A DNA stretch of 64,000 nucleotides from Pseudomonas lalucatii (lineage in GTDB: Bacteria > Pseudomonadota > Gammaproteobacteria > Pseudomonadales > Pseudomonadaceae). The stretch is from the NCBI RefSeq assembly GCF_018398425.1, contig NZ_JADPMV010000001.1:1736001-1800000 (forward strand). Direction: 5' to 3'. The notes under the pieces are model-generated. The model saw only the letters and a program-made list of their open reading frames with translations. It was not told where the DNA came from and ran no database searches. The position numbers were made by a program, and so were the translations under genes. Each line of letters begins with the position of its first letter. Within the stretch, counting starts at the first letter, position 1. This document shows, in pieces, positions 1 through 64,000 of the stretch.

Positions 1-542
1 CGCTGGTCGAGAAACTCCTCAAGCTGCTGGAATTCTGGAAGCACCTCGATGGCGTCGCGCTGTTCTTCGAGGTGCTGCTCTGGGCCGGCCTGTTCGCCCT
101 GCTGACCATGCTGCTGTGGCGTTACCGGGACTGGTTCGCCGCCTTCGCCGGACGCGGCCTGCCCCGACGCCGTCCCGCCCAGGCGCCGCCGCAGCAGCTG
201 TTCGGCCTGGAAGTCGCCCCGCAGAGCCTGCCCGCCGACGTCGCCGGCGAGGCCGAGCGGCTCTGGGCCGAGCAGCCCCGCGCCGCCCTCGGCCTGCTCT
301 ACCGCGCCCTGCTCAGCCGCCTGCTGCACGATCATCGCCTGCCGCTCAGGGCCGCCCACACCGAGGCCGAGGTGCTGGCCCTGGTGCGGGGGCTGCAACA
401 AGACGATCTGAACGCCTTCAGCCAGGCAGTGACCCGCCACTGGCAGAACCTCGCCTACGGCCACCGCCTGCCCCCCGAGGCCCTCAAGGCCGAGCTGTGC
501 GCCGCCTGGCGCGGCCTGTTCGCCGGCGGGGAACGCACATGA
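1..542 (+). CDS. DUF4129 domain protein (5' end outside window)
   Basis: The frame is open from the first bases of the window and stops at 540-542, so the start lies upstream. About 180 residues are visible: one hydrophobic segment (LLWAGLFALLTMLLW), an Arg/Pro-rich linker, and a C-terminal helical region (ALGLLYRALLSRLL and a following TEAEVL) typical of DUF4129 proteins. These are membrane proteins of unknown biochemical role found beside MoxR ATPases. The stop overlaps the next start (ATGA), so the four genes 1-4141 look like one operon. Family call is from domain pattern and context. Confidence 0.75.
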   Translation, partial: LVEKLLKLLEFWKHLDGVALFFEVLLWAGLFALLTMLLWRYRDWFAAFAGRGLPRRRPAQAPPQQLFGLEVAPQSLPADVAGEAERLWAEQPRAALGLLYRALLSRLLHDHRLPLRAAHTEAEVLALVRGLQQDDLNAFSQAVTRHWQNLAYGHRLPPEALKAELCAAWRGLFAGGERT

Positions 543-1731
543 GCCGGCGTCGCCAGTTCCTCCTCGGCGCCGTCCTGACCCTGGCCGTCGGCCTGCTCGG
601 CCTCTACCTGCTGGCTCGCCTGGAGCCCTACCAGCACACCCTCGAACACGGCCCGGCCCCCGAGGCCAGGGCCAACCCCTACCTGGCCGCCGAACACTTC
701 CTGCGCCGTCAGGGCCTGCAGGTCCGGCGCGCCGACGGCCTGCAGCAGCTGGCGGAGCTGCCCAGCGCCGGCCAGACCCTGCTGCTGCTCGGCGACCGCC
801 AGCACATGAGCCCGGCCCAGGCCGAGCGCCTGCTGGACTGGGCGGCCCAGGGCGGCCATCTGCTGTTCGTCGCCGAGCGCCTGTGGGACGAGGACGAGGG
901 GGCCAGCGGCGACCTGCTGCTCGACCGCCTGGGCATCCAACAGTACCAGAGCGACCAGCTCGACGCCGCCGCCGGAGAAGACGCAGCAGACGAGGCGGAA
1001 CTCGAGGTGCTGGAGGAGCCCAACCGCTACCCGCAGCTGACCCAGCTGTACCTGGAGAACGAGGAGGCGCCGGCCTACATCGACTTCGACACCGCCTTCC
1101 ACCTGTACGACGCACAGAACCGCGCCCATGCCTGGGCCAACAGCGCGGCGGCCACCCACATGCTGCAGCTCTACCAGGGCGACGGCCTGGTCACCGTGCT
1201 GAGCGACGCCTGGATCTGGCGCAACGAGCGGATCGCCGACCACGACAACGCCTGGCTGCTCTGGTACCTGGCCCAGGACAGCGCCGTGACCCTGCTCTAC
1301 CGCACCGAGCGCGACGGCCTGCCGGCCCTGCTGCTGCGTCATTTCCCCCAGGCCCTGGTGGTCCTGGGCCTGTTGCTCGCCCTCGGCCTGTGGCATGTCG
1401 GCCTGCGCCAGGGCCCGCTGCAGCTACCGGCCAGCCCCGGCCGCCGGCAGCTGCGCGAGCACCTGCGCGGCAGCGCCGACTTCCTCCTGCGGCGCAGCGG
1501 CCAGCACAGCCTGCTGCAGGGGCTGCAGCAGGACATCCGGCGCCGCGCGCGCCAGCGTCACCCCGGATTCGAGCGCCTCGGCGTGGCCGAACAGTGGCAG
1601 GTGCTCAGCCGCCTGACCCGCCAGCCGCCCCGGGCCATCAGCCAAGCCATGCGGCCGCTGCCCAAGCAGCGCCTGGCCGCCGCCGATTTCACCCGCCAGG
1701 TCGCCCACCTGCAAGCCCTCAGGAATGCCCT

Positions 1732-1735
<4 letters not shown>
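539..1735 (+). CDS. DUF4350 domain membrane protein
   Basis: A 398-residue protein starting at the ATG that overlaps the preceding stop. It has an N-terminal membrane anchor (residues ~7-25, LGAVLTLAVGLLGLYLLA), a large extracytoplasmic part of the DUF4350 type (an ANPYLAAEHFLRRQG start and a GDRQHMSPAQAERLLDW segment), and a second membrane helix near residue 265 (LVVLGLLLALGLW) followed by a basic cytoplasmic tail. DUF4350 proteins accompany MoxR/DUF58 operons. They may act as membrane partners of the AAA+ ATPase; that role is inference. Confidence 0.75.
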
Positions 1736-2787
<1,052 letters not shown>

Positions 2788-2809
2788 GCGATTCCACCCC
2801 GGGGGCGCC

Positions 2810-4141
2810 ATGAAGCCGTCGCGCCTGCTGCTGGCCCTGCTCGCCAGCCTGTTCGCCCTGGCCCTGCTGCTCGGCGCCCTGCAGGCCCTGGCGATCGCGC
2901 TGCCGCCGAGTCTGTCCGCGCTCTGCTGGGGCCTGCTGCTGGCGCTGCTCGGCGCGGCGCTGGTCGATGCCCTGAGCCTGCGCCGCCTGCCCTCGCCGCG
3001 CCTGGAGCGCCAGTTGCCGGGCAACCTGCCGCTGGGCCGCTGGCACGAGGTGCAACTGTGCCTGCACCACGACTACGACCGCGCGCTGCACCTGGAGCTG
3101 TTCGACCATGTGCCGGACGGCATGGCCTGGGAACAGCTGCCGCAGGCGGTGGCACTGCGCCCGGGCCAGCTGACCCGCTGTGCCTACCGGGTGCGCCCGC
3201 TGCGCCGCGGCCACTTCCACTTCCCGCGCTGCGAGATCGGCCTGCCCAGCCCGCTGCGGCTGTGGCAGGCGCGGCGCTACCTGGCGCTGGCCGGGGAGAC
3301 CCGCGTCTACCCCGACTTCGCCCGGCTCTACGGCGCCCAGCTGATGGCCGTGGACGACTGGCTCAGCCAGCTCGGCGTGCGCCAGCGTCCGCGCCGCGGC
3401 CTGGGCCTGGAGTTCCACCAGCTGCGCGACTTCCGCGACGGCGACAGCCTGCGCCAGATCGACTGGAAGGCCACCGCGCGCAAGGGCACGCCGATCGCCC
3501 GCGAGTACCAGGACGAGCGCGACCAGCAGATCGTCTTCCTGCTCGACTGCGGCCGGCGCATGCGCAGCCAGGATGGCGAGCTGGCGCACTTCGACCACGC
3601 CCTCAATGCCTGCCTGCTGCTCAGCTACGTGGCCCTGCGCCAGGGCGATGCGGTGGGCCTGGCGACCTTCGCCGGCGATCACCAGCGCTTCCTCGCCCCG
3701 GTCAAGGGCGCGGCCCAGCTCAAGGTGCTGCTCAATGCCGTGTACGACCTGCAGACCACCGGCCAGCCGGTCGACTTCGCCGCGGCCGCCGACACCCTGC
3801 TCGGCCGTCAGCGCCGCCGCGCCCTGGTGGTGCTGGTGAGCAACCTGCGCGACGAGGACGACGAGGAACTGCTCGCCGCGGTCAGGCGCCTGGGCCGCCA
3901 GCACCGGGTGCTGGTCGCCAGCCTGCGCGAGGAGGTGCTCGACAGCCTGCGCCAGGCGCCGGTGCAGGATTTCGAGGGGGCCCTGGCCTACTGCGGCACG
4001 GTGGACTACCTCAACGCCCGCGCCGGCCTGCACGAGCGCCTGGCCGCGCACAACGTGCCGGTGCTGGATGCCCGGCCCGGGGAACTGGGCCCGCAGCTGG
4101 TCAGCCGCTACCTGGCCTGGAAGAAGGCCGGGGTGCTGTAG
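2810..4141 (+). CDS. DUF58 domain protein (MoxR partner)
   Basis: A 443-residue protein whose ATG follows a GGGGG-rich Shine-Dalgarno stretch 22 bases after the MoxR stop. Two N-terminal membrane helices (residues ~4-25 and ~32-45) are followed by a beta-rich region and the DUF58 signature around residues 205-235 (QLRDFRDGDSLRQIDWKATA). A von Willebrand-A-like fold follows with a degenerate metal site (LLDCGRRM). DUF58 proteins are the usual partners of MoxR. Last gene of the operon; a strong hairpin terminator follows. Confidence 0.88.
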   Translation: MKPSRLLLALLASLFALALLLGALQALAIALPPSLSALCWGLLLALLGAALVDALSLRRLPSPRLERQLPGNLPLGRWHEVQLCLHHDYDRALHLELFDHVPDGMAWEQLPQAVALRPGQLTRCAYRVRPLRRGHFHFPRCEIGLPSPLRLWQARRYLALAGETRVYPDFARLYGAQLMAVDDWLSQLGVRQRPRRGLGLEFHQLRDFRDGDSLRQIDWKATARKGTPIAREYQDERDQQIVFLLDCGRRMRSQDGELAHFDHALNACLLLSYVALRQGDAVGLATFAGDHQRFLAPVKGAAQLKVLLNAVYDLQTTGQPVDFAAAADTLLGRQRRRALVVLVSNLRDEDDEELLAAVRRLGRQHRVLVASLREEVLDSLRQAPVQDFEGALAYCGTVDYLNARAGLHERLAAHNVPVLDARPGELGPQLVSRYLAWKKAGVL

Positions 4142-4157
4142 GCCGCCAGGCGCGCAG

Positions 4158-4187
4158 AAAAAAGCCCGCCATGAGAGCGGGCTTTTG
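4158..4187. terminator. Bidirectional intrinsic terminator
   Basis: Inverted repeat AGCCCGC / GCGGGCT (4163-4169 and 4177-4183) flanked by A-rich and T-rich runs. It can terminate both the DUF58 operon and the convergent PA4642-type gene. Confidence 0.85.
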
Positions 4188-4201
4188 CGTCAGGCTGCGA
4201 A

Positions 4202-4489
4202 TCAGCGGCGGGCCGCCTTGATCGCCTCGATATAGGGCTCGGCCTGGCGCTGATCCTGAATCAGGGCGACGAAGTCGTTGCCCTGCGCATCCTTGGCGTC
4301 GAGGTCGTAACCGGCCTCGACGAAGAAGCCGAGGAAGCGCTCGAAGTCATCGATGCGCAGGCCGCGGTAGGCCTTGATCAGCTTGTGCAACGACGGCGGC
4401 GTGGCATCGGCGGGTTCCACGTCGAGGAACAGCCTGATCGACTCGTCACCGATCTCTTCGCCAATCACCTGCTTCTTGTCTTTGCGCAT
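4202..4489 (-). CDS. PA4642-family small protein
   Basis: A 95-residue acidic soluble protein beginning MRKDKKQVIGEEIGDESI, with central motifs ATPPSLHKLIKAYRGLR and FVEAGYDLDA. I recognise it as the conserved Pseudomonas family of which PA4642 is the reference; no function is established. It is convergent with the DUF58 gene and divergent from the GntR regulator, with about 135 bases between the two starts. Confidence 0.75.
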   Translation of the reverse strand: MRKDKKQVIGEEIGDESIRLFLDVEPADATPPSLHKLIKAYRGLRIDDFERFLGFFVEAGYDLDAKDAQGNDFVALIQDQRQAEPYIEAIKAARR

Positions 4490-4577
4490 CGTTCACTCCA
4501 GCTCACCAAGCCACACGGGGCCGGCAGTGTACCCCCGCCACGGCCTGACGCTCAACGCAGGCGCGTAACCGACAGGC

Positions 4578-4592
4578 CCTCGTATACAATAT
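4578..4592. promoter_or_regulatory. GTATAC-core box upstream of the GntR gene
   Basis: The palindrome GTATAC (4582-4587) sits 38 bases before the likely start of the GntR/FCD regulator. The same core, in a longer form, occurs in two promoters of the hydroxyproline island (12727 and 18576). Autoregulation by the GntR protein is inferred. The bare 6-mer also occurs elsewhere (47430), so the core alone is weak evidence. Confidence 0.4.
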
Positions 4593-4624
4593 CTTCGCCA
4601 TCCACCCGACAAAGGGGCCACGCC

Positions 4625-5305
4625 TTGCCACTGCCCAGCTTCAACGCCCCCAACCTCGGGGTCACCCCCACCGCCTCGGAAGTCATCACCAAGCACCTGC
4701 GCGAGGCGATCATCGGCGGCCACTTCGCCGAGGACGAGCCGATCCGTCAGGACGACGTCGCCCGCCTGTTCAACGTCAGCAAGATCCCCGTGCGCGAGGC
4801 GCTCAAGCGCCTGGAGGCCGAGGGCCTGGTGCTGTTCCAGCGCAACAAGGGCGCGGTGGTGACCAAGATATCCGAGCCGGAGCTGGCGCAGATCTTCGAG
4901 GTGCGGGTGCTGCTGGAGGTGCAGGCGATCCGCCTGGCCGTGCCGAACATGACCGAGGAGACCTTCGCCCGCGCCGAGCGCATCTGCCAGGAGTTCATCG
5001 GCGAGACCGACGTCGGCCGCTGGGCCGAACTCAACTGGGCCCTGCACGCCTGCCTCTACGAGCCGGCGCAGCGGCCCTTCCTGGTCAACCTGATCCGCTC
5101 CATCCACGACAAGGTCGAGCGCTACCTGCGCATGCAGATGAGCCTGTCCGCAGGCAAGGACCGCGCCGACCAGGAGCATCGCGAGATCCTCGCCGCCTGC
5201 CGCGCCGGCGACGCCGACAAGGCCGCCGAACTGATCGAGCAGCACATCATCGGCGTCTGCCGCACCCTCTACGAACACCTGCCGAACCGGCCGACGCCGA
5301 GCTGA
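4625..5305 (+). CDS. GntR family transcriptional regulator (FCD/FadR subfamily)
   Basis: A 226-residue regulator. The start is taken as the TTG at 4625 because an AAGGGG Shine-Dalgarno lies 7 bases upstream and the protein would begin MPLPSFNAPNLG, right before the DNA-binding domain. A winged helix-turn-helix at residues ~17-75 (QDDVARLFNVSKIPVREALK) is followed by an all-helical FCD ligand-binding domain. GntR/FCD proteins usually repress catabolic genes and respond to a small carboxylate. Shared GTATAC boxes suggest it may control the hydroxyproline operons downstream; no ligand can be read from sequence. Confidence 0.85.
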   Translation: MPLPSFNAPNLGVTPTASEVITKHLREAIIGGHFAEDEPIRQDDVARLFNVSKIPVREALKRLEAEGLVLFQRNKGAVVTKISEPELAQIFEVRVLLEVQAIRLAVPNMTEETFARAERICQEFIGETDVGRWAELNWALHACLYEPAQRPFLVNLIRSIHDKVERYLRMQMSLSAGKDRADQEHREILAACRAGDADKAAELIEQHIIGVCRTLYEHLPNRPTPS

Positions 5306-5355
5306 TCGCCGTCCTCGACCTCAGCGCGGCGGCGCTTGCCCCGCGCAGCGGACGG

Positions 5356-5697
5356 TCAGTCATCCCGGGTCAGTACTTCCAGCAGTTCGATCTCGAACAC
5401 CAGGTTGGCGTTGGCCGGAACGCGCGCGCCCATGCCCCGCTCGCCGTAGCCCAGGTGGGCCGGCACCAGGAGTTTGCGTTTGCCGCCCACGCGCATGCCC
5501 ATCAGTCCCTGGTCCCAGCCCTTGATCACCCGCCCAGTGCCGATCACGCACTGGAAGGGCTTGCCGCGCTCGTAGGAGGAATCGAACCGCGTACCGTCCT
5601 CGAGAAAGCCGCTGTACTGGGTGCTGATCAAGGCGCCCTTGACCACCGCCTTGCCCTCGCCCAACTGCAAATCCACCACCTGCAATTCACCGCTCAT
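5356..5697 (-). CDS. FKBP-type peptidyl-prolyl cis-trans isomerase
   Basis: A 113-residue single-domain FKBP. The ATG at 5697 gives the compact protein MSGELQVVDLQLGEGK; an upstream in-frame start would add 25 poorly conserved residues. FKBP hallmarks are YSGFLEDGTRFDSSYERG, VIKGWDQGLMGMRVGGKRKLLVP and YGERG. No signal peptide, so probably cytoplasmic. Catalyses proline isomerisation during protein folding. Confidence 0.9.
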   Translation of the reverse strand: MSGELQVVDLQLGEGKAVVKGALISTQYSGFLEDGTRFDSSYERGKPFQCVIGTGRVIKGWDQGLMGMRVGGKRKLLVPAHLGYGERGMGARVPANANLVFEIELLEVLTRDD

Positions 5698-5845
5698 CGT
5701 CCGCACTCGCTCAGGAGCCGGCCCCAGGCCGACCGACCGGCGCTTTCTCGCAGGAAACGCGGCGTCTGGCAAGGGGGGCTGCCCTTGCCAAGGACCACGC
5801 TTTTCCGCGGCCGGCCGGTCCGGGCCAGTGCCGGAGTGCGGGTAC

Positions 5846-6646
5846 TCACAGGCGTCGCGGGGAGGACGCGTGACGCCTGGGGGTGCGCAACAGCTCGCCG
5901 GCCAGCACCAGCATCCTGTCCTCGGCCTGCTGCAGCGCGGCGACGGCCTGCGCCTGCCAGGGCTGGCGCAGCGGCTGCAGGTCGGCCTCGCGGCTGGCCC
6001 TGAGGCACCACTGGTAACGGTCGTGCCAATCGCCGAGGGCCGACTGCACGGTCTTCAGGGCGGCCCGGGCACGCCTGGAGAGGGGCGAGTGGTGCGGATA
6101 GGCATCGGCCGCGTAGCGGTTGCGCTTGACCAGCAGGCGGATGCGGTGCGGGTCGTGCTGCAGGTTGGCCAGGGCATCCAGCAGACGGCCCCGCTGCTTG
6201 TCCAGGCGCCTGTCGAGCAGCCGCGCCAGGCGCCGCAACTCGCCGCCGCGCTCGGCCCGGCGCCAGTCCGCCGGCCAGCTATCCAGGCAGGCGAACAGCT
6301 GCGCCAACTCGCTGCTGTGCAGGATCTCGCCATACCGGGTCGCCAGCCGGGCCTCGCGGCGCTCGGCGGCCTCATGCAGGCCGCGGCGACGCAATTCCCC
6401 GACCAGTACCTCCAGATCGCGCACCGGGGTGGTCAGCTGGCCGACGGCCGCGGCGGCGCGCTCCAGTGCGCTCACGCTGTCCCGGCCGCGCAGCGGCTTG
6501 AGCAGGCTGCGCAGGCGCCGCAGGCCGATGCGCAGGTCGTGCAGGGCTTCGCCGTCGGTGCCCGCCGCCAACCGTGCGCGGGCGTGGTGCAGGCTCACTT
6601 CGAGGCGCAGAACCTGGGCAACCACTGCATCGACGATGGCGGGCAT
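5846..6646 (-). CDS. CHAD domain protein
   Basis: A 266-residue, Arg-rich helical protein with the conserved histidines and basic residues of CHAD domains (EALHDLRIGLRRLRSLLKPL near the N terminus, LLVKRNRYAADAY later). CHAD proteins bind polyphosphate through this basic surface and are often found near polyphosphate or CYTH phosphatase genes; neither is adjacent here. Stands alone, codirectional with the ParA gene 70 bases upstream. Confidence 0.85.
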   Translation of the reverse strand: MPAIVDAVVAQVLRLEVSLHHARARLAAGTDGEALHDLRIGLRRLRSLLKPLRGRDSVSALERAAAAVGQLTTPVRDLEVLVGELRRRGLHEAAERREARLATRYGEILHSSELAQLFACLDSWPADWRRAERGGELRRLARLLDRRLDKQRGRLLDALANLQHDPHRIRLLVKRNRYAADAYPHHSPLSRRARAALKTVQSALGDWHDRYQWCLRASREADLQPLRQPWQAQAVAALQQAEDRMLVLAGELLRTPRRHASSPRRL

Positions 6647-6716
6647 TGCAACCTCGTGTCACGGCTTGGCTTGCGCTCCAGAATAGTCGATCGCCCGTCC
6701 GCGAGGCACCCCACGC

Positions 6717-7484
6717 TCAGCCCTCCAGCAAGCCGAACAGGGCCTGGAACTGCTGGGTCAGCTTGTGGGTCGGCTGCAGGTGGATCAGTGGCGTGCACAG
6801 CTGGTGCGACTCACGCATCTTCACCGAACTCATCAGGTAGACGGGCAACAGCGGCAGCCCCTCGCCGAGCAGTTCGTCGACCAGCTGGCCGGGCAGTGTC
6901 GCACGGGACTGGTACTGGTTGACCACTATGCCCTCCAGGACCAGGCGCTCGTTGTGGTCGGCCCGCACCTCCTCGACCTCCGCCAGCACCTGGTAGAGGC
7001 TTTGCCGGGCGAAGCTGTCGCAGTCGAAGGGGATCAGGCAGCGGTCCGCGGCGATCAGTGCCGAGAGGCTGTAGAAGTTCAGGCCCGGCGGGGTGTCCAG
7101 ATAGATGCGCTCGTACTCCGGCGCCAGGCGGTCGAGCAGCCTGCCCAGCTTCTGCACCTTGTAGCGCGCCTCGAGCCTGGCCTGCAACGCCCCCAGCTCC
7201 GCCGAGGCGGCGATCAGGTGCAGGTTGGCGAAGGGGGTTTCCTGCACCTGGGCGCGTGGCTTGCCCTTCTGTGGCCCGGACGCCAGGGTCTGCTTGAAGA
7301 AGTCGGCGATACCGGCGGGGACCGCGTCACCATGCAGGCCGGTGAGGTAGTGGGTCGAACTGGCCTGGGCATCCAGGTCCACCAGCAGGGTACGGTAGCC
7401 CTCCGCCGCACTGATCGCCGCCAGGTTGCAGGCGATGCTGGACTTGCCCACACCGCCTTTCTGATTGAACACCACGCGTCGCAT
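6717..7484 (-). CDS. ParA-family ATPase (orphan)
   Basis: A 255-residue MinD/ParA-type ATPase with the deviant Walker A KGGVGKSS at residues ~9-16, [11 protein letters not shown], and [10 protein letters not shown] (Walker B region). No ParB-like partner is encoded next to it and the chromosomal parAB locus is not in this window. It is therefore an orphan positioning ATPase rather than the chromosome partitioning protein. In pseudomonads related proteins position cellular machines; the cargo is unknown. Confidence 0.85.
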
Positions 7485-7636
7485 CGAACCCTCCTGTCCA
7501 CAGCCGCGCCCGCAGTCTACCCCGTGAATGTTTCAGCCTCGACGCGACTGCGCGGTTGTTCTGGAGCGAAGCGGCCCGGCTGCCATAAAAAGGCAACACG
7601 CGGTCTCTAGAGTGCCGGCACGCTTTCCCAAGGACG

Positions 7637-7858
7637 ATGCCCGTGAGCCGAGCAACCCGACACATCTGCAAGACACTGGACCTGGTGGCCGCCAACAACG
7701 AGGCCGCCGCCATAGTGGTGATGCGCGCCGCCGAGCGCATCGGCGACGAACTGCTGCGCCAGCAACTGCTCAACGTGATCCAGCGCATGAACCAGGACGC
7801 CGCCCAGCTGCGCCTGGCCCGGGACGAGGTTGCCGGTCAGGGACTGCGCCGCGCCTAG
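7637..7858 (+). CDS. Small helical protein, unknown function
   Basis: A 73-residue hydrophilic helical protein (MPVSRATRHICKTLDLVAAN start, QQLLNVIQRMNQDAAQLRLAR in the middle) with an AAGGACG Shine-Dalgarno a few bases upstream; an in-frame GTG three codons later is a possible alternative. No recognised domain. Codon composition matches the neighbours, which supports a real gene. Confidence 0.6.
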   Translation: MPVSRATRHICKTLDLVAANNEAAAIVVMRAAERIGDELLRQQLLNVIQRMNQDAAQLRLARDEVAGQGLRRA

Positions 7859-7967
7859 CACCCTGCACTGTGCCGATTTCGTCATCACCTCGCACGATTC
7901 CCATCAAGCCGGCACCGCCCTGAAGCGCCAGGCTTAACGGCACCTTTACTGCACAGGTGCCGGCGCC

Positions 7968-8903
7968 ATGAAACGCATCCACGTCATCGATTCCCATACC
8001 GGCGGCGAGCCGACTCGCCTGGTGCTCGACGGGTTTCCCGAGCTGGGCCCGGGCAGCATGGGCGAGCGCCGCCAGCGCCTGGCCGAGGGTTTCGACGACT
8101 GGCGCGCCGCCTGCGTGCTGGAGCCGCGCGGCAGCGACGTGCTGGTCGGCGCGCTGCTCTGCGCGCCGGTCGATCCCACGGCCTGCGCCGGGGTGATCTT
8201 CTTCAACAACACGGGTTATCTGGGCATGTGCGGCCACGGCACCATCGGCCTGGTCGCCTCCCTGGCCCACCTGGGGCGCATCCGGCCGGGCCTGCACCGC
8301 ATCGAGACCCCGGTGGGCACGGTGCAGGCGACCTTGCATCAGGATCGCTCGGTCAGCGTGCGCAACGTTCCGGCCTACCGCTACCGCCAGGCGGTGTCCC
8401 TGAATGTGCCGGGATACGGCAGCGTCACCGGCGATATCGCCTGGGGCGGCAACTGGTTCTTCCTGATCGCCGAGCACGGCCAGCGCGTCGCCGGCGACAA
8501 CCTGGAGGCGCTGACCGCCTATTGCTGGGCCGTGCGCCAGGCCCTGGAGGCCCAGGGCATCCGCGGCGAGGACGGCGGCGAGATCGACCATATCGAGCTG
8601 TTCGCCGAAGACGACAGCGCCGACAGCCGCAACTTCGTGCTGTGCCCCGGCAAGGCCTACGACCGCTCGCCCTGCGGCACCGGCACCAGCGCCAAGCTGG
8701 CCTGCCTGGCCGCCGACGGCAAGCTGGCGCCCGGCGCCCTGTGGCGCCAGGCCAGCGTGATCGGCAGCCAGTTCGAGGCCAGCTACCAGTGGCAGGACGC
8801 GCGCCGCATCATCCCGACCATCCGCGGCCGCGCCCACATCAGCGCCGAGGCGACCCTGCTGCTGGAGGACGACGATCCCTTCGCCTGGGGCATCCGCGGA
8901 TGA
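7968..8903 (+). CDS. lhpA: 4-hydroxyproline 2-epimerase
   Basis: A 311-residue proline-racemase-fold enzyme that interconverts trans-4-hydroxy-L-proline and cis-4-hydroxy-D-proline, the first step of hydroxyproline breakdown. Both catalytic cysteines are visible: Cys88 in GMCGHG and Cys236 in SPCGTGTSA, the pair expected of epimerases of this family. First gene of a tightly overlapped operon (ATGA junctions) with the D-hydroxyproline dehydrogenase subunits and, downstream, an AraC regulator. Contrast with the second family member at 17526, which lacks both cysteines. Confidence 0.92.
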
Positions 8904-10021
8904 ATGCCGAGGTCATCGTCATCGGCGCCGGCATCGTCGGCAGCGCCTGCGCCCATGAGTTCGCCCGCCGCGGCCTGGATGTGCTGGTGCTCGACAGCCA
9001 GCGCGGCGGCGCCACCGCGGTGGGCATGGGCCACCTGGTGGCGATGGACGACAACCCGGCGGAACTGGCCCTCAGCCGCTATTCCATCGAGCTGTGGCGC
9101 CAATGGGCGCCGCAGCTCGACGCCGACTGTGCCTACAGCAACTGCGGCACCCTGTGGCTGGCGGCCAACCGCGAGGAGCTGCTGGCGGCCGAACACAAGC
9201 GCGAGGTCCTCGGCGCCCAGGGCATTGCCTGCGAGATGCTCGACGCCGAGGCCCTACGCCAGGCCGAGCCGATGCTGCGCCGGGATCTGGCCGGGGCGCT
9301 GAAGGTCTGCGGCGACAGCATCGTCTATGCGCCGAACGCCGCGCGCTGGCTGCTCGCCCAGGGCGGCGGACGCATTCAGCTGCGCCACGCGCAGGTCGGC
9401 GAAGTCGACGGCAACCGCGTGCGCCTGGCCGGCGGCCAATGGCTGCAGGCCCAGTTCGTGGTGCTGGCAGGTGGCATCCACGCCAGCGAGCTGTGCCCGG
9501 AGTTGCCGATCCGCCCGAAGAAGGGCCACCTGCTGATCACCGACCGCTACCCCGGCCGTATCCAGCACCAACTGGTCGAGCTGGGTTACGCCGCCAGTGC
9601 CCACGCCGACAGCGGCACCTCGGTGGCCTTCAACGCCCAGCCGCGGCCGACCGGGCAGATCCTGCTCGGCTCCTCGCGGCAGTTCGACAGCCTCGATCCC
9701 CAGGTCGAGGGGCCGGTGCTGGCGCGCCTGCTGCGCCGCGCCCTCGACTACCTGCCGGCGCTGGCCGGGATGAATGCCATCCGCAGCTGGACCGGTTTTC
9801 GCGCCGCCACCCCCGACGGCCTGCCGCTGCTCGGCCAGCATCCGCAGCAGGCCGGCCTGTGGCTGGCGGTCGGCCACGAGGGCCTCGGCGTCACCACCGC
9901 GCCGGGCAGTGCCCGCCTTCTCGCCGCCCAGCTGTTCGGCGAGCGCCCGGCCATCGACCCCGCCCCCTACCGCCCCGAGCGCTTCGTCCACACCGCCGTC
10001 CCCCTGGAGCCAGCCCCATGA
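8900..10021 (+). CDS. lhpB: D-hydroxyproline dehydrogenase, DAO-like FAD subunit
   Basis: A 373-residue FAD-dependent amine oxidoreductase with the dinucleotide motif GAGIVG at residues 9-14 and a C-terminal [11 protein letters not shown] / [18 protein letters not shown] region typical of the D-amino-acid oxidase fold. It overlaps the epimerase stop by 4 bases. In Pseudomonas this subunit works with the ferredoxin-like and FAD/NAD-type subunits encoded next to oxidise cis-4-hydroxy-D-proline to 1-pyrroline-4-hydroxy-2-carboxylate. Confidence 0.88.
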
Positions 10022-10254
10022 TCGAACTCAACCTCGATGGCCAGACGATCCGGGTACCCGCCGGCAGTACCGTCGCGGCCGCCCTGTATCTGGGCGGCGA
10101 CGGTTGCAGCCGCACCGCGGTCGGCGGCCAGCGCCGCGCGCCACTGTGCGGCATGGGCGTGTGCCAGGAGTGCCGGGTCAGCATCGACGGCCGGCGCCGC
10201 CTGGCCTGCCAGACCCTGTGCCAGCCCGGCATGCGGGTGGAGACCCGGCCATGA
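10018..10254 (+). CDS. lhpF: D-hydroxyproline dehydrogenase, small [2Fe-2S] subunit
   Basis: A 78-residue plant-type [2Fe-2S] protein with four candidate ligands Cys44, Cys49, Cys52 and Cys64 (CGMGVCQECR and LACQ). Its ATG overlaps the preceding stop. It would carry electrons between the two flavoprotein subunits of the dehydrogenase. Confidence 0.88.
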   Translation: MIELNLDGQTIRVPAGSTVAAALYLGGDGCSRTAVGGQRRAPLCGMGVCQECRVSIDGRRRLACQTLCQPGMRVETRP

Positions 10255-11519
10255 CCCGCGACTTCGACCTGCTGATCATCGGCGCCGGCCCCGCCGGCAT
10301 GGCGGCGGCCCTGGCCGCCGCGCCCAGTGGCGCACGCATCGGCCTGATCGACGACAACCCGGCGCCCGGCGGGCAGATCTGGCGCGACGACGTGCTGGCC
10401 CAGCTGCCGGCCATCGCCCGGCAGATGCGGGAGGCACTGGCGGCGGCGGGCAATATCCAGCTGTTCCACTCGACCCGGGTAGTGGCCATCGCCGGCCCGC
10501 ACCGGCTGCTGCTGGAAGATGACACCTGCGCCTGGTGCGCTCGTTATTCCAAGCTGATCCTCTGTACCGGCGCCCGCGAACTGCTGCTGCCCTTTCCCGG
10601 CTGGACCCTGCCCGGGGTGACCGGCGCCGGCGGCCTGCAGGCCCTGATCAAGGGCGGCGTGCCGGTGGCCGGCGAGCGCCTGGTGATCGCCGGCAGCGGC
10701 CCGCTGCTGCTGGCCAGCGCCGCCACCGCGAAACAGGCCGGCGCACAGATTCTGCGCATCGCCGAACAGGCGCCACTATCGGCCCTGGCCGCCTTCGCCC
10801 TGCAGCTGCCGCGCTGGCCGGGCAAGCTGCTGCAGGCCGCCCAACTGTTCGATCGCCGCTACCGCAGCGCCAGCTTCGTGCTGGCCGCTCTCGGCAACGA
10901 GCGCCTGGAAGGCGTGCGCCTGAGCCAGGGCGGCAAGGTGGTGGAAATGGCCTGCGAGCGCCTGGCCTGCGGCTTCGGCCTGATTCCCAATACCCAGCTG
11001 GGCCAGGCCCTGGAGTGCCGCCTCGACGGCCAGGGCATAGCCGTGGATGACTGGCAGGCCTGCAGCCGGGACGGCCACTACGCCGCCGGCGAATGCACCG
11101 GTTTCGGCGGCAGCGAACTGGCCCTGGTCGAGGGCGCCATCGCCGGTCACGCCGCGGTCGACGAGCGGGCCGCGGCCCGCGCCCTGTGGCCGCGACGTCG
11201 CCGATGGCAGGCCTTCGCCGGGCAACTCGGTCGGCATTTTGCCCTCGATGCGAGGCTCAAGCAGCTGGCGAATGCCGACACCCTGGTGTGCCGCTGCGAG
11301 GACGTGGCCTACGCCGAAGTCGCCGGGCGCAGCGGCTGGGTCGATGCCAAGCTGCACAGCCGCTGTGGCATGGGCGCCTGCCAAGGGCGGGTGTGTGGCG
11401 CGGCCAGCCAATTCCTGTTCGGCTGGCCGGCGCCGACACCGCGTCCGCCCTTTTCGCCGGCGCGCATCGACAGTCTGGCGAAGCTGGCCGACGCGGCCGA
11501 GGATGCGCCGCTTCCCTGA
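10251..11519 (+). CDS. lhpE: D-hydroxyproline dehydrogenase, FAD/[2Fe-2S] oxidoreductase subunit
   Basis: A 422-residue pyridine-nucleotide-disulfide-oxidoreductase-like protein: GAGPAG at residues 11-16, a second dinucleotide fold (GERLVIAGSGPLLLASA), and a C-terminal BFD-like iron-sulfur domain with CRCEDV and CGMGACQGRVCG. This matches the alpha-type subunit of heteromeric D-hydroxyproline or sarcosine-like dehydrogenases. It overlaps the ferredoxin gene by 4 bases. Confidence 0.87.
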   Translation: MTRDFDLLIIGAGPAGMAAALAAAPSGARIGLIDDNPAPGGQIWRDDVLAQLPAIARQMREALAAAGNIQLFHSTRVVAIAGPHRLLLEDDTCAWCARYSKLILCTGARELLLPFPGWTLPGVTGAGGLQALIKGGVPVAGERLVIAGSGPLLLASAATAKQAGAQILRIAEQAPLSALAAFALQLPRWPGKLLQAAQLFDRRYRSASFVLAALGNERLEGVRLSQGGKVVEMACERLACGFGLIPNTQLGQALECRLDGQGIAVDDWQACSRDGHYAAGECTGFGGSELALVEGAIAGHAAVDERAAARALWPRRRRWQAFAGQLGRHFALDARLKQLANADTLVCRCEDVAYAEVAGRSGWVDAKLHSRCGMGACQGRVCGAASQFLFGWPAPTPRPPFSPARIDSLAKLADAAEDAPLP

Positions 11520-11599
11520 AGGCGCCAGCGCACCGTAGAGTAGGGCCGCGGCCGCCGTGGCAGCCGCAGCCCTCTGCCCTGCCCGGACCCAGCCGACCC

Positions 11600-12355
11600 A
11601 TGTTGTTCGATGCCCTGCCACTGCCCACCCCACAGGACTTGCCCGAACTGCTCGGCAGCCTGCAGCAGATCGCCCCCCTGCTCGATGCCATGCCGGACCT
11701 GGTGTTCTTCATCAAGGACACCGAGGCGCGCTACGTGCTGGTGAACCAGACCCTGGTCCAGCGCTGCGCCCTGAAGGAGCGCCAGGCGCTGCTCGGCAAG
11801 ACCGCCGAGCAGGTCTTCCCCTCACGCTTCGGCCCGCTCTACACCGAGCAGGATCGCCGCGTGCTGGAGAGCGGCAGCCAGCTCAGCGACCAGCTGGAAC
11901 TGCACCTCTACCCCGGCCGCCAGCCAGGCTGGTGCCTGACCCACAAGCTGGCCCTGCGCAACCGCGACGGCGCCATCATCGGCATGGCCGGCATCTCCGC
12001 CGACCTGCAGGCGCCCCAGGCCAGCCACCCGGCCTACCAGAAGCTGGCGGCGGTCGACGCGCATATCCGCCAGCACTTTGCCCAGCCCATCGCGGTGAAA
12101 GAGCTGTGCGCCATCGCCGGATTGTCCGTCGCCCAGCTGGAACGCCTGTGCAAGCGCATCTTCGGCCTCAACCCAAGGCAGATGATCCACCGCGCGCGCC
12201 TGGGCGCCGCCTCCCGGTTGCTGACCGGCGAGCGGCCGATCACCGAGATCGCCCTGCGCTGCGGCTACACCGACCACAGCGCCTTCAGCCGCCAGTTCAA
12301 GGCCCTCACCGGCCTCTCTCCCAGCCAGTACCGCGAGCGCCAGCGCAGCCCGTAG
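11600..12355 (+). CDS. lhpR: PAS-AraC family transcriptional regulator
   Basis: A 251-residue regulator. Residues ~20-125 form a PAS-like sensor (LDAMPDLVFFIKDTEARYVLVN) and residues ~145-248 an AraC/XylS double helix-turn-helix (ELCAIAGLSVAQLERLCKRI; ITEIALRCGYTDHSAFSRQF). It lies 80 bases after the dehydrogenase operon on the same strand. An AraC regulator named LhpR activates hydroxyproline genes in Pseudomonas and occupies this place; the symbol rests on that context. Confidence 0.82.
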   Translation: MLFDALPLPTPQDLPELLGSLQQIAPLLDAMPDLVFFIKDTEARYVLVNQTLVQRCALKERQALLGKTAEQVFPSRFGPLYTEQDRRVLESGSQLSDQLELHLYPGRQPGWCLTHKLALRNRDGAIIGMAGISADLQAPQASHPAYQKLAAVDAHIRQHFAQPIAVKELCAIAGLSVAQLERLCKRIFGLNPRQMIHRARLGAASRLLTGERPITEIALRCGYTDHSAFSRQFKALTGLSPSQYRERQRSP

Positions 12356-12419
12356 GGTGCGACGCGCCCACCAGCCAGCACGCACCCCGGCGGCAAATGG
12401 TGCGCATGGCGCACCCTAC
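12352..12419. repeat. GTAGGGTGCG ... CGCACCCTAC inverted-repeat element
   Basis: The AraC stop codon is inside GTAGGGTGC (12352-12360) and the complementary GCACCCTAC ends at 12419, giving a ~68-base element bounded by an inverted repeat. A related element with the same termini lies at 41299-41399. Such GTAGGGTG-bounded intergenic repeats are common in Pseudomonas. Confidence 0.6.
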
Positions 12420-12803
12420 TCAGAACAACCGCATGTAATCGGGCGATAGATGATGGCGAGGCGGCCCCGGGGCTTTGTCGTCGTTTCGTCGACTGTTACC
12501 CCGTGTCGCCCAAGGGTGCGGTTCTACCCACCCTGCTTCCTTCTGTGACACCGCCGTCCTCCTCTCCCCCTCGCCGAGCGCGACCTGAGCACCAAGCAGC
12601 GGCCACTGCGACCTCAGCGTTGTCAGCTGCGACATGCATGAACAGCGGGCTGCAGCTCGACAGCCGGCGCCCCGTGACAGCCCCGACTCGCCGAGGTCGA
12701 GCATTGGCACAGCCAGTGCATATAAAATATCGTATACGAAATCATCAGTACGAAAGACGATATCCACATAGACCGCTCGACCCCACCCGACCACGAGGCC
12801 CCT
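12356..12803. promoter_or_regulatory. 448-base intergenic region carrying the ABC operon promoter
   Basis: No convincing gene is seen here. The left end is the GTAGGGTG element. The middle (~12430-12700) is GC-rich and featureless to me. The last 90 bases turn AT-rich (GCATATAAAATATCG) and hold the palindromic GTATAC box at 12727-12742, so the promoter of the 12804-18557 operon is most likely here. Confidence 0.6.
12727..12742. promoter_or_regulatory. Palindromic operator ATATCGTATACGAAAT
   Basis: A near-perfect 16-base palindrome centred on GTATAC, 61 bases upstream of the substrate-binding protein start. Its right 12 bases (CGTATACGAAAT) are identical to the box at 18580-18591. The form fits operators of GntR/FCD regulators; the cognate protein is probably the one at 4625 or one elsewhere in the genome. 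Confidence 0.65.
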
Positions 12804-13622
12804 ATGAAAAAACCAACAACTGCCGTAGCCCTCACCGCTGTCCTGAGCGCCGCCCTGATCGGCCAGGCCCAGGCCGACAAACTCGACGACATCATCGAGT
12901 CCGGCAAGCTGCGCTGCGCCGTGACCCTGGACTTCCCGCCCATGGGCTTCCGTGACGAAGGCAACAACCCCGCCGGCTTCGACGTCGACTATTGCGCCGA
13001 CCTGGCGAAGATCCTCGGCGTCACCCCGGAGGTGGTCGAGACCCCCTTCCCGGACCGCATCCCGGCGCTGATCTCCGGCCGTGCCGACGTCATCGTCGCC
13101 TCCACCTCCGACACCCTGGAACGGGCCAAGACGGTCGGCATGACCGTGCCCTACTTCGCCTTCCAGATGGTCGTGCTGACCCGCGACGACAGCGGCATCA
13201 ACAGCTACCAGGACCTCAAGGGCCGCCCGGTCGGCAACACCAGCGGCACCTACGAGGCCATTGCCCTGGAAAAAGACGTGAAGAGCTGGGGCGGCGGCAG
13301 CTTCCGCGCCTACCAGAGCCTCAACGACACCATCCTCGCCGTCACCCAGGGGCATATCGATGCCACCGTGGTGACCAACACCGTCGCCGCCTCGACCCTC
13401 AAGTCCGGCAAGTACAAGGGCCTGAAGATTGCCGGCGACGCGCCCTACACCATCGACTACGTGTCCCTGGCGGCCAAGCGCAACGAGTACGGCCTGCTCA
13501 ACTACATGAACCTGTTCATCAACCAGCAGGTGCGCACCGGTCGCTACCAGGAGCTGTGGAACAAGTGGGTCGGCGAGCAGGTCACCCCGGCCAACCTGGC
13601 CGTACCGGGCGTGTACTACTGA
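12804..13622 (+). CDS. Amino-acid ABC transporter periplasmic binding protein
   Basis: A 272-residue family-3 solute-binding protein with a signal peptide (residues 1-24, cleaved after AQA) and the family motif LDFPPMGFRDEGNNPAGFDVD. First gene of an operon with two permeases, an ATPase and two hydroxyproline dehydratases, so a hydroxyproline-type substrate is likely (context). A strong hairpin follows the stop. Confidence 0.88.
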   Translation: MKKPTTAVALTAVLSAALIGQAQADKLDDIIESGKLRCAVTLDFPPMGFRDEGNNPAGFDVDYCADLAKILGVTPEVVETPFPDRIPALISGRADVIVASTSDTLERAKTVGMTVPYFAFQMVVLTRDDSGINSYQDLKGRPVGNTSGTYEAIALEKDVKSWGGGSFRAYQSLNDTILAVTQGHIDATVVTNTVAASTLKSGKYKGLKIAGDAPYTIDYVSLAAKRNEYGLLNYMNLFINQQVRTGRYQELWNKWVGEQVTPANLAVPGVYY

Positions 13623-13663
13623 GTGGCGCAACGCCCGCGTTGAACCCAAACCCACCAATCGAC

Positions 13664-13683
13664 GTGCGGCCCCCGGGCCGCAC
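13664..13683 (+). other. Intercistronic hairpin after the binding-protein gene
   Basis: Perfect 8-bp stem GTGCGGCC / GGCCGCAC with a 4-base loop, no T-run. Lies between the binding protein and the aconitase-X gene. It is probably an mRNA-stabilising or processing structure rather than a terminator. Confidence 0.6.
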
Positions 13684-13694
13684 GGGAGCTACAG

Positions 13695-15467
13695 ATGCCT
13701 GAACTGTCGATACACGCGCGCAGCCTGGTTGCCGGCGACGCGCAAGGCGACTTGCTGTACGCCGATGTTGGCTTGAGCTTCTGGGGCGGGGTCGACCCCT
13801 TCAGCGGCGAGGTGATCGACCGCCATCACCCCTTGAGCGGCCAGATCATTGCCGGCCGCGTGCTGGCGCTCCCCAGCGGGCGCGGCTCCTGCACCGGCAG
13901 CAGCGTGCTGCTGGAACTGATTCTCAACGGCCACGCCCCCGCCGCCCTGGTGGTGGCGCAGCCCGAGGAAATTCTCAGCCTGGGCGCGCTGGTGGCCCAG
14001 ACCCTGTTCGAACGCGGCCTGCCGGTGGTCTGCGTCGGCGAAGAGGCCTTCGCCTGCCTGCGCGACAAGCACTTCGTGCGCATTGCCGGCGGCCGGGTCC
14101 AGGCCTTCGATCTGCCCCCCGATGACGGCTGGCGACCGGCGCCGCCGGACCTGGCCCGGCAGCTTGCCCGCCGCAGTGGCGTGGCCCTGAACGACGGCGA
14201 CCGCGCCCTGCTCGAGGGCAGGCACGGCAAGGCCGCCCAGGTGGCCATGCAGATCGTCCTGCAGATGGCCGAGCTGCAGGGCGCCACTGAACTGATCGAT
14301 ATCGCCCAGGCGCATATCGATGGCTGCATCTATACCGGCCCGGCCAGCCTGCGCTTCGCCCGCCAGTTGCTGGACTGGGGCGCGGCGGTGCGGGTGCCGA
14401 CCACCCTCAACGCCATCTCCGTGGACCAGCGCCGCTGGCGCGCCCAGGGCATCGATCCGGCCTTCGGCGAACCGGCCAGCGCCCTGGGCGATGCCTACAT
14501 GGCAATGGGCGCGCAGATGAGTTTCACCTGCGCGCCCTACCTGCTGGACAGCGCGCCGACGGCGGGCCAGCAGGTGGTCTGGGCCGAGTCCAACGCGGTG
14601 GTGTACGCCAACAGCGTGCTGGGCGCCCGCACCCAGAAGTACCCGGACTACCTGGACATCTGTATCGCCCTGACCGGCCGCGCGCCGCTGACCGGCTGTC
14701 ACCTGGAACAGGGCCGGCGCGCCACCCTGCTGGTCGAGGTGCCGGCGCCGGCAGGCCTGGACGATGCTTTCTATCCGCTGCTGGGCTACCACATCGGCGC
14801 CCTGGCCGGCAGTCAGATCCCGGTGATTGCCGGACTGGAGCGAAGCGCGCCGAGCCTGGATGACCTCAAGGCCTTCGGCGCGGCCTTCGCCACCACCTCG
14901 GCGGCGCCGATGTTCCACATCGTCGGCGTGACCCCGGAGGCCGCGAGCGCCGAGCAGGCCCTGGCAGGCGAGCCGGCGCGACAGACCCTGCGCCTCGGCC
15001 GGCAGGACCTGCTCGCCAGCTGGCGCGAGCTGAACAGTGCCGACAGCCCCGAGCTGGGCCTGGTGTCGCTGGGCAACCCGCACTTCTCCCTGAGCGAATG
15101 CGCCACCCTCGCCCGCCTCTGCCAGGGCCGCCGCAAGCACCTCGAGGTGGCCCTGGTGATCACCTGCGGCCGCCACGTGCACGAACAGGCCCGCCAGGCC
15201 GGCCACGTCGCCGCGCTGGAGGCCTTCGGCGCGCAGTTCGTCACCGACACCTGCTGGTGCATGCTCGGCGAGCCGGTGCTGCCGGTGACGGCCAAGACCC
15301 TGATGACCAACTCCGGCAAATACGCCCACTACGCCCCGGGCCTGGTCGGCCGCAAGGTGCATTTCGCCGGTCTGGCGGCCTGCGTCGAGGCCGCCTGCAG
15401 CGGCCAGGCCAGCGGCGAGCTGCCGGCCTGGCTGAACCCGGCCACCCCCTGCCAAGGAGCCGCTTGA
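13695..15467 (+). CDS. cis-3-hydroxy-L-proline dehydratase (aconitase-X, fused subunits)
   Basis: A 590-residue aconitase-X protein. The N-terminal ~140 residues are the swivelling small domain (GGVDPFSGEVIDRHHPLSGQ and PSGRGSCTGSSVLLELI) and the rest is the large catalytic domain (GDRALLEGRHGKAAQVAMQI, YANSVLGARTQKYPDYLD, TDTCWCM). Archaea carry these as two subunits; the fused form is known in bacteria. Members beside hydroxyproline genes dehydrate cis-3-hydroxy-L-proline to delta1-pyrroline-2-carboxylate, which the reductase at 24245 can turn into proline. It lies inside the ABC transporter operon, 3 bases before the first permease. Confidence 0.85.
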   Translation: MPELSIHARSLVAGDAQGDLLYADVGLSFWGGVDPFSGEVIDRHHPLSGQIIAGRVLALPSGRGSCTGSSVLLELILNGHAPAALVVAQPEEILSLGALVAQTLFERGLPVVCVGEEAFACLRDKHFVRIAGGRVQAFDLPPDDGWRPAPPDLARQLARRSGVALNDGDRALLEGRHGKAAQVAMQIVLQMAELQGATELIDIAQAHIDGCIYTGPASLRFARQLLDWGAAVRVPTTLNAISVDQRRWRAQGIDPAFGEPASALGDAYMAMGAQMSFTCAPYLLDSAPTAGQQVVWAESNAVVYANSVLGARTQKYPDYLDICIALTGRAPLTGCHLEQGRRATLLVEVPAPAGLDDAFYPLLGYHIGALAGSQIPVIAGLERSAPSLDDLKAFGAAFATTSAAPMFHIVGVTPEAASAEQALAGEPARQTLRLGRQDLLASWRELNSADSPELGLVSLGNPHFSLSECATLARLCQGRRKHLEVALVITCGRHVHEQARQAGHVAALEAFGAQFVTDTCWCMLGEPVLPVTAKTLMTNSGKYAHYAPGLVGRKVHFAGLAACVEAACSGQASGELPAWLNPATPCQGAA

Positions 15468-15470
15468 GCC

Positions 15471-16136
15471 ATGTTCGACTACAGCTTCCATTGGCGCTCG
15501 GCCTTCAAGGCGCTGCCCGACATGCTCGGCGGCGCCTGGGTCACCTTCGAGACCGCCGCCCTGTCGATGATCTTCGGCGTGCTGATCGCCCTGTGCCTGA
15601 CCCTGATGCGGCAGACGAGCAATCCGCTGACCCGTGGCTTCGCCGAGGCCTGGGTCTCGGTGGCGCGCAACACGCCGTCGCTGTTCCAGATCTACCTGCT
15701 GTACTTCGGCCTGGGCTCCTTCGGCCTGCACATCAGCTCCTGGGCCGCGCTGCTGGCCGGGATCACCTTCAACAACGCCGGTTACCTGGCGGAGAACTTT
15801 CGCGGCGGCCTCAAGGCCGTGCCCGATACGCAGATGCGCGCGGCCCGCTCCCTGGGCATGAGCGCGTTCAAGGCCTACCGCCTGATCATCGTGCCGCAGC
15901 TGCTGCGCATCGTCTTCTACCCGCTGACCAACCAGATGGTCTGGGCGGTGCTGATGACCTCCCTGGGCGTCATCGTCGGCCTCAACAACGACCTCACCGG
16001 CGTCACCCAGGACTACAACGTGAAGACCTTCCGCACCTTCGAGTACTTCGCCCTGGCGGCCGTCCTCTACTACCTGATCGCCAAAGCCATAGTGCTGACC
16101 GCCCGCCTGCTCGGCTGGCGCCTGTTCCGCTACTAG
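15471..16136 (+). CDS. Amino-acid ABC transporter permease
   Basis: A 221-residue HisM/GlnP-type inner-membrane permease with about five hydrophobic segments and the EAA loop (ENFRGGLKAVPDTQMRAARS, followed by LGMSAFKAYRLIIVPQ). Pairs with the permease at 16150 and the ATPase at 16793. Confidence 0.9.
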   Translation: MFDYSFHWRSAFKALPDMLGGAWVTFETAALSMIFGVLIALCLTLMRQTSNPLTRGFAEAWVSVARNTPSLFQIYLLYFGLGSFGLHISSWAALLAGITFNNAGYLAENFRGGLKAVPDTQMRAARSLGMSAFKAYRLIIVPQLLRIVFYPLTNQMVWAVLMTSLGVIVGLNNDLTGVTQDYNVKTFRTFEYFALAAVLYYLIAKAIVLTARLLGWRLFRY

Positions 16137-16149
16137 GAGAGCACCGGCC

Positions 16150-16800
16150 ATGTTCGTCACCAGCCTTACCTCGACCGACCTGCTGTACCTCGCGCAAGGC
16201 GCCTGGACCACCCTCCTGCTGACCCTCGGCGCGATGTTCCTGGGCACCCTTGGCGGCGTGCTCTGCGGCCTGCTGCGGGCCACCCTGCCGCGCGCCACCC
16301 TGCCGCTGGCCTGGCTGCTGGACGTGTTCCGCAGCGTGCCGCTGCTGATCCAGTTCGTCCTGTTCAACTCGCTGAAAAGCATCGCCGGCCTCGACTGGAG
16401 CGCCTTCAGCGTCGCCTGCGGGGTGCTGGGTATCTATGCCGCCGCCTACTGCACCGAGATCGTGCGCAGTGGCGTGCTGGCCGTGTCGCCCAACGTGCGC
16501 CGCGCCGCCCGCTCGCTGGGCCTGAACTACTGGCAGGACCTGCGTCATATCGTCCTGCCCATGGCCACCCGGGTGGCCTTTCCGGGCTGGCTGAACCTGA
16601 CGCTGTCGGTGATGAAGGACACCGCCCTGGTCATGTGGATCGGCATCGTCGAGCTGCTGCGCGCCTCGCAGACCATCGTCACACGCATACAGGAGCCGCT
16701 GCTGGTGCTGTGCATCGCCGGGCTCATCTACTACTTCATCAGCCTGGTGGTGGCTCGCCTGGGTAACCAACTGGAGAAAAGGTGGCAGGAAAATGATTGA
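16150..16800 (+). CDS. Amino-acid ABC transporter permease
   Basis: A 216-residue HisM/GlnP-type permease; start preceded by an AGGAGA Shine-Dalgarno at ~16136. The EAA loop reads [20 protein letters not shown] then [16 protein letters not shown]. Its last 8 bases overlap the ATPase gene, implying translational coupling. Confidence 0.9.
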
Positions 16801-17515
16801 GATCGACAAGGTACACAAATCCTTCGGCGACCTGGACGTGATCAAGGGCGTCAGCCTGACCGTGGACAGGGGCGAGGTGGTGTCCATCATCGGCGGCTCG
16901 GGCTCGGGCAAGTCGACCCTGCTGATGTGCATCAACGGCCTGGAGTCGATCAAGCAGGGCAGCATCCGCGTCGACGGCACCGAGGTCCACGCCAAGGCCA
17001 CCGACCTCAACAAGCTGCGGCAGAAGATCGGTATCGTGTTCCAGCAGTGGAACGCCTTCCCCCACCTGACCGTGCTGGAGAACGTCATGCTGGCGCCGCG
17101 CAAGGTGCTCGGCCAGAGCCGCCAGGAGGCCGAGGCCATGGCGGTCAAGCAGCTCACCCACGTGGGCCTGGGCGACAAGCTCAGGGTGTTTCCCGGAAAA
17201 CTCTCCGGCGGCCAGCAGCAGCGCATGGCCATTGCCCGCGCCCTGGCCATGTCGCCGGACTACATGCTGTTCGACGAGGCCACCAGCGCCCTCGACCCGC
17301 AGCTGGTCGGCGAGGTGCTCGACACCATGCGCCTGCTGGCCGAGGACGGCATGACCATGGTCCTGGTGACCCACGAGATCGGCTTCGCCCGCGAGGTGTC
17401 CGACCGCGTGGCCTTCTTCCGCAACGGCCTGGTGCACGAGATCGGCACGCCCGAGCAGGTGCTGGGCAACCCGCAGCGGGCGGAGACCGCCGACTTCCTC
17501 AAGTCCGTGCTCTAG
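16793..17515 (+). CDS. Amino-acid ABC transporter ATP-binding protein
   Basis: A 240-residue ABC ATPase of the polar amino-acid class: Walker [10 protein letters not shown] (residues 34-42), Q-loop [10 protein letters not shown], signature LSGGQQQR, Walker [12 protein letters not shown], and switch histidine in VTHEIGFA. Energises the two permeases upstream. Confidence 0.93.
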
Positions 17516-17525
17516 GAGAAGCGCC

Positions 17526-18557
17526 ATGCGTTCATCGAAAATCATTCATGTGGTCAGCTGCCACGCCGAGGGCGAGGTGGGCGACGTCATAGTCGGTGGC
17601 GTGGCGCCGCCGCCCGGCGACACGCTGTGGGCGCAGTCGCGCTGGATCGCCGAAGACCAGAGCCTGCGCAACTTCATGCTCAACGAACCGCGCGGCGGGG
17701 TGTTCCGCCACGTCAACCTGCTGGTGCCGGCCAAGGACCCGCGGGCGCAGATGGCCTGGATCATCATGGAGCCGGCCGACACCCCGCCGATGTCCGGCTC
17801 CAACTCGCTGTGCGTGGCCACGGTGCTGCTGGAAAGCGGCATCCTGCCGATGACCGAGCCCGAGACCCGCCTGGTGCTGGAGGCCCCCGGCGGCCTGATC
17901 GAGGCGCTGGCCCAGTGCCGCGACGGCAAGGTCGAGCGCGTCGAGGTGACGAACCTGCCGTCCTTCGCCGACAAGCTCGACGCCTGGATCGAAGTGGAGG
18001 GCCTGGGCTCGCTGCAGGTGGACACCGCCTACGGCGGCGACAGTTTCGTGATCGCCGACGCCCAGGCCCTGGGCTTCGCCCTGAAGGCCGACGAGGCCGC
18101 CGACCTGGCCGTCACGGGCCTGAAGATCACCCGCGCGGCCAACGAGCAGCTGGGCTTCGTCCATCCGCTGAACCAGGACTGGGACCACATCTCCTTCTGC
18201 CAGCTGGCCGGCCCGCTGCAGCGCGAGCAGGGCGTGCTGAGCGCCGCCAACGCGGTGGTGATCCGCCCCGGCAAGGTCGACCGCTCGCCCACCGGCACCG
18301 GTTGCTCGGCGCGCATGGCGGTGCTGCACGCCAGGGGCCAGCTGCAGGTCGGCGAGCGCTTTATCGGCCGCTCGATCATCGGCTCGGAGTTCCACTGCCG
18401 TATCGACAGCCTCACCGAGGTGACCGGGCGCCCGGCGATCATCCCCTGCCTCTCCGGCCGGGCCTGGATCACCGGCACCCACCAGCACCTGCTCGACCCG
18501 AGCGACCCCTGGCCCCAGGGCTATCGCCTGTCCGACACCTGGCCGCTGGAATCCTAG
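17526..18557 (+). CDS. trans-3-hydroxy-L-proline dehydratase (proline racemase family, Ser/Thr pair)
   Basis: A 343-residue member of the proline racemase superfamily. At the two positions occupied by catalytic cysteines in racemases and epimerases it has Ser90 (PMSGSNS) and Thr256 (SPTGTGCSA). Thr at the second position is known from the human trans-3-hydroxy-L-proline dehydratase, where it separates dehydration from epimerisation, so a dehydratase is the best call. The product, delta1-pyrroline-2-carboxylate, is the substrate of the reductase at 24245. Last gene of the ABC operon, 10 bases after the ATPase. Confidence 0.82.
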
Positions 18558-18575
18558 CGGTCTTTTTTACAACCA

Positions 18576-18591
18576 CTAACGTATACGAAAT
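18576..18591. promoter_or_regulatory. GTATAC operator upstream of the deaminase gene
   Basis: CTAACGTATACGAAAT; the 12 bases 18580-18591 are identical to 12731-12742. It lies 19 bases before the deaminase ATG, in a short AT-rich gap (TCTTTTTTACAACCACTAAC), so it should overlap a promoter for 18611-24151. Confidence 0.6.
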
Positions 18592-18610
18592 ACAAAACCC
18601 GGAGGCAATC

Positions 18611-19528
18611 ATGAGCAAGAAAGTCAACTGGAGCGGGGTCTTCCCCGCGGTTACCACTCAATTCAACGACGATTTCTCCATCAACCTGGACAAGACCCAT
18701 CAGGTCATCTCCAACGTGATCCGCGACGGTGTCTCGGGTCTGGTCGTGTGCGGTTCGGTCGGCGAAAACACCTCGCTGACCGCTGAAGAGAAGATCGCCG
18801 TTACCGAAGTGGCCGTCGATGCGGCCAAGGGACGTGTACCGGTGATCTGTGGCGTCGCCGAATTCACCAGCGTCGCCGCGGCCAATACCGCCAACCTGGT
18901 CCGCAAGGCCGGGGTCGACGGCGTGATGCTGATGCCCGCGCTGGTCTACGGCTCCAAGCCGTACGAAACCGCCGAGCACTACCGTTACGTGGCCAAGCAC
19001 GCCGACGTGCCACTGATGGTCTACAACAACCCGCCGATCTACAAGAACGACGTCACCCCGGACATCCTCATCTCCCTGGCCGACTGCGACAACGTGGTGT
19101 GCTTCAAGGATTCCTCCGGCGATACCCGTCGTTTCATCGACGTGCGCAATGAGGTGGGCGACCGCTTCGTGCTGTTCGCCGGTCTCGACGACGTGGTGCT
19201 GGAAAGCCTCGCGGTCGGTGCCGAAGGCTGGGTCTCGGGCATGAGCAACGTATTCCCGAAAGAAGGCGAGACCATCTTCCGCCTGTGCAAGGCCGGGCGC
19301 TTCGCCGAGGCCATGCCGATCTACGAGTGGCTGATGCCGATCCTGCACCTCGACGCCCGCGCCGACCTGGTGCAGTGCATCAAGCTGTGCGAGGCCATCG
19401 CCGGCCGCGGCAGCGAGCTGACCCGTCCTCCACGCCTGCTGCTGCGTGGTGAAGACCGCGCCCACGTCGAGGCGATCATGGCCAAGGCCCTGGCCAACCG
19501 CCCGATCCTGCCGGACGTCGGCCTGTAA
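18611..19528 (+). CDS. lhpC: 1-pyrroline-4-hydroxy-2-carboxylate deaminase (DHDPS/NAL family)
   Basis: A 305-residue protein of the dihydrodipicolinate synthase family; ATG preceded by GGAGGC. Family marks are GLVVCGSVGENTSLTAEEK, PLMVYNNPP (catalytic Tyr) and the Schiff-base lysine in VVCFKDSSGDTRR. In hydroxyproline clusters this member deaminates 1-pyrroline-4-hydroxy-2-carboxylate to alpha-ketoglutarate semialdehyde, the substrate of the aldehyde dehydrogenase at 22568. Function is inferred from family and neighbours. Confidence 0.88.
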   Translation: MSKKVNWSGVFPAVTTQFNDDFSINLDKTHQVISNVIRDGVSGLVVCGSVGENTSLTAEEKIAVTEVAVDAAKGRVPVICGVAEFTSVAAANTANLVRKAGVDGVMLMPALVYGSKPYETAEHYRYVAKHADVPLMVYNNPPIYKNDVTPDILISLADCDNVVCFKDSSGDTRRFIDVRNEVGDRFVLFAGLDDVVLESLAVGAEGWVSGMSNVFPKEGETIFRLCKAGRFAEAMPIYEWLMPILHLDARADLVQCIKLCEAIAGRGSELTRPPRLLLRGEDRAHVEAIMAKALANRPILPDVGL

Positions 19529-19535
19529 CCCCTTC

Positions 19536-19558
19536 GGCCCGTCCTGTGGCGGGCCTTT
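19536..19558 (+). terminator. Weak terminator/attenuator between deaminase and TRAP genes
   Basis: Stem GGCCCG / CGGGCC with an 8-base loop followed by only three T residues. It could reduce, rather than stop, transcription into the TRAP genes. Confidence 0.5.
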
Positions 19559-19619
19559 ATCGCGCCGCCGGCGCGCTCGACTGCGCCGGCCGTTCGCTCG
19601 ACCCCAAGGGAGAGACCCC

Positions 19620-20672
19620 ATGATCCGCAATAAAGCCCAGTTACTCGTCGCAGTGGGCCTGGCATTCATCTGCTCCACCAGCCAGGCCGCCAGTTACAGC
19701 TATAACGTACCGACCTCGGTGCCCGAGGGCAGCTTCTTCTTCAACAACTTTCTCCAGCGTTTCGCCGACAATGCCGCCCTGCTCACCGACGACAGCGTGA
19801 AGATCCGCCCCATCGGCGCCGGCGTCGTGGTGCCTGCGCTGCAGGTCTACGAATCGGTGCAAAGCGGCGTGCTCAAGGCCGGCCACTCGACTCCCACTTA
19901 CCTGGTCAACCAGGACCCGCTGAACAACGTCTTCGCCGGCTTTCCCGGCGGCATGTCCGGCGAGGAAACCATCAGTTGGCTGTACGAGGGCAATGGCCTA
20001 CAACACCTGCAAGCTTTCCGTGAGAAGAACATGGGCCTGCACAGCCTGGTAGTGGGCGTCGGCAGCACCGAAGTGCTGGCCCATGCCAACAAGAAGATTC
20101 AGCGCCTGGAGGACTTCAAGGGCCTCAAGTACCGCACCGCAGGGGCCTGGGCCGAGGTCATCCAGCAGGTCGGTGCCGCGCCGACGGTGGTGCCGCCGGG
20201 CGAGATCTACACCCTGCTGCAGCGCAAGGGCGTGGATGCGGTCGAGTGGGCTACCCCCGGCGCCAACCTCAACGAAGGCTTCCATGAGGTGGCTCCCTAT
20301 CTGGTGACGCCCGGCGTCCACCAACCCTCCTTCGTCTGGGAGTTCTTCATGACCGTCGAGAGCTGGAACGCCATCGATGAAACGACCCGGGCCAAGCTGG
20401 AGGAGGCCGCCAAACTCACCACCCTGCAGAGCTACTTCCATTTCCTCGACAGCGACATGAAGGCGATGGACAGCTACCGCGCAGCGGGTATCGAGATCAT
20501 CCAGCTGGACAAGGACGTCATCGACGACCTCGCCACGCGCGGCAACCGCTTGATGGCCGACAAGATCGCCGCGCGCAAGGCCGACGACATCGACGCCAAG
20601 GCGATCTTCAAGGACTACAGCGATTACATGCAGCGCTGGTCGAAGAACTCCTCCTACCTCTACCGCCACTGA
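19620..20672 (+). CDS. TRAP transporter substrate-binding protein (DctP family)
   Basis: A 350-residue periplasmic protein with a signal peptide (residues 1-23, ending SQAA). DctP features include the LKYRTAGAWAEVIQQVGAAP region with the substrate-carboxylate arginine and the GVDAVEWATPGAN hinge. It probably binds a hydroxyproline or related carboxylate for the permease encoded next. The stop is followed by a long hairpin. Confidence 0.87.
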   Translation: MIRNKAQLLVAVGLAFICSTSQAASYSYNVPTSVPEGSFFFNNFLQRFADNAALLTDDSVKIRPIGAGVVVPALQVYESVQSGVLKAGHSTPTYLVNQDPLNNVFAGFPGGMSGEETISWLYEGNGLQHLQAFREKNMGLHSLVVGVGSTEVLAHANKKIQRLEDFKGLKYRTAGAWAEVIQQVGAAPTVVPPGEIYTLLQRKGVDAVEWATPGANLNEGFHEVAPYLVTPGVHQPSFVWEFFMTVESWNAIDETTRAKLEEAAKLTTLQSYFHFLDSDMKAMDSYRAAGIEIIQLDKDVIDDLATRGNRLMADKIAARKADDIDAKAIFKDYSDYMQRWSKNSSYLYRH

Positions 20673-20680
20673 TCGTGAAG

Positions 20681-20708
20681 GCGAGGCGGCCACCCGGCCG
20701 CCACGCCC
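20681..20708 (+). other. Intercistronic hairpin after the TRAP binding-protein gene
   Basis: Stem GGCGaGGCGGCC / GGCCGCCaCGCC with loop ACCC and no T-run, between the binding protein and the small permease. Same position as the hairpin after the ABC binding protein. Confidence 0.6.
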
Positions 20709-20719
20709 GGGAGACCGAT

Positions 20720-21226
20720 ATGAAAGGCAAATGGTACGGCCTGCCCGCTATCGCGCTGCTCTGGGTGGCGGCGGCGATGGCCCTGCTGCTGGTGCTGGCG
20801 ATGATCTACGAGGTCTTCTCGCGCTATGTGCTCAATGCCCCGACCCTGTGGGCCTTCGACATTTCCTACATGCTCAATGGTGCCCTGTTCATCCTCGGCT
20901 GCGCCTATGCGCTGAAGGAAGAGGCCCATGTGCGCATCGATTTTCTTGCCAGCCGGCTCAAGCCGGCCTGGCAACGGCGGATCAACGCGGCCTTCTACCT
21001 CTGCCTGCTCGCGCCGGCCCTCGGCGGCCTGACCTGGGTCGCCAGCCGCCGCACCCTGCATGCCTTCGCCAGCGGCGAGGTGGAGCACGTCAGCCCCTGG
21101 GCGCCGCTGATGTGGCCGTTCTATTCGGCCCTGGCCATCGGCCTCGCGGCATTGACCCTGCAGGTAGCGATCGACGCCGTACTGTTCCTGACCGACCGCA
21201 AGCATCCCGGCAGCAAGGAAACCTGA
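20720..21226 (+). CDS. TRAP transporter small permease (DctQ family)
   Basis: A 168-residue membrane protein with four predicted helices. The ATG at 20720 gives the first helix directly (GLPAIALLWVAAAMALLLVL). DctQ marks are FSRYVLNAPTLWAFDISYML and EEAHVRIDFL. Works with the large permease 3 bases downstream. Confidence 0.87.
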   Translation: MKGKWYGLPAIALLWVAAAMALLLVLAMIYEVFSRYVLNAPTLWAFDISYMLNGALFILGCAYALKEEAHVRIDFLASRLKPAWQRRINAAFYLCLLAPALGGLTWVASRRTLHAFASGEVEHVSPWAPLMWPFYSALAIGLAALTLQVAIDAVLFLTDRKHPGSKET

Positions 21227-21229
21227 ACG

Positions 21230-22540
21230 ATGATGGCCTATGTTCCCCTGCTGATGTTCTGCCTGCTGTTCGTCTTCGTCTTCCTCGGCATTCCGGTGTC
21301 CTTCTCGCTGATCGCCACCTCGTTCCTGTTCGGCATGCTGTTCTTCGGCGACACCATCTTCCAGCAGATGTACGGCTCGCTGCTGCAGGCTTCGACGAAC
21401 TTCACCCTGTCGGCCATCCCGCTGTTCGTCCTGATGGGCGCGATTCTCGAGCAGACCGGCCTGGCCCGGCGCCTGTACAACGCCCTGCAGCTCTGGCTCG
21501 GCGGCTTCTCCGGCGGCCTGGCCATCTCCACCATGCTGATGTGCGGCATCTTCGCCGCCGCCTCGGGCATCGTCGGCGCGGTGGAAATCGTGGTCGGCTT
21601 GATGGCCATTCCGGCCATGACCAAGTACCGCTATGACCGTTCGCTGATCAGCGGCACCATCTGCGCCGGCGGCTCGCTCGGCACCATCATTCCGCCTTCG
21701 GTGATAGTCGTGGTGTACGCCTCCATGGCCCAGCTCTCGATCGGCCAGCTGTTCGCCGCCACGCTGATTCCCGGCCTGCTGATGATGGCGCTGTTCCTGC
21801 TGTATATCGGCGTCGCCTGCTGGCTGAGGCCGGCCCTGGCACCCGCGGTGGCGGAGATGCGCCAGGTGGCGCTGACGGAAAAGCTCAGGATCACCCTCAA
21901 GGCCCTGGTGCCGCCTTTCCTGCTGATCGCCGCGGTGCTCGGCTCGATGCTGATGGGCATCGCTTCGCCCACCGAATCGGCGGCGGTCGGGGCCTTCGGT
22001 GCGGCGCTGCTGGCCCTGTGCTTCGGCGAGCTGAGCCTGGCGCGGCTGGGCGAGGCGCTGGTCTCGACCGTCAGGATCACCGCGATGATCATGCTCATCG
22101 TGGTCGGCGGCACGCTGTTCACCGCGATATTCGCCATCAGTGGCGGTGGCTGGGCGCTCGCCGAGTTCATCCAGGAGCTGGCCCTGAGCCCCTACTGGCT
22201 GATCTTCGCGCTGCTGCTGATCGTTCTGCTGGCCGGCATGGTGCTGGACTGGATTTCCATCGTGCTGATCTTCGTGCCGATCTTCACCCCACTGATCAAG
22301 CTCGCCGGTATCGACCCGGTCTGGTTCGCGGTGATGTTCATGGTGGTGATCCAGACCTCCTACCTGACCCCGCCGATGGCGCCTTCGATCTTCTACCTGA
22401 AATCCATCGCGCCCCCCGATTTCGGCTACGGCCACATGTACCGCGGCGTGATCCCATTCATCCTGATCCAGTTGCTGCTGTTCCTGATCATCCTGCTGCT
22501 ACCGGGGCTGGCGACCTGGCTGCCGCGACAACTGTTCTAG
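21230..22540 (+). CDS. TRAP transporter large permease (DctM family)
   Basis: A 436-residue protein with roughly a dozen hydrophobic segments and DctM signatures: SAIPLFVLMGAILEQTGLA, GGSLGTIIPPSVIVVVYA and TSYLTPPMAPSIFYLK. It is the ion-coupled transport channel of the TRAP system. Confidence 0.9.
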   Translation: MMAYVPLLMFCLLFVFVFLGIPVSFSLIATSFLFGMLFFGDTIFQQMYGSLLQASTNFTLSAIPLFVLMGAILEQTGLARRLYNALQLWLGGFSGGLAISTMLMCGIFAAASGIVGAVEIVVGLMAIPAMTKYRYDRSLISGTICAGGSLGTIIPPSVIVVVYASMAQLSIGQLFAATLIPGLLMMALFLLYIGVACWLRPALAPAVAEMRQVALTEKLRITLKALVPPFLLIAAVLGSMLMGIASPTESAAVGAFGAALLALCFGELSLARLGEALVSTVRITAMIMLIVVGGTLFTAIFAISGGGWALAEFIQELALSPYWLIFALLLIVLLAGMVLDWISIVLIFVPIFTPLIKLAGIDPVWFAVMFMVVIQTSYLTPPMAPSIFYLKSIAPPDFGYGHMYRGVIPFILIQLLLFLIILLLPGLATWLPRQLF

Positions 22541-22567
22541 TCCCCCCGTCATTTCAAGGAGCCCTGC

Positions 22568-24151
22568 ATGCCCATTATCCTCGGCCACAACTCTATCGGC
22601 GGTGCCCGTAGCGCCGCCGGCAACGTGCACCTGCACAGCCTCGATGCCAGCAGCGGCGAGGCCCTGCCCTATGAATTCATCCAGGCCACCCCGGCCGAGG
22701 TAGATGCCGCCGCCCGCGCCGCAGCCGCGGCCTACCCGCTGTTTCGCAGCTTGGCGGCCGAGCGCCGCGCCGAGTTCCTCGACGCCATCGCCGACGAGAT
22801 CGACGCCCTGGGCGAGGACTTCGTCGCCCTGGTGTGCCGCGAGACCGCCCTGTCGGCGGCGCGTATCCAGGGCGAGCGCGGCCGCACCAGCAACCAGATG
22901 CGCCTGTTCGCCCAGGTGCTGCGCCGTGGCGACTTCCATGGCGCGCGCATCGACCGCGCGCTGCCCGAGCGCCAGCCGCTGCCACGCCCGGACCTGCGTC
23001 AGTACCGCATCGGCCTGGGGCCGGTGGCGGTGTTCGGCGCCAGCAATTTTCCCCTGGCCTTCTCCACCGCCGGCGGCGACACCGCCGCGGCCCTGGCGGC
23101 CGGCTGTCCGGTGGTGTTCAAGGCCCACAGCGGGCACATGGCTACCGCCGAATGCATGGCCGACGCACTGCTCCGCGCCGCCGAGAAGACCGGGATGCCG
23201 AAAGGGGTGTTCAACATGATCTACGGCAACACGGTCGGCGCCGACCTGGTCAGGCACCCGGCGATCCAGGCGGTCGGCTTCACCGGCTCGCTCAGGGGCG
23301 GCCGGGCGCTGTGCGACCTGGCCGCGGCGCGTCCCCAGCCGATCCCGGTGTTCGCCGAGATGTCCAGCATCAACCCGGTGGTGCTGCTGCCGGCGGCGCT
23401 GAAGAGCCGCGGCGTGCAGATCGCCAGCGAGCTGAGCGGCTCGGTGCTGCTCGGCTGCGGGCAGTTCTGCACCAGCCCGGGCCTGGTGCTTGGCGTGCGT
23501 TCGGCGGAGTTCAGCGCGTTCGTCCAGGAGTTCGCCGCCAGGATGGCCGCGCAGCCGGCCCAGACCATGCTCAACGCCGGCACCCTGCAGAGCTACGCCG
23601 CCGGCCTGGAGCGGCTGCACGCGCACCCGGGCATCCGCCACCTGGCAGGTAGTGCACAGACGGGGCAGCAGGCCCGGCCGCAGCTGTTCCAGGCCGACGC
23701 CCGCCTGCTGCTGGAGGGCGACGCGCTGCTCCAGGAAGAGGTGTTCGGGCCGGCCACGGTGCTGGTCGAGGTCGCCGATCAGACCGAAATGGAGCGGGCG
23801 CTGCATGGCCTGCACGGCCAGCTCACCGCCACCCTGATCGCCGAACCGGCGGACCTGGATGGCTGCGCCGGGCTGCTGGCGCTGCTCGAGCAGAAGGCCG
23901 GGCGCCTGCTGCTCAACGGCTACCCGACCGAGGTCGAGGTGTGTGACGCCATGGTCCACGGCGGCCCCTACCCGGCCACCTCCGACCCTCGCGGTACCTC
24001 GGTGGGCAGCGCGGCCATCGAGCGCTTCCTGCGCCCGGTCTGCTACCAGAACTGCCCCGACGCGCTGCTGCCGCCGGCGCTGCAGAATGCCAACCCCCTG
24101 GGCATCGCCCGCCTGGTGGACGGTGAGACCACGCGGCAAGCCCTGCCCTGA
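22568..24151 (+). CDS. alpha-Ketoglutarate semialdehyde (2,5-dioxovalerate) dehydrogenase
   Basis: A 527-residue aldehyde dehydrogenase of the ketoglutarate-semialdehyde clade: cofactor motif GASNFPLAFSTAGGDTAAAL, PVFAEMSSINPVVLLP, and catalytic Cys301 in LGCGQFCTSPG. It would oxidise alpha-ketoglutarate semialdehyde to alpha-ketoglutarate, finishing the 4-hydroxyproline route. Preceded by an AAGGAG site 5 bases from the ATG and closed by a strong terminator. Confidence 0.88.
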   Translation: MPIILGHNSIGGARSAAGNVHLHSLDASSGEALPYEFIQATPAEVDAAARAAAAAYPLFRSLAAERRAEFLDAIADEIDALGEDFVALVCRETALSAARIQGERGRTSNQMRLFAQVLRRGDFHGARIDRALPERQPLPRPDLRQYRIGLGPVAVFGASNFPLAFSTAGGDTAAALAAGCPVVFKAHSGHMATAECMADALLRAAEKTGMPKGVFNMIYGNTVGADLVRHPAIQAVGFTGSLRGGRALCDLAAARPQPIPVFAEMSSINPVVLLPAALKSRGVQIASELSGSVLLGCGQFCTSPGLVLGVRSAEFSAFVQEFAARMAAQPAQTMLNAGTLQSYAAGLERLHAHPGIRHLAGSAQTGQQARPQLFQADARLLLEGDALLQEEVFGPATVLVEVADQTEMERALHGLHGQLTATLIAEPADLDGCAGLLALLEQKAGRLLLNGYPTEVEVCDAMVHGGPYPATSDPRGTSVGSAAIERFLRPVCYQNCPDALLPPALQNANPLGIARLVDGETTRQALP

Positions 24152-24184
24152 AAGCTGTCGGCCAGGTCCCAGGGTTGCTGTCTT

Positions 24185-24213
24185 GCCCCGGCTTATCGAG
24201 CCGGGGCTTTTTT
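24185..24213 (+). terminator. Intrinsic terminator of the deaminase-TRAP-dehydrogenase operon
   Basis: Stem GCCCCGGC / GCCGGGGC with a 7-base loop followed by six T residues. Confidence 0.9.
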
Positions 24214-24244
24214 ATCGAGGCTTCGCGGTTATAACCCTACGGTT

Positions 24245-25252
24245 CTACCCGAGGATCAACGCCTTGAGGTCGTCATAGAGGGCCTGGGGAATCTGCACGC
24301 CCTGCTCGGCGCTGCGCGCCCGGGCCTGGTAGCGGCGCTGCGAAGGCAGGCGCGCGCCCTGGCCCTGGATGCTGGCGAACAGGCTCTCGGCGCGCCCCAG
24401 GTGGCTGTCGGCGTCCTCGCCGAGAAAGCGCCGCGGGTCCAGGGCGATGATCAGTTCGCCATGATAGGGCGAGGACCGGCTGCCGGCGTCGAATGCCAGG
24501 GACTCGGCGCTGGTCAGGTCGCCGATCAGCGGCCCGGCGATCAGCTCGACCATGGCCGCCAAAGCCGAGCCCTTGTGCCCGCCGAAGGTCAGCATGGCGC
24601 CGTTGAGCACGGCGGCGGCATCGGTGCTGGGCTGACCCTGGGCATCGATGCCCCAGCCCAGGGGAATCGGCTGGCCGGCACGGCGGTGCAGCTCGATGTC
24701 GCCGCGGGCGATGGCGCTGGTGGCGAAGTCGAAGATAAAGGGCTGACGGCCCGAACGCGGCCAGCCGAAGGCGATCGGGTTGGTGCCGAACACCGGCTGG
24801 GTGCCGCCGGCCGGCGCCACCCAGGCATGGCTGGGGGTGCAGGCCAGGGCCACCAGGCCGGCGTCGGTCAGGGCCTCGATCTCCACCCACAGGGCGGAGA
24901 AATGCACGCAGCGGTTGATCGCCAGGGCGGCGATGCCGCAGTCGCGGGTCTTGGCCAGCAACGCCGGCAGGCCGGCCTGGAAGGCCAGCTGGGAGAAGCC
25001 GCCGCGGGCATCGACGCGGACGATCGCCGGGGCCTGGTCGAACACCTGCGGCTCGGCATCGGCCACCACCTTGCCGGCCTTGAGCGAGCTGACGCAACCG
25101 AGCAGCCGGTACAGGCCATGGGAGGCGCAACCGTCGCGCTCCCCGGCCAGCACCGTGGCCGTCACCGCCTGCACGTGGGGCTCGCTGAAGCCATTGCTGC
25201 GCAGGATGTCCTGCGCCAGTTCGCGCGCTTGTTCCAGGGTCAATCGAATCAC
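24245..25252 (-). CDS. delta1-Pyrroline-2-carboxylate reductase (malate/L-lactate dehydrogenase family)
   Basis: A 335-residue member of the Ldh2/MDH2 family with CASHGLYRLLG, the central INRCVHFSALW and TNPIAFGWP, and TFGGHKGSALAAMVELIAG. Members in hydroxyproline loci reduce delta1-pyrroline-2-carboxylate, the product of both 3-hydroxyproline dehydratases, to L-proline. It is transcribed convergently to the catabolic operon. Confidence 0.85.
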   Translation of the reverse strand: MIRLTLEQARELAQDILRSNGFSEPHVQAVTATVLAGERDGCASHGLYRLLGCVSSLKAGKVVADAEPQVFDQAPAIVRVDARGGFSQLAFQAGLPALLAKTRDCGIAALAINRCVHFSALWVEIEALTDAGLVALACTPSHAWVAPAGGTQPVFGTNPIAFGWPRSGRQPFIFDFATSAIARGDIELHRRAGQPIPLGWGIDAQGQPSTDAAAVLNGAMLTFGGHKGSALAAMVELIAGPLIGDLTSAESLAFDAGSRSSPYHGELIIALDPRRFLGEDADSHLGRAESLFASIQGQGARLPSQRRYQARARSAEQGVQIPQALYDDLKALILG

Positions 25253-25353
25253 GGTGCGGCTCCTCTACTAACCAACGGCTAGGGTGGCGCCTCGGGCCTG
25301 CACCGGCTTGAGTCGTTTAGCCGGGGAATCTGACGAATTCGGCACAACCTCGT

Positions 25354-25827
25354 TCAGGCGAACTGCCCGCGCATCCAGGCCAGGTACTCGGCCGCAGCGG
25401 CCTCGCCCTCGTTCGGCGCCCAGGGCGCCCGCTCGCCCTCGCCGACCGGGCGGTAGGGCCCGGCCTTGCACTCGAACAGGATGCTGTCGGCCTGCAGCAC
25501 CACCAGGGCATGGAACACCCCGGGCGGCAGGTCGACGCCGACGCAGTCGCCGCCGGCCTGCAGCAGCTGCTTGTCGCGCAGCTCGCCGTTGTCGTCGAAG
25601 ATCAGCAGGCCCAGGCGCCCCTTGAGCACCAGCAGGGCCTCGGCCTTGTCCGCCGCCAGGTGGCGGTGCGGCGGGATATAGGTATCCGGCTGCAGGCCCA
25701 CGGCCATGCGGTGGCAGGGCTCCTCCATCTGGTGGAAGTTGTGGTGCTGGCGCTGGCGCGGGTTGGCCGCGGCCTGCGCGGCCAGTTCGCCGAACAGCCG
25801 TTGATCGAGCAGGCGTGGCGCGCTCAT
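25354..25827 (-). CDS. WbuC-family cupin metalloprotein
   Basis: A 157-residue cupin with candidate metal ligands in YIPPHRHLAADKAEALLVL (the usual HxH...E arrangement) and in PPGVFHALVVL. Matches the WbuC family, whose function is unknown even where it sits beside O-antigen genes; no such genes are near here. It starts 4 bases after the end of the hpt-like gene, so the two are probably cotranscribed. Confidence 0.8.
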   Translation of the reverse strand: MSAPRLLDQRLFGELAAQAAANPRQRQHHNFHQMEEPCHRMAVGLQPDTYIPPHRHLAADKAEALLVLKGRLGLLIFDDNGELRDKQLLQAGGDCVGVDLPPGVFHALVVLQADSILFECKAGPYRPVGEGERAPWAPNEGEAAAAEYLAWMRGQFA

Positions 25828-25830
25828 GGC

Positions 25831-26388
25831 TTACAGGCCCTTGACCGCATAGATGCCGGCGGCGTTGCGCCAGTAGCCCTTGTAGTCCATGCCGTAGCCG
25901 AAGATGTAGCGGTCGATGCACGGCAGGCCGACGTAATCGGCCTTGAGGTCCGGGCGCGCCTTGCGCTCGTGGTCCTTGTCGATCAGCACCGCGGTGTGCA
26001 CCGCGCTGGCGCCGGCGTGACGGCAGAAGTCGATGATGGCGCCGAGGGTGTGGCCCTCGTCGAGGATGTCGTCGATGATCAGCACGTCGCGGTCGATGAA
26101 GGAGATTTCCGGCTTGGCCTTCCAGAACAGCTCGCCGCCGCTGGTCTCGTTGCGGTAGCGGGTGGCGTGCAGGTAGGACAGTTCCAGGGGGAAGTCGAGC
26201 TTGGGCAGCAGCTTGCCGGAGAAGATCAGGCCGCCGTTCATCACGCAGAACACCACCGGGTTGCGCTCGGCCAGCTGGTCGTTGATGGCCGCGGCGACCC
26301 GGTCGATGGCCGCTTCCACTTCGGCTTCGGTGTACAGGCAGTCGGCTTCCGCCATGACTTGGCGAATGTGCGCGAGATCGGCGGGCAT
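25831..26388 (-). CDS. hpt: Hypoxanthine-guanine phosphoribosyltransferase
   Basis: A 185-residue purine salvage enzyme. The ATG at 26388 is preferred over an upstream in-frame start that would add 71 unrelated residues. The PRPP-binding motif is DVLIIDDILDEGHTLGA (DD-x-x-x-x-GxT), with MNGGLIFSGKLL as the flexible PPi loop and KGYWRNAAGIYAVKGL at the end. Divergent from upp across ~260 bases. Confidence 0.88.
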   Translation of the reverse strand: MPADLAHIRQVMAEADCLYTEAEVEAAIDRVAAAINDQLAERNPVVFCVMNGGLIFSGKLLPKLDFPLELSYLHATRYRNETSGGELFWKAKPEISFIDRDVLIIDDILDEGHTLGAIIDFCRHAGASAVHTAVLIDKDHERKARPDLKADYVGLPCIDRYIFGYGMDYKGYWRNAAGIYAVKGL

Positions 26389-26647
26389 GGTGCTTCCTCT
26401 TGAGTGAAGGGCCCTGCGCGAGGCAGAGAACCTGATCGGGTCGTCAAAATAAAAGTCGGCAAAGGTACGCATCCGGCCGCCGCGGGGCAAGCCCTGGCGG
26501 ACAAACGCGGCCACCCGGCCGTCTATCTCGGCGAACAGGCGGATATTAAACGCAATCCCCCGGCAATACTCGACATGGCGCGCCCCACTTGGCCGGCGCA
26601 ATGCTTTACTCTAGCGCCATTTTTCGCCAGTCCGCCGGAGAGCCCGC

Positions 26648-27286
26648 ATGCCCATCCTCGAGATCCGCCACCCGCTGATCCGCCACAAGCTCGGTCTGAT
26701 GCGCCGCGCCGACATCAGCACGAAGAACTTCCGCGAACTGGCCCAGGAAGTCGGCGCCCTGCTGACCTACGAGGCGACCCAGGACCTGCCCCTGGAGAAC
26801 TACGAGGTCCAGGGCTGGGCCGGCACCGTGCAGGTGGAGAAGATCGCCGGCAAGAAGATCACCGTGGTGCCGATCCTGCGGGCCGGCATCGGCATGCTCG
26901 ACGGCGTGCTCAGCCTGATTCCCGGGGCCAAGGTCAGCGCCGTGGGCGTGGCGCGCAACGAGCAGACCCTGCAGGCGCACACCTACCTGGAGAAGCTCGC
27001 GCCGGAGATCGACGAGCGCCTGGCGCTGATCATCGACCCGATGCTCGCCACCGGCGGCTCCATGGTCGCCACCATCGACCTGCTGAAGAAGGCCGGCTGC
27101 AAGGAGATCCGCGCCATGGTGCTGGTCGCCGCGCCGGAGGGCATCAAGGCGGTGGCCGATGCCCACCCGGACGTGACCATCTTCACCGCCTCCATCGACG
27201 AGCGCCTGAACGAGCACGGCTACATCATTCCCGGCCTGGGCGATGCCGGCGACAAGATCTTCGGCACCAAGCAGAAGGACGCCTGA
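26648..27286 (+). CDS. upp: Uracil phosphoribosyltransferase
   Basis: A 212-residue UPRT converting uracil and PRPP to UMP. Clear motifs: [20 protein letters not shown], the PRPP loop [17 protein letters not shown], and the C-terminal uracil-binding [17 protein letters not shown]. Strong GGAG site before the ATG. Next gene is the uracil permease, 2 bases away. Confidence 0.96.
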
Positions 27287-27288
27287 GC

Positions 27289-28551
27289 ATGCAGGACCAC
27301 ATGCAGGACCCGACCTGGCGCCAGGCCCTGGCCGGCTCGCAGATGCTCTTCGTGGCCTTCGGCGCCCTGGTGCTGATGCCGCTGATCACCGGCATGGACC
27401 CCAACGTGGCGCTGTTCACCGCCGGCCTCGGCACCCTGATCTTCCAGCTGGTGACCAAGAACCAGGTGCCGGTGTTCCTCGCCTCCAGCTTCGCCTTCAT
27501 CGCCCCCATCCTGGCGGCGAAAAGCGACTTCGGCCTGCCGGCGACCCTCGGCGGCCTGGTCGCCGCCGGCGTCATGTACATGCTGCTGGCCGGCGCGGTG
27601 CGCCTGAAGGGCACCGGCTTCATCGACCGCCTGCTGCCGCCGGTGGTGATCGGTCCGGTGATCATGGCCATCGGCCTGGGCCTGGCGCCGGTGGCGGCGA
27701 ACATGGCGATGGGCAAGGCCGGCGATGCCAGCGTGCAACTGGTGCCCTATGACACGGCGCTGATGATCTCCCTGCCGGCGCTGCTCACCACCCTGATCGT
27801 CGCGGTGATCGGCCGCGGCCTGTTCCGCCTGATCCCGATCCTCTGCGGCGTCGCCGTGGGCTACGCCCTGGCGGTGCTGCTCGGCGTGGTCGAGTTCGCC
27901 GCGGTGGCCGCCGCGCCCTGGCTGGCGGTGCCGAACTTCGTCGCCCCGGAACTGCACTGGGGAGCGATCCTGTTCATCCTGCCGGTGGCCATCGCCCCGG
28001 CCATCGAGCACATCGGCGACGTGCTGGCGATCGGCACGGTGACCGGCAAGAACTACCTGAAGAAGCCCGGCCTGCACCGCACCCTGCTCGGCGACGGCCT
28101 GGCCACCTCGGCCGCCGGCCTGCTCGGCGGCCCGCCCAACACCACCTACTCGGAAGTCACCGGCGCGGTGATGCTGACCAAGAACTTCAACCCCAAGGTG
28201 ATGGTCTGGGCCGCGCTGATCGCCATGGCCCTGGCCTTCATCGGCAAGTTCGGTGCGGCGCTGCAGAGCATCCCGGTGCCGGTGATGGGCGGCATCCTCT
28301 GCCTGCTGTTCGGCTCCATCGCGGTGGTCGGCCTCAACACCCTGATCCGTCACCAGGTCGACCTGTCCGAGGCGCGCAACCTGGTGATCGTCGCGGTGAC
28401 CCTGGTGTTCGGCATCGGCGGCATGGTCATCGGCGCCGGCGACGTCAGTCTCAAGGGCATCTCCCTGTGCGGCATAGTCGCCATCCTGCTCAACCTGTTG
28501 CTGCCCGGCGGCCAAGGCTGGCGCAGCAAGGCGCTGAGCGAAGAACGCTGA
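27289..28551 (+). CDS. uraA: Uracil:proton symporter (NCS2 family)
   Basis: A 420-residue NCS2 transporter with about 14 hydrophobic segments; signatures VFLASSFAFIAPI, LPVAIAPAIEHIGDVLAIG and LLGGPPNTTYSEVTGAVMLT. Start taken at the ATG 2 bases after upp; an ATG four codons later is also possible. Forms a uracil uptake and salvage pair with upp. Confidence 0.94.
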   Translation: MQDHMQDPTWRQALAGSQMLFVAFGALVLMPLITGMDPNVALFTAGLGTLIFQLVTKNQVPVFLASSFAFIAPILAAKSDFGLPATLGGLVAAGVMYMLLAGAVRLKGTGFIDRLLPPVVIGPVIMAIGLGLAPVAANMAMGKAGDASVQLVPYDTALMISLPALLTTLIVAVIGRGLFRLIPILCGVAVGYALAVLLGVVEFAAVAAAPWLAVPNFVAPELHWGAILFILPVAIAPAIEHIGDVLAIGTVTGKNYLKKPGLHRTLLGDGLATSAAGLLGGPPNTTYSEVTGAVMLTKNFNPKVMVWAALIAMALAFIGKFGAALQSIPVPVMGGILCLLFGSIAVVGLNTLIRHQVDLSEARNLVIVAVTLVFGIGGMVIGAGDVSLKGISLCGIVAILLNLLLPGGQGWRSKALSEER

Positions 28552-28555
28552 AAAC

Positions 28556-28745
28556 TACTGCACTCGGCTATGCGGCGTTGAAACGTAGCGCAGCGGAGTA
28601 ACAGCCGAAGGCTGGCCCGTAGGGCGAACGAAGTGAGTCAATCAGACCCAGAATGCTCATGGACTCCAGTCCATTGCGCTTCTTCGCCTGACTTCGCCTT
28701 GCCTAGCCTTCGCTCGCTAGGTTTTCAAACCGTCTGGTAACTATC
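28556..28745. repeat. Intergenic repeat-like element after uraA
   Basis: About 190 bases without a gene, starting CTACTGCACTCGGCTATGCG and containing short inverted stretches (CGCAGCGGAGTAACAGCCG, CGAACGAAGTGAGTC, TAGCCTTCGCTCGCTAG). I recognise the opening as that of an intergenic element recurring in Pseudomonas genomes; only one copy is in this window. Confidence 0.4.
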
Positions 28746-28750
28746 CAATA

Positions 28751-28776
28751 GAAAGCCCCGCCAAGGCGGGGCTTTC
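28751..28776. terminator. Bidirectional intrinsic terminator
   Basis: Perfect 12-bp stem GAAAGCCCCGCC / GGCGGGGCTTTC with a 2-base loop, symmetrical A/T flanks. Serves the convergent uraA and MFS genes. Confidence 0.88.
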
Positions 28777-28795
28777 TTAATTGTCGCGACGGAAC

Positions 28796-30127
28796 TCAAG
28801 CCGGCTCGGCCGCCCACTGCTGCAGGCGCACCACGCTCTCCCGGTAGGGCTTGAGGCCCTGGGCGAGCAGCAGGATCGAGGAGAACACCGCCAACGCGCT
28901 GACCAGCAGCAGCGAGTAGCGCAGCGCCTGGTCGTCGCCGAAGCCGTAGTCGGTGACCAGCGCCACCGCCGTGGGCCCCAGGCCCAGGCCGATCAGGGTG
29001 ATGACGAACAGGTAGATGGCCGAGGCCTGGCCGCGCATCGAGTTGGGCATGATCTCCTGGATCGCCGCCGGGGCCACGCCGAATGGCATGCTCAGGCAGA
29101 ACACGGTCGGCGCCATCAACACGGCGGCCCAAAAGCCGCTGTTCACCAGCGGGAAGCTCAGCACGCAGGGCACGGCGGCGATGGCGGCGTACAGGCCGAC
29201 GCGCATGTTGGCGTCGCTGCGCCCGTGCCTGGCCATCCAGTCGTCCAGACGCCCGCCGAAAACGATGCCCAGGCAGCCGAATACCGCCACGATGCCGCCG
29301 TAGACGATACCCACCTGACCGGCATCCCAGCCATGGGTACGGATGAAGAAGGTCGGCACCCAGGCGGCGCTGCCGTAGCCGGCGAACGACAAGCCGGCGA
29401 AGCCGAAGTTGTGGCACAGCACGGTGCGCCGGTTGGCGCGGATATAGCGGCCGACGTCGGCCAGCGGCACCGCCACCCCGGCGCCGACGCCACGCCGCAC
29501 CGGCTCCCGCACCGCCAGCAGCAGCAGGGTGAACAGCACCCCGGCGGCGCCCAGCAACAGGAAGATCAACTGCCAGGGCCGCACCTCGCCCAGCAGCGGC
29601 AGCAGCACGTCGCCCTGGGCCGAGGCGAACTGGATCACCAGGCCGCCGAGCAGGAAGGCCAGCCCCGAGCCCAGGTAGACGCCCATGGAGTAGACGCTGA
29701 TGGCGGTGGCGCGGCGCTCGGCGGGAAAGCTGTCGGCGATCAGCGAATAGGCCGCCGGCGACAGGGCCGCCTCGCCGACGCCGACGCCGATGCGGCACAG
29801 CAGGAACTGCCAGTACAGCTTGGCCATGCCGCAGGCCGCGGTGGCGGCGCTCCAGAACAGCACGCCGATGGCGATCAGCCCGCGCCGGCTGCGGGTATCG
29901 GCCATGCGCCCCAGGGGGATGCCGCACACGGTGTAGAACAGGGCGAAGGACAGGCCCATCAGCAGGCTCATCTGGGTGTCGCTGATCAGCAGGTCGCGGC
30001 GGATCGGGCCGACCAGCAGGTTGAGGATCTGCCGGTCGATGAAGGACAGCACATAGGCCACCATGAGGATGGCAACTGTGGCCCAGGCACGGACGCCGGA
30101 GGGGTAGCCGTTATTCTTGTTATGCAC
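28796..30127 (-). CDS. MFS transporter, Spinster-like
   Basis: A 443-residue 12-helix transporter. The GTG at 30127 is preferred because GAGGAGAG lies 6-8 bases upstream and the protein then begins with a short polar tail before helix 1 (VAILMVAYVLSFIDRQILNL); an upstream start adds 30 residues. Motif A-like LGRMADTRSRR and GVGEAALSPAAYSLIADSF are typical of the spinster group. Substrate unknown. Confidence 0.82.
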   Translation of the reverse strand: MHNKNNGYPSGVRAWATVAILMVAYVLSFIDRQILNLLVGPIRRDLLISDTQMSLLMGLSFALFYTVCGIPLGRMADTRSRRGLIAIGVLFWSAATAACGMAKLYWQFLLCRIGVGVGEAALSPAAYSLIADSFPAERRATAISVYSMGVYLGSGLAFLLGGLVIQFASAQGDVLLPLLGEVRPWQLIFLLLGAAGVLFTLLLLAVREPVRRGVGAGVAVPLADVGRYIRANRRTVLCHNFGFAGLSFAGYGSAAWVPTFFIRTHGWDAGQVGIVYGGIVAVFGCLGIVFGGRLDDWMARHGRSDANMRVGLYAAIAAVPCVLSFPLVNSGFWAAVLMAPTVFCLSMPFGVAPAAIQEIMPNSMRGQASAIYLFVITLIGLGLGPTAVALVTDYGFGDDQALRYSLLLVSALAVFSSILLLAQGLKPYRESVVRLQQWAAEPA

Positions 30128-30274
30128 GGACGCTCTCCTCGGCACCGCTGCGGCGGTGCGCGATGGTTGAAGGTAGCGCCAGCTTAAGTCGATATAAAGA
30201 GCACTCAGTATCAGCACCCGCCGTTATCAGCCAGGCGAATCAAGCGCCTGGCTGCAGGCTGATGACGCTTCCGC

Positions 30275-31297
30275 TCAGCGCATCGCCGGGGCCCGTGCGC
30301 ACAGCTGCGCGAGGGCGGCCACCCAGCTCGGATGATCGTTGAGGCAGGGCACCAGCTCCAAGGTCTCGCCACCGGCGGCCTGGAACTGTTCGCGGCCACG
30401 GTCGCCGATCTCCTCCAGGGTCTCGATGCAGTCGGCGACGAAGGCCGGGCACATCACCAGCAGCTTCTTCACCCCCTGGCGGCCCAGTTCGTCCAGGCGG
30501 GTCTCGGTGTAGGGCTCGATCCACTTGGCCTTGCCCAGGCGCGACTGGAAGGACACCGACCACTGCTCGGGACTCAGCCCCAGGCGCACTGCGAAGGCCT
30601 CGGCGCTGCGCAGGCACTGGGCGCGGTAGCAGCTGGCGAGCACCTCGGGCGGCGCCGTGCGGCAGCAATCGGCGCCCTGCAGGCAGTGGCCGCTGGGGTC
30701 GAGCTTGTGCAGGTGCCGCTCGGGCAGGCCGTGGAAACTCAGCAGCAGGTGGTCGAAGCCCTGCTGCAGATGGGGCCTGGCGCTGTCCACCAGGGCCTCG
30801 AGGTACTCCGGCCGATCGTAGAACGGCGGCAGGAGGGCGAAGTCCAGCTTCAGGGCCTGTTCGCGCAGCACCCGCTTGGCCTCCTCCACCACCGTGGTCA
30901 CGGTGCTGTCGGCGAACTGCGGGTAGAGCGGCGCCAGGGTCACCTGGCGCACGCCCTGGGCGGCCAGCCGCAGCAGCGCCGCCTCGATCGACGGCTCGCC
31001 GTAGCGCATCGCCAACTCCACCGGGCCATGCGGCCAGTGCCCGTCCATCGCCTGCTGCAGGCGCCGGCTCAGCACCACCAGCGGCGATCCCTCCGCCCAC
31101 CAGATCGACGCATAGGCCTCGGCCGATTGTGCCGGGCGCCTGATCAGGATCAGCGACACCAGCAGGCGCCGCAGCGGCCAGGGCAGGTCGACCACGTAGG
31201 GGTCCATGAGGAATTGGTTGAGGTAGCGTCGTACATCGGCCACGTCGGTCGATGCCGGGGAGCCCAGGTTGACCAGCAACAAGGCGTGATCGGTCAT
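30275..31297 (-). CDS. hemH: Ferrochelatase
   Basis: A 340-residue enzyme inserting iron into protoporphyrin IX, the last step of haem synthesis. Hallmarks are [10 protein letters not shown] at the start, [12 protein letters not shown] with the catalytic histidine, and [13 protein letters not shown] with the conserved glutamates. Lies 12 bases after the TIGR01777 gene on the same strand; in Pseudomonas this pair leads away from the light-response promoter region at ~32.3 kb. Confidence 0.96.
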
Positions 31298-31309
31298 ACA
31301 CAGTCCTAT

Positions 31310-32215
31310 TCAATGGTGATCGGCCAGAATGTCCTCGAGGGCCGCATCCAGATCGGTGAACCGAAACGCGAACCCGGCCTCCTCCAGGCGCACCGGCAGC
31401 GCTCGCTGGCCACCGAGCAGCAGGCCGGACAGCTCGCCCAGGACCACGCGCAGGACGAAGGCCGGCGCCGGCAGGATCGCCGGGCGGTGCAGGGCACGAC
31501 CCAGGGCCCGGGCGAAATCGGCGTTGCGCACCGGCTGCGGAGCGCAGGCATTATAGGGACCCGTGGCCTGCTGCTGGTGCATGAGAAAATCGATCAGGGC
31601 AATTTGGTCGGCCAGATGGACCCAGGGCATCCACTGCCGGCCATCGCCCAGGGGGCCGCCGAGGCCCAGCTTGAACGGCGGCATCAGGCGCTTGAGCATG
31701 CCGCCGTCGCGCGCCAGCACCAGGCCGGTGCGCAGCAGCACCACACGGATGCCCAGGGCCTCGGCGCGCTGCGCGGTTTCCTCCCAGGCGCCGCACAACT
31801 GGGCGGCGAAGTCGTCGGTGACCTGCGGCATGTCCTCATGCAACTCGCGCTCGCCGCCATCGCCATACCAGCCCACCGCCGAGCCGGACAGCAACACCTC
31901 GGGCCTCTGCTCGCGCCGGCCCAGCCAGGCCAGCAGCTGCTCGGTGAGGCCGATACGGCTGGCCCACAACAGGGTCTTGCGCTTGCGCGTCCAGGGCCGA
32001 TCGGCAATCGGCGCGCCCGCCAGGTTGACCAGCGCATCCAGCGGTTCCTCGCCCAGTTCCTCGAGATGGCCGATACCACGCACCCCGGCGCCGCAGAGGC
32101 GCGCCACCCGCTGCGGGCTGCGGCTCCACACCGTCAGGCTGTGCCCCTGGGACAACCAGTGCCGGCATAGGCCACGGCCTATCAAGCCAGTACCGCCGGT
32201 CAGCAATATGTGCAT
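31310..32215 (-). CDS. TIGR01777 family NAD-dependent epimerase-like protein
   Basis: A 301-residue extended SDR-type protein with the nucleotide motif TGGTGLIGRGL at residues ~6-16 and the family motifs VNLAGAPIADRPWT and SGSAVGWYGDGGE. Biochemical function not established. Upstream of hemH on the same strand and divergent from the renalase-like gene, so it may share the regulatory region with the TGTACA-N12-TGTA box. Confidence 0.87.
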   Translation of the reverse strand: MHILLTGGTGLIGRGLCRHWLSQGHSLTVWSRSPQRVARLCGAGVRGIGHLEELGEEPLDALVNLAGAPIADRPWTRKRKTLLWASRIGLTEQLLAWLGRREQRPEVLLSGSAVGWYGDGGERELHEDMPQVTDDFAAQLCGAWEETAQRAEALGIRVVLLRTGLVLARDGGMLKRLMPPFKLGLGGPLGDGRQWMPWVHLADQIALIDFLMHQQQATGPYNACAPQPVRNADFARALGRALHRPAILPAPAFVLRVVLGELSGLLLGGQRALPVRLEEAGFAFRFTDLDAALEDILADHH

Positions 32216-32341
32216 GGCATCTTCCTCGCATGGCGTAACACCGGGTTCTCGCCCTAGTCTGAGTTATAGCGTCGGCGCGTGCCTTTTATCCCGTGGCCGA
32301 CTGTCCTAAATATAGAGAGACAGGATACGAAGCCAAACATC

Positions 32342-32363
32342 TGTACACTATAATAATATTGTA
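32342..32363. promoter_or_regulatory. LitR-type box TGTACA-N12-TGTA
   Basis: TGTACA (32342-32347), 12 bases, TGTA (32360-32363), in an AT-rich island about 50 bases upstream of the renalase-like gene. This matches the box I recall for class-II LitR/MerR light regulators of P. putida; the matching regulator gene is at 34752. Confidence 0.6.
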
Positions 32364-32409
32364 GAACTTTTGTCTAAGGCGTAATCCAACGCTCTAGCAC
32401 ACGAGGTAG

Positions 32410-33405
<996 letters not shown>

Positions 33406-33432
33406 GCCGACCCGGCCTCAGCTAGCCCGGCA

Positions 33433-33666
33433 ATGGTCGCCACACCGCCCCACCATCGCCTCAACCCGGCCAAACTGCCGCTGTCCAAGTGGACAGCAGT
33501 GCATCCGCGCGACCGCGAGAAGCACTTCCTGGTCGTCGAGTTGCTGCGCGACGAGGACGACCACATCGTCGCAGTCGAGCTGCAGGCAGTGCTCAGTCGC
33601 CACAGCCGACGCCTGCCCTGGCGCGCCCTGCAAGATGCCCGACACTGGCGCATGGGCTGGCAGTAG
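33433..33666 (+). CDS. TIGR02450 family Trp-rich protein
   Basis: A 77-residue protein with the family core KLPLSKWTAVHPRDREKHFL and a C-terminal RLPWRALQDARHWRMGW. Function unknown. Typical neighbour of photolyase clusters; 27 bases after the renalase-like gene. Confidence 0.82.
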   Translation: MVATPPHHRLNPAKLPLSKWTAVHPRDREKHFLVVELLRDEDDHIVAVELQAVLSRHSRRLPWRALQDARHWRMGWQ

Positions 33667-33740
33667 CCGCAACCAACCTATACACAACCTATACAAAATA
33701 CTTGTACAGGATAGATTGTGCGCCTATGCTGGACCAAAGC

Positions 33741-33762
33741 TGTACAGATATCGACACCCGTA
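33741..33762. promoter_or_regulatory. LitR-type box TGTACA-N12-CGTA
   Basis: TGTACA (33741-33746), 12 bases, CGTA (33759-33762): one mismatch to the 32342 box. It lies 25 bases before the DUF523/DUF1722 ATG. Just upstream, at 33692-33706, is a perfect inverted repeat TACAA-AATAC-TTGTA. Confidence 0.5.
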
Positions 33763-33786
33763 CAGCATTTCAGCGGAGGTCGCACC

Positions 33787-34755
33787 ATGCCCCTTGCCCA
33801 GAACGCCCACGACAAACCCAGGATCGGCATCAGCGCCTGCCTGCTGGGCGCCGAAGTGCGCTACAACGGCGGCCACAAGGAGTCGCGCCTGTGCCGCCAG
33901 GTGCTCGGCGAACACTTCGACTTCGTACCGCTGTGCCCGGAGGTGGCGATCGGCCTCGCCACCCCCCGCGAGCCGATCCGCCTGGTGGGCGATCCCCTGG
34001 CGCCGCGCGCGGTCGGCACGGTCAACCCGGCGCTGGACGTGACCGAGCGCCTGGCCGCCTATGGCGCGCGCATGGCCGAGGAACTGGACGGCATCTGCGG
34101 CTACATCCTGATGCAGAAGTCGCCCTCCTGCGGCATGCAGCGGGTCAAGGTCTACCAGGACGGGGGCCGCCCCAGCGCACCCGGCGGCCAGGGCATCTTC
34201 GCCAAGGCCCTGATGGCGCGGCAGCCGAACCTGCCGGTCGAGGAGGATGGCCGCCTCAACGACCCGGTGCTGCGCGAGAACTTCATTACCCGGGTGTTCG
34301 CCTACGCCGAGTGGCAGCGCCTGCTGCGCCAGGGCCTGACGCGCAGGAAGCTGATCGCCTTCCACTCGCGCTACAAGTACCTGCTGATGGCCACCGCCCC
34401 GCTGCAGTACAAGGCCCTCGGCCGGCTGCTGGGCGACCTCGGCCGGCATGACCTGGCGCAGTTGGCGCCGCACTACTTCGGCGAGCTGATGGCCGCACTC
34501 AAGCAGTGCGCCACCCGCGGCACCCACAGCAACGTCCTGCAGCACCTGTGCGGCTACCTCAGACAGGGCCTGAGCCGGGACGAACGCCAGGAAATGCACC
34601 GGCTGATCGGCCAGTACCGCGCCGGCATCGTGCCCCTGGTGGTGCCGCTGACCCTGCTCAAGCACCATTTGCGCCGCCATCCGGACGACTACGTGGCGCA
34701 GCAGGCCTACCTGCAGCCCCACCCGGAAGACCTCAGCCTGCGCAACGCCCTATGA
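33787..34755 (+). CDS. DUF523-DUF1722 fusion protein (YbgA-like)
   Basis: A 322-residue protein; the ATG at 33787 follows GGAGG. Residues ~10-150 are DUF523 (ISACLLGAEVRYNGGHK, LCPEVAIGL, KSPSCG with conserved cysteines) and residues ~185-310 DUF1722 (LIAFHSRYKYLLMA, HYFGELMAAL). The role is unknown; it regularly accompanies phrB and its MerR regulator. Overlaps the regulator by 4 bases. Confidence 0.88.
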   Translation: MPLAQNAHDKPRIGISACLLGAEVRYNGGHKESRLCRQVLGEHFDFVPLCPEVAIGLATPREPIRLVGDPLAPRAVGTVNPALDVTERLAAYGARMAEELDGICGYILMQKSPSCGMQRVKVYQDGGRPSAPGGQGIFAKALMARQPNLPVEEDGRLNDPVLRENFITRVFAYAEWQRLLRQGLTRRKLIAFHSRYKYLLMATAPLQYKALGRLLGDLGRHDLAQLAPHYFGELMAALKQCATRGTHSNVLQHLCGYLRQGLSRDERQEMHRLIGQYRAGIVPLVVPLTLLKHHLRRHPDDYVAQQAYLQPHPEDLSLRNAL

Positions 34756-35693
34756 ACGCCGCCGGCAACGAGCGGGCGGTATCGGGCGGGGACCTGCTGC
34801 CGATCCGCGAGGTGGCGCGGCTGACCGGCGTCAATGCCGTCACCCTGCGCGCCTGGGAGCGCCGCTACGGCCTGATCGTGCCGCAGCGCACGGCCAAGGG
34901 TCATCGCCTCTACTCCGCGGACCATATCGCGCGGGTCCGGGCGATCCTCGCCTGGCTGGAGCGCGGCGTGTCGGTGGGCCAGGTCAAGGGCCTGCTGCAA
35001 TCCGAGCGCAGCGCCCCCCAGGAAGGCCTGTCGCAGTGGGCGCACAAGCGCCATCAGCTGCTGACGGCTGTAGGTGACCTGGCCGAGCGCCAACTCGACG
35101 ACTGTTTCAACCACGAGATGGCGCTGTATCCGCCGCAGACCCTGTGCCGGCAGCTGCTGCTGCCGCTGCTGGAAGCCCTGGAGCTGCGCTGGCGCGGCCA
35201 GTTCGGCGCCGAGCTGGAGCGGGTGTTCTTCCTCTCCTGGCTGCGCAGCAAGCTGGGCGCCCGGCTGTACCACAACAACCGCCTGCAGGGCGGCGCGCCG
35301 CTGCTGCTGATCAGCCTGTCGGAGCGGCCGATGGAGCCCGGCCTGTGGCTCACCGCCTGGCTGGCCAGCAGCGCCGGGCATGCGGTGGAGGTCTTCGACT
35401 GGCCGGTGCCCGCCGCCGAGCTGGGCCTGGCCGTCGAACGCATCCGTCCCCGCGCCCTGCTGCTGTATGCCGGCCAGGCGCTCGACGCCACGCGGTTGCC
35501 GCGCCTGCTCGGCAACGGCCACTGCCCGACCCTGCTGGCCGGGCCGGCGGTGCGCATTCACCGCCAGGCCCTGAGCGGGCTGCTGGCCGGGCGCGACGAC
35601 CTGACCCTGGCGGAAGACCCGCTGGCCGCGCTGCAAGCCTTGAACGACCTCAACCTGCAGGACAGCCGCCAGGGGGCCCCATGCTGCAACTGA
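34752..35693 (+). CDS. MerR family regulator, class-II LitR/CarH-like
   Basis: A 313-residue regulator with an N-terminal MerR helix-turn-helix (residues ~16-85, ALT... TGVNAVTLRAWERRYGLI) and a helical plus Rossmann-like C-terminal half resembling the cobalamin-binding part of CarH. The D/E-x-H-x-x-G cobalamin histidine motif is not visible (the equivalent stretch reads SERPMEPGLWLTAWLAS), so B12 photosensing is unlikely; this fits class-II LitR proteins. Overlaps DUF1722 and phrB genes, so all three are coupled. Confidence 0.83.
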   Translation: MNAAGNERAVSGGDLLPIREVARLTGVNAVTLRAWERRYGLIVPQRTAKGHRLYSADHIARVRAILAWLERGVSVGQVKGLLQSERSAPQEGLSQWAHKRHQLLTAVGDLAERQLDDCFNHEMALYPPQTLCRQLLLPLLEALELRWRGQFGAELERVFFLSWLRSKLGARLYHNNRLQGGAPLLLISLSERPMEPGLWLTAWLASSAGHAVEVFDWPVPAAELGLAVERIRPRALLLYAGQALDATRLPRLLGNGHCPTLLAGPAVRIHRQALSGLLAGRDDLTLAEDPLAALQALNDLNLQDSRQGAPCCN

Positions 35694-37126
35694 TATGGCT
35701 GCGCAGCGATCTGCGCGTACGGGACAACAGCGCACTGGCCGCCGCCATGGCCGCCGGCCCGACCGTGGCGCTCTACCTGCTCAGCCCGGAACAGTGGCGT
35801 CGGCACGACGCCGCCCCGTGCAAGGTGGATTTCTGGCGGCGCAACCTGGTCGAGCTGTCCGCCGCCCTCGCGCGCCTCAACGTACCGCTGCTGATCCGCC
35901 AGGCGGACAGCTGGGACGCCGCTCCCGGGGTGATCGCCGAGCTGTGCCGCGAACAGCGGATCGCCGCGGTCTGGGTCAACGACGAGTACGGGATCGACGA
36001 GCAACGCCGCGACCAGGCCGTGGCCCGCCACCTCGACGGGCAGGGCGTGACCTTCCAGCGCCGCCTCGATCAGCTGCTGCTGCAGCCGGGCAGCGTGCTG
36101 ACCCAGTCCGGTAGCTACTTCAAGGTCTACAGCCAGTTCCGCAAGCTCTGCCACCAGCGCCTGCACAGGGCGCTGCCGACCCTGCTGTCGGTGCCTGCGG
36201 CGCAGACGCCCCTGGCGCTTGCCGGCGACACCGTGCCCGCCGCCGTGGCGGGCTTCACCGCGCCGGGCGAGACGCTACGCCGGCTCTGGCCGGCGGGCGA
36301 GACGGCGGCGCTGGAGCGCCTGGCGAGCTTCGCCGACGAACGGATCGACCACTACCACGAGGCGCGCGACATCCCCGCCCAGCCGGGCACCAGCCAGCTG
36401 TCGGCCTACCTAGCCGCCGGCGTGCTGTCGCCGCGCCAATGCCTGCATGCCGCGCTGCAAGCCAACCAGGGCGAGTTCGACAGCGGCAACCAGGGCATCG
36501 TCACCTGGATCAACGAACTGCTCTGGCGCGAGTTCTACAAGCACATCCTGGTCGGCTACCCGCGGGTCTCGCGGCACCGCGCCTTCCGCCCGGAGACCGA
36601 GGCCGTGCCCTGGCGCGACGCCCCGGACGAGCTGGCGGCCTGGCAAGAGGGCCGCACGGGCATTCCGCTGATCGACGCGGCGATGCGTCAGCTGCACGCC
36701 ACCGGCTGGATGCACAACCGCCTGCGCATGGTCGTGGCCATGTTCCTGACCAAGAACCTGCTGATCGACTGGCGCGCCGGCGAGCGCTACTTCATGCGCC
36801 AGCTGATCGACGGCGACCTGGCGGCCAACAACGGCGGCTGGCAGTGGAGCGCCTCCACCGGCACCGACGCTGCGCCCTACTTCCGCCTGTTCAACCCGGT
36901 CAGCCAGTCGCGGCGCTTCGATCCCCAGGGGCGCTTCATCCGCCACTGGCTGCCGGAGCTGGCCGGGCTCGACGACAAGGCCATCCACGAGCCGAGCGCG
37001 GCGCGCGGCGGCCTGTTCGACGAGCCGGACTACCCGCGCCCGCTGGTCGACCTGCGCCTCAGCCGCGAACGGGCGCTGGCGGCTTTCAGGCAGCTGCCAC
37101 AGAACCAGGCACGGGCCACGTCCTGA
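35681..37126 (+). CDS. phrB: Deoxyribodipyrimidine photolyase
   Basis: A 481-residue CPD photolyase that repairs UV-induced pyrimidine dimers with blue light. N-terminal antenna domain (LIWLRSDLRVRDNSALAAA) and C-terminal FAD domain (TSQLSAYLAAGVLSPRQC, NELLWREFYKHIL, MHNRLRMVVAMFLTK, NNGGWQWSASTGTDAAPYFR). The Trp residues for electron transfer are present in this part. Its first 13 bases overlap the MerR gene. Confidence 0.95.
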   Translation: MLQLIWLRSDLRVRDNSALAAAMAAGPTVALYLLSPEQWRRHDAAPCKVDFWRRNLVELSAALARLNVPLLIRQADSWDAAPGVIAELCREQRIAAVWVNDEYGIDEQRRDQAVARHLDGQGVTFQRRLDQLLLQPGSVLTQSGSYFKVYSQFRKLCHQRLHRALPTLLSVPAAQTPLALAGDTVPAAVAGFTAPGETLRRLWPAGETAALERLASFADERIDHYHEARDIPAQPGTSQLSAYLAAGVLSPRQCLHAALQANQGEFDSGNQGIVTWINELLWREFYKHILVGYPRVSRHRAFRPETEAVPWRDAPDELAAWQEGRTGIPLIDAAMRQLHATGWMHNRLRMVVAMFLTKNLLIDWRAGERYFMRQLIDGDLAANNGGWQWSASTGTDAAPYFRLFNPVSQSRRFDPQGRFIRHWLPELAGLDDKAIHEPSAARGGLFDEPDYPRPLVDLRLSRERALAAFRQLPQNQARATS

Positions 37127-37336
37127 GCGAATCCCGAACACTCCGGCCACTCCGGCTGGACATCGTCGGCCCGGGCTCGGCAGTAGCTCGAACAGCAGGA
37201 CTGCCGCCAGCACTTCCATCGACTACGGCGTTCTGCCAGCGCTCTTGCTAGGTGGCGCGCACGCGCGCACCATCGGCACCGTCCAGATGCCGCCGGCCAG
37301 GCCGGCGGTACGCCCATCCCTTGCGCGGAAAGCTCG

Positions 37337-37861
37337 ATGCCTAAGCTGATCACCAATGCCCTGCTGTTCCTGCTCGGCTGGCTGGCCTGCGTGCTGGGCG
37401 GCTGGCCCTGGTTGTGGTTGCTGGTGCCGATCCTCGCGGTGCACTTACTGTGGACCGCCAGCTGGGCGGCCGAAGGCAAGCTGCTGCTCAGCGTGCTCCT
37501 CGCCGGCAGCGCCCTGGACAGCTTCCTGCTCAACCTCGGGGTGTTCGACTTCGGCGAACCGCGCACCCTGATCCCGCTCTGGCTGGCGCTGCTCTGGCTG
37601 CTGCTGGCGACCACCCTCAACCATTGCCTGGCCTGGTCGGCGCAGCCCTGGTGGCGCGGCAGCCTGCTCGGCGCCGTCGGCGGGCCGCTGTCCTACTACG
37701 CCGGCGCCCAGCTGGCCGGCGTCGGCCTGCCCTACGGCACCTGGCCGACCCTGGCCCTGCTGGCGCTGATCTGGGCGCTGGTCATGCCCGTACTGCACGG
37801 CTTCGCCCGCCTCTACCGCCACCAGTACGAGCAGAGCCGGCGCGCGCGCCGGTCGGCCTGA
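37337..37861 (+). CDS. DUF2878 membrane protein
   Basis: A 174-residue protein with about five membrane helices and the DUF2878 motifs ALDSFLLNLGVFDF and LLGAVGGPLSYYAGAQLAG. Function unknown; such genes often join photolyase/light-response clusters. Separated from phrB by 210 bases in which I see nothing definite. Confidence 0.8.
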   Translation: MPKLITNALLFLLGWLACVLGGWPWLWLLVPILAVHLLWTASWAAEGKLLLSVLLAGSALDSFLLNLGVFDFGEPRTLIPLWLALLWLLLATTLNHCLAWSAQPWWRGSLLGAVGGPLSYYAGAQLAGVGLPYGTWPTLALLALIWALVMPVLHGFARLYRHQYEQSRRARRSA

Positions 37862-37897
37862 GCGCCGCTCGATCCCCGGCTCGCGTACACTGCGGCC

Positions 37898-38215
37898 ATG
37901 ACCGAACCTTCCCGCATCGCCCACACCCAATTGCCCGAGGAGCCGGCCGCCAGCTGCGCCAACTGCGCCGCCTGCTGTTGCCAGCTGGAGGTCATGCTGA
38001 TCAGCGACACCGGCGTGCCGCAGCGCTTCATCGGCACCGATGCCTGGGGCGGCGAGGTAATGCGCCGCCTGGATGACGGCTGGTGCGCGGCGCTGGATCG
38101 CGACAGCATGCGCTGCACCATCTACGAGCAGCGCCCGCTGATCTGCCGCGAGTTCGAGATGGGTTCGGCCGAGTGCCTGGACGAGCGCCGCGGCATGTCC
38201 GCCATCTATCGCTGA
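37898..38215 (+). CDS. YkgJ-family cysteine cluster protein
   Basis: A 105-residue protein with clustered cysteines that probably bind zinc or an iron-sulfur cluster: CANCAACCCQLEV, CAALDRDSMRCTIYEQRPLICREFE. Matches the YkgJ/CxxCxxCC family; function unknown. Confidence 0.85.
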   Translation: MTEPSRIAHTQLPEEPAASCANCAACCCQLEVMLISDTGVPQRFIGTDAWGGEVMRRLDDGWCAALDRDSMRCTIYEQRPLICREFEMGSAECLDERRGMSAIYR

Positions 38216-38232
38216 GGCAATCCGCCAGATGC

Positions 38233-38258
38233 AAAAAACCGGGCCATGGCCCGGCTCT
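38233..38258 (-). terminator. Intrinsic terminator of the pagL-like gene
   Basis: On the minus strand the stem GCCGGGCC / GGCCCGGT-type repeat (38239-38254) is followed by a run of six T residues. Confidence 0.8.
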
Positions 38259-38277
38259 CTATCGCTCGACTGCGCCT

Positions 38278-38793
38278 TTAGAAACTCATGCGGTAATGCA
38301 GGGTGTAGGCCTCGATGCCGTTGTTCGGCGCCTTGAGCCCGGCATTGGAGTAATGCAGTGCGCGCAGGCCGAGCTCCTGGTCGGCGAAGCGCAGGCCGAC
38401 GCCGAGGCGGTCCTCGAACTGGAAGGACGAGCCCAGCTTGCTGCCCTCCAGCTCGGTGCTGGAGAAGAAGGCCACGCCGATGCCGGCCTCGATATAGGGA
38501 CGCACGCTGTCGCCGGCGAACTCGTAGACCAGCACGGGGGAGAACGACAGGCTGTGGTTGCTGGCCGTCTCGTCGCCCTCCCAGAAGGTGTAGCCGGCAT
38601 CCCAGTAGCCGCCCAGGTGGCCGGTCGAGCTCTCCAGCCAGCGGCTGCTGAAATCGAACTGGGTGCCCAGGCGATAGACCATGGTCGATTCGTCGGTGCT
38701 GCCCACGGCGAACGTCACGTCGGCGGCCTGCGCCGCCACCGCCGGCCCCATGGTCAAGGCTGCAAGGGCAGCCAAAGCGAACAGCTTCTTCAT
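38278..38793 (-). CDS. Lipid A 3-O-deacylase, PagL-like
   Basis: A 171-residue outer-membrane beta-barrel with a signal peptide (residues 1-23, AQAA) and a C-terminal Phe. The PagL catalytic set is visible: His147 and Ser149 in ALHYSNAGLK and Glu161 in NNGIEAYTLHY. PagL removes the 3-O acyl chain of lipid A in the outer leaflet. Single-gene unit with its own terminator. Confidence 0.87.
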   Translation of the reverse strand: MKKLFALAALAALTMGPAVAAQAADVTFAVGSTDESTMVYRLGTQFDFSSRWLESSTGHLGGYWDAGYTFWEGDETASNHSLSFSPVLVYEFAGDSVRPYIEAGIGVAFFSSTELEGSKLGSSFQFEDRLGVGLRFADQELGLRALHYSNAGLKAPNNGIEAYTLHYRMSF

Positions 38794-38911
38794 TGGAAAT
38801 TTCCTTTTATCAGCAGGCCACGGGAGCGCCCCGCGCAGTCACCTGAAGTATCGAACTCATTGTTATTAATACAAGCAGACAATTGCATAACAGCAGCCCG
38901 CCGCGCCGCTG

Positions 38912-39700
38912 TCAAAACCCATGCACCGCGGCCGCCTCGCCCCACAGCAGCGGCAGCACCGCCTGCATCCGCCCGGTGTCGCCGCTGCTCCAGAAGCACG
39001 CAGCCCGCGGCGCCCCCTCGGCCAGCAGCTGCCGCTCGCCGAGACACCGCTGCAGCTGGCGGGCCACCGCCGCGCCGGTGTCGATCAGGCTGGTCGATGC
39101 GGGCACCAGGCCGCGCAGCAGCGGCTTGATGAAGGGGTAGTGGGTGCAGCCGAGGATCAGCGTATCGCAGCCCTCGGCCAGCAGCGGCGCGACGTAGCCC
39201 TGCAGCAGCGCGCGGGTCGCGGCGCCGTTCAGCTCGCCGGCCTCGATGCGCTCCACCAGCCCCGGACAGGGCTGGGTGATCACCCGCACATCGCCGGCGA
39301 AACGGTCGAGCAGCGCGGCGAACTTGGCGCTCTTGAGGGTACCGGTGGTGGCCAGTACCCCCACCACGCCGGAGCGGGTCGCCGCCGCGGCCGGCTTGAC
39401 CGCCGGCTCCATGCCGATGATCGGCAGCTGCGGGTACAGCTCGCGCAGCTCGGCCACGCCGGCAGCGGTGGCGGTGTTGCAGGCCAGCACCAGCGCCTTG
39501 GCCCCCTGGCCGAGAAGAAACGCGGCGATACCGCGGCAGCGTTCGCGGATGAACTCCGCGCTCTTCTCGCCGTAGGGCACGTGGCCGCTGTCGGCCACGT
39601 AGAGCAGGGACTCGGCCGGCAGCAGGGCGCGGATCTCGCCCAGCACCGAGAGGCCGCCGACGCCGGAGTCGAAGACGCCGATCGGCGCGTTATTCGCCAC
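38912..39700 (-). CDS. murI: Glutamate racemase
   Basis: A 262-residue enzyme supplying D-glutamate for peptidoglycan. The GTG at 39700 is chosen: it gives [20 protein letters not shown], while a longer frame adds 24 unrelated residues. Catalytic cysteines Cys74 (LACNTAT) and Cys185 (GCTHYP). The start lies inside the last codons of moeB (11-base overlap), so the genes murI-moeB-prmC form a coupled unit. Confidence 0.92.
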
Positions 39701-40463
39701 GCCCGCTCCCACACACCGCGCAGGCCGGATCGCGCTTGACCCGCAGCTCGCGAAAGCGCGAGCCCAGGGCATCGACCAGCAGCAGGCGACCGATCAGCGG
39801 CTCGCCGAAGCCGGCCAGCAGCTTCAGCGCCTCCAGTGCCTGCAGGCTGCCGACCAGGCCCACCAGCGGACCGACCACCCCGGCCTCGCTGCAGGTCAGC
39901 TCGGCTTCGCTGCCATGACCGTACAGGCAGTGGTAGCAGGGACTGTCGTCACGCCGCGGGTCGAACACCGACAGCTGGCCTTCCAGGCGGATCGCCGCAC
40001 CGCTGACCAGCGGCTTGCCCGCGGCGACGCAGGCGGCATTGACCGCCTCGCGGGTGGCGAAGTTGTCGCAGCAATCGAGCACCAGGTCCACCGCCGTCAC
40101 CGCCGCGCCCAGGCTGTCGGCGTCCAGGGGCGAGCGGTGGGCCTGCAGGCGTACCTGCGGGTTGAGCGCCGCCAGCCGCGCCATGGCCGAGTCCACCTTG
40201 CTCTGGCCGATGCCCAGGCTGTCATGGACGATCTGCCGCTGCAGGTTGGTCAGGTCGACCCTGTCGAAGTCAGCCAGATGCAGCTCGCCGATCCCGGCCG
40301 CCGCCAGGTACAGCGCCACGGGCGAGCCGAGGCCGCCGAGGCCGACGATCAGCACCCGGCTGTGCTTGAGGCGCAGCTGGCCGTCGACATCGATCTGTTG
40401 CAACAGGATCTGCCGGCTGTAGCGCAGCAATTCCTCGTCATTCAGCATGTTCTGCTCACTCAT
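39690..40463 (-). CDS. moeB: Molybdopterin-synthase adenylyltransferase / ThiF-family
   Basis: A 257-residue E1-like enzyme that adenylates the C terminus of MoaD. Nucleotide motif [29 protein letters not shown], zinc ligands CYHCLYG and CAVCG. Overlaps prmC by 8 bases. In some pseudomonads this gene also serves thiamine or thio-transfer; sequence alone does not decide. Confidence 0.92.
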
Positions 40464-41289
40464 GGTCGAATCGTCCCAGACTGATGCGTTCGTGGCCGCC
40501 CAGGTCGCGGCGGCTGTGCACTTCGGCGAAACCGCGTGCCGCCAACAGGCGGCGTACCGCCGCGGCCTGCTCGAAACCGTGCTCGAGCAGCAGCCAGCCG
40601 CCGGGCTGCAAGTGATCCGGCGCCTGCTCGACTATCCGGCGGATATCGTCCAGGCCGTCGGCGCCGGCAACCAGGGCACTGACCGGTTCGAAGCGCAGGT
40701 CGCCTTCGCCCAGGTGACGGTCGTCGGCGGCGATATAGGGCGGATTGCTGACGATCAGCCCGTAGCGGCGAGCGCCCAGGGCATCGAACCAGTGGCTCTG
40801 GAGAAACTCGGCATTGGCCAGCTGCAGCCGCGCGCGATTGCGTTCGGCCAGGGCCACCGCCTCGGCCACCCGGTCCACCCCGGTGAGCCGCCAGGCCGCT
40901 CGCTCGCTGGCCAGGGCCAGGGCGATGGCCCCCGTGCCGGTGCCCAGGTCGAGCACCGCCGCCGGAGTGGCCGGCAGCAGCTCGAGGGCGGTCTCCACCA
41001 GCAGTTCGGTGTCCGGGCGGGGAATCAGGGTATGCGGTGCCACCTCCAGCTCCAGGCTCCAGAAGCCTTGCTGGCCGAGGATATAGGCCACCGGCTCGCC
41101 GGCCCGGCGGCGGGCCAGGTCGGCGTCGAAGCGGGCGACCTGGGCGGCCTCCAGCTCGCGCTCCGGCCAGGTGTGCAGGTAGCTGCGCGACTTGCCCAGG
41201 ATATGGGCCAGCAGCAGCTCGGCATCCAGCCGCGGCGTCGGCGAGTCCGGCAGTTCGGCGTGGCTCAGTAGGGATTCGATGCTGGCCAT
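40456..41289 (-). CDS. prmC: Release factor glutamine N5-methyltransferase
   Basis: A 277-residue SAM-dependent methyltransferase acting on the GGQ glutamine of release factors. The ATG at 41289 (MASIESLL) is preferred; an upstream start would run into the intergenic repeat. SAM motif VLDLGTGTGAIALALA and catalytic NPPY in IVSNPPYIAA. Follows its substrate gene prfA on the same strand. Confidence 0.94.
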   Translation of the reverse strand: MASIESLLSHAELPDSPTPRLDAELLLAHILGKSRSYLHTWPERELEAAQVARFDADLARRRAGEPVAYILGQQGFWSLELEVAPHTLIPRPDTELLVETALELLPATPAAVLDLGTGTGAIALALASERAAWRLTGVDRVAEAVALAERNRARLQLANAEFLQSHWFDALGARRYGLIVSNPPYIAADDRHLGEGDLRFEPVSALVAGADGLDDIRRIVEQAPDHLQPGGWLLLEHGFEQAAAVRRLLAARGFAEVHSRRDLGGHERISLGRFDHE

Positions 41290-41298
41290 ATTCCTCTC

Positions 41299-41399
41299 GT
41301 AGGGTGGATCGCGTTTTATCGATCCACCGCGCAGGCTTCTGGTGGATGAAAAAGGCGTCATCCACCCTAGGTGTTACGGGTGCGTACGGCGCACCCTAC
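41299..41399. repeat. Compound GTAGGGTGGAT / GTAGGGTGCG inverted-repeat element
   Basis: Begins GTAGGGTGGATCG, includes ATCCACC and TCATCCACCCTAG arms, and ends with a second unit GGGTGCGTACGGCGCACCCTAC. The last unit resembles the element at 12352-12419. Fills the prfA-prmC gap. Confidence 0.65.
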
Positions 41400-41436
41400 A
41401 TGGCGTGCCGCAGGCTGCGCATGCGCACCACAGGAC

Positions 41437-42519
41437 TCAATCGCCCAGGGCGGCCAGCTGGTCGGCCTGGTACTCGGCCAGCAGCGGCTCGATCACCGCC
41501 TCGACGCCGCCGGACATCACCTCCGCCAGGGCATACAGGGTCAGGTTGATGCGGTGGTCGGTGACCCGGCCCTGGGGGAAGTTGTAGGTGCGGATGCGCT
41601 CGGAGCGGTCGCCGGAGCCGACCAGCAGCTTGCGCGTGTCGGAAATCTCCTTGTGCGCCGCCGCCTCCTGCTGGTCCTTGAGCTTGGCCGCCAGCCAGGC
41701 CATGGCCTTGGCGCGGTTCTTGTGCTGCGAGCGCTCTTCCTGGCATTCGACCACGATGCCGGTGGGGATGTGGGTGATGCGGATCGCCGAGTCGGTGGTG
41801 TTGACGTGCTGGCCGCCGGCGCCGGAGCTGCGGTAGGTGTCGACCCGCAGGTCGGCCGGATTGATCTCGATGGTCGCCTGCTCGTCCGGCTCCGGCAGCA
41901 CCGCCACGGTGCAGGCGGAGGTGTGGATGCGGCCCTGGGACTCGGTCTCCGGCACGCGCTGCACGCGGTGGGCGCCGGACTCGAACTTGAGCTTGGCGTA
42001 GACGTTGTCGCCCTCGACCCGGGCGATCACCTCCTTGAAACCGCCATGCTCGCCTTCGTTGGCCGACAGCACTTCGACCCGCCAGCCCTGCTTCTCGGCA
42101 TAGCGCGAGTACATGCGGAACAGGTCACCGGAGAAGATCGCCGCCTCGTCGCCGCCGGTGCCGGCGCGCACCTCCAGGTAGACGTTGCGCCCGTCGTTGG
42201 GGTCCTTGGGCAACAGCATGCGCTGCAGGCGGTCCTCCAGCTCGGTCAGCTGGACCTTGGCCGCGGCCACTTCCTCCTCGGCCATCTCGCGCAGGTCCGG
42301 GTCGCTGTCCTTGAGCAGCGCCTGGGCGCCCTCGAGGTCGCCCTGCACCTTGCGGAACTGGCGAAACGCCAGGATCACCGGCTCGATCTCGGCGTACTCC
42401 TTGGAATAGGCGCGGAACTGGCTCTGCTTGCTTATGACCTCGGCATCGCCGAGCAGCGCGGTCAGTTCTTCGAATCGATCCTGCAGCAGATCGAGTTTGT
42501 TGATCAACGAAGCTTTCAT
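41437..42519 (-). CDS. prfA: Peptide chain release factor 1
   Basis: A 360-residue class-I release factor reading UAA/UAG. Catalytic GGQ in [15 protein letters not shown]; the expected full length and start [20 protein letters not shown]. Its ATG overlaps the hemA stop by one base (TGATG), a coupling conserved in proteobacteria. Confidence 0.97.
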
Positions 42520-43796
42520 CACAGGCCTTTGTCGGACGGCACGCCCTCGTCGAGGGCAAAGAGTTCCTGGGCCACGGCCAGCGCATCGACGCGGCCGTCG
42601 GCGGAGAGTTTCTTCAGCTGCACGCTGGGCGCATGCAGCAACTTGTTGGTCAGACCGCGGGCCAGCTGGGCCAGCACCTCCTCGGCCGAGGCGCCCTTGC
42701 CGAGCAGACGCTGGGCCTTGGCCAGCTCCTCGTCGCGCAGGCGCTCGGCCTGCTGGCGGTAGGCCTTGAGCACGTCCACCGCGGCCAGCTCGCGCAGGCG
42801 CAACATGAAGTCCTCGGCGCCGACGCTGACCAGCTCCTCGGCGGCCTGGGCGGCACCCTGGCGGCTCTTGAGGTTTTCCGCGATGACCTCGTGCAGGTCG
42901 TCGACGGTATAGAGGTAGACGTCGTCCAGCTTGCCGACCTGGGGTTCGATATCCCGCGGCACGGCGATGTCGACCATGAAGATCGGCTTGTGCTTGCGCC
43001 GCTTCAGCGCGCTTTCCACCGCGCCCTTGCCGAGGATCGGCAGCTGGCTGGCGGTGGAGCTGATGACGATGTCGCTGCTGACCAGTTCCTGGGGGATGTC
43101 CGAGAGCAGCACCGCATGGGCGCCGAACTGCTCGGCCAGGCTGCTGGCGCGCTCCAGGGTGCGGTTGGCCACGACGATGCGCTTGACGCCCTGCTCGTAC
43201 AGGTGGCGGGCGACCAGGGTGATGGTCTCGCCGGCGCCGATCAGCAGGGCCTGGCTGTCGTGCAGGTCGCTGAATATCTGCCTGGCCAGGCTGACCGCGG
43301 CGAACGCCACCGATACCGGGTTCTCGCCGATGGCGGTGTCGGTACGCACCGTCTTGGCCGTGCTGAAGGTGGCCTGGAACAGCCGGCCGAGCAGCGGCCC
43401 CAGGGTCCCCGCCTCGCGGGCCACGGCATAGGCCGACTTCATCTGGCCGAGGATCTGCGGTTCGCCCAGGACCATGGAGTCCAGGCCCGAGGCCACGCGC
43501 ATCATGTGGCGTACCGCGGCGTCGTCCTGATGCACATAGGCGCAGGCGCGCAACTCGTCGAGACTGAGCCGGTGGTAGTCGGCCAGCCAGGCCAGCACCG
43601 CATCGGCCGTCAGGTCGTCCTGCTCGAGGTACAGCTCGCTGCGGTTGCAGGTCGAGAGAATCGCCGCCTCGCGGCTGGCGGTGCGCAGGCACAGCTGCTG
43701 CAACGCTTCAACCAACTGCTCCGGGGTGAAGGCCACGCGTTCGCGGACGGCCACCGAGGCGGTTTTGTGGTTGATGCCGAGGGCGATGAAGGCCAT
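42519..43796 (-). CDS. hemA: Glutamyl-tRNA reductase
   Basis: A 425-residue enzyme making glutamate-1-semialdehyde, the committed step of haem synthesis. Catalytic cysteine in [16 protein letters not shown] motif [16 protein letters not shown], and a C-terminal dimerisation helix. First gene of hemA-prfA-prmC-moeB-murI; divergent from the TPR lipoprotein across 170 bases, where both promoters should lie. Confidence 0.97.
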
Positions 43797-43966
43797 GCAA
43801 GGTCGCTGCTAGAGAGGGAAGCGCGCAATTGTCCTACTTCGCCGGAGCGAGAACAACCACCCGCCCTCGCCATGCCCCGCCCTGGCCGCCGACACGCCGG
43901 CCCCATGGGCTTGCCCAACGGCTTGTGTCATGATGCCCCGACCGCAGGTCAGTCGTCTTTGCCCCT

Positions 43967-45697
43967 ATGAAAAGCTCCTTCGCGTTACTGACCGCCCTGG
44001 CGTTGCTGGGCGGTTGCCAAGTGCTCAGCCCATCCGTCCCGGATGGCTCGCCGCCCGTGGAGGACAGCTCTCCGCCTGCGCAGGCGCAGCAGCCCAAGAC
44101 CTACGCCTCGTTCACCCAGGAAACCCTGTACGCCCTGCTCACCGCCGAACTGGCCGGACAGCGCAATCGCTTCGACATCGCCCTGGGCAACTACGTGCAG
44201 CAGGCCAACGCGACCCAGGACCCCGGGGTCGCCGAGCGCGGTTTCCGCATCGCCGAGTACCTCGGTGCCGAACAGGCGGCCCTGGATACCGCACTGATCT
44301 GGGCGACCAACGCCCCGGACAGCCTCGACGCCCAGCGCGCCGCCGCCGTGCAGCTGGCCCGCGCCGGGCGCTACGACGAATCCATGAGCCACATGGAAAC
44401 CGTCCTGCTGCACCAGGGTGACACCCACTTCGATTTCCTCGCCCTGTCCGCCGCGGAAACCGACCCGGACACCCGCGCCGGCCTGCTGCAGAGCTTCGAC
44501 CGCCTGCTGGAGAAGCACCCGCACAACGGCCAGCTGCTGTTCGGCAAGGCCCTGCTGCTGCAACAGGACGAGCGCCCCGAGGAGGCCCTCGAGCTGCTCG
44601 AGACCCGGACGAGCAAGCTCGACGACGTGGCGCCGCTGCTGCTGCAGGCGCGCCTGCTGCAACAGCTCGAGCGTGGCGAGGAGGCCATGCCCCTGCTGGC
44701 GCAGGGACTCGAGCGCCACCCCGAAGACAAGCGCCTGCGCCTGACCTACGCGCGCCTGCTGGTCCAGCAGGACCGCCTGGACGACGCCAAGGGCGAGTTC
44801 GCCACCCTGCTGCAACGCTTCCCCAACGACGACGACCTGCGTTTCTCCCTGGCCCTGGTCTGCCTGGAGGCCGAGGCCTGGCGCGAGGCCATCGTCTACC
44901 TGGAGGAGCTGGTCGAGCGCGGCAGTCATGTCGATGCCGCGCACTACAACCTGGCCCGCGCCTATGAAGCGCTCGAGGAACCGGAAAGCGCACTGATCGA
45001 ATACGCCCTGGTCGGCCCAGGCAACGACTACCTGCCGGCCCAGGCCCGCCAGACCGAACTGCTGCTGGCCAGCCAGCGCGGCGCCGAGGCCTCGACGCGC
45101 CTGCGCGAGGCCCGCGAGGCCCAGCCCGACTATGCCATCCAGCTCTACCTGATCGAGTCCGAAGCCCTGGCCAAGCAGGAGCGCCACGAAACCGCCTGGT
45201 CCCTGATCGAGCAGGCCCTGGAGCAGTTCCCGGACGACCTCAACCTGCTCTATACCCGCGCCATGCTGGCCGAGAAGCGCGACGACCTGGGCCAGCTGGA
45301 GCAGGACCTGCGCTTCATTCTCGAACGCGAGCCGGACAACGCCATGGCCCTCAACGCCCTCGGCTACACCCTGGCCGACCGTACCACCCGCTACGCCGAG
45401 GCCAAGGCACTGATCGAGCAGGCACACCAGATCGACCCGGACGACCCGGCCATTCTCGACAGCCTGGGCTGGGTCAACTACCGCCTGGGCAACCTGGACG
45501 AGGCCGAACGCCTGCTCCGCCAGGCCCTGCAACGCTTCCCCGATCACGAAGTCGCCGCCCACCTGGGCGAGGTGCTCTGGGCCCGCGGCAAGCAGCGCGA
45601 GGCCCGCAGGGTCTGGGCCGGCGCCCTCAAGGAACAACCCGATAGCGCCATCCTGCGCAGCACCCTGCTGCGCCTGACCGGCTCCGAGACCCTATGA
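43967..45697 (+). CDS. Tetratricopeptide-repeat lipoprotein
   Basis: A 576-residue protein with a lipoprotein signal (lipobox LLGGC, Cys17) and at least nine TPR-like units (for example [20 protein letters not shown]). Probably tethered to the outer membrane as a scaffold. It overlaps lolB (ATGA), the outer-membrane lipoprotein receptor, so a link to envelope assembly is likely; exact role unknown. Confidence 0.85.
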
Positions 45698-46314
45698 CAT
45701 TCGTCCGCCCCCTCATTCTCTTCGGCTTGCTCGCCCTGCTCGCCGGCTGTGCCGGCCTGACCTCCCGCGAAGCGCTGGAAGGCTCCGGCGACCCCGCCCG
45801 CTGGCAGGCCCATAAACAGCAGGTCGCCGCCCTCGACGCCTGGCAGATCAACGGCAAGGTCGGCATCCGCGCGCCCCGCGACTCGGGCAGCGGCACGCTG
45901 TTCTGGCTGCAGCGCCAGGACTACTACGACATCCGCCTGTCCGGTCCACTGGGCCGCGGCGCTGCCCGCCTGACCGGGCGGCCCGGGGCCATCCTCCTGG
46001 AGGTGGCCAATCAGGGCCGCTACCAGGCCGCCTCGCCGGAGGCCCTGCTGCAGCAGCAACTGGGGCTGAACCTGCCGGTATCCCATCTACTCTGGTGGAT
46101 CCGCGGCCTGCCGTCGCCCGCCAGCAAGAGCCGCCTGACCCTGGATGGCGACAGCCGCCTGGCCCAGTTGAAGCAGGACGGCTGGCGTGTCGACTACCAG
46201 CGCTATGCGCAGCAGAACGGCTATTGGCTGCCCGAGCGCATCAGGCTCGACGGCCACGACCTGCAGGTGACCCTGGTGATCAAGGACTGGCAGCCGCGCC
46301 AGCTCGGCCAATGA
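45694..46314 (+). CDS. lolB: Outer-membrane lipoprotein receptor LolB
   Basis: A 206-residue lipoprotein (lipobox LLAGC) that accepts lipoproteins from LolA and inserts them into the outer membrane. Core features are [20 protein letters not shown] and the [18 protein letters not shown] segment. Overlaps both neighbours by 4 bases in the order TPR-lolB-ispE. Confidence 0.93.
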
Positions 46315-47186
46315 CACCGCCGGCCATTCCCGCCGCCGCCCAGCTGATCCTGCCGGCGCCGGCCAAGCTCAACCTGATGCTGCACATCCTCGGCCGCCGC
46401 GCCGACGGCTACCACGAGCTGCAGACCCTGTTCCAATTCCTCGACCACGGCGACCAGCTGGGTTTCGCCCTGCGCGAGGACGGCCAGATCCGCCTGCACA
46501 GCCAGATCGCCGGCGTGGCCCACGACAGCAACCTGATCGTGCGCGCCGCCCGCCGCCTGCAGCAGGACGCAGGCTGCCCGCTGGGCGCCGACATCTGGCT
46601 GGACAAGCGCCTGCCCATGGGCGGCGGCATCGGCGGCGGCAGCTCGGACGCCGCTACCACCCTGCTCGGCCTCGATCACCTCTGGCAGCTGGGCTGGGGC
46701 GAAGAGCGCCTGGCCGCACTGGGCCTGGGCCTGGGCGCCGACGTGCCGGTGTTCGTGCGCGGCCGGGCGGCGTTCGCCGAAGGCGTCGGCGAGCGACTCA
46801 CCCCGATCGAACTCGCCGAGCCCTGGTTCCTCGTGGCCATTCCGCAAGTGCTTGTCAGCACAGCGGAAGTTTTCTCCGACCCCGAGTTGACACGGGATAC
46901 GCCGCCCATTAAAGTTCGCAGCCTTCTTGAGGGGGGTGGTCGTAACGACTGCCAGCCGGTTGTCCAGAAGCGTTATCCAGAGGTTCGTAACGCTCTGATC
47001 TTGTTGAACAAATTTGTTCCTGCAAGATTGACCGGCACTGGAGCTTGTGTGTTTGGGAGCTTCCCAAACAGGGTCGATGCTGATAAAGTCGCCCGCCAAC
47101 TTCCAGCCGCTTTGCCGAGTTTTGTCGCCCAGGGTCGCAACGTCTCGATGTTGCACCGCAAGCTCGCAACTCTGGCCAAGAAGTGA
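46311..47186 (+). CDS. ispE: 4-Diphosphocytidyl-2-C-methyl-D-erythritol kinase
   Basis: A 291-residue GHMP kinase of the MEP isoprenoid pathway. [20 protein letters not shown] at residues 16-35 and the ATP loop [14 protein letters not shown] are diagnostic. From about 46850 to the stop the gene uses many AT-ending codons (GTT, CGT, CTT, TTG) unlike its first two thirds, although the protein ([11 protein letters not shown]) is normal. Followed by two tRNA-Gln genes. Confidence 0.95.
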
Positions 47187-47208
47187 ATGCGTAAGAGTGA
47201 GTTGTACT

Positions 47209-47283
47209 AGGGGCGTCGCCAAGCGGTAAGGCACCAGGTTTTGATCCTGGCATGCGTTGGTTCGAATCCAGCCGCCCCTGCCA
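47209..47283 (+). tRNA. tRNA-Gln (anticodon TTG)
   Basis: 75 bases with acceptor arms AGGGGCG / CGCCCCT, anticodon TTG at 47241-47243 in stem CCAGG/CCTGG, T-loop GGTTCGAATCC, and encoded CCA. Identical to the copy at 47338. Confidence 0.97.
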
Positions 47284-47337
47284 TCAACGCCACAGGCGTT
47301 ATGAGTACAGCTGACAGCATTGGGTTACACACGATAC

Positions 47338-47412
47338 AGGGGCGTCGCCAAGCGGTAAGGCACCAGGTTTTGATCCTGGCATGCGTTGGTTCGAATCCAG
47401 CCGCCCCTGCCA
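47338..47412 (+). tRNA. tRNA-Gln (anticodon TTG), second copy
   Basis: 75 bases identical to 47209-47283, with encoded CCA ending at 47412, separated by a 54-base spacer. Probably cotranscribed with the first copy and upstream of prs. Confidence 0.97.
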
Positions 47413-47457
47413 TTTCTATACTCATCCAGGTATACCCTCAGCCGGCAGGTACTGCGC

Positions 47458-48399
47458 GTGTCCAAGATGATGGTCTTTACGGGGAACGCTAACCCCGATC
47501 TGGCGCGACGTATTGTTCGTCAGCTGCACATCCCCCTCGGCGATGCCTCTGTCGGTAAGTTCTCCGACGGCGAAATCAGCATTGAAATCAACGAAAACGT
47601 CCGCGGTAAAGACGTCTTCCTGATCCAGCCGACGTGCGCGCCAACCAACGACAACCTGATGGAACTGGTGGTGATGGCCGATGCCTTCCGCCGCTCCTCG
47701 GCCACCCGAATCACCGCTGTCATCCCCTACTTCGGCTATGCCCGCCAGGATCGCCGTCCGCGCTCCGCCCGCGTGGCAATCAGCGCCAAGGTCGTGGCCG
47801 ACATGCTCACCGTGGTAGGCATCGACCGGGTTCTCACCGTCGACCTGCACGCCGACCAGATCCAGGGCTTCTTCGATATCCCGGTAGACAACATCTACGG
47901 CTCCCCGGTACTGGTGGACGATATCGAAGACCAGCGCTTCGACAACCTGATGATCGTCTCCCCGGACATCGGCGGCGTGGTGCGCGCGCGCGCCGTGGCC
48001 AAGTCCCTGGGCGTTGACCTGGCGATCATCGACAAGCGTCGCGAGAAGGCCAACCACTCCGAGGTGATGCACATCATCGGCGACGTGGAAGGCCGCACCT
48101 GCATCCTGGTCGACGACATGGTCGACACCGCCGGCACCCTGTGCCACGCGGCCAAGGCGCTGAAGGAACACGGTGCCGCCAAGGTGTTCGCCTATGCCAC
48201 GCACCCGGTGCTGTCCGGTCGCGCCATCGAGAACATCGAAAATTCCGTGCTGGACGAGCTGGTGGTGACCAACACCATCCCGCTGTCCGCCGCCGCGCAA
48301 TCCTGCTCGCGCATTCGCCAGCTGGATATCGCCCCGGTAGTCGCTGAGGCGGTCCGCCGCATCAGCAATGAAGAATCGATCAGCGCGATGTTCCGCTAA
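47458..48399 (+). CDS. prs: Ribose-phosphate pyrophosphokinase
   Basis: A 313-residue PRPP synthetase. The GTG at 47458 is chosen because the product then starts [20 protein letters not shown], as in other pseudomonads. Motifs: [16 protein letters not shown] (ATP), [11 protein letters not shown] (metal), and the PRPP loop [14 protein letters not shown]. Ends at a strong terminator. Confidence 0.97.
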
Positions 48400-48425
48400 C
48401 CCGGACTCGGCTCTGAACGACATGC

Positions 48426-48449
48426 GCCCCGCCTCGAGCGGGGCTTTTT
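48426..48449 (+). terminator. Intrinsic terminator of prs
   Basis: Stem GCCCCGC / GCGGGGC with loop CTCGA and five T residues. Confidence 0.92.
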
Positions 48450-48512
48450 GCCCAACCGTCCGGTCGCTGGTCGCAAGCGTGAAGGACGGTTTGGTTATTT
48501 TGGAGAAATGAA

Positions 48513-49145
48513 ATGACTGAATTTGCCCTGAATGCCGAAGTGCGTTCCGACCTGGGGAAAGGTGCGAGCCGCCGCCTGCGTCGTAACGCCAGCCTGGTTC
48601 CTGCCGTGATCTACGGTGGCGAGAAAGCCCCGCAATCGATCAGCCTGCTGGCCAAGGATTTCGCCAAGCTGCTGGAAAACGAGGCTGCCTTCAGCCACGT
48701 GCTGACCCTGAACGTCGCCGGCAGCAACGAAAGCGTGCTGATCAAGGCCCTGCAGCGTCACCCGGCCAAGGGCTTCGTCCTGCACGCCGACTTCCAGCGC
48801 GTGATCGCCGGCCAGAAGCTGACCGCCCACGTCCCGCTGCACTTCCTCAACGAAGAAACCGCAGTCGGCGTCAAGAAGCAGGGCGGCGAAATCTCCCACA
48901 CCCTGTCGGAAGTGGAAGTTTCCTGTCTGCCGAAGGACCTGCCGGAGTTCATCGAAGTCGACCTGGCCAAGGTTGAACTGGGCCAAGTCGTCCACCTGTC
49001 CGACCTGAGCCTGCCGAAGGGCGTCGAGTTGGTGGCCCTGGCTCACGGCAACGACCTGGCCGTGGCCAACATCCACGCCTCCCGCGTCGTGAAGGAAGAA
49101 GACGAGAGCGAAGGCGAAGCTGAAGGCGAAGGCGCTGCCGAGTAA
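48513..49145 (+). CDS. rplY: 50S ribosomal protein L25 (general stress protein Ctc type)
   Basis: A 210-residue long-form L25/TL5 protein: 5S-rRNA-binding N-terminal domain ([20 protein letters not shown]) plus the CTC C-terminal domain, with an acidic Glu/Gly-rich tail ([13 protein letters not shown]). ATG preceded by TTGGAG. Followed by a terminator. Confidence 0.96.
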
Positions 49146-49164
49146 CCCTCGCACCGCCGAAAAC

Positions 49165-49196
49165 AGCCCGCCCACCTCGGTGGTCGGGCTATTTTC
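49165..49196 (+). terminator. Intrinsic terminator of rplY
   Basis: Nested stem AGCCCG/CGGGCT with inner CCACC/GGTGG, followed by ATTTTC. Confidence 0.8.
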
Positions 49197-49213
49197 ACAA
49201 AAGGGCTCCTGAC

Positions 49214-49798
49214 ATGACTGCCGTACAACTGATCGTTGGCCTGGGTAATCCCGGCCCCGAATACGACCAGACCCGGCACAATGCAGGGGCCCTTTTCGTT
49301 GAGCGCCTGGCCAGCAGCCAGGGCGTCAACCTGAGCGTCGATCGCAAATATTTCGGCCTGGTGGGCAAGTTCAGTCACCAGGGCCGCGACGTTCGCCTGC
49401 TGATCCCCACCACCTACATGAACCGCAGCGGCCAGGCCGTGGCGGCACTGGCGAAGTTCTTCCGCATCGCGCCGGAAGCGATTCTGGTGGCTCACGACGA
49501 ACTCGACATGCCCCCCGGCGTCGCCAAACTCAAACTGGGTGGCGGACACGGCGGGCACAACGGGCTGCGCGACATCATCGCCCAGCTCGGCAATCAGAAT
49601 AACTTCTACCGCCTGCGGCTCGGCATCGGCCACCCGGGGCACAGCAGCATGGTCTCCGGCTACGTGCTCGGCCGCGCCCCGCGCAGCGAGCAGGAGCTGC
49701 TCGATACCAGCATCGATTTCGCCCTCGGCGTGCTGCCGCAAATGCTCGCCGGCGACTGGTCCAAGGCGATGCAACAGCTGCACAGCCAGAAAGCCTGA
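49214..49798 (+). CDS. pth: Peptidyl-tRNA hydrolase
   Basis: A 194-residue enzyme that recycles peptidyl-t[23 protein letters not shown] holds the catalytic histidine; [10 protein letters not shown] and [12 protein letters not shown] are also diagnostic. Followed 38 bases later by ychF, the usual order. Confidence 0.97.
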
Positions 49799-49836
49799 CC
49801 CCTCTCCACCGACTTCACCTCCGCGAGGAACACACC

Positions 49837-50937
49837 ATGGGATTCAACTGCGGCATCGTCGGCCTGCCCAACGTCGGCAAGTCCACCCTGTTCAATGCCC
49901 TGACCAAAGCCGGGATCAGCGCGGAGAACTTCCCCTTCTGCACCATCGAGCCGAACAGCGGCATCGTGCCCATGCCCGACGCCCGCCTGGACGCCCTGGC
50001 GGCCATCGTCAAGCCGGAGCGGGTGATCCCCACCACCATGGAGTTCGTCGACATCGCCGGCCTGGTCGCCGGCGCCTCCAAGGGTGAAGGCCTGGGCAAC
50101 AAGTTCCTCGCCAACATCCGCGAGACCGACGCCATCGCCCACGTGGTGCGCTGCTTCCAGGACGACAACGTGATCCACGTGGCCAACACCGTCGACCCCA
50201 AGCGCGACATCGAGATCATCGAGCTGGAACTGATCTTCGCCGACCTCGACAGCTGCGAGAAGCAGCTGCAGAAGGTCCAGCGCAACGCCAAGGGCGGCGA
50301 CAAGGAAGCCGTGGCGCAGAAGGCGCTGCTGGAGAAGCTGATCCCCCACTTCAGCGAAGGCAAGCCGGCCCGCACCCTGCTCAAGACCCTGGGCGCCGAC
50401 GAGAAGCAGCTGGTCAGGGGCTTCCACCTGCTCACCAGCAAGCCGGTGATGTACATCGCCAACGTCGCCGAGGACGGCTTCGACAACAACCCGCTGCTCG
50501 ACGTGGTCAACGCCATCGCCGCCGAGGAAGGCGCCATCGTCGTCCCTGTGTGCAACAAGATCGAGGCGGAGATCGCCGAACTGGAAGACGGCGAGGAGAA
50601 GGAGATGTTCCTCGAGTCCCTGGGCCTGGAAGAACCCGGGCTCAACCGCGTGATCCGCGCCGGCTACAAGCTGCTCAACCTGCAGACCTACTTCACCGCC
50701 GGGGTCAAGGAAGTGCGCGCCTGGACCGTACGCATCGGCGCCACCGCCCCGCAGGCCGCCGCCGTGATCCACACCGACTTCGAGAAGGGCTTCATCCGCG
50801 CCGAGGTCATCGGCTACGACGACTTCATCCAGTACAAGGGCGAAGCCGGTGCCAAGGAAGCCGGCAAGTGGCGCCTGGAAGGCAAGGAATACATCGTCAA
50901 GGATGGCGACGTCATGCACTTCCGCTTCAACGTCTAA
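49837..50937 (+). CDS. ychF: Redox-regulated ATPase YchF
   Basis: A 366-residue Obg-family P-loop protein with preference for [18 protein letters not shown] (residues 8-22), the switch region [20 protein letters not shown], coiled-coil insert, and a C-terminal TGS domain ([14 protein letters not shown]). Ribosome-associated and linked to oxidative-stress control in E. coli. Confidence 0.97.
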
Positions 50938-51014
50938 GCGCTTGATCGCGCGCATTAATTTCCGCCAAACAGGGTTGACAGCCAGCCCTCGGACGCGAAT
51001 AATGCGCGCCACTC

Positions 51015-51091
51015 GGCTACATAGCTCAGTTGGTTAGAGCGCAGCATTCATAATGCTGATGTCCCAGGTTCAAGTCCCGGTGTAGCCACCA
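51015..51091 (+). tRNA. tRNA-Met (elongator, anticodon CAT)
   Basis: 77 bases, acceptor arms GGCTACA / TGTAGCC, anticodon CAT at 51049-51051, T-loop GGTTCAAGTCC, encoded CCA. The prophage begins immediately after it, so its 3' end is the probable integration target. Confidence 0.97.
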
Positions 51092-51097
51092 TATAAA

Positions 51098-51135
51098 ACA
51101 AAGGGTTAGCTTCGGCTAACCCTTTGTCATTTCTG
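51098..51135 (+). terminator. Intrinsic terminator after tRNA-Met
   Basis: Thirteen-base stem ACAAAGGGTTAGC / GCTAACCCTTTGT closing a TTCG tetraloop, followed by CATTTC. Confidence 0.8.
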
Positions 51136-51139
51136 GGGT

Positions 51140-51160
51140 AGTGACTACAAAGTGACTACA
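51140..51160. repeat. Tandem AGTGACTACA repeats near the attachment site
   Basis: Two 10-base direct repeats AGTGACTACA at 51140-51149 and 51151-51160, ~50 bases inside the element. Spacing of 11 bases (one helical turn) fits arm-type binding sites of a tyrosine integrase. Confidence 0.4.
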
Positions 51161-51166
51161 CCATGT

Positions 51167-51553
51167 CTACGCCGCCTCCCTGCCTGTCTTCACCTGCGCG
51201 ACTAAGCGTTCGCTTTTCAGAGCCCAGATCTTAGGTGCTGCATAGCCCACAACGAACGATAGCGCCCAAATGCGAGCGAAGGTTGCTGGCGACTCATGCA
51301 GCATGCCGATGAAGTAGAGGCCGAAAACGAACCCTAGTACCCCACCGACATAGACCCTCATCCCTATCCATGCTCCTCTGGACTCTTGCATTTCCGGGGA
51401 AGCGATCTGGAGGTCATCAAGGACCCTTGGCGGGGCATCGTGATCAATAGTCGCCATAATTGACTGAACAATGCTGCCCATCACCGCACCGAACGTGCAG
51501 GCAGCCAGCAAAGCAATGTCGAAAACAGTAAAGCCGAGCAAACTGAACTCCAT
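51167..51553 (-). CDS. Small membrane protein, unknown
   Basis: A 128-residue protein with three hydrophobic stretches (FDIALLAACTFGAVMGSIV, VYVGGVLGFVFGLYFIGML and IWALSFVVGYAAP). No family recognised. It follows higA on the same strand and lies at the integrated end of the prophage, a usual place for accessory genes. Confidence 0.6.
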   Translation of the reverse strand: MEFSLLGFTVFDIALLAACTFGAVMGSIVQSIMATIDHDAPPRVLDDLQIASPEMQESRGAWIGMRVYVGGVLGFVFGLYFIGMLHESPATFARIWALSFVVGYAAPKIWALKSERLVAQVKTGREAA

Positions 51554-51577
51554 TTCTTAAGCCCTCAAACTGAATAA

Positions 51578-51883
51578 CTAGCTCGCTACACGCAGCGGCT
51601 CAATCTCATGCTCAATCTCTTCGCCAGCCTCGGCGTAGGTAGTCGCCAGAGCATACTCAGTCTGTAGGTTCATCCAGAACTGAGCGGACGTGTCGAAGTA
51701 CCGCCCCAGCCGGATAGCCGTATCAGCGGTGATGCCACGACGCTCCCGCACAATGTCATTGATGGTCGGCGCCGACACATGCAGAGCGCGAGCCAGAGCC
51801 GTCGGGGTCATGCCCAGTGGCTCCAAAAACTCTTCGCGCAGCACTTCACCAGGGTGAACGGGGCGCATGCCGTTGATTGCCAT
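51578..51883 (-). CDS. higA: HigA-family antitoxin
   Basis: A 101-residue XRE-type antitoxin starting MAINGMRPVHPGEVLREEFL, the HigA signature, with HTH residues ~25-65 (TALARALHVSAPTINDIVRE). Neutralises HigB encoded 12 bases upstream and should bind the operator at 52185. Confidence 0.92.
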   Translation of the reverse strand: MAINGMRPVHPGEVLREEFLEPLGMTPTALARALHVSAPTINDIVRERRGITADTAIRLGRYFDTSAQFWMNLQTEYALATTYAEAGEEIEHEIEPLRVAS

Positions 51884-51895
51884 GTTGCCACCTCC

Positions 51896-52174
51896 TCAGT
51901 GGTAGTCGACGATCTCTACTTGTGCGGGGCCAGAATCAGTCCAGACAAAGCAGATCCGCCATTGATCGTTGATCCTGATGCTGTGTTGCCCAGCCCGATC
52001 CCCATGCAACTGCTCAAGCCGGTTACCCGGTGGAGAACGCAGGTCTCGCAGCTCAACAGCCGCATTCAGCATCGTCAGCTTCCGCGTAGCCACGTTGAGA
52101 ACGTTGGCCCAGCGTCTGGAGCTCCCTGACTCGAACAGAGCCTGGGTTTCTGCACATCTGAAACTCAGGATCAC
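51896..52174 (-). CDS. higB: HigB-family toxin
   Basis: A 92-residue RelE/ParE-superfamily mRNA interferase with LRSPPGNRLEQLHGDRAGQH and SIRINDQWRICFVW, the HigB core. Toxin-first order is typical of higBA. Pf prophages of P. aeruginosa carry a toxin-antitoxin pair in the same position next to the integrase. Confidence 0.92.
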   Translation of the reverse strand: MILSFRCAETQALFESGSSRRWANVLNVATRKLTMLNAAVELRDLRSPPGNRLEQLHGDRAGQHSIRINDQWRICFVWTDSGPAQVEIVDYH

Positions 52175-52184
52175 GCTTTAATCC

Positions 52185-52201
52185 TTAACGTTAAGCGTTA
52201 A
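52185..52201. promoter_or_regulatory. Probable HigA operator
   Basis: Inverted repeat TTAACG-TTAAG-CGTTAA (52185-52201), 11 bases upstream of higB, in an AT-rich promoter. Confidence 0.65.
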
Positions 52202-52222
52202 ATTGATCATACATCCACCCTG

Positions 52223-53212
52223 TCAACCTGTCACGCACCCAATCTGCGCCAGTGGAGAAAACCTAAGCGCCGACTCCAGATGATCCGGCGACAGGTGCGC
52301 ATAGCGCATGGTCATGGTGATGGAGGAATGGCCCAGGATGCGCTGCAGGCCGAGGATGTCGCCGCCCGCCATCATGTAGTGACTGGCGAAGGTGTGCCGC
52401 AGGATGTGGGTCATCTGGCCGGGCGTGCGGAAACCGCATCGCTCGTAGGCGCTGCGAAACGCCGACCTGCAGGACATGAACAGTCGACCGGAGCCGGGCA
52501 TGCCGAGCTTGAGGGCTATGTCTTCGACGGCCTTGGGGATCGGCACCGAGCGCGACTGGCGGTTCTTCGTCCGGTGGAAGTGCACCTTGCCCCCGAAGAT
52601 GGCCGTCCGCCCCAGGCTTTCCGCCTCCTCCCACCGGGCACCCGTGGCCAGGCAGATCAGCGCCACCGGATAGGTGTGATTGTTCGTCGACTTGCGGCAC
52701 TCATCGAGCAGCTGGCGAACCTGCTCCAGGCTCAGAAAGGACAGCTCGATCTGATCGGTCTTGATCTGACGGATGCTGGCGAGGGGATTCTTGCCCGCCC
52801 AGGCGCCAAGGCGGATCAGCTCGGAGAACACGGCCGAGAGATAGCGTTGTTCATGGTTGACGGTGTGCGGTGAGGCTTCCTTCAAGCGCTGCTGGCGATA
52901 GCGGGCCCACGCTAACGAATCGAACTCAGATGCCTGCGGATCGCCCAGGCGCTCCACCACTGCCAGGGTCCGCGAGAGGCGGTATTTCTCATCCTTGAGC
53001 GAGCAGCCATGCAGGTCATACCAGACCTTTACCAGATCGGAGAGGCGGTCATCCAACGGCCGGCCCGTCTGGTTCAGCGTCGCGAAGAAGTCAGACTCAT
53101 AGCGCTGTGCGGCTGCCTTGGTGAGAAAGCCCTTCTTGCGGATACGGCGCCCCGTGCGGCCATTCTCATAGAAATCGGCCGTCCAGGTCTTGCCGTCCTT
53201 GCGTACCGTCAT
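52223..53212 (-). CDS. Phage integrase (tyrosine recombinase)
   Basis: A 329-residue tyrosine recombinase. The ATG at 53212 overlaps the Rep stop by 4 bases and is preferred over one five codons upstream. Catalytic residues are visible: Arg193 (GARWEEAES), Lys216 region (HRTKNRQSR), His269-x-x-Arg272 (HILRHTF), His295 (ILGHSS) and Tyr304 (MRYAHL). It would integrate the phage at the tRNA-Met gene ~1.1 kb away. Confidence 0.93.
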   Translation of the reverse strand: MTVRKDGKTWTADFYENGRTGRRIRKKGFLTKAAAQRYESDFFATLNQTGRPLDDRLSDLVKVWYDLHGCSLKDEKYRLSRTLAVVERLGDPQASEFDSLAWARYRQQRLKEASPHTVNHEQRYLSAVFSELIRLGAWAGKNPLASIRQIKTDQIELSFLSLEQVRQLLDECRKSTNNHTYPVALICLATGARWEEAESLGRTAIFGGKVHFHRTKNRQSRSVPIPKAVEDIALKLGMPGSGRLFMSCRSAFRSAYERCGFRTPGQMTHILRHTFASHYMMAGGDILGLQRILGHSSITMTMRYAHLSPDHLESALRFSPLAQIGCVTG

Positions 53213-54492
53213 ACCGCCCTGCCCCACCTGACATTACGCTCCTCGAGCAGCGCCTTGATGTGCTTGTACAGGTCGTACTCGCTCATGTCCTTGGCGGCGT
53301 AGTGGTCGCGGATGACCGGCCAGCAATCCCACTGCTGGAGGGTTTCAAATGCCTTTTTTGCGCCCACCCGCTCCCTTGCCAGTAGGCTGACGAAGTTTCC
53401 CAGGAACAGCTCCACGTTCTTCCCGGAGAAGCCCCGGCTGGTCTTGTGATAGCGCTTGTATTCGGTCTGATCGAGCAGCGAGTCAACCGGCAGATCGACC
53501 CGCACGTCATCGCGAATCAGCGTCCAGATCGGCGCGAAATAACCCGGCCGGGCCAACAACTTGAACTGCCCCAGGCCATAGCGCCACAGGCCGTCCAGAT
53601 GGGCCGAGAACGCCGCATAGGAGCGGGTGTCGATGGCTTCACCGGTCTTGGCGTCGATGGAGCCGCTGGCGAACTGCTGGATGATCGAGTGGTGATAGCG
53701 CAGCTCCACCCGCCACACGTCTTGCGCCGGGTCGTAGTTGTCCGGGTCGCCTGCGTCGAAGCTGTCGCGGCGTTTCCAGACGCTTTCCCAGTAGTCGAGC
53801 TTGTCCGTGGCGCGGGCCTGTTCGGTCTTGTTGTAGATGGCCAGTTGTATGCCACCGGCCGAACCGAACATGGAGGTTTCCCCACGTCCGTAGACGCTGC
53901 TTTTCGTAGCCCAATGGACTTCGTTGATGCCGGAGATGTCGCGGTGGGTGCGCGCCTTGCAGTGCATGCGGGCGACCAGATCGACGGGCGGCGTCCAGCC
54001 CTGCAGGTCCAACGCCAGATGGACCGCGCACTGGTTGAGCTCCAGGTGGGTCAGCACGGCGTCGGCGTAGTAGTCCAGGCGCTCTTGCAGACGCTCGGGC
54101 GAGAAGGCGTCGATGGCATGGGGCGACACCTCGATTTTCAGGTGGGGGCCGACGTTGTCGAGCTTGGCGTTGAAGTTCTTCACCAAGAGGATGATGCCCA
54201 GGTCGGCGTTCTGCAGCTTGTACTGGTAGCCCGAATCGCGCCCTACCCGTCCCGAATGCCAGCGCTGGCCGGCGAAATCGACCATGACGCCCGGCGTCTC
54301 AAACAGCGCCATGATCTCCGGACGGATCATGCCCCGGTACAGCTGCCGCACCGTATCGACGCCACAGCGCAGCAGGCGAACGCCTGACAGGTCGACGAAG
54401 CCCATATGGCCCGGATCAACGAAAAGACGACTTTTCGAATCCTCCAATCCGGTTTCCAAATCGATACGGGAGAAGTCCTTTGCTCTGGCCAT
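53209..54492 (-). CDS. Inovirus replication initiation protein (Rep)
   Basis: A 427-residue protein, the same size class as the Pf1/Pf4 Rep protein and in the same place, upstream of integrase. The region YGRGETSMFGSAGGIQLAIY and WRVELRYHHSIIQQ is typical of phage replication initiation factors (Rep_trans-type), which nick the double-stranded form to start rolling-circle replication. Confidence 0.85.
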   Translation of the reverse strand: MARAKDFSRIDLETGLEDSKSRLFVDPGHMGFVDLSGVRLLRCGVDTVRQLYRGMIRPEIMALFETPGVMVDFAGQRWHSGRVGRDSGYQYKLQNADLGIILLVKNFNAKLDNVGPHLKIEVSPHAIDAFSPERLQERLDYYADAVLTHLELNQCAVHLALDLQGWTPPVDLVARMHCKARTHRDISGINEVHWATKSSVYGRGETSMFGSAGGIQLAIYNKTEQARATDKLDYWESVWKRRDSFDAGDPDNYDPAQDVWRVELRYHHSIIQQFASGSIDAKTGEAIDTRSYAAFSAHLDGLWRYGLGQFKLLARPGYFAPIWTLIRDDVRVDLPVDSLLDQTEYKRYHKTSRGFSGKNVELFLGNFVSLLARERVGAKKAFETLQQWDCWPVIRDHYAAKDMSEYDLYKHIKALLEERNVRWGRAV

Positions 54493-54558
54493 TTCACACC
54501 CTTCACTCTGGATTAGTCTGGTCGTTTAGTTCTGTTTATCTGACGTGTTACAGGGACG

Positions 54559-55920
54559 TCAGCGCGCCCCGGCGCGGCCCGTGTGGCGCGCAGCGTCACC
54601 GGCTGCGCCGATACCGCTGCGCGCCCCCTCGACCGCTTGGGGGATCAGTTCTCGCACTGGATCAGGCACCGATACTCCGTCCACCGCCCGGTGGATCGAG
54701 GCGGTCAGCAACACCACCAAGTTGGTGGCGCGGAGCTTGGATGAGGTCGAGCGGAACAGGCCTCCCACCACCGGAATGTCCGACAGGAACGGGACCCGGC
54801 TGTGCGACTTGTCGATCTGTTCGGAGCGCAGCCCACCGAGCAGCACGCCCCCGCCATCGGGCAACTGCACGCGGGTCGAGAGGCGCCTTGTGTTGGTGAT
54901 GATGTCGGCGGCGCTGGTGTCGTCCGAGACGCTGGAGGCGGACTGGTTGACCTGCAGTTCGATGGCCCCGGATGGCGTGATGAAGGGGGTGACTTCCAGG
55001 GACACGCCTACATCCTGGCGCACGATGGTTTGGAACGGATCGGAAGCTGGGGTCGAACCGCTGGTGGTCTGGCCGGTGATGAAAGGCACGTTTTGGCCGA
55101 CGACGATGGAAGCGGCCTCGCGGTTGAGGGTGAGCAGCTGCGGGGTGGAGAGGATGCGGTTGTTGCCGGTTACCTTGACGGCCTGGAGGAAGGCCGAGAG
55201 CGTGGGCCCGGAGAAGGTCAGGGAGAAACCCAGGTCGGAACGGTCGGAACTGCGCAGGGTGACGCCGGCGGCATCGAGGCGCTTGCTGTCGAGGCCGACA
55301 TTTAGGCCGAGGTCTTCGAAGTCAGAATCGGCCAGTTCGGCGACCACGGCGGTGATCACCACTTGCCGACGCGGCTTATCGATTTCCGCGAGCACCTGGG
55401 CGATCACGTCGAGCTGCTTTGTGGTGGCGGTGACGATGATCGCGTTGGAGGTGGGCGACGGCGTGGCCATGACGCCGCTGGCGGATTGCTCGCTTTGCTC
55501 GTTGCGTGATTGCAGCACGTCGCGGATCGACTGATAGGCGAAGTCCGATTGCAGGTGCTGGAGTTGGAAGACCCGGGTGCGCAGGTCGGGCGACTCGGGA
55601 ATCGCCTGCGAGCTGATCAGGATGCTGCCGCCGCTGGCCGAAAAATGATAGCCGGCACTGGTCACGGCATCTTCCAGCAGGCGCTCCAGCTCGGCCTTGT
55701 TGCCGTAGGTGGCGAACACGCTGATGGGTGCCGAGCGGATATCGGAGCCGACCACCACCGGCTTATCCAGGATGTCGGCCGACCACTCGACGAAGTCCTG
55801 CAGGGTGGCGTCGTAGAGTTCGACCCGTTCGGCAGCCAGTACGGGCTGTGCGAGCAGGAAGATGGCCGCCAGCCAGGCCAGGACAGAGGGGCTGACCCCG
55901 TGTTGTTTGCGTGCGCTCAT
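54559..55920 (-). CDS. Phage secretin (pIV-like, type II/III secretion family)
   Basis: A 453-residue outer-membrane channel protein. Signal peptide (residues ~1-29, VLAAE), N-terminal N0/N1-like domains (LQDFVEWSADILDKPVVVGS; SNAIIVTATTKQLDVIAQVL) and the secretin core (ILSTPQLLTLNREAASIVVGQNVPF; VPFLSDIPVVGGLFR; LVVLLTASI). It would form the exit channel for virions. Starts 5 bases after the Zot stop, so the phage carries its own secretin in the export module. Confidence 0.9.
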   Translation of the reverse strand: MSARKQHGVSPSVLAWLAAIFLLAQPVLAAERVELYDATLQDFVEWSADILDKPVVVGSDIRSAPISVFATYGNKAELERLLEDAVTSAGYHFSASGGSILISSQAIPESPDLRTRVFQLQHLQSDFAYQSIRDVLQSRNEQSEQSASGVMATPSPTSNAIIVTATTKQLDVIAQVLAEIDKPRRQVVITAVVAELADSDFEDLGLNVGLDSKRLDAAGVTLRSSDRSDLGFSLTFSGPTLSAFLQAVKVTGNNRILSTPQLLTLNREAASIVVGQNVPFITGQTTSGSTPASDPFQTIVRQDVGVSLEVTPFITPSGAIELQVNQSASSVSDDTSAADIITNTRRLSTRVQLPDGGGVLLGGLRSEQIDKSHSRVPFLSDIPVVGGLFRSTSSKLRATNLVVLLTASIHRAVDGVSVPDPVRELIPQAVEGARSGIGAAGDAARHTGRAGAR

Positions 55921-55924
55921 GGCT

Positions 55925-57019
55925 TCACCTGTAGATCGAGAGGTAGTCGTCGCCCCGCACCAACAGGGCTTCGCGGGGGCCGCGGTCCTTCACCACCACA
56001 TCGCGGACGCTGAGGTCTTCGCTGTTGAGCCGGGCGCCATCGGCCTGGCGGAACACGTAGAAGCTTTGCCCGGACAGGCGCCCGTAGCTGGCGATACGCA
56101 GGTCGCGGAACTCGTCGGCCAGCTTGCCGGCGGTCTGTTGGCGTTCGGCCTGGGCGGTCGTGGTGACCTTGGGGGCGTTGACCAGGGCGATGCTGGCGAA
56201 CACCGGGACGCTGATGCATAGAGCACTCAGGGCGCCGAGGAAGAAGCCATTGATGACGCCGAAGCGCTTGAAGAAGATCTTGGTGGTGCGCATGTAGAAG
56301 TCCCCATCGCGCGTAGCGGGCGGCAAGGGCCGACGCCAGTAGCCGGGCGGCAGCATCGAGTAGGCGCCCTTGTCGTAGTCCTTGTTGTATTCCTGGGTGG
56401 TGTCGTAGAAGTCGTAGAACTCTTCGCCGCGGTAGAACCAGTCGTCGACCTTGGGTGAGTTGAACTTGGGGCCGTACTTGACGATGGCTTGGTGCATCTT
56501 CGGCAGCCGGCCCTTGAGCCAGCCGAGGGTGAACACCCGCAGCAGCAGGCCGAAGGGAAACGGCAGCTTCATTCGGTCCCAGCGGTTGATGTAGACGACA
56601 TGCTCGGCAATCGACTCGCGAATCTGCTTGTCGATGACGTTGACGTTCTGCACGCACAGCCACAGGTCCCAGCGGCGTTTGCGCAGGAACAGGAAGAACT
56701 TGAGCAGGTCGGTACGGCCGCCGCTGTTCCAGTCGCGGGAGTTCAGCCAGACGCCGGCCTCGTCGAGGAAGATGCCGCCGAAACGTTCTTCGTCGTAGCT
56801 GTCGTGGCCCATGCCCAGGCCGATCAGGTCGTCCGCCGAGGGCAGGTCGGGCAAGCGCACCAGACGCGAATAACGGTTGTCGCGCTGGCACAGCTTGTCC
56901 ATCTTGACGTCGATGTTCACCGCCACCCGGCGCCGCTGCTTGAGGTAGGCGAGGATGCGCATAACGACGAGTAGCGTTTTGCCGGCACCTAGCTTGCCGG
57001 TGACGATGTACACGGCCAT
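55925..57019 (-). CDS. Zot-domain ATPase (pI-like assembly protein)
   Basis: A 364-residue inner-membrane morphogenesis ATPase: Walker A GKLGAGKT (residues 8-15), Walker B GGIFLDEAGVW, and a single membrane helix near residue 250 (GFFLGALSALCISVPVFASI) followed by a periplasmic tail. It extrudes phage DNA while coat subunits are added, working with the secretin downstream. The toxin name of this family refers to a V. cholerae phage homologue; no toxin role is implied. Confidence 0.92.
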   Translation of the reverse strand: MAVYIVTGKLGAGKTLLVVMRILAYLKQRRRVAVNIDVKMDKLCQRDNRYSRLVRLPDLPSADDLIGLGMGHDSYDEERFGGIFLDEAGVWLNSRDWNSGGRTDLLKFFLFLRKRRWDLWLCVQNVNVIDKQIRESIAEHVVYINRWDRMKLPFPFGLLLRVFTLGWLKGRLPKMHQAIVKYGPKFNSPKVDDWFYRGEEFYDFYDTTQEYNKDYDKGAYSMLPPGYWRRPLPPATRDGDFYMRTTKIFFKRFGVINGFFLGALSALCISVPVFASIALVNAPKVTTTAQAERQQTAGKLADEFRDLRIASYGRLSGQSFYVFRQADGARLNSEDLSVRDVVVKDRGPREALLVRGDDYLSIYR

Positions 57020-57028
57020 GACCAGTGC

Positions 57029-57400
57029 TCAGGTATGAATGAACTGCTCGGAAAGCCGGTGAATCCAGAAGAACACCAGCGATTTGATCTTGGCGATGAC
57101 CAAGAGCGAGATGCAGAACGACAGGTTGGACGGGATGAACATGCGGCCGACTTCGAAGTAGCTGTTGGCGCCATGGCCGAGGACTTCGCCCAGTAGCTCG
57201 ACCACCGCTTCGACCAGCACATTGACCGCCAGATGGATGGCCGCGACGATCAGAAAGAAGATGGCGATCTTCTTGAAGAACTGGGCGATGAAGGCCAGTA
57301 CCGGCCCGATGATCGGGCCGATGAAGCCCACCAGGAACTGCCCCAGGCGGCCGAACAGGTTGGGAAAGAACTTCTTGAGAAAGCCGATGATCCAGCTCAT
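57029..57400 (-). CDS. Minor coat protein, pVI-like
   Basis: A 123-residue hydrophobic protein with three membrane segments (IGPIIGPVLAFIAQF; IAIFFLIVAAIHLAVNVLV; LSFCISLLVIAKIKSLVFF). Size, hydrophobicity and place between the pIII-like gene and Zot are those of inovirus pVI-type proteins. Start codon abuts the pIII-like stop. Confidence 0.78.
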   Translation of the reverse strand: MSWIIGFLKKFFPNLFGRLGQFLVGFIGPIIGPVLAFIAQFFKKIAIFFLIVAAIHLAVNVLVEAVVELLGEVLGHGANSYFEVGRMFIPSNLSFCISLLVIAKIKSLVFFWIHRLSEQFIHT

Positions 57401-58918
57401 CTAGAAGCCTCCCTTGTTGGCTTTGGCGTCTTCCAGACGCAGCCCGGCATAGAGAATCTTCCAGAAGCCGACGATAGTGATCATCCACACCAGGTATTCG
57501 AGCAGCGGCTTGAGCCGGGTCAGTTCGCAGACCGGCAGTTCGAGGGCGCTGTAGTACTCGCCGAGGTTGAACTCGATGGCGTAGGCGTTGCAGCCGTAGG
57601 CCGACGGCAGCACGTCATTGAGAAAGTCCAGGGAGGCGACCACGTAGCCGTCCGGGTCGAACATGCCGCCCTGGCCGGCCACCAGCTCGGGAATGGTGTC
57701 CTCCAGGGCTTCTTGCGCCTCGCTGTCGCGCTCGCCGACGAGTTGTTCGGTCTGCTCGCCGATCATGCCGCCGAGTTGTTCGCCCAAGCCCTGGGCCTCG
57801 CTGCCGATGGCGTCGCCGTTGCCATCGCCGGAGCCGTCGTAGTCGTCGCCGAGCAGTTCGTCCAGCTGCTCACCGATACCGCCGAGCAGATCGGTGATGC
57901 CGCCGAGCAAGGAATTGGTCTTGTCGATCTTGGCGCCGAGCTTGTCGCCCAGTTGGTCGAGCCCTTCGTTGGTGGCGCCCTGATCACCGTCCTGGGCTCC
58001 GGGATTGCCGGTGCTGCCCGGTGCCTTGGGGTCGTTGTTCTCGTTGCCGTCTGCGTTGCCGCCATTCTTCGGGTGATCGGGCGAGTCCTGGGGAATCTGC
58101 TGAGTCGGGTTCTTCGGGTCGAAGCAGACTTGTTCGCCGTTGGCATAGCCGCAGTTGCGGGTTTCCTGATTGGCCGGATAGCAGCCCCAAGTGCCGTTGA
58201 AGTAGCCGCAGCCGGATTCGGTTTCGAAGCAGCCCTGCTGGCCGTTGAAAGTGCCGCAGCCGGATTCTTGATCTTGGAAGCAGTAGGTAGAGCCACCGCC
58301 GGTGACGCAGTTTTCCGGGGCTTGGCCCGGGTCGGACGGCAACGGCGCACAGGTATCGGCAGTGCACTCGGGCGAGCCGGATACAGCGGGATCACCCGAT
58401 GGTGAATAGCGGGTTACGCAAATGGAGGTGGAAATATCGCAATTGGTTTTGCCATTGGGCGCCGAGACGTACTCGCAGCCATCGCTGTTGACGGTATCCG
58501 GGCAGGAAAAAACCTTGAGTGCCTCGTTGTAGGTACATTCCTGAGCGCTGTAGATATCTGGCGCGGTGGAGCAGTTGACAGGTACTTGGGGCTCCTCACA
58601 AACACCCGTGGAGGGGTTCATTACATAATCTGATGGGTCACAGGTATCCCCCGTGCGATAGATATTAAATGTGCTGGGATGACTGCCATTGGGATAGGTG
58701 CAGTAACCAGAGGTGGGCGAAGTCAAGACATAGCCATAAACGGTGGGGTCAGCGTTGCCGCCAAGGCGATTACACACGACGGCAGGGCTGGAACCCGATC
58801 TGCCGAAGTAGCTGTTGACCCACACGTAACTAGCCGCCTGGGCGGCGGGAACCAGCAGAAAGAGTTGCCCCCACCCCATCAGGGTGAGGGCCAGTAACAG
58901 GCGGATAGCCGCGCGCAT
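57401..58918 (-). CDS. Minor coat / host-attachment protein, pIII-like
   Basis: A 505-residue exported protein: signal peptide (residues 1-28, AQAA), a cysteine-rich N-terminal half with repeated units (ESGCGTFNGQQGCFE, ESGCGYFNGTWGCYP, then NCGYANGEQVCF), a Gly/Asn/Asp linker (~270-320), a coiled-coil-like part, and a C-terminal membrane anchor (YLVWMITIVGFWKILYAGL). This is the architecture of the pilus-binding adsorption protein at the virion tip. Confidence 0.85.
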   Translation of the reverse strand: MRAAIRLLLALTLMGWGQLFLLVPAAQAASYVWVNSYFGRSGSSPAVVCNRLGGNADPTVYGYVLTSPTSGYCTYPNGSHPSTFNIYRTGDTCDPSDYVMNPSTGVCEEPQVPVNCSTAPDIYSAQECTYNEALKVFSCPDTVNSDGCEYVSAPNGKTNCDISTSICVTRYSPSGDPAVSGSPECTADTCAPLPSDPGQAPENCVTGGGSTYCFQDQESGCGTFNGQQGCFETESGCGYFNGTWGCYPANQETRNCGYANGEQVCFDPKNPTQQIPQDSPDHPKNGGNADGNENNDPKAPGSTGNPGAQDGDQGATNEGLDQLGDKLGAKIDKTNSLLGGITDLLGGIGEQLDELLGDDYDGSGDGNGDAIGSEAQGLGEQLGGMIGEQTEQLVGERDSEAQEALEDTIPELVAGQGGMFDPDGYVVASLDFLNDVLPSAYGCNAYAIEFNLGEYYSALELPVCELTRLKPLLEYLVWMITIVGFWKILYAGLRLEDAKANKGGF

Positions 58919-58933
58919 CTATCCGCCTCCCCG

Positions 58934-59233
58934 TTACGCGCCAGCGGCCGAGAACACGCGGCCGGCCAGTTTGAACAGGGCGATGGCGCCGCGGATCACG
59001 CCGAACAGGATGGCGCCCGCCGCGACCAGGGTGCCGAAGGCAGTGGCCAGGTCGGTGAACACGTCGAGCATTTCCTGTGGCACGGTGATCGCCGCCTGAG
59101 CGGCGCCGGTAGTGGCCATGAGGGCGCCAGTGGCGACGATGGCAGCGACCTTGCCGCCCCGTGCTTGACCGACACGGGTAGCGGTGCTGCCGTTGCTGCG
59201 GCCGATGGCGTCGGCCAGTTGGGTCTGTTGCAT
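58934..59233 (-). CDS. Major coat protein, pVIII-like
   Basis: A 99-residue pre-coat protein; start is the ATG at 59233 with GAGGA upstream. A basic leader ending in AQA (residues ~30-47, VAAIVATGALMATTGAAQA) is followed by a ~52-residue mature coat: acidic start (ITVPQEMLDVF), hydrophobic middle (GTLVAAGAILFGVIRGAIAL) and basic end (FKLAGRVFSAAGA). Confidence 0.88.
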   Translation of the reverse strand: MQQTQLADAIGRSNGSTATRVGQARGGKVAAIVATGALMATTGAAQAAITVPQEMLDVFTDLATAFGTLVAAGAILFGVIRGAIALFKLAGRVFSAAGA

Positions 59234-59244
59234 AGGAAAAGTCC

Positions 59245-59370
59245 TCAGTTGGTTGATGCGTCGATCACTTCTTTCCAGCCGAGCCGGAAAGTGCCCCAGG
59301 CGACGCCCAGGCCCAGGGCTCCCACAAACAGCCCAGCGATAACGAGGTATTGCCCCCAGGTGAAAGCCAT
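59245..59370 (-). CDS. Tiny membrane coat-type protein (41 aa)
   Basis: Starts MAFTWGQYLVIAGLFVGALG and ends EVIDASTN: one membrane helix and a charged tail. It sits directly upstream of the major coat gene in the position of inovirus pVII/pIX (Pf CoaA-like) minor coat proteins. Small size makes family assignment tentative. Confidence 0.72.
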   Translation of the reverse strand: MAFTWGQYLVIAGLFVGALGLGVAWGTFRLGWKEVIDASTN

Positions 59371-59376
59371 AGCCCG

Positions 59377-59496
59377 TTACCTCTGGTGCCCGTGGATGAG
59401 GCCCAGGGCGGCCAGATAGACCAAACCCTGGATGAACTGGAGGGCCCACAGGTCGCCGAGCGTGACGTTGACCAGGTAGCTCTCGATCGAGCCCAT
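59377..59496 (-). CDS. Tiny membrane coat-type protein (39 aa)
   Basis: Starts MGSIESYLVNVTLGDLWALQ and contains FIQGLVYLAALGLIHG: a single hydrophobic segment. A GGGGGG Shine-Dalgarno stretch precedes the ATG at 59496. Second probable pVII/pIX-like minor coat protein, 6 bases before the next one. Confidence 0.7.
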   Translation of the reverse strand: MGSIESYLVNVTLGDLWALQFIQGLVYLAALGLIHGHQR

Positions 59497-59510
59497 GGTT
59501 GAATCCCCCC

Positions 59511-59696
59511 TTATTCGTTGCCCGGCTCTGCCTGGTTTGCCACCGGTTGGCTGGCGTCCAGGCAGTCAGGGCAGATGGCGTAGTCGGGCGCCGTGCGGAA
59601 GTCGCTTAACCGCTCGCGCTGTTCGGCTGGCAGGTTGTGCAGCTGGCCCATGGGAGCCAGGCACAGGTCGCAAAGCACACGGTCGACGATCAGCAC
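59511..59696 (-). CDS. Small zinc-ribbon-like phage protein
   Basis: A 61-residue protein with two CxxC pairs (CDLC and CPDC) about 30 residues apart, suggesting a zinc knuckle. It lies between the putative ssDNA-binding gene and the coat genes. Function unknown; possibly nucleic-acid binding. Confidence 0.65.
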   Translation of the reverse strand: MLIVDRVLCDLCLAPMGQLHNLPAEQRERLSDFRTAPDYAICPDCLDASQPVANQAEPGNE

Positions 59697-59712
59697 GGCG
59701 CGGCCCTCCCTG

Positions 59713-60072
59713 TCAGCTCTTGGCGGCGTCAGGCGTTGGCTGTTGAGCCGGGCGCGGGGAAGGTTGCGGTTGCTGGCGGGCGGCGGGCTTGTCGTCCACG
59801 GCCTCCAGGTGCAGGGCGAGATTTTTGCCCTTGTTCTGCCCGCCGCGGGCTACGTCGAAGGTGATGCGCACCTTCTGCAGCGGGTCGAACTGGGCGCCGG
59901 CGGCGAAAACTTCATCGGCCACGTCTTCGGCGATGGCCATGCCGATGATGGAAAGACCGTGCTCGCTTTTGCCGTCCGGTTCATCGCCATAGAAAATCTT
60001 GGCGTATTTGGCGTCATCGACCTGGGTCATCTGAGTGCCGAGAAATGCAACTTCCATCGTTGAACGTGCCAT
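59713..60072 (-). CDS. Putative phage single-stranded DNA-binding protein (gene V type)
   Basis: A 119-residue protein starting MARSTMEVAFLGTQMTQVDD, with a beta-rich core (KVRITFDVARGGQNKGKNLALHLEAV region) and a flexible Pro/Gln-rich tail (ARQQPQPSPRPAQQPTPDA) like those of ssDNA-binding proteins. Position just before the coat genes matches Pf gene V. First gene of the structural block after a 240-base regulatory gap. Confidence 0.62.
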   Translation of the reverse strand: MARSTMEVAFLGTQMTQVDDAKYAKIFYGDEPDGKSEHGLSIIGMAIAEDVADEVFAAGAQFDPLQKVRITFDVARGGQNKGKNLALHLEAVDDKPAARQQPQPSPRPAQQPTPDAAKS

Positions 60073-60313
60073 TGGTATTTCCTCGCTGAGTTGCGCGTTA
60101 TTGCGCGGGTTTGCCTTTCAGCAGGCCGAGCGATCCCGAGCAGATGAACTGATGAAGTTCGCTATCTGCCAGGTGTGGCGCGGCTTGCAGGGGGTTATGT
60201 GTACCTAGTTATACGCGATCAATTAGCCGAAAATTCACGCTTAAAAAAACATCAAGTTGAGGTGATAAGTCCGAAACACACTGTTTTAGTGAGGCGGCCC
60301 ACCGTTCCGAACT
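60073..60313. promoter_or_regulatory. Phage intergenic region (probable promoter, possible origin)
   Basis: AT-rich compared with its surroundings (GTGTACCTAGTTATACGCGATC, CACGCTTAAAAAAACATC). No convincing gene. It precedes the leftward structural operon and is the largest non-coding gap in the phage, so it is the best place for its main promoter and possibly the replication origin. Confidence 0.4.
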
Positions 60314-60622
60314 TCAACATCGCTCATGTTCAACCCTTGTGATCGGCGCATGGATGCGCAACCCGAGTTGCCTGGGACAGATACCCACCGGCTGCGCCCG
60401 TGGATATCTATCAGCCCTCGACCCCACACGTGGGGCCCCACTCGGGCCTTGGGCAAAGCGGGTTTGCACCTGGGAAGAGGGAGAAGCAAAAGCGCGCCAA
60501 GGCTCAGGTTTAACGAACCAGCAGGCCAGCCACTCGCGCCACAGGTAGCGGGTAATGCCGTGGCCGACGATATAGGCAGCCGGCGCCAGGAAGATGAGCA
60601 GGGCGATCTGTTCAGAAGTCAT
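60314..60622 (-). CDS. Small phage protein with one N-terminal membrane helix
   Basis: From the ATG at 60622 it encodes 102 residues: MTSEQIALLIFLAPAAYIVG forms a membrane helix, the rest is basic and polar. No family recognised. Overlaps the end of the upstream gene by 11 bases, which supports translation. Confidence 0.5.
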   Translation of the reverse strand: MTSEQIALLIFLAPAAYIVGHGITRYLWREWLACWFVKPEPWRAFASPSSQVQTRFAQGPSGAPRVGSRADRYPRAQPVGICPRQLGLRIHAPITRVEHERC

Positions 60623-60926
60623 AGAAGAGATCCACTGGCGGCAGCGATGGAATGGGTGGGCCGCTGTCCTGCACAACGCGCCAGTACTTCGGGGGCTGGA
60701 GCGGTGGCGTGTGTTTCTCGCAGATATAGGCCGGTGTCACTGCCCAGTCCGAGAGCAGGACTTTCCAGGCACCAGCTACGAAGCCCATCTTGATGGCGCG
60801 CATCGGCAGCGCAGAGGCGCGGCGGCACAGGGCGCATGGTGTGGATGGGCAAGGATCGGGCCTGGCCATTTCGGCCTTGGACCAGCAGACAGAGCAGGCG
60901 CAGTCCGCGGAGTGTTCGAGTCGCAT
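60612..60926 (-). CDS. Small cysteine-rich phage protein
   Basis: A 104-residue protein with CACSVCW and CALCRRAS pairs near the N terminus (a likely zinc site) and a Pro-rich C-terminal half. Early-region gene of unknown function. Confidence 0.55.
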   Translation of the reverse strand: MRLEHSADCACSVCWSKAEMARPDPCPSTPCALCRRASALPMRAIKMGFVAGAWKVLLSDWAVTPAYICEKHTPPLQPPKYWRVVQDSGPPIPSLPPVDLFYDF

Positions 60927-60929
60927 GGC

Positions 60930-61151
60930 TCATACCAACCCCCTCAGTATGGTGATGCGGAAGTGCTCCCGGGCGTGTTCCTGGGCGAGCATCGAGGTCA
61001 GCGGGTCGTGAGCGACCACAGCAGATACCGCCAGATCGATAAAGCGATGACACTCGCGGCGGGACGCACCCCGAAAGCAGCGCTGCCAGCGTTTCTGATG
61101 GGTTGCCCCATGGAAGCTGGCGACCTCGACGACGCATGGCACGCTACTCAT
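60930..61151 (-). CDS. Small phage protein, unknown
   Basis: A 73-residue protein starting MSSVPCVVEVASFHGATHQK. No recognised domain. It overlaps the excisionase-like gene by 8 bases and ends 3 bases before the next gene, consistent with a compact early operon. Confidence 0.5.
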   Translation of the reverse strand: MSSVPCVVEVASFHGATHQKRWQRCFRGASRRECHRFIDLAVSAVVAHDPLTSMLAQEHAREHFRITILRGLV

Positions 61152-61416
61152 CTGCGTAATCCCCGGCGCAGAAGATGGTTTTGCCCTTCTCCAGGTCGCG
61201 GCGGATGCGGTGCAGGTTGATCACGCGGCGGCGGCCGATCTTCACGGTGGGGATGGCTTGCGACTCCACCCAGCCACGCACCACGTCCTGGGTGACGTCT
61301 TCAATGCCGAGCATTTCGGCGAAAACCAGCTGGGAGCAAAAAGGCGAATCACGAAAGTCGGTGATGCGCTCTGCGTTTCCCTGTGCGTTGAACCCCACTA
61401 CTCCAGACTGTTCCAT
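61144..61416 (-). CDS. Excisionase-like DNA-binding protein
   Basis: From the ATG at 61416, 90 residues. The central part (FAEMLGIEDVTQDVVRGWVE then VKIGRRRVINLHRIRRDLEK) is a winged-helix/excisionase-type fold. It is divergent from the repressor, the arrangement of XisF and repressor in Pf4-type phages, where this protein excises the prophage and activates early genes. Confidence 0.7.
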   Translation of the reverse strand: MEQSGVVGFNAQGNAERITDFRDSPFCSQLVFAEMLGIEDVTQDVVRGWVESQAIPTVKIGRRRVINLHRIRRDLEKGKTIFCAGDYADE

Positions 61417-61464
61417 GTGAAAGCCCCTATAATCCGGCGAAATGGCTGTGCCCTTCACGGCAAA

Positions 61465-61520
61465 TATGTACTAGATACACATGTACATAGTACCCAAACG
61501 GCTCAGAGTGTACATAGAAC
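61465..61520. promoter_or_regulatory. Operator cluster of the phage switch
   Basis: Between the divergent genes lie TGTACATAGTAC (61482-61493) and TGTACATAGAAC (61509-61520), starts 27 bases apart, plus a related ATGTAC half-site at 61466-61471. Probable binding sites for the repressor, the excisionase-like protein, or both. Confidence 0.5.
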
Positions 61521-61537
61521 ATTCATGGCATTTTTTA

Positions 61538-61810
61538 ATGAGCGAAGGCATTTCTGATAGAGGACTTCTACTTCTCGAACGCGCAAGCTTGAAAGAGCTG
61601 GCGGAAAGCGGGGGGACGGAATACGTCCGCTGGCAAAACATCAAACGGGGCAAAGCAAGGATAGGAGCCAACGAGATCGAGATTCTCGGCCGTGTATTCC
61701 CACGCTATCGGTGGTGGCTGATTACAGGCGAGGTCATGCCAGAGAATGACCAAACAAGCCCGGACTACGACGAGGCCAACCGAAACTTGATCGGTCGAAA
61801 CGCGGGATAG
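61538..61810 (+). CDS. Phage repressor-like DNA-binding protein
   Basis: Start taken at 61538 (MSEGISDRGLLLLERASLKE), since an upstream in-frame start would place the operator repeats inside the gene. 90 residues with a compact helical core (ELAESGGTEYVRWQNIKRGK) resembling small Cro/CI-type regulators, and a conserved PRYRWWLITGEVMPE. Equivalent in place to the Pf immunity repressor. Confidence 0.68.
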   Translation: MSEGISDRGLLLLERASLKELAESGGTEYVRWQNIKRGKARIGANEIEILGRVFPRYRWWLITGEVMPENDQTSPDYDEANRNLIGRNAG

Positions 61811-61864
61811 CAATCACAACGGAAGTGACTAGACGCTGGTACGCCCGGAAGGTGGAGAGATCGA

Positions 61865-62074
61865 GTGAAAGATAGCTTTGAAAATATCCGGGCCGAGCGC
61901 GAGGCGCCTTCCCTCAGGCGCCAGCAGCCAAACCAGTACGCGGGGCTCTGGAAGCAGATCGCCCTGGGCATCATCGTCGGCGGTAGCGTACTGAGCCTGA
62001 TCGGCACCCTGCTCTGGCTGATTTCGGTAGGCGCACTGCTGGGCGGCATGACCATAGCCTTGCCCCGCCCCTAG
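61865..62074 (+). CDS. Small membrane protein in the prophage cargo
   Basis: A 69-residue protein with a GTG start preceded by GGAGAG. A basic N-terminal 28 residues is followed by a long hydrophobic stretch (IALGIIVGGSVLSLIGTLLW onward, probably two helices). Possibly an envelope-acting immunity function; that is only a guess from place and topology. Confidence 0.55.
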   Translation: MKDSFENIRAEREAPSLRRQQPNQYAGLWKQIALGIIVGGSVLSLIGTLLWLISVGALLGGMTIALPRP

Positions 62075-62119
62075 GCAGGCACACGAATAGCGGTATTTCC
62101 GAAGGAGCGGAGCAACATC

Positions 62120-62449
62120 ATGAAGCAAGCACTTATCGCCTTACTCATCCTGGCAGCGCCCGCTTTTGCAGATGAGGAAAAGCCAGTCGCTACCCAGGCG
62201 GCAGAAGCCGCCACCCCCTACGTGGAAGCCTTCAGCAAAAGCGTAAGCAGAACCCTCGCTGAGGTCATGGCCGGCGGCAAAGGCCCGATGGCCGAAGGTG
62301 CGCGCGCCAACCTCAAGATGCAGGATCAGCGTGAGCGCGAAGCCAATCGCGGCACCCGCAAGAGCATGAAGGAGTGCATCAAGCCTGGAAGCGTCATTGA
62401 CGATGACGTGAAGGAGTGCATTGAAGGACTACGCGAGAAGACGTGGTAA
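62120..62449 (+). CDS. Small exported protein in the prophage cargo
   Basis: A 109-residue protein with a signal peptide (residues 1-17, APAFA), a helical charged middle, and a C-terminal MKECIKPGSVIDDDVKECIE with two conserved cysteines. GGAG precedes the ATG. Unknown function. The last ~27 residues recur in a diverged copy immediately downstream. Confidence 0.65.
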   Translation: MKQALIALLILAAPAFADEEKPVATQAAEAATPYVEAFSKSVSRTLAEVMAGGKGPMAEGARANLKMQDQREREANRGTRKSMKECIKPGSVIDDDVKECIEGLREKTW

Positions 62450-62491
62450 CCCTACCTAGCTAAAAACCGTGGTCTGCCCCCATATATTCCC

Positions 62492-62596
62492 ATGAAGGAA
62501 TGCATCAAACCTGGGAACGCCATTGATGATGATGTGAAAGAATGTATGGAAGGAACAAAAAACAAGGCACGGCAGGAAATACTAGAATTATATTAG
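62492..62596 (+). pseudogene. Diverged partial copy of the 62120 gene 3' end
   Basis: The frame starting at 62492 reads MKECIKPGNAIDDDVKECME then a new tail ending ARQEILELY and TAG. It matches the C terminus of the preceding protein, but with more A/T-rich codons (AAA, GAA, GAT). No signal peptide or upstream part remains. Its stop lies beside the ribosome site of the large cargo gene. Confidence 0.6.
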
Positions 62597-62605
62597 GATG
62601 AAAGT

Positions 62606-64000
62606 ATGAGCAGCCCGAAAGAGTCGGAAGTATCTGAAAAACTTATAGATTATTTGATAGGGACTATTGACGGCTTTGAAATGGAAAGCCTGATATCTAG
62701 GCTGCTTGGAATAAGGCATGGAGAAGGTTTTGAGTGTCTCGGTGGGAGGAAGGATGGTGGCGCTGATGGAATGTTTGTAGGCATTTACCAACAGCGGAAC
62801 GAACACTACGTACAAATTAGCAAGGAAAGCGGAGCGGAAAAAAAGATTGAGAGAACAGTTAAGCGCTTAAGAGAGGTCGGTCGAAATCCAAAAGCGATAA
62901 CGTACTGGACGAATATTTCGATACCTACGCGAGACATTATAGAAGAAAAACTAACTGAGTCACTAAGCGTGACTGTAAGGATCAGGGAAAAACTATCTCT
63001 CGCTCAATTGATCAACGAAAATGATGATTCAAGGCGGTTATTTAGGGAGATGTTTGCAAGAGAGATTGCAGAACTTTCAAAACAAAAGGCTGCTAGCGAG
63101 GGGAAGAAGTTAGGATTCACGAGCGACCCAACAGTCTATACGTTCCTGAAGTTTGAGGTGGGTGATAGGCACAAAAGGGATAATCTTACAGAGCCGGTCG
63201 CAGATGCAATGATTTACTGGGCTCTCAGAGAGACTGACCCTGATAAAAATACACTACTGTCCAGAGGCGAACTTAAGAAGAAAATAGCAGCTGCTTTGCC
63301 CGGCGCTCAAAACATGATTATTCCAAACATAGATCATAGATTAGAGCAGTTGTGTAGGCGAGGAGCAGAGACTCCTAGGGTTCGTTATTATAGAACTCAA
63401 GATGCATATTGTTTGCCTTATGAAATGAGACTGGAGATTGCTGAAGAAAGCATTGCCGACATTGAGCTAACCGAGTTCGTAAGAAAATCGTTAGAGGATA
63501 GCGCAAGAGAACGCGGGGCAGATGGTAAAAGTAGGCTTATTGCAGATATAGCAATTTCAGTTATCTACCAACATTTCTTTGAGCAAGGGTTGGTCTTAGC
63601 CGCCTTTTTGGAGAAAAGGCTAGAGTCTATATCGTCACAAGAGCAGGTTGTTGAGACTGAATTAATGAGGTCTCTTGATGCTGAGGCAATATCTCCAAAG
63701 CTATATGGTGTTGCCCTTAATGTTCTGAGGTCGTTTTTCTATTCGCCAAGCGAACGCCAGGTTTTATTTCAGAAAAAATTAAGTCGCACCTCTCTTTTGC
63801 TGATTTCGCTCAAGCATTCACCGCAATTGCTCGAGTATTTTAATGGTATGACTGGCAAGTTTAGGCTTTTTATTGGCACTGATATAATAGTTAAAGCGCT
63901 TTCAGAGTACTACCTTGGAGGGGAGTCTAAAACCTTAACTAATCTCCTATCTGTTGCGCGAGCAGCAGGTGCGCAGTTGATATTGACCGAACCAGTCGTT
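62606..64000 (+). CDS. Large AT-rich cargo protein: REase-like N terminus plus PIN-like segment (3' end outside window)
   Basis: An uninterrupted 465-codon frame from the ATG at 62606 (AGGA site 8 bases upstream) to the end of the window. Residues 38-75 (HGEGFECLGGRKDGGADG, then YVQISK with Lys73) resemble the core of Mrr/PD-(D/E)XK-type nucleases and are followed by KIERTVKRLREVGRNPKAIT. The middle is helical. At the end, LFIGTDIIVKALSEYY (Asp426) and NLLSVARAAGAQLILTEPVV look like the start of a PIN-type nuclease domain. GC content and codon use are far lower than the phage genes, indicating separate acquisition. Place at the cargo end of a prophage suggests defence; not proven. Confidence 0.6.
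   Translation, partial: MSSPKESEVSEKLIDYLIGTIDGFEMESLISRLLGIRHGEGFECLGGRKDGGADGMFVGIYQQRNEHYVQISKESGAEKKIERTVKRLREVGRNPKAITYWTNISIPTRDIIEEKLTESLSVTVRIREKLSLAQLINENDDSRRLFREMFAREIAELSKQKAASEGKKLGFTSDPTVYTFLKFEVGDRHKRDNLTEPVADAMIYWALRETDPDKNTLLSRGELKKKIAAALPGAQNMIIPNIDHRLEQLCRRGAETPRVRYYRTQDAYCLPYEMRLEIAEESIADIELTEFVRKSLEDSARERGADGKSRLIADIAISVIYQHFFEQGLVLAAFLEKRLESISSQEQVVETELMRSLDAEAISPKLYGVALNVLRSFFYSPSERQVLFQKKLSRTSLLLISLKHSPQLLEYFNGMTGKFRLFIGTDIIVKALSEYYLGGESKTLTNLLSVARAAGAQLILTEPVV

Follow-up and report, generated by a model that had tools for sequence, protein, structure and literature searches.

A foreign gene at the accessory end of a filamentous prophage of Pseudomonas lalucatii encodes a 752-residue protein, here called REase-WH-PIN, in which a restriction-endonuclease-like domain and a PIN domain are predicted in one chain, possibly with a winged helix between them. 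The protein is probably an undescribed candidate one-protein defence system; the reading that fits best, and that can be held with some confidence, is that of a putative stand-alone anti-phage (anti-mobile-element) protein with a REase-like core, carried as prophage cargo. Its candidacy is suggested by the predicted folds, conserved sites, a stand-alone gene, defence genes at some loci, patchy distribution, foreign composition and prophage position, and precedents are offered by DS-3 (excerpts of PMC13092281) and Pf6 KKP (excerpts of PMC11341870).

The gene and its prophage

The window, the whole stretch of DNA analysed, comprises 64,000 nucleotides (bases 1736001-1800000 of contig C1, in a 4.58-Mb genome of two contigs). 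Positions are those of the window, which equal those of the host-genome locus L002 plus 50999. The REase-WH-PIN frame starts with ATG at 62606 and continues without a stop to the window end (62606..64000, +, residues 1-465). An earlier note on this DNA had called for the sequence past 64000, and this completes the gene: the host genome gives a stop at window-equivalent 64864 and a product of 752 aa (L002:11607-13865). The gene is foreign by composition, as that note had proposed of an AT-rich frame, with 43.0% GC compared with 62.3% in the prophage core. A promoter and terminator scan gave no signal above shuffled sequences.

Integration was at a tRNA-Met (51015..51091, +), whose end is overlapped by the attL copy (51046..51136, +) of a 91-bp direct repeat; the attR copy, 91% identical, lies outside the window at 65974-66064. 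The element between the repeats (~14.9 kb) encodes a tyrosine integrase (52223..53227, -; PF00589 1.7e-19, phrog_1 1.2e-71), the inovirus assembly proteins M13 protein IV-like secretin (54559-55920, -) and protein I/Zot-like (55925-57019, -; phrog_1012 / phrog_1675 assembly-gene matches 6.4e-110 / 3.5e-115 for the pair) and a repressor-like regulator of the phage switch (61481..61810, +; phrog_147 transcriptional regulator, 1.5e-24). A further inovirus gene (53209-54492, -) has no Pfam match at E ≤ 1 and matches phrog_1159 (1.1e-203), a family of unknown function. These genes and the 91-bp repeat support the original placing of REase-WH-PIN in an inovirus prophage, towards its far end, except that it is not the last gene: a SRAP-family (SOS-response-associated peptidase) gene (window-equivalent 65131-65844, L002:14132-14845, -; PF02586 4.2e-62) lies between it and attR.

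Directly upstream of REase-WH-PIN is a small ORF of 109 aa (62120..62449, +; Pfam gives only SecD-TM1, E 0.12). A 64-nt direct repeat has one copy in the 3' end of this ORF (62365..62428, +; L002:11366-11429), and a second, diverged copy (83%) between the ORF and REase-WH-PIN (62491..62554, +; L002:11492-11555) is likely to be a junction or recombination scar. The SRAP gene is flanked by a shorter direct repeat (28 nt, 89%), and the other SRAP copy in the genome (C1:1631257) is only 36% identical to the prophage one. From the 64-nt and 28-nt repeats it is inferred that REase-WH-PIN and the SRAP gene were gained at the element end by separate recombination events. SRAP was considered as a functional partner of REase-WH-PIN and set aside, the link being one of adjacency.

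The contents of the tRNA-Met site differ among four relatives (L093-L096), with integrase-like pieces beside the tRNA in three (L094, L095 and L096) and none in L093; genome scans did not find REase-WH-PIN in any of the four. The side of the tRNA on which a transporter-like gene (EamA-like by eye; L002:18390-19254) is found varies between genomes. The differing contents and the shifting position of the EamA-like gene suggest that the locus has been rearranged.

Family, predicted domains and active sites

One search gave at least 109 homologues (509-1057 aa, mostly 730-765 aa and mostly unnamed; local identity 27-94%) and, as the listing drew on 7998 scored candidates, the family may be larger. 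Since 108 of the 109 align to the 752-aa protein (24-94% identity), with key residues kept in most, the alignment indicates that the frame is not a product of chance. Family loci numbered 65 in a genome scan and three in a viral scan, and their locations include prophage, viral contig and plasmid; INPHARED phages gave no family match at E ≤ 1e-5. A tree of 61 rows comprises Pseudomonadota (28), Actinomycetota (15), Bacteroidota (6), Acidobacteriota (2), three more phyla with one row each and seven ungrouped rows, making seven phyla among the grouped rows. Distribution is patchy, the family gene being present in 1/398 genomes of the genus (the window's own), 2/198 of the family and 2/369 of the class, the window's own included in each.

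Eight Enterobacteriaceae plasmid records carry a divergent branch of the family, 24% identical over residues 50-473. Its 735-aa relative (L074:9869-12076; also L075 and L076) is found on Klebsiella, Escherichia and Citrobacter plasmids and is adjoined by a gene for a TrlF-family AAA-like ATPase in all three plasmid records inspected. A gene near-identical to this branch occurs in 5 of 5426 E. coli genomes and is always plasmid-borne.

Residues 1-152 (62606..63061, +) form a predicted PD-(D/E)XK (restriction-endonuclease-like) domain containing E27, D50, D54, Q70-x-S72 and K80. Its secondary structure in the model is H23-41, E42-44, E55-57, E67-71, H77-90 and E97-101, and the best matches in a fold search of residues 9-152 were PD-(D/E)XK enzymes, in agreement with the nuclease-like N terminus first suggested from the sequence. 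Residues about 193-272 (63182..63421, +) may be a winged helix. They are followed by a helical region to which the structure model gives no assigned fold (residues 273-415; 63422..63850, +) and by a predicted PIN domain (residues 418-648), which begins at 63857..64000 (+) in the window, extends to window-equivalent 64549 and supplies, in D426, E467, D591 and E624, the three to four acidic residues of a PIN site. The fold search returned a PIN fold for this C-terminal region, where the start of a PIN-like fold had been placed near residues 420-465. The first seven matches in a search of viral models included several named "restriction endonuclease" and one "PIN-like", all with E > 0.001. In these fold searches a family missing from the matches is not thereby excluded, and the helical region (273-415) is barely covered.

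Although the domains are of kinds already known, their combination has no name in Pfam, NCBIfam, PADLOC, PHROGs or a PDB sequence search, just as it had not been recognised as a named system before. Pfam PIN_12 (PF16289) reached 13.6 bits, below its cut-off of 32; NCBIfam gave noise matches only, no PADLOC 2023 family matched the 752-aa protein at E ≤ 1, and neither the protein nor the family profile had a match in the PDB sequence search at E ≤ 10. Searches of an open-licence paper library listed no name for the domain combination, and those for inovirus cargo and for Avs4 listed nothing about the family.

Conservation was assessed in an alignment of 109 rows (of 110 proteins, excluding P0098, a 1057-aa protein that includes a transposase domain). 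In the REase domain, where one row is gapped at the N-terminal sites, E27 is found in 108 rows, D50 in 108, D54 in 107 and Q70 in 108, so the GGRKDGGADG...YVQISK stretch singled out in the earlier note is real and conserved. Lys73, one of the residues picked there for mutation, must be rejected as the catalytic residue, being K in just 13 of 109 rows; Lys80 is K in 108. The same note had observed that QISK does not fit a strict E/Q-x-K motif and that the nuclease may be divergent, and this is borne out by the occurrence of serine (S72, 92 rows) or threonine (15 rows) in place of the motif III lysine. The motif II acid and motif III are thus present as a variant rather than in canonical form, with a lysine on the next helix, and K80 is probably a migrated catalytic lysine. 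Migration from motif III to motif IV has been proposed for DUF506, DUF790 and DUF1626, of which DUF1626 has threonine in motif III, and the pattern D...Q-x-(S/T)...K of REase-WH-PIN resembles theirs as set out in extracts of PMC1913061.

The PIN site is less uniform. D426, whose importance had been predicted, is conserved in 107 of 109 rows, as are E434 (109) and E467 (107); D591 is found in 92, and position 624 is E in 85 and D in three. Prediction and conservation together show an N-terminal PD-(D/E)XK nuclease fold with E27, D54, Q70-x-S/T and K80, and a C-terminal VapC-type PIN fold with the D426/E467/D591/E624 set; in the prophage protein both the REase and the PIN sets are whole. Across the family, the REase set E27/D50/D54/Q70/K80 is intact in 104/105 rows and broken in one, whereas the PIN triad D426/E467/D591 is intact in 89/106 ungapped rows and broken in 17, with at least three changes on the tree. 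Twelve of the 17 combine S, T or A at position 591 with Q at 624; one of the 17 is the mild change E467D.

It is mainly because of this difference that the REase domain is taken as the seat of the core activity. It also counts against the PIN domain being the effector, cleaving tRNA or mRNA in abortive infection while the REase-like domain and winged helix only sense foreign DNA: an effector should be better kept than a triad broken in 17 of 106 rows, with at least three changes, and this arrangement seems unlikely, if still a serious competitor. A modification-dependent (type IV-like) restriction enzyme, in which the winged helix reads modified bases and the REase domain cuts, with the PIN domain as a side arm, is somewhat less probable again, as the matches in its favour cover the catalytic domain alone and the winged helix is weakly assigned.

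Genomic context and proposed role

REase-WH-PIN appears to be encoded by a gene that stands alone, with no regular partner. Clustering of neighbouring proteins (≥ 70 aa, ≤ 6 kb from the family gene) revealed no partner common to many loci; the largest similarity cluster covers five loci, and a two-gene system was rejected for want of a widely shared partner. In L069 the small ORF directly before the family gene matches PerC and HTH weakly; its cluster was found in only two loci (L069 and L071).

Some family loci are defence islands. Among seven loci chosen by eye, which hence give no rate, six have PADLOC matches at E ≤ 1e-10 and one (L035) has none. The neighbours are a type II REase and MTase of the XhoI family (L007), PglX pieces on either side of the family gene (L019), PD-T4-4_A and PDC-S11 (L021), a type I R subunit (L027 and L057) and a DruM-like MTase (L029). 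In L019:6672-14177 the family gene and a 492-aa ORF separate two pieces of PglX (BREX), one matching its first half and the other its second. Scans of 231 of 256 chosen near neighbours (124 + 107; the 25 omitted were 18 from L071 and L073-L076 and seven others), from ORFs called by a simple script and so perhaps including false ones, took in most of the neighbours just named and gave PglX, PtuA, PDC-S68 and PDC-S02 families, four phage integrases in the first batch and many metabolic genes. Metabolic genes surround many of the relatives. Near genes matched 427 and 158 PADLOC families (two batches) and genes ≥ 5.5 kb away matched 226, including BREX, CRISPR and PifA (124 of 200 listed far genes, L004 to part of L044); because these counts are of families and not proteins, a numerical enrichment was discarded and no rate beside the gene is claimed.

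On balance the analysis supports the earlier note in reading the gene as a candidate new defence system. If REase-WH-PIN acts in defence, the winged helix and helical region may bind invading or abnormal DNA and the REase-like domain would cut DNA as the core activity of the family. In most members, though not in those clades that have lost its catalytic set, the PIN domain would add RNA cleavage and so arrest growth. As neither an antitoxin nor a modification gene is regularly found beside the gene, the protein would be kept inactive until infection sets in; the prophage would benefit from a host protected against rival phages. Such a widely scattered one-gene system, nameless in the databases above, would combine DNA- and RNA-nuclease folds in one chain, so that 'restriction or suicide?' could be tested with two mutant sets, and would add another kind of defence cargo to filamentous prophages, which are small. 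A bolder and rather doubtful version has one protein acting at two levels: winged-helix-guided PD-(D/E)XK cleavage of invader DNA would, in the same event, free the VapC-like PIN domain and halt translation. If true, this would be a one-gene restriction-plus-abortive-infection system in at least seven phyla, captured here by a filamentous phage.

The gene could instead serve the inovirus itself, in maintenance (addiction) or superinfection exclusion rather than broad defence, as its position in the accessory end of the prophage and the derivation of the adjoining repeat from the end of the 109-aa ORF would allow. This is improbable: there is no antitoxin match beside the gene, and when the Zot, secretin and 53209-54492 proteins were compared with the other family loci (≤ 10 kb each way, a search that detects close relatives), nothing matched at E ≤ 1e-5, which suggests that the family is not bound to inoviruses of this kind. 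A housekeeping enzyme of DNA repair or RNA processing, compatible with an unassigned hypothetical protein and with the relatives among metabolic genes, is very hard to reconcile with presence in a single genome of the genus, with prophage, viral-contig and plasmid locations and with several damaged copies, those in L056, L057, L061 and L064 each being split into two ORFs and that of G393 (L097) having one in-frame stop.

Comparison with known systems

The N-terminal nuclease of Avs4 (AVAST type 4; PDB 8dgf) and the VapC PIN ribonucleases (PDB 3zvk, 5x3t and 4chg) are among the known systems closest to the predicted folds. Avs4 is a STAND NTPase with sensor repeats, of 1534-1541 residues in the PDB chains. 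REase-WH-PIN is not a STAND protein, having no Pfam NTPase domain at E ≤ 1 and a middle part modelled as winged-helix-like and helical, and a PIN domain follows instead. Unlike VapC, its PIN domain lies within a 752-aa protein, has long insertions, comes with no VapB-like partner among the neighbours searched and has lost its triad in part of the family. A VapBC pair was likewise rejected: the upstream 109-aa ORF has no antitoxin match, the downstream gene encodes SRAP and no neighbour cluster exceeds five loci.

The Mrr_cat family (PF04471) shares the GG-DGG-D and Q-x motif with REase-WH-PIN. It matches 10 of 44 homologues at E ≤ 0.1 (best E 0.0024) and does not match the 752-aa protein at E ≤ 1; REase-WH-PIN differs in having S/T for the motif III lysine and a near-invariant K80. 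Winged-helix fusion endonucleases, which are 6mA-dependent type IV enzymes, likewise combine a winged helix and a nuclease in a single protein; the main text of the paper on them makes no use of the word PIN (PMC11037411).

DS-3, from the DefensePredictor study, is a one-protein PIN-ribonuclease defence system that has no antitoxin and requires its catalytic residues. Compared by description only, it shares with REase-WH-PIN a PIN domain in one protein and the lack of an antitoxin; its PIN domain is described as split between the N- and C-terminus, and the excerpt speaks of no REase domain, whereas one is predicted in REase-WH-PIN. The same study has 13 further validated PD-(D/E)XK systems, one of which could be a relative (PMC13092281). 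Pf6 KKP, a kinase-kinase-phosphatase, is unrelated to REase-WH-PIN as a protein, but it is an accessory anti-phage module of a filamentous prophage (PMC11341870, in part), and REase-WH-PIN, if defensive, would be placed in the same way among the accessory genes of such a prophage.
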